From the NCBI GenBank assembly GCA_001508595.1, contig LGHA01000021.1, positions 1-13,224 on the forward strand: DNA of 13,224 bases, read 5' to 3'. The position numbers were made by a program, and so were the translations under genes. Below the pieces are notes generated by a model, which made no database searches, was not told the origin of the DNA, and worked only from the letters and a program-made list of their open reading frames with translations. Origin of the DNA: Anaerolineaceae bacterium 46_22. Its GTDB lineage: Bacteria > Chloroflexota > Anaerolineae > Anaerolineales > Anaerolineaceae. Shown here one piece after another: positions 1 to 13,224 of the stretch. The number at the start of each line of letters is the position of its first letter. Position 1 is the stretch's first letter.

Positions 1-48
1 GTCTCTTGCTTCTTGTATGGATCGTAAATCTTTGTCGAATTCAGGCAT
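1..48 (-). CDS. BMC-associated CoA-acylating aldehyde dehydrogenase, N-terminal fragment (cut by window edge)
   Basis: Only the first 16 codons are inside the window; on the minus strand they read MPEFDKDLRSIQEARD. That 'DLRSIQEARD' opening resembles the start of the catalytic domain of CoA-acylating aldehyde dehydrogenases of the PduP/EutE family, which oxidise the lumen aldehyde to acyl-CoA in metabolosomes. The ATG lies 5 nt after the eutN stop. An AAGG about 9 nt upstream can serve as the ribosome binding site, and another AAAAAGG abuts the ATG. Unlike PduP and EutE there is no N-terminal encapsulation helix before the catalytic domain, so any targeting peptide would have to lie elsewhere, for example at the C-terminus. 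The assignment rests on 16 residues plus the BMC context, so it is probable rather than certain. Confidence 0.6.
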   Translation of the reverse strand, partial: MPEFDKDLRSIQEARD

Positions 49-53
49 CCTTT

Positions 54-344
54 TTAACCTTTCTGAAAGGTCACTTTTCCATCAACTTCCAATGTATCTA
101 TCATAGCCATAATGACTGCATCAACGGGGCGGTTGTCGGTGATGTTTGTTTGCCTTGCACTTGAACCGTGTGCTGTCAGCACCAAATCGCCGATACCCGC
201 GTCGACGGTGTCCACCGCAACGTAAGGTTTACCAATGAATTCACCTTTTTCATCCGTCTGACGGCAGATAAGCAGTTTCCTGCCATGAATTTTCTCATCT
301 TTGATTGTAGATACAGTTGTTCCGATTACTTTGGCAATCAACAT
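54..344 (-). CDS. EutN/CcmL family BMC vertex (pentamer) shell protein
   Basis: This 96-residue protein matches the usual length of BMC-P shell proteins (EutN/CcmL/PduN family), which form pentamers that cap the vertices of the microcompartment shell. It has the family's N-terminal beta strand (MLIAKVIGTTVST), the central GIGDLVLTAHGSSAR stretch at about residues 50-64 and the C-terminal NRPVDAVIMAMID segment at about 71-83. The ATG is preceded by GGAG with about 9 nt spacing, which supports this start. It lies 15 nt after deoC and 5 nt before the aldehyde dehydrogenase start, so it belongs to the same operon. No hexameric BMC-H or trimeric BMC-T shell gene is inside the window. Those would be expected further left, past the window edge. 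The family call is firm; which BMC type it serves is inferred from its neighbours. Confidence 0.93.
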   Translation of the reverse strand: MLIAKVIGTTVSTIKDEKIHGRKLLICRQTDEKGEFIGKPYVAVDTVDAGIGDLVLTAHGSSARQTNITDNRPVDAVIMAMIDTLEVDGKVTFQKG

Positions 345-359
345 GTTTTATTTCTCCGA

Positions 360-1262
360 TCAATAAGATCCAGTTGACTTTGTCGTTTCACCCTGGATGA
401 TCTTCACACCAGCGCTGGCACCCAGGCGGGTTGCACCAGCTGCAATCATTTGCTGGGCATCTTCCTGTGAGTGGATGCCGCCTGCTGCCTTCACACCCAA
501 ACTTGGACCTACCGTGCGCCGCATGAGGGCAACATCATGAACGGTTGCGCCGCCGCTTGAAAAGCCAGTCGATGTTTTTACGAAATCTGCACCTGCTTCT
601 TTTGCGAGCAAACAGGCAATGACTTTCTCTTCATCTGTTAACAAAGCTGTTTCGATGATCACTTTGACAATTGCACCAGATTTGTGTGCAGTTTTGACCA
701 CTGCACGAATATCGCTCGCGACCAGGTCATTGTCCCCTGCTTTGAGGGCGCCGATGTTGATGACCATATCAATTTCAGTTGCACCATGATCGATTGCGTT
801 CTGGGTTTCAAAAGCTTTAACTTCGGTTGAGGTCGCTCCCAGGGGGAAGCCAATAACTGTACAGACTTTGACATCAGAACCGCTCAACAGATCAGTGCAC
901 AATTTCACGTTGGTTGGGTTGACACACACCGATGCAAAGTGATATTTCCGGGCTTCAAAGCATAATTGGGCAATCTGGTCGGCGGTCGCATCTGGTTTTA
1001 GAAGGGTGTGATCAATCATGCGCGCCAGAGATTTATCTTCCGGAATGATTCCAAGTGTTGATGTGAGGCGTTCTGCACCAGCACTGACGACATGGCCAGC
1101 ATTATCAAAGCAAGTTTTTACTTTGATGCCGTCTGCAATTTCAACCACACAGCTCGCACCGGCAGGATAATCCGTTGATTCTTCCTTTTCAATCATAGCA
1201 AGCAAGACTTCACGGGTGATAATTTCAACTAATGTTTCAACAGTTTTCTTATCCGGTGTCAT
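360..1262 (-). CDS. deoC: Deoxyribose-phosphate aldolase (DeoC) with BMC-type N-terminal extension
   Basis: A class I aldolase that cleaves 2-deoxyribose-5-phosphate to glyceraldehyde-3-phosphate and acetaldehyde. The TIM-barrel core spans about residues 80-295. It contains the family residues Asp165 ([12 protein letters not shown]), the Schiff-base Lys229 ([11 protein letters not shown]) and Lys258 (GVKAAGGI), so it should be active. At 300 residues it is about 80 longer than a typical DeoC. The extra part is N-terminal: an amphipathic helix at about residues 5-25 ([20 protein letters not shown]), then a beta-rich stretch with Cys38 and Cys51, and then the usual IDHTLLKP barrel start. The helix looks like an encapsulation peptide that would bind the inside of a microcompartment shell. 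The start overlaps the rpiB stop in an ATGA, indicating translational coupling. Function is near certain; encapsulation is inferred from the extension and the shell-gene neighbour. Confidence 0.95.
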
Positions 1263-1864
1263 GATTTCTTCCCGTCTTTTATAAATTGGTCCATAATCGC
1301 AGTGATTTTGTCGACCCGCCGGGCGTGCCGACCGCCACCAAATTCTGTCTCAAGCCAGGTATTTAATATTTGTTTAGCAAGGTTGATGCCAATCAAACCG
1401 GCACCCAGGGTAAGGACATTGGCATTGTTGTGTTCACGGCTGTTCACAGCGGTGGCATAATCATAACACATCGCAGCTCTAATGCCGGGGACTTTATTAG
1501 CTGCCATGCATGATCCAATCCCTGCACCGTCTATGATCACCCCCCGCCAGGCTTTACCTTCTGCAACGAGTTGGGCAACGGAAAAGGCAATATCGGGGTA
1601 ATCCACCGAATCTTTCGTGTGAGTGCCGATGTCTATAACTTCGTATCCATGTTCAATTAAATCCTTTTTGAGGATTTCCTTCAAGTCCACCCCGCCATGA
1701 TCCGTTCCAATGGCAACCACACGAGGTTTCGTTTCCTCAGCAAGTGTTTCGGGTTTTTCACCAATTGTTTCTTTGTTTTCCGCAGCAGCTTGATTATCCA
1801 TCGTCTTTCCTACAATTCGTTGGACGATTTCGTGGATGTCTTCATTTGAAATGGGGGTGGTCAT
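1259..1864 (-). CDS. rpiB: RpiB/LacAB-family sugar-phosphate isomerase with BMC-type N-terminal extension
   Basis: This belongs to the RpiB family, which interconverts ribose-5-phosphate and ribulose-5-phosphate. The core starts near residue 48 ([11 protein letters not shown]) and holds the phosphate- and sugar-binding segments DHGG (55-58), [10 protein letters not shown] (121-130), REHNNANV (143-150, with His145) and GGGRHARRV (176-184). It is 201 residues against about 150 for E. coli RpiB. The extra 47 or so N-terminal residues form an amphipathic helix (about 6-20, [15 protein letters not shown]) followed by a Glu/Lys/Pro-rich linker, the layout of a BMC encapsulation peptide. The segment that carries the catalytic Cys in E. 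coli (LICGTG) reads IIDGAG here, with Asp112 in place of Cys; Cys119 lies seven residues on. The substrate may therefore differ from ribose-5-phosphate. It is the first gene of the operon, with GGAG about 8 nt before the ATG. Confidence 0.9.
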
Positions 1865-1948
1865 TCAAAAAGCTCCAATCATATCTTCACTGTAAAGCTG
1901 ATTTTCCAATAAGATGAATTGGTAATAATTACTTGCGCACGGAAAAAG

Positions 1949-1977
1949 ATTATAACACACAAAATTCTTTCAAAAAT
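1949..1977 (-). promoter_or_regulatory. Extended -10 promoter for the rpiB-deoC-eutN BMC operon
   Basis: On the minus strand a perfect TATAAT (1954 to 1949) is directly preceded by TGT, giving the extended -10 form TGnTATAAT. The -35 position holds only a weak T-rich hexamer (about 1972-1977), which is normal for extended -10 promoters. Transcription would start near 1942 and leave a leader of roughly 78 nt before the rpiB ATG at 1864. This is a motif match, not a mapped start. Confidence 0.55.
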
Positions 1978-2109
1978 GCTTATCCATGCTAAATAATTAT
2001 TATTATCCTTATTAAACCATGAAAATTATAAAAATCCAAATATTTCAGACGTTCAATGCAGATAATTTGAAAAATTTGTTGTTCAACTAAGTTGACGAGC
2101 CTTAAGATT

Positions 2110-2138
2110 TTGACAAAGATCCCTGGGAAAGGTAGAAT
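2110..2138 (+). promoter_or_regulatory. Sigma-70-type promoter for mtnA-adoK-ahcY
   Basis: TTGACA (2110-2115) and TAGAAT (2133-2138) are separated by exactly 17 nt, a near-consensus housekeeping promoter. The predicted start is near 2145, giving a leader of about 50 nt that contains the terminator-like hairpin at 2157-2176. A short inverted repeat (2083-2095) sits just upstream of the -35 element. Confidence 0.7.
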
Positions 2139-2156
2139 TTTTACTTGATGACAACG

Positions 2157-2176
2157 CGCCCGACCGGGCGTTTTTT
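2157..2176 (+). terminator. Terminator-like hairpin in the mtnA leader (possible attenuator)
   Basis: The sequence CGCCC-GACC-GGGCG followed by six T residues has the form of an intrinsic terminator: a 5 bp GC stem with a 4 nt loop and a U tract, extended by one G-U pair. It lies only about 12 nt downstream of the predicted mtnA transcription start and about 20 nt before the mtnA ATG, so read-through would be needed to express the operon. No upstream plus-strand gene is visible that it could serve. A role in attenuation is inference. Confidence 0.5.
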
Positions 2177-2197
2177 CACGAGATGGGACGTGTCAAA

Positions 2198-3241
2198 ATG
2201 AGAACAATAAGCTGGAATGACGATACGCAAAAGGTCGAGATGATCGATCAACGTTTGCTGCCCCAAGATTTCAAGATTAATTCTTATAACCGCTACCAGG
2301 ATGTTGCAGAAGCAATCCAGACTATGGTCATTCGGGGTGCACCAGCCATTGGCGCTGCGGCAGCATTTGGGTTGGCTCTGGCTGGATTTCAATCGCAGGC
2401 AAGCACAAAGGAAGCTCTGCTTCAGGATTTGAGGGAGGCTGGTGAGCACCTCAAGAAAGCCAGACCAACTGCGGTCAATCTTGCCTGGGCTGTCAAGCGT
2501 ATGTTACGGGCTGCAGATGGATTTGAAGGACCTGCTGATAAATTGCGTGAGCATCTTCAAAATTTGGCAAAAGAAATTGCTGATGAAGATGTCGAAATCA
2601 ACAAACGATTGTCGGAATTTGGTGCAGCATTAATCGAAGACGGTGATCATATCGTTCACCACTGCAACACTGGTGCGCTGGCAACGGTCGATTGGGGGAC
2701 AGCGTTGGGCGTGATTCGCATGGCGCATGAACAGGGCAAGAAGATTCATGTCTTTGTGGATGAAACCCGCCCGCGCTTACAGGGTGCTCGATTGACAGCC
2801 TGGGAGCTGGAACAATATGGTATTCCCTATGACATTATCACCGATGGCTCTTCAGGATACCTGATGCGAAAAGGACTGGTTCAAAAGGTGATATTTGGTG
2901 CCGACAGAGTCGCAGCCAATGGCGATGTCGCTAACAAAATTGGAAGTTATATGCTCGCTCTGGCAGCCTATGACAACGGCATCCCGGCGTATTCAGCTTT
3001 CCCAATTTCAACCGTTGATTTCGAGCTTGAGCGTGGTGATCTGATCCCAATTGAAGAACGCGAAGCAGCTGAAGTGCTGCAGCTCCAGTTACTGGGTAAG
3101 CGGGTTACGCCAGAAAGTGCCTCGGCACGCAATTTTGCCTTCGATGTCACGCCTGCTCGCTTGATTTCTGCCTGGATTACAGAAAAGGGTGTGATTTACC
3201 CACCGTTTAAAGTAAATTTAAAAGCCGCAATGGTGAATTAA
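2198..3241 (+). CDS. mtnA: S-methyl-5-thioribose-1-phosphate isomerase (MtnA)
   Basis: This enzyme converts the aldose 5-methylthioribose-1-phosphate to the ketose 5-methylthioribulose-1-phosphate in methionine salvage; family members can also act on 5-deoxyribose-1-phosphate. The 347-residue length and the motifs fit: MIDQRLLP near the N-terminus, VIRGAPAIG, the catalytic Cys in HHCNTGALAT (Cys156 from this start), and the catalytic Asp in FGADRVAANGDVANKIG (Asp236). Together with the VDETRPRLQGARLT and PISTVD segments these define the eIF2B-related isomerase fold. I chose the ATG at 2198 because family proteins start MRTI at this point. An in-frame ATG at 2183 would add five residues but has no visible ribosome binding site and sits 6 nt after a terminator-like U tract. 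adoK follows after 9 nt. No MTR kinase or MTA phosphorylase is in the window, so the source of the substrate is not shown. Confidence 0.95.
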   Translation: MRTISWNDDTQKVEMIDQRLLPQDFKINSYNRYQDVAEAIQTMVIRGAPAIGAAAAFGLALAGFQSQASTKEALLQDLREAGEHLKKARPTAVNLAWAVKRMLRAADGFEGPADKLREHLQNLAKEIADEDVEINKRLSEFGAALIEDGDHIVHHCNTGALATVDWGTALGVIRMAHEQGKKIHVFVDETRPRLQGARLTAWELEQYGIPYDIITDGSSGYLMRKGLVQKVIFGADRVAANGDVANKIGSYMLALAAYDNGIPAYSAFPISTVDFELERGDLIPIEEREAAEVLQLQLLGKRVTPESASARNFAFDVTPARLISAWITEKGVIYPPFKVNLKAAMVN

Positions 3242-3250
3242 GGAACGAAT

Positions 3251-4216
3251 ATGAGTATTATTTTAACGGGCTCAATCGCTTTTGATTATTTGATGTCTTT
3301 CCCCGGATATTTTAAAGATCACATCCTTCCGGAACATTTAGAATCGATCAGTTTGTCCTTTTTGGTGGATGAAATGGTCCGCCGTCCCGGCGGCGTTGCC
3401 GCCAATATTGCCTACAACCTGGGATTATTGTGTGAGAAACCCCGTTTGGTGGCAACAGCCGGGGTTGATTTTTCTGAGTATCGACAAATTTTAGAAGATG
3501 CGGGTGTGGACACCTCAGGTGTAAAAATAATTGAAAACAAATTCACAGCCTCATTCTTTGCAAATACGGATCTCTCGAACGCTCAAATTGCCAGTTTTTA
3601 TGCGGGTGCGATGGCAGATGCATCTCAGATCTCAATGAAGGAATTAGGATTGACGGATGAGGATCTTGTCGTGATTTCACCCAATGCACCGGATGCGATG
3701 ATCAAGTATGCTTTAGAATGCCAGGAGTTGGGTGTTCCTTATATTTTTGACCCCAGCCAACAAATCATCCGTCTTCAACAGGAAGATATTCAAAAGGGTG
3801 TAAAAGGTGCACACGCATTATTTTCAAATGAATATGAGTTTGAATTGATCCAAAAACACGGCAAGATGAGCGCGGGAGAGATTTTGGAATCCCTTGCATT
3901 TGCTGTTGTTACACTGGGTAAAGAAGGCGCACGTGTTTATAAAAACGGTGCAGTTTTGGGTGAGGTACCCGCCTTCCCTCCGAAACACATCGCAGATCCA
4001 ACGGGTGTTGGTGATGCCTTCAGGGCAGGTTTTTTGAAGGCTTATGTGAATGGCTTTGACCTCTTACTATGTGCTAAAATGGGCAGCCTGGCAGCGACCT
4101 ACTGCCTGGAAGAAACAGGCACCCAGACGCAGTGTTACAGGATGAAAGACTTCGTCACCCGATTTCGAACCTTTTATGATGACGAAGGCGCATTGGATAA
4201 ATTTATTGAGGAATAA
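3251..4216 (+). CDS. adoK: Adenosine kinase, PfkB/ribokinase family, mycobacterial AdoK type
   Basis: This protein most likely phosphorylates adenosine to AMP. From memory it closely resembles the ribokinase-like adenosine kinase of Mycobacterium: shared stretches include TGSIA-D-LM-FPG, LPEHL--SLSFLVD, GGVAANIAYNLG, AQIASFYAGAM (about 111-121), DPSQQIIRL (167-175), and the C-terminal PfkB signature DPTGVGDAFRAGF (249-261) with catalytic Asp255. The 321-residue length is normal. The start has AAGGAA about 5 nt upstream. It sits between mtnA (9 nt gap) and ahcY (54 nt gap), and that context fits adenosine: removing the adenosine released by AhcY pulls the reversible hydrolysis of S-adenosylhomocysteine forward. 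A different nucleoside or sugar substrate within the PfkB family cannot be excluded, but the sequence match and the ahcY neighbour both point to adenosine. Confidence 0.88.
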   Translation: MSIILTGSIAFDYLMSFPGYFKDHILPEHLESISLSFLVDEMVRRPGGVAANIAYNLGLLCEKPRLVATAGVDFSEYRQILEDAGVDTSGVKIIENKFTASFFANTDLSNAQIASFYAGAMADASQISMKELGLTDEDLVVISPNAPDAMIKYALECQELGVPYIFDPSQQIIRLQQEDIQKGVKGAHALFSNEYEFELIQKHGKMSAGEILESLAFAVVTLGKEGARVYKNGAVLGEVPAFPPKHIADPTGVGDAFRAGFLKAYVNGFDLLLCAKMGSLAATYCLEETGTQTQCYRMKDFVTRFRTFYDDEGALDKFIEE

Positions 4217-5530
<1,314 letters not shown>

Positions 5531-5596
5531 ATAAAGCATTATTATTCAAGGATAATTCAAACCCTACTCTATAACTGGAGAAATTATCATAAATAA

Positions 5597-5634
5597 AAAA
5601 GTGGCTGTCCCAAAGGTATGGGGCTGCCACTTTT
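5597..5634. terminator. Bidirectional terminator between ahcY and recA
   Basis: AAAAGTGGC (5597-5605) pairs perfectly with GCCACTTTT (5626-5634), and the inner bases TGTCCC/GGGGCT extend the stem with one mismatch and one G-U pair around an 8 nt loop. T-rich runs follow on both strands (TTTTCTT on plus, TTTTTTATTTAT on minus), so it can end both the ahcY operon and recA, which converge here. Confidence 0.9.
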
Positions 5635-5664
5635 CTTATAATTTTCACTGATCCTTATGTAATT

Positions 5665-6726
5665 TTATTCTTCTGCTTCGTCCTCATCATAATCTTCATC
5701 AAAATCATCATCCTTTTCGGACCAGGGTGATTTAGGTCCTGCAACCATTGCTTGTTCCCTGACAGCTTTCTCGATTTCTTCAAGAAGTTCTTCATTTTCA
5801 CGTAAGTACTCTTTGGCATTTTCTCGACCCTGTCCGAGGCGGATATCGCCATAGGAATACCAGGAACCGTGCTTGTCGATGATATCCATCTCTGTGCCCA
5901 GGTCTACCAGGTCACCAACCTTGGAGATGCCTTCGTTGTACATGATATCAAATTCAGCAGTTCGGAAGGGGGCAGCAACCTTATTTTTTACCACGCGAAC
6001 CCGGACACGGTTGCCGATGATCTCTGAGCCTACTTTAATGGATTGGATTCGACGTACATCCAGTCGAACAGAGGCATAAAATTTAAGGGCGTTGCCGCCG
6101 GAGGTCGTTTCAGGGTTGCCAAACATCACACCAATCTTGTGGCGCAGCTGGTTGGTGAAAACAACAGCAGTCCGGGTCTGGTTGATAGCACCTGAGAGCT
6201 TACGCATAGCCTGGGACATCAGGCGTGCCTGGGTGCCCATGGTGGGGTCGCCCATATCCCCTTCAATTTCGGATCGCGGCACCAGGGCTGCGACGGAGTC
6301 GATCACCACAATGTCAACAGCCCCAGAGCGAACCAGTGTTTCAGTGATCTCGAGGGCTTGTTCGCCCATATCCGGTTGGGATATCAGCAGGTCATCCACA
6401 TTGACGCCGCATTTTGCAGCATAAACCGGGTCAAGGGCATGCTCCATATCGATGAAAGCGGCTGTACCGCCTTTTTTCTGACATTCTGCAACAATGTGCT
6501 GACAAATGGTGGTTTTTCCAGAGGCTTCAGGGCCATAGATCTCAGAGATCCTCGCTTTGGGGATACCGCCTACGCCCAGGGCAATATCGAGTGACAGGGA
6601 GCCAGTTGAGATAACATCAACAGCAAGATGTTTTGCCTGACCCAACCTCATTATTGCGCCTTCGCCATAACGTTTGGTGATATCTTTCAAAGCTTTTTCC
6701 AGTACAGTCTTTTTTGCGTCATCCAT
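5665..6726 (-). CDS. recA: Recombinase RecA
   Basis: RecA forms ATP-dependent filaments on single-stranded DNA, catalyses strand exchange and triggers LexA self-cleavage. The 353-residue protein has all the core motifs: Walker [10 protein letters not shown] (65-73), catalytic Glu95 ([10 protein letters not shown]), Walker [12 protein letters not shown] (140-150), the [15 protein letters not shown] stretch (163-177), and the DNA-binding loop 2 region [17 protein letters not shown] (203-219). The C-terminus ends in a run of Asp/Glu (about 338-353), the usual regulatory acidic tail. An AAAGGA site about 8 nt upstream supports the ATG. It follows the M23 lipoprotein gene by 104 nt, in which a TATAAT and possible operator sequences lie, so it probably has its own promoter. 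It ends at the terminator shared with ahcY. Confidence 0.99.
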
Positions 6727-6744
6727 GTCATCATCCTTTTTGTG

Positions 6745-6758
6745 ACCTCTAATGAGGT
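6745..6758. repeat. Perfect inverted repeat in the recA leader (possible operator)
   Basis: On the minus strand ACCTC-ATTA-GAGGT forms a perfect 5 bp inverted repeat with a 4 nt spacer. It lies about 16-30 nt downstream of the predicted recA transcription start and upstream of the ribosome binding site. That position would suit a repressor operator or a leader hairpin. The sequence is not a LexA box I recognise. Confidence 0.35.
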
Positions 6759-6780
6759 GCGAATAATCTGATCTCGTGTA

Positions 6781-6809
6781 ATTATAAACGAATAATTTTC
6801 TATTTCATG
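6781..6809 (-). promoter_or_regulatory. Probable recA promoter
   Basis: The minus strand has a perfect TATAAT (6786 to 6781). The hexamer 17 nt upstream (CATGAA, 6809-6804) is a weak -35 match. The predicted start near 6774 gives a leader of about 48 nt. The -10 element is convincing, the -35 element is not. Confidence 0.45.
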
Positions 6810-6820
6810 CCCTTATTTTA

Positions 6821-6832
6821 GCACAAATGTTC
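6821..6832 (-). promoter_or_regulatory. LexA-box-like sequence upstream of recA
   Basis: The minus strand reads GAACATTTGTGC, one base away from the Gram-positive-type SOS box GAAC-N4-GTTC. It lies just upstream of the weak -35 element and overlaps the stop codon of the M23 gene. No lexA gene is in the window to confirm the consensus in this organism, so this is only a candidate. Confidence 0.3.
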
Positions 6833-7691
6833 AGTGTGTCAAGTCCGCAAGCCAGGCGTTAAATATGAGATAAGGGTCAAAGAGCTGAAAGTACCCGCTC
6901 ATTCGCCATAGGCAGTAATTCGCCCGCTGGGCTTCGGTATATTTTGTTTCGTAAAATGCCATATCACCGAGATCAGCACCAGAAGGGCCGAGCCGTGTTT
7001 CCAGGTGCAGGTGGTGGTTGCTGGAGCGGCCTGAATTGCCTACGGTACCGAGTTGGACACCGCAGTTAATAAGGTCACCCTTCTGAAAGGATGGTGAGTT
7101 TTCAAGGTGAGCATATAAGTGATAGACCGACAGGTTTTCAGTTAAGGTCGGCGGTGAAATTTCAGGGCATTCTCCCTGGTATTGAACATTCTCAGGGATG
7201 GGTTGATAAAGGCTTTTGAGCTTATCCTGCAAAGGTCCAGGCAGCTCTGATAATGGTGTTTCAATGATGATTGTGTTGCCGTAAGGAATTTCATCCGGCA
7301 AGGTCAGGGATATTGTTCCGGATAGGATTGCATAAACTTCAATGCCCTGTATCGATTCTCGCGTACCACGCCGATAATATGAAAAATCGAGGCCGTGATG
7401 TCCATCGTCACGTCCAAAGGCTGGGATAACAAGGGGGTTGACCAGGATTGAAGGCAGGGTTTCAAGCGTTTCCTCTTCTAATGGGCAGCATACCCGGAAA
7501 GCATGCGTCGTACTTGTGGGCATTTCCATAGTTTGTGTGGGCTGTTGTGATGTCCTGGACATAGTCTGTGTTGGTAATGGGGCTGCCGTTGGCTCCACCG
7601 TGTTTGCAGGGGGCAAAGCAGTGCTTGTCACCACTTGAGGTTGACAAGCACTTAGAAAAATGGTCATGATCAACAGGCAGCGCCACTTCAT
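6831..7691 (-). CDS. M23-family metallopeptidase lipoprotein
   Basis: From the ATG at 7691 the protein has 286 residues. It starts with a lipoprotein signal (MKWRCLLIMTIFLSAC) whose lipobox LSAC puts the lipidated Cys at residue 16. A Ser/Thr/Pro/Gln-rich linker follows to about residue 65, and then an M23 (LytM/Gly-Gly endopeptidase-like) domain. The zinc-site motifs are present: HHGLD (His98, Asp102), YAHLE (His195) and HLHLE (His227, His229), so it is probably an active zinc peptidase anchored outside the membrane and acting on peptidoglycan or another surface peptide. An insertion between the first and second motifs holds several Pro-rich segments. An earlier in-frame ATG at 7712 would add MPSDTSL and spoil the signal's N-terminus. 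The chosen ATG shares its A with the upstream stop (TGATG), indicating coupling to the DUF1015 gene. The substrate is unknown. Confidence 0.85.
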   Translation of the reverse strand: MKWRCLLIMTIFLSACQPQVVTSTALPPANTVEPTAAPLPTQTMSRTSQQPTQTMEMPTSTTHAFRVCCPLEEETLETLPSILVNPLVIPAFGRDDGHHGLDFSYYRRGTRESIQGIEVYAILSGTISLTLPDEIPYGNTIIIETPLSELPGPLQDKLKSLYQPIPENVQYQGECPEISPPTLTENLSVYHLYAHLENSPSFQKGDLINCGVQLGTVGNSGRSSNHHLHLETRLGPSGADLGDMAFYETKYTEAQRANYCLWRMSGYFQLFDPYLIFNAWLADLTH

Positions 7692-9007
7692 CAAGCTTGT
7701 ATCCGACGGCATTCCATATAGAAACGCTTTTCTTTGGCTTCTCCCATGGAGAAAGTCTTTCGAGGTAGGGCGCCATCAAGGATGACCGTCTTGAACAACT
7801 CGGATTTATCCATACCAGGGACATAGAAACCCGCATTGCCAGTTTGTATTCCCTTTTCAAAGAGGACTTTTGTACCGTGGACATAATCGATGTCCCTTGC
7901 CCCGTTGTCCTCGAGGAAGGAATCCAGGAATTTCTGCAAAGTGCCGACGGGAAGATTGTCTTCAGGATGATGAACCTCAATGAGTTTCAATCCGTCCGGG
8001 GTGATCATCCCGATTTGATGCCATGGTTCCGCTGCATCATCGACGATTTGGATCAAGGTTTCCTGGGAAGATAGATCTTTGATTTTTAATTTTTCACCCC
8101 AGTAATCTTGCATCGCTTCGATGATGTCTGTGTGGATGTCGAAGATCAGCCGGTGAATGGGCTCGAAGTCCAATGCCGGGTCATGTACATTCTCAATTTC
8201 TACGAGTGCATAACGTGCAGGATGATCCATACCGACGGTGGGCTTGATCTTTTCCCAAATAGCTTTGGCTGTCGCCAATGAATGATTGCCGTCACCCATA
8301 GCAAACAAAAGGGGTTGGTGCTCCCCGAGTTTCAGGTTATATTTATCCGCAAATTTTTCCGGGCTAATTAATGTTTGCAGGGTTTGTAAAACCTGTTTAC
8401 GCACCTGGTCATCCCCCAAAGCATAACCGGAAAGATGACCGCTGCCCAACATGAGGTCAAAATCATAAACTATTTTAAAGTTTTCTATTTGCTCATCCAG
8501 GAGTCCAAACACTTTATCAGCCGGGTCATCAAAAAGAACCAGAATGTGAGGACATTCCAATGGTGCTTTTTCACGGATGCGGATGCGCGGCGGTAAGCGA
8601 TCCAAAATGGTGCCTTCTGTCGCTCGTATAAGGGTTTGTGCGCCCTTATTGAAATCGTAATGTTCCAGATCAAGGCAGACCATCAAACCGCGGCGTGTTC
8701 GATTGCCAATTCTTCGGCGTACATAAATAAAATCATTGACTCTGCGAAAAATGTCTGATTCAAGATACTGCCCCATGACCTTGTGCGTGGTCTCGATTCG
8801 GTTTTTCTCCTCTGGCGTGCCCAGATAAACTTCCGGCAAAATGATGTGGTAGGTTGATGGTGAGTCGCCAACAATTTCTTTGACTTGTTCCCAATACTCA
8901 GGTTCAGACGTAAATTGATCGCAGGCAATCACAGCCCATTTTTTATAATCAATGGATGTCTTGGGGAGAAGCATATCAGGTACTTTCATGCCGATCTCAG
9001 GGGTCAT
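7691..9007 (-). CDS. DUF1015 family protein of unknown function
   Basis: This 438-residue protein looks like the DUF1015 (PF06245) family, widespread in anaerobic bacteria and without an established reaction as far as I know. Recognisable parts are the N-terminal AVIACDQFTSEPEYWEQV (25-42), the central FAMGDGNHSLATAKAIWE (235-252) with the characteristic GDGNHS, and DYVHGTK (374-380). The C-terminus PRKTFSMGEAKEKRFYMECRRI replaces the more usual MPPKSTYFYPK-type ending. It has no signal peptide or membrane segment, so it should be cytoplasmic. AGGAAGGA about 4 nt before the ATG at 9007 makes this start firm, although a second in-frame ATG lies six codons in. It is translationally coupled to the M23 lipoprotein gene downstream (TGATG). 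The coupling links the two products but does not reveal their job. Confidence 0.85.
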   Translation of the reverse strand: MTPEIGMKVPDMLLPKTSIDYKKWAVIACDQFTSEPEYWEQVKEIVGDSPSTYHIILPEVYLGTPEEKNRIETTHKVMGQYLESDIFRRVNDFIYVRRRIGNRTRRGLMVCLDLEHYDFNKGAQTLIRATEGTILDRLPPRIRIREKAPLECPHILVLFDDPADKVFGLLDEQIENFKIVYDFDLMLGSGHLSGYALGDDQVRKQVLQTLQTLISPEKFADKYNLKLGEHQPLLFAMGDGNHSLATAKAIWEKIKPTVGMDHPARYALVEIENVHDPALDFEPIHRLIFDIHTDIIEAMQDYWGEKLKIKDLSSQETLIQIVDDAAEPWHQIGMITPDGLKLIEVHHPEDNLPVGTLQKFLDSFLEDNGARDIDYVHGTKVLFEKGIQTGNAGFYVPGMDKSELFKTVILDGALPRKTFSMGEAKEKRFYMECRRIQA

Positions 9008-9093
9008 ATTATCCTTCCTTATAATTTGGTGAGGTTACCAGGACTATATTTTAACTGAAAATTTTCTCCTCGGGTGAGAAACTTCACTTAAAG

Positions 9094-9118
9094 AAAAAAA
9101 GCTGCTGGAAGCAGCAGC
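9094..9118 (-). terminator. Intrinsic terminator after degV
   Basis: On the minus strand GCTGCTG-CTTC-CAGCAGC forms a perfect 7 bp stem with a 4 nt loop followed by seven T residues (9100 to 9094). It lies 25 nt downstream of the degV stop and about 90 nt upstream of the DUF1015 gene, separating the two transcription units. Confidence 0.9.
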
Positions 9119-9142
9119 CTTTTACTGATTGGGGACATTATT

Positions 9143-10015
9143 TCACTCATTTAAAAGGTCAAGGTTAACACCAGCAACATATGCAACGCCAACGGTGCCG
9201 GGGCCTGTATGGGTGCCAATCACTGGGCTGATGTTCGCCAGCAAGACTTCTTGTGGATCAAAGTCCCTTTCAATTTGCATGAGAAGTTTGGAAGCCGCTT
9301 CCTCTGCTGCAGCAGAAGCAATGCCTATCATATTGATTGGTGACCGACCGCTGACACTTGTTTCAAGCAATTCGATTAATCGCTGATGTGCGCGCTTTGA
9401 CGTTCGGACGCGTTCCAAGGCTTCAATCTTGCCCCCCTGAAGGTAAAGAATTGGCTTAAGATCAAGTGCGGTACCCAGGAACCGTGATGCGCCGCCTATC
9501 CTCCCACCGCGATGGAGGAACTCAAGTGTGTCCACAGCAAAGAAAAGCTGGGTGTTTTCACGAATGGATTCGGCGATTTCTTTGCATTTCTCCAAAGTTG
9601 CCCCACGTTTTGCCGCCCTGGCAGCTGAAAGCACCATGTAGGCTAGAGGGATCGAAGTAAACCTGGAATCCACCAGTTCAATCCTTGCTTCAGGAACCAA
9701 TTTTTTTGCCTGAATTGCAGAATCCAGGGTGCCCGACAGCGCAGCGGACATCACAATGGTTAAAATTTCGTAACCTTCGTTGTGTAATTTTTTAAAGACC
9801 TCAGCAAAATCTGTGATTGCGGCTTGCGAGGTCGAGGGCATGTTCTTGGCGTCTGCCAGGCGCTCGTAAAATTGATTGGGGCTGATATCAATGTTGTCTC
9901 GGAGAATCTCATCACCCCAAATAACCAAAAGCGGAACGACAGTGATATTGTGGGATGAGACCAGGTCTTCAGGTAGATAAGCTGTTGAATCTGTAACAAT
10001 TGCTACTTTAGGCAT
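9143..10015 (-). CDS. DegV family protein (fatty-acid-binding, FakB-like)
   Basis: DegV proteins bind one fatty acid molecule; in Firmicutes, FakB members present it to the kinase FakA for phosphorylation. The 290-residue protein has the family's typical length and motifs: VTDSTAYLP (7-15), PSTSQAA (60-66), SAALSGT (90-96), DTLEFLHRGGRIG (162-174) and the C-terminal IGTHTGPGTVGVAY (266-279), whose His and Thr lie near the lipid head group in family structures. There is no signal peptide, so it is cytoplasmic. AAAGG about 8 nt before the ATG supports the start. It is transcribed divergently from ffh and ends at its own terminator, so it is a single-gene unit. No FakA-like kinase is in the window, so the FakB role is inferred from the family. 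Confidence 0.93.
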   Translation of the reverse strand: MPKVAIVTDSTAYLPEDLVSSHNITVVPLLVIWGDEILRDNIDISPNQFYERLADAKNMPSTSQAAITDFAEVFKKLHNEGYEILTIVMSAALSGTLDSAIQAKKLVPEARIELVDSRFTSIPLAYMVLSAARAAKRGATLEKCKEIAESIRENTQLFFAVDTLEFLHRGGRIGGASRFLGTALDLKPILYLQGGKIEALERVRTSKRAHQRLIELLETSVSGRSPINMIGIASAAAEEAASKLLMQIERDFDPQEVLLANISPVIGTHTGPGTVGVAYVAGVNLDLLNE

Positions 10016-10070
10016 AATGATAACCTTTCAATCTAATGACTTAATAATTATGTAAACCTCTTACTTGTTT

Positions 10071-10108
10071 AACCCACAGAGCTGCAAAGCGTTGCGATTT
10101 TGTGGATT
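10071..10108. repeat. Long imperfect inverted repeat between degV and ffh
   Basis: Arms of about 17 bases around an AGCG loop (10088-10091) pair along 10071-10108: CCACA (10074-10078) with TGTGG (10101-10105) and GCAA (10084-10087) with TTGC (10092-10095). In a plus-strand RNA the middle part pairs through G-U and A-U pairs, with one C/A mismatch. No T run follows, so it is not a typical terminator. It lies upstream of both the degV start and the ffh promoter and could be a binding site or a structured RNA element. Confidence 0.5.
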
Positions 10109-10168
10109 ATCTGTCATAATAAAAATTCAACTTTGATCCAATATAATGTAGGAAATCATCACTTCCCC

Positions 10169-10197
10169 TTGACCGTTAGCCTGAGAAGCGCTAAAAT
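10169..10197 (+). promoter_or_regulatory. Sigma-70-type promoter for ffh
   Basis: TTGACC (10169-10174) and TAAAAT (10192-10197) are separated by exactly 17 nt. The predicted start near 10204 leaves a leader of about 37 nt before the GTG start of ffh. Confidence 0.65.
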
Positions 10198-10240
10198 CAC
10201 ACCTTGATAGTTTTACAAGAAGAAAGCAATTAATTTTATT

Positions 10241-11563
10241 GTGTTTGAAAATCTGACCGAACAACTGACAACGATATTTGATGATCTCCGCAGGCACGGC
10301 CGGCTCTCAGAGTCGGATGTGGATCAGGCAATGCGAGAAGTTCGCCTGGCGCTGTTTGAGGCAGATGTTCATTACGGGGTTGTTAAGCGTTTCACAAATC
10401 GTGTCAAGGAACGTGCTGTTGGTGAAAAAATATCAAAAGCGCTGAATCCAGCACAGCAAGTCATTAAAATTGTCAATGAGGAATTGATTTCAACCCTTGG
10501 CGAACCAAGCAGCTTAAATCTAAAAGGGGAGCGTCCCTTTGTGATCATGCTTGTTGGACTGCAGGGTTCAGGTAAAACCACGGCAGCTGCCAAATTAGCT
10601 AAAAAACTACGCGGTCAGGGTGAACGGGTGATGCTTGTTGCTGCGGACCCCTATCGACCGGCTGCTGTGAAACAATTGCAAACTTTGGGTGAACGCATCG
10701 ATGTGCCCGTATTTTATCAAGAGAACACCCCACCACCTAAACTTGCCCAGGAGGCTTTTCAGGCTGCTCGTAAGGGCGGCGTCAGTGTGGTGATCCTGGA
10801 TACTGCGGGTCGTTCTCAAATGGATGAGGCCTTGATGGACGAGCTTTCCGCGATTAAAGACAAGGTTGATATCACGGAGATTTTACTGGTTGTTGATGCG
10901 ATGATCGGTCAGGAAGCATTGAATGTTGCCCAGGGCTTTCGTGAGAATTTGCCTATTTCTGGCTTGTTTATGACCAAAATTGATGGCGACGCTCGCGGCG
11001 GTGCAGCAATCTCAATTCGTGAGGTAACCGGTGTACCGATAAAATTCTTGGGTGTTGGTGAGTCCGTTGATGCAATTGAGGAGTATAATCCAGGCAGGTT
11101 AGCTTCTCGCATCCTTGGGATGGGCGATGTATTAGGCCTAATTGAAAAGGCAGAACAAGCGTTTAACCAGGAGGAAGCTGAACAGCAAGCCGAAAAACTC
11201 ATGCGCGGCGAATTTACGCTTGAGGATTTTGCCAAGCAATTGAAGCAAATGCGTAAGATGGGGTCGATGGGAAAGATCATGGAAATGCTCCCAGGGCAGA
11301 TGGGTCAGGTTGCCCGTCAGGTTGATCCCAGAGACGCTGAAGATCAATTGAAACAGATTGAAGCGGTGATCAACTCGATGACCATCGAGGAACGCCGAAA
11401 TCCAAAATTATTGAATGCCAGCCGAAGGCGCAGAATTGCGCGCGGGTCTGGACTGGAAGTGCAGGTTGTTAACCAGGTTATGAAGCGCTTCCGTGAGACC
11501 CAACGGCTGATTAAAACATTTCAGAAATCAGGCGGCAAAGGTTTAGGCCGCATGATGGGCTAA
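10241..11563 (+). CDS. ffh: Signal recognition particle protein Ffh
   Basis: Ffh is the GTPase of the bacterial SRP. It binds signal sequences and SRP RNA and delivers ribosomes to the receptor FtsY at the membrane. The 440-residue protein has the N domain (about 1-90), the G domain with G1 GLQGSGKT (106-113), DPYRPAA (136-142), DTAGR (187-191), TKIDGD (245-250) and GVGE (271-274), and the Met-rich M domain (about 297-440). The M domain includes the RNA-binding SRRRRIARGSG segment (394-404) and ends in GGKGLGRMMG. The start is a GTG, chosen because the family's typical MFENL opening begins there. The ribosome binding site is poor, only a distant purine-rich stretch. It has its own promoter at 10169-10197. 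rpsP follows after a 110 nt gap that contains a nested hairpin. Confidence 0.97.
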   Translation: MFENLTEQLTTIFDDLRRHGRLSESDVDQAMREVRLALFEADVHYGVVKRFTNRVKERAVGEKISKALNPAQQVIKIVNEELISTLGEPSSLNLKGERPFVIMLVGLQGSGKTTAAAKLAKKLRGQGERVMLVAADPYRPAAVKQLQTLGERIDVPVFYQENTPPPKLAQEAFQAARKGGVSVVILDTAGRSQMDEALMDELSAIKDKVDITEILLVVDAMIGQEALNVAQGFRENLPISGLFMTKIDGDARGGAAISIREVTGVPIKFLGVGESVDAIEEYNPGRLASRILGMGDVLGLIEKAEQAFNQEEAEQQAEKLMRGEFTLEDFAKQLKQMRKMGSMGKIMEMLPGQMGQVARQVDPRDAEDQLKQIEAVINSMTIEERRNPKLLNASRRRRIARGSGLEVQVVNQVMKRFRETQRLIKTFQKSGGKGLGRMMG

Positions 11564-11575
11564 CTGGAGGATAAG

Positions 11576-11613
11576 AAAGGTCAGCGTTCCCTTCAACGCT
11601 CTCTCAAACCTTT
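11576..11613 (+). repeat. Nested stem-loop between ffh and rpsP
   Basis: An outer pair AAAGGT/ACCTTT (11576-11581 and 11608-11613) encloses an inner perfect hairpin AGCGTT-CCCTTC-AACGCT (11583-11600). Only a four-T run follows, so termination would be weak. It may be an attenuating or RNA-processing structure between ffh and the ribosomal protein gene. Confidence 0.45.
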
Positions 11614-11673
11614 TGAAGACTCCATGTTAAATTAAAAATTAATAAAATTGATATTAAGAGGAGCAAAATTTCG

Positions 11674-12030
11674 ATGGTACGTATTCGATTACGCCGGGTA
11701 GGATCCCGAAATCAGGCAAGTTATCGTGTTGTGGTCGCTGATAAAGAAAGCCCACGCGATGGACGTTTTATTGAAGTTGTGGGTCATTACAATCCACGAA
11801 CAGAACCTTCCACAATTGTCTTAAAGGACGACCGTGTCTTTTATTGGCTGAGCGTTGGCGCTCAACCATCCGAAGCCGTTGATGGTCTTTTTAAACAAAC
11901 AAAATTATGGGATCGTTACGAACGATTCAAAAATGGTGAGGATGTGGAAACCCTGGTTGAAGAAGCCGATGAGGTTTATAAAACACGGGTGACGGATCCA
12001 CGAACAAATCCACAACAATCAATAGATTAA
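11674..12030 (+). CDS. rpsP: 30S ribosomal protein bS16
   Basis: A small-subunit ribosomal protein that helps 30S assembly. The N-terminal 80 residues are a clear bS16: MVRIRLRRVGSRNQASYRVVVAD, SPRDGRFIEVVGHYNP (26-41), and the DRVFYWLSVGAQPSEAV segment (53-69). At 118 residues it is longer than the usual 80-90. The extra C-terminal tail of about 30 residues is acidic and then polar (VETLVEEADEVYKT and onward), as in several phyla. AGGAG about 10 nt upstream supports the ATG. khpA follows after 18 nt, and rimM then comes in the order expected for the rpsP operon. Confidence 0.98.
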   Translation: MVRIRLRRVGSRNQASYRVVVADKESPRDGRFIEVVGHYNPRTEPSTIVLKDDRVFYWLSVGAQPSEAVDGLFKQTKLWDRYERFKNGEDVETLVEEADEVYKTRVTDPRTNPQQSID

Positions 12031-12048
12031 GGGAAGTGTGAGGCAAGC

Positions 12049-12300
12049 ATGAAAGGCGAAAACCTGCAAGAATTGGTTGAATTTATTGCTCAGTCACTGG
12101 TTGACCAACCGGCCAAGGTAAATGTTGAAAAACAACAACGCGGCAATACGGTTCAACTGGAGCTGCATGTTGCAAAAGAAGATATGGGTCGCGTGATTGG
12201 TAAGGGGGGACGTGTTGCGAATTCTATTCGAACTTTACTCAATGTTGCAGCTGCAAGAGAGGGCAGCCGGGCTAATTTGGACATTGTTGAGCCTTCTTAG
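12049..12300 (+). CDS. khpA: KH domain RNA-binding protein KhpA
   Basis: This 83-residue protein is a single KH domain with the GxxG loop GKGG (51-54) in VIGKGGRVANSIRTLL. It matches the small KH proteins (KhpA, formerly YlqC) encoded between rpsP and rimM in many bacteria, which bind RNA and pair with KhpB in some species. GAGG about 6 nt before the ATG supports the start. The last codons and the stop lie in a 9 bp tandem duplication (GCCTTCTTA twice, 12291-12308). Confidence 0.96.
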   Translation: MKGENLQELVEFIAQSLVDQPAKVNVEKQQRGNTVQLELHVAKEDMGRVIGKGGRVANSIRTLLNVAAAREGSRANLDIVEPS

Positions 12301-12308
12301 CCTTCTTA
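12291..12308. repeat. 9 bp tandem duplication across the khpA stop
   Basis: GCCTTCTTA occurs twice head to tail (12291-12299 and 12300-12308). The first copy provides the khpA stop codon and the second fills the short gap before rimM. It leaves a pyrimidine-rich stretch with no ribosome binding site there. Confidence 0.6.
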
Positions 12309-12317
12309 TTCCTCGAT

Positions 12318-12872
12318 ATGCCTCATAAAAACAAACATGGTGCAGGCTCGCAGTTGGTCAGCGAGCCTGCCTTTCTTCTCCTCGGTAAATTAAGACGCGC
12401 GCATGGTGTAGCGGGTGAAATTCCTTTAGAAATCTATACACACATGCTGGAATTATTGGTTCCTGAGAGCGTCGTCTATATTGGGGAAGAGCATCAACCG
12501 TATACCATTGAAGAGACACGTTATAAAAACGAGCTTTTATTATTGAAGTTTTACAACGTAAATGATCGCACCCTTGTTTCAGCCCTGACAAATCAATTGG
12601 TTTATGTGAAAACGGAGCAACTCCCACCGCTTACTGAAGATGAGTTTTATCTTCACGAATTAATTGGTTTGGGCGTGTATGAAGAAGATGGCACTTATTT
12701 AGGGGTTCTGCTTGAGATATTGGAAACAGGCGCTAACGACGTTTACCTGATTGAAGATGAGTCCGGTGTTGAAACTTTGATCCCGGCGACAGAAGAGATG
12801 ATTTTAGATATTGATTTGTCTGAAGGAAAGATGATCGTTGGTAAAATGGACTGGTACGGTGAGGGGGATTGA
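12318..12872 (+). CDS. rimM: 16S rRNA processing protein RimM
   Basis: RimM is a 30S maturation factor that binds uS19 and helps assemble the 30S head. The N-terminal RimM domain starts at about residue 19 (FLLLGKLRRAHGVAGEI), and the C-terminal PRC-barrel domain covers about 110-180 (LHELIGLGVYEEDGTYLGVL, then ETGANDVYLIE and TLIPATEEMI). The total of 184 residues is slightly longer than usual because of about 18 extra residues at the N-terminus. The start is uncertain. The ATG at 12318 has no ribosome binding site, and no other ATG or GTG lies between it and the domain. A TTG at 12354 is the only alternative and sits inside a hairpin loop. A perfect 10 bp stem-loop (12342-12370) covers codons 9-18. 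dprA overlaps the stop by one base. Confidence 0.93.
   Translation: MPHKNKHGAGSQLVSEPAFLLLGKLRRAHGVAGEIPLEIYTHMLELLVPESVVYIGEEHQPYTIEETRYKNELLLLKFYNVNDRTLVSALTNQLVYVKTEQLPPLTEDEFYLHELIGLGVYEEDGTYLGVLLEILETGANDVYLIEDESGVETLIPATEEMILDIDLSEGKMIVGKMDWYGEGD
12342..12370 (+). repeat. Strong GC-rich stem-loop at the 5' end of rimM
   Basis: GCAGGCTCGC (12342-12351) and GCGAGCCTGC (12361-12370) form a perfect 10 bp stem with a 9 nt loop, followed by CTTTCTTCTCC. It has the size and GC content of a terminator stem but only a weak T tract. It lies 40 nt after the khpA stop and inside the annotated rimM reading frame, so it could limit transcription or translation of rimM and dprA. Confidence 0.7.
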
Positions 12873-13224
12873 TGTCCGATGAGAAAAAATACTGGATCGG
12901 CTTTAACCTTGTTAGAGGGATAGGATCGGTTCGATTTCAACAAATAAAAAATTATTTTGGCGATTTGTCTGTCGCCTGGAATGCACCAGGAGAATCCTTC
13001 AAGCAAGCAGGATTACCCGGTCGCGCAGTTACAAATTTTCTAAGATTGCGAAAGCAAATTGACCTCGACCAGGTATATGAGTCGATCCTTGAAAAGGACA
13101 TCAAGGTTCTGACTTTATTGGATGATGATTACCCGCGTTTGTTAAGGGAAATTGACCAATCTCCACCAGTAATTTACGTCAAAGGCACGCTGACCCCAGC
13201 AGATGAATTTGCGATTGCAATTGT
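12872..13224 (+). CDS. dprA: DNA-processing protein DprA, N-terminal part (cut by window edge)
   Basis: DprA (Smf) loads RecA onto incoming single-stranded DNA during natural transformation. 117 full codons are present. They cover the N-terminal helical domain (YWIGFNLVRGIGSVRFQQI, about 7-25) and the lead-in to the Rossmann-like domain with the family motif DDYPRLLREIDQSPPVIYVKGTL (about 88-110). The ATG overlaps the rimM stop (TGATG) and has GAGGGGG just upstream, so its start is firm and it is translationally coupled to rimM. The C-terminal part lies beyond the window, so whether the gene is intact is not known. Confidence 0.93.
   Translation, partial: MSDEKKYWIGFNLVRGIGSVRFQQIKNYFGDLSVAWNAPGESFKQAGLPGRAVTNFLRLRKQIDLDQVYESILEKDIKVLTLLDDDYPRLLREIDQSPPVIYVKGTLTPADEFAIAI

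Follow-up and report, generated by a model that had tools for sequence, protein, structure and literature searches.

The first 1,864 nucleotides of the window quite probably hold the upstream end of an SPU6-like operon for a deoxyribose-phosphate organelle in which the RpiB-like protein has been re-tooled. By the window we mean the whole stretch of DNA that was analysed, 13,224 nt, which is the entire contig C170. The gene set, the active-site residues, the operon order (in relatives) and the clade that the RpiB-like proteins form are read from sequence. The locus is an additional member of the known SPU class of bacterial microcompartment loci, whose subtype SPU6 had already been reported from Anaerolineae in the parts of the literature available. 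Loci of this class encode a protein-shelled organelle whose probable task is the breakdown of DNA-derived deoxyribose phosphate. The part that looks new is that, across the SPU class, RpiB has consistently lost its catalytic residues. This feature can be tested at the bench and turns the question of the SPU substrate into a test of a single enzyme; the locus is otherwise an ordinary fragment of a known organelle class.

The genes of the locus are on the minus strand and are tightly packed. The RpiB-like gene (1259..1864, 201 aa; PF02502 LacAB_rpiB, 187.3 bits) encodes an isomerase of the SPU type that is extended at its N-terminus by about 48 residues. It is followed by deoC, for a deoxyribose-phosphate aldolase of 300 aa (360..1262; TIGR00126, 290.5 bits; Pfam DeoC, 61 bits; alignment to 6d33), and by a eutN/ccmL-type gene for a BMC-P pentameric shell (vertex) protein of 96 aa (54..344; PF03319 EutN_CcmL, 95.5 bits). 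The Pfam matches of these three frames in family profile searches are all far above cut-off. Last comes an acylating acetaldehyde dehydrogenase (ALDH) gene, of which the contig end leaves the opening 16 codons (1..48). This frame reads MPEFDKDLRSIQEARD from position 48 down to 1, and 16 of 16 residues are those that start the 486-aa ALDH of three same-genus loci (L034, L037 and L032). The top family of the L034 enzyme is TIGR02518, acetaldehyde dehydrogenase (acetylating), at 574 bits, which is under the model cut-off of 620. The preliminary description of this DNA had listed the same four genes, the partial one as an apparent aldehyde dehydrogenase. The family searches and the relatives' ALDH bear it out, as does the profile search of the shell protein that it had proposed. 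Its spacing figures, a 4-bp overlap of rpiB and deoC followed by gaps of 15 and 5 nt, agree with the recomputed coordinates. No RNA families (at gathering thresholds) and no tRNA genes were found in the window.

The locus stops leftward only where contig C170 ends. The host is a Brevefilum-like Anaerolineaceae MAG of 1.45 Mb in 228 contigs, 71% complete. No PF00936 shell gene, ALDH of the relatives' type or BMC-T was found in this MAG, an absence that the contig end and the 71% completeness make uninformative. Among the best 120 of 7999 matches, the closest organism-named relative of RpiB is from Brevefilum sp. (92% identity over 90% of the query), and the named contigs that best match DeoC (best 80 of 591) are from Anaerolineaceae, Anaerolineales or Chloroflexi.

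The missing part can be read in the two nearest relatives, L034 (genome G012) and L037 (G006), which are 95-100% identical to the window in BMC-P, 98-99% in DeoC and 92% in RpiB; the L034 copy of BMC-P is the 100% one. Both have the full operon, rpiB-deoC-BMC-P-ALDH-BMC-H-eutJ-BMC-T (CcmP-like)-EutQ-like-BMC-P-BMC-P, its families having been scanned for L034 and carried over to L037 by clustering. Their right flank is also that of the window: mtnA, a pfkB-type kinase gene, ahcY and a gene that is presumably recA-like in all three. The preliminary description would have given up its reading if no further shell genes lay to the left, or if the partial gene were no aldehyde dehydrogenase. The partial gene is one. 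BMC-H, BMC-T and two more BMC-P genes are present to the left in these same-genus loci, and none turned up in the fragmentary assembly that the window comes from. EutJ is matched at 360 bits. The 208-aa protein of the L034 operon has no Pfam match; its profile matches the solved CcmP (E 1e-71) and HO-5816 (E 1e-65), which mark it as a tandem BMC-T of the CcmP kind. The 120-aa protein owes the name EutQ-like to a weak EutQ match (E 1.7e-4). Its C-terminal end has predicted helices that resemble an encapsulation peptide; its AlphaFold2 model has a mean pLDDT of 72 and a pTM of 0.34, and Foldseek gave no matches to this model in the PDB at E <= 0.001. Among the 61 genomes compared (the window's own and those of its genus, family and order), PF03319 is present in 39, mostly in three copies, and PF00936 in 35. 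The locus is also found in a cultured organism, Levilinea saccharolytica KIBI-1 (L055).

The SPU class was named in 2014 (Axen 2014, PMC4207490). As far as the available part of the later catalogue goes, pfam01791 (DeoC-type) and pfam02502 (RpiB-type) enzymes are common to all SPU subtypes, alongside AldDH and shell genes (Sutter 2021, PMC8217296). The window has both enzymes in one locus, with a BMC-P gene and, in 16 codons, an acylating ALDH. With the full operon in the relatives, the assignment to SPU made in the preliminary description holds, and we regard it as near certain. The subtype is probably SPU6, on gene content. The points in its favour are the class Anaerolineae, the kinship with EUT3 and the AldDH type. 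The point against it is that CcmP is the best solved match of the relatives' BMC-T, whereas the published SPU6 BMC-T, so far as the source was available, belongs to another clade, from which we know of no solved structure. In the same partly available catalogue, Anaerolineae are named as SPU6 carriers, and the SPU6 BMC-Tdp is placed in a clade separate from the CcmP-like ones (Sutter 2021, PMC8217296).

The RpiB-like protein departs from its family at the active site. Where three solved RpiB proteins read CGTGLG or CGSGIG in the alignment, the window protein has DGAGIGS (residues 112-118; 1511..1531, minus strand). The equivalent of the catalytic Cys66 of E. coli is Asp112, and the Thr/Ser position of the proton shuttle is Ala114. 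The protein otherwise belongs to the RpiB fold family and has the Asp-His pair. In the 61 genomes, PF02502 was found at 120 places, of which 33 have Asp, 83 have Cys and four are unreadable (short or weak); the 116 readable motifs come from three readings (91 + 10 + 15), with the window gene counted once. Thirty of the 33 Asp-type genes share their contig with a PF03319 gene close by. The other three (in G024, G041 and G054) are cut by contig ends: they lie less than 1 kb from the end and read off it, and their genomes have PF03319 elsewhere. Of the Cys-type genes, 0 of 83 are in a BMC-P operon, the nearest (in G030) being some 5 kb away from a PF03319 gene that is on the opposite strand.

The association extends well beyond this order. 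Counting named and unnamed loci and the window, Asp is present in 54 of 55 RpiB proteins (38/38 named, 15/16 unnamed and the window), and the exception is the G030 paralogue. The labels of these Asp-type loci include Planctomycetota, Bryobacterales, Thermoanaerobaculia, Calditrichota, Eremiobacterota and Myxococcales. A BMC-P gene is found in the locus stretch of 49 of the 54, to which the window is added; L067 has BMC-T only, and in L073, L075 and L104 deoC lies beside the Asp-type gene, with no shell gene within the available stretch. Among the 63 distinct Asp-type sequences, a shell or ALDH gene lies within the available stretch for 57, contig ends truncate three, and the other three come from these deoC-only loci.

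In a tree of 136 distinct RpiB sequences, a branch supported at 100/98 separates the 63 Asp-type ones from the rest; the tree included the motif columns and excluded sequences under 120 residues, and its bootstrap had not quite settled. Asp in 63/63 holds by definition of the set. Independent of that definition are the counts of Ala at the Thr/Ser position (63/63) and of Ser at the next variable position (63/63); in the Cys group the Thr/Ser position is Ser or Thr in 73/73. By pattern, the Asp-His pair is kept in all 63 Asp-type sequences and the later His in 61; the Arg-rich segment is kept in most. The clade is consistent with a single origin, in which case its members would not be independent events and would show long retention. 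We found no mention of the Cys to Asp change in the portions of the SPU literature searched, and the role of R5P isomerase printed for the SPU RpiB is not well supported.

Both enzymes of the locus also carry additional N-terminal sequence with a conserved helix-like start, comprising residues 1-27 in DeoC and about 48 residues before the domain in RpiB. The RpiB-like protein aligns with the solved RpiB proteins only from residue 47-50 onward. We regard these extensions as putative encapsulation peptides: residues 1-24 of RpiB (1793..1864, minus strand) and residues 1-27 of DeoC (1182..1262, minus strand), both kept in the relatives. In DeoC the barrel motif starts at residue 83, and the stretch between peptide and barrel contains a reduced Cys-rich segment (Cys38, Cys51; 1110..1151, minus strand). 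The Firmicutes DeoCs compared are without the peptide stretch, and the open frames of Cys-type RpiB, compared by overall length, are mostly shorter than those of the SPU type.

Readings of the locus differ on what reaction the RpiB-like protein may perform. In RpiB the Cys is the catalytic base and proton transfer between O2 and O1 falls to the Thr, according to the two papers on the mechanism, each available in part (PMC4783025, PMC3755991). It is possible, if rather doubtful, that the SPU protein is still an ordinary R5P/Ru5P isomerase with Asp112 as its general base, and that ribose and deoxyribose phosphate are both handled, as the catalogue papers assume. The kept Asp-His pair, the later His and the mostly kept Arg-rich segment all suit such an enzyme. 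The same sources give the M. tuberculosis RpiB a carboxylate base, Glu75, so a carboxylate in this role is possible, but Glu75 is at another position (PMC4783025, PMC3755991). Ordinary isomerase activity is hard to reconcile with the mutants described there: C69S in the Leishmania enzyme and C69A in that of T. cruzi leave no activity (PMC4783025), and in LacAB Cys65 is essential and T67A lowers activity about 20-fold (PMC3755991). In the SPU proteins both positions are altered, in all 63 distinct sequences.

The complete loss of catalysis, with the protein retained as structural or regulatory cargo or as a scaffold, would account for the absence of both the Cys and the Thr/Ser. The N-terminal extension, which resembles a docking peptide and in seven other SPU-like loci holds a second small domain, could be taken the same way. 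We nevertheless consider a dead enzyme unlikely, as the motif is constant (Ala and Ser each without exception) and the Asp-His pair is kept across several labelled phyla, quite unlike the drift of a dead enzyme. The protein may instead be a distinct enzyme that is not an R5P isomerase and in which DGAGIGS replaced CGTGIG/CGSGVG a single time and then stayed fixed, a reading to which we give rather less than even odds. It might open the sugar ring, or act as an anomerase, to supply DeoC with the open-chain aldehyde, or it might be an isomerase that relies on Asp and acts on a different pentose phosphate. Either role would explain the loss of just the Cys and the Thr, with the Asp-His pair and the ring-opening His kept. 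Since 2-deoxyribose-5-phosphate has no O2, its handling would need neither a Thr serving O2 and O1 nor a Cys taking the C2 proton. That the RpiB-like protein would open the ring of 2-deoxyribose-5-phosphate for DeoC is a chemically neat proposal, and a bold one.

The aldolase step is on firmer ground. DeoC has Asp165, Lys229 and Lys258 in the alignment to 6d33 and by residue check, which we take to be the Asp and two Lys that are catalytic in this family; production of acetaldehyde by the locus is thereby well supported. The preliminary description had drawn a pathway from pentose or deoxypentose phosphate through acetaldehyde to acetyl-CoA. The intact DeoC residues and an ALDH of the acetylating type uphold its acetaldehyde part, and the pentose-phosphate isomerase step has become doubtful because RpiB lacks the catalytic Cys and Thr. 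The likely route through the locus is from deoxyribose-5-phosphate to acetaldehyde to acetyl-CoA. A related locus bears on the intermediate. In G036, of a sibling genus, EutA, EutB, EutC and a tandem-BMC gene replace RpiB-DeoC (L041), next to an ALDH and a BMC-T that are 62% and 76% identical to their SPU counterparts. Acetaldehyde is also the product of ethanolamine ammonia-lyase and is therefore the intermediate common to the EutABC and RpiB-DeoC loci; the exchange supports acetaldehyde as the confined intermediate. An exchange of enzymes between SPU6 and EUT3 is described in the available part of the catalogue (Sutter 2021, PMC8217296). Members of the gene clusters of L041 are present in G034 and G058 as well.

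For the distribution of accessory genes, we counted as SPU-bearing the 35 genomes with PF03319 that remain when G034, G036, G046 and G058, whose RpiB motifs read were all of the Cys type, are set aside; G002 was retained although no Asp-type RpiB was found in it. Phosphopentomutase, the deoB product, converts deoxyribose-1-phosphate to deoxyribose-5-phosphate. The gene is present in 14 of the 35 SPU-bearing genomes (13 over cut-off and the window MAG, whose match is partial, 183 bits) vs. 2 of the 26 others (Fisher p 0.007). This tally takes matches over the family cut-off (15/61 genomes) plus the window's partial one and excludes weaker ones; at E <= 0.001, with the weaker matches included, 32 of the 61 genomes have deoB. 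The link weakens when each genus is counted once (7/19 vs. 2/23, p 0.055); with the genus of the window left out, the counts are 7/20 vs. 2/25 (p 0.057). In G028, deoB adjoins rpiB divergently (L045:6506-7708). The distribution and this neighbourhood favour deoxyribose phosphate as the substrate, short of proof. It should be noted that 21 of the 35 SPU-bearing genomes are without deoB over cut-off, some of them being incomplete. Pyrimidine-nucleoside phosphorylase was tried as a discriminator and rejected: it is in 57 of the 61 genomes and offers no contrast.

The preliminary description had also proposed a search for a phosphotransacylase. The profile for the PduL kind, PF06130, has a match in a single genome of the 61 (G046, which is without SPU-type RpiB) and in none of the 35 that are SPU-bearing, which leaves the recycling of CoA within the shell unexplained. 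PduL is not part of the 2021 SPU definition in the portion available (PMC8217296).

The extent of the system can be read differently on either side. To the right of the operon, rpiB has the mtnA-pfkB-ahcY cluster as its divergent neighbour, both in the window and in L033, L034, L037 and L042. If the operon were tied to this cluster, the pathway would be one of methylthioribose/5-deoxyribose salvage and the substrate a 5-deoxypentose phosphate. We find this highly unlikely: the aldolase belongs to the DeoC family, and the shared mtnA family is in 5 of 52 SPU loci (with flanks of unequal length). The same-genus loci L032 and L035 adjoin der and signal-peptidase housekeeping genes instead, and it is this different flank that rules out mtnA-pfkB-ahcY as a part of the system. 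To the left, the locus in this strain could be a remnant without a complete shell. There are genomes that look this way: G018, 99% complete, has rpiB-deoC and three BMC-P genes, and PF00936, a CcmP-like BMC-T and a close ALDH were not found in it. Bellilinea KatS3mg047 has three BMC-P genes in its locus (L064) and no PF00936 or BMC-T in 1.7 Mb of genome sequence, its ALDH having been looked for within the 20.9-kb locus only. For the window a remnant is extremely improbable, given that the ALDH frame starts intact and that the two nearest relatives, nearly identical in BMC-P and DeoC, have the full operon.

The explanation that we prefer, a deoxyribose-phosphate organelle with a re-tooled RpiB, can be put as a sequence of steps; here we infer encapsulation, substrate, flux and the reaction of RpiB. 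Most likely, 2-deoxyribose-5-phosphate from DNA turnover would enter a protein shell built of BMC-H, a CcmP-like BMC-T and three BMC-P proteins. The RpiB-like protein, probably encapsulated and re-tooled by the change of the catalytic Cys to Asp and of Thr/Ser to Ala, would be expected to act on the sugar phosphate directly before DeoC. The acetaldehyde released would be held inside the shell until the acylating aldehyde dehydrogenase converts it to acetyl-CoA. Our literature search turned up no biochemical data for SPU organelles. That such organelles catabolize products of DNA degradation has been proposed, as the available part of the catalogue has it (Sutter 2021, PMC8217296), and in the papers found the proposal is based on annotation.

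Among known systems, the locus is closest to SPU as catalogued, with SPU6 in particular (Axen 2014; Sutter 2021, both available in part). DeoC, RpiB, AldDH, BMC-H, a tandem BMC-T and three BMC-P are in one operon in the class Anaerolineae, the full set being read in the relatives. It differs in having no PduL, which the first SPU loci had in all but Marinimicrobia, as far as that paper was available (Axen 2014, PMC4207490), and in an RpiB without the catalytic Cys, a difference that goes unmentioned in the parts of the SPU literature searched. The EUT3 ethanolamine microcompartments share the kind of ALDH and BMC-T, as seen with EutABC in the sibling-genus locus, and differ in their signature enzymes, which are EutA/B/C there and RpiB/DeoC here. 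Compared with RpiB itself (the C. thermocellum-type 3he8, and 1nn4 and 2vvr), the protein has the same fold family and aligns without gaps across the active site, but Cys is replaced by Asp and Thr by Ala, and there is an N-terminal extension. Finally, the HO microcompartment of Haliangium ochraceum resembles this one in its BMC-T, HO-5816, which is homologous to that of the relatives, and in its BMC-P triplet. DeoC and RpiB are in the main locus here, whereas in some HO genomes a pfam01791 gene lies away from it, according to the part of the catalogue available (Sutter 2021, PMC8217296).

In the SPU-type DeoCs, a Cys-rich segment separates the putative docking peptide from the barrel, as in CTQECADGICVKTC or, at L073, CTDCLICAQKCP. 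The segment lies at window 1110-1151, where two Cys are retained, and likewise in deoC of the loci L046, L055 (Levilinea saccharolytica KIBI-1), L065, L073, L075 and L121. At least two Cys in the 62 residues preceding the barrel were found in 49 of 50 DeoCs with RpiB and shell or aldehyde dehydrogenase (ALDH) neighbors (L042 and L051, one contig, being entered twice) and in 5/38 of those with neither kind of neighbor, the count excluding two unreadable rows and seven DeoCs with only one neighbor kind. The segment may bind a metal or an Fe-S cluster.

In the 120-aa EutQ-like protein of the same-genus operon (L034:9866-10228), the small domain is similar to one fused N-terminally to RpiB elsewhere (hhalign probability 77%, E 2e-5), namely in the RpiB extensions of the SPU-like loci L067-L070, L072, L102 and L104. 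In genome G022 the SPU operon is split: one contig (C14, L039) holds RpiB-DeoC-BMC-P-BMC-H-EutQ-like-BMC-P-BMC-P and another (C15) ALDH, BMC-H and BMC-T. The SPU locus L057 lies on a contig labeled Bacteroidetes (JAMCQL010000067.1), yet its RpiB is placed among Anaerolineae sequences in the RpiB tree; either misbinning or recent transfer would account for this.

In L038 (genome G018) and L064 (Bellilinea sp. KatS3mg047), rpiB-deoC is followed by three BMC-P genes. A search of both genomes found neither PF00936 nor a CcmP-like BMC-T, and no close ALDH was found in the G018 genome. By the genes found, the two loci thus have cargo and pentamers without hexamers.

Divergent from the BMC operon in the window, mtnA, a PfkB-family (nucleoside-kinase-like) kinase gene and ahcY stand in a row (2183-5530) that looks like an adenosine/methylthioadenosine recycling cluster. 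With it goes a sigma-70-like site (2110-2138, 11/12 match), from a scan that gave 3 promoter-like sites where 1.6 were expected. A 438-aa ORF on the minus strand (7691-9007) is a candidate DUF1015-family protein.

The BMC-H proteins of the SPU loci, including that at L034:7988-8305, have the loop EYVGGGYVTV, which may point to a wide, glycine-lined pore. The corresponding loop in PduA-type proteins is EKIGSGLVTV.
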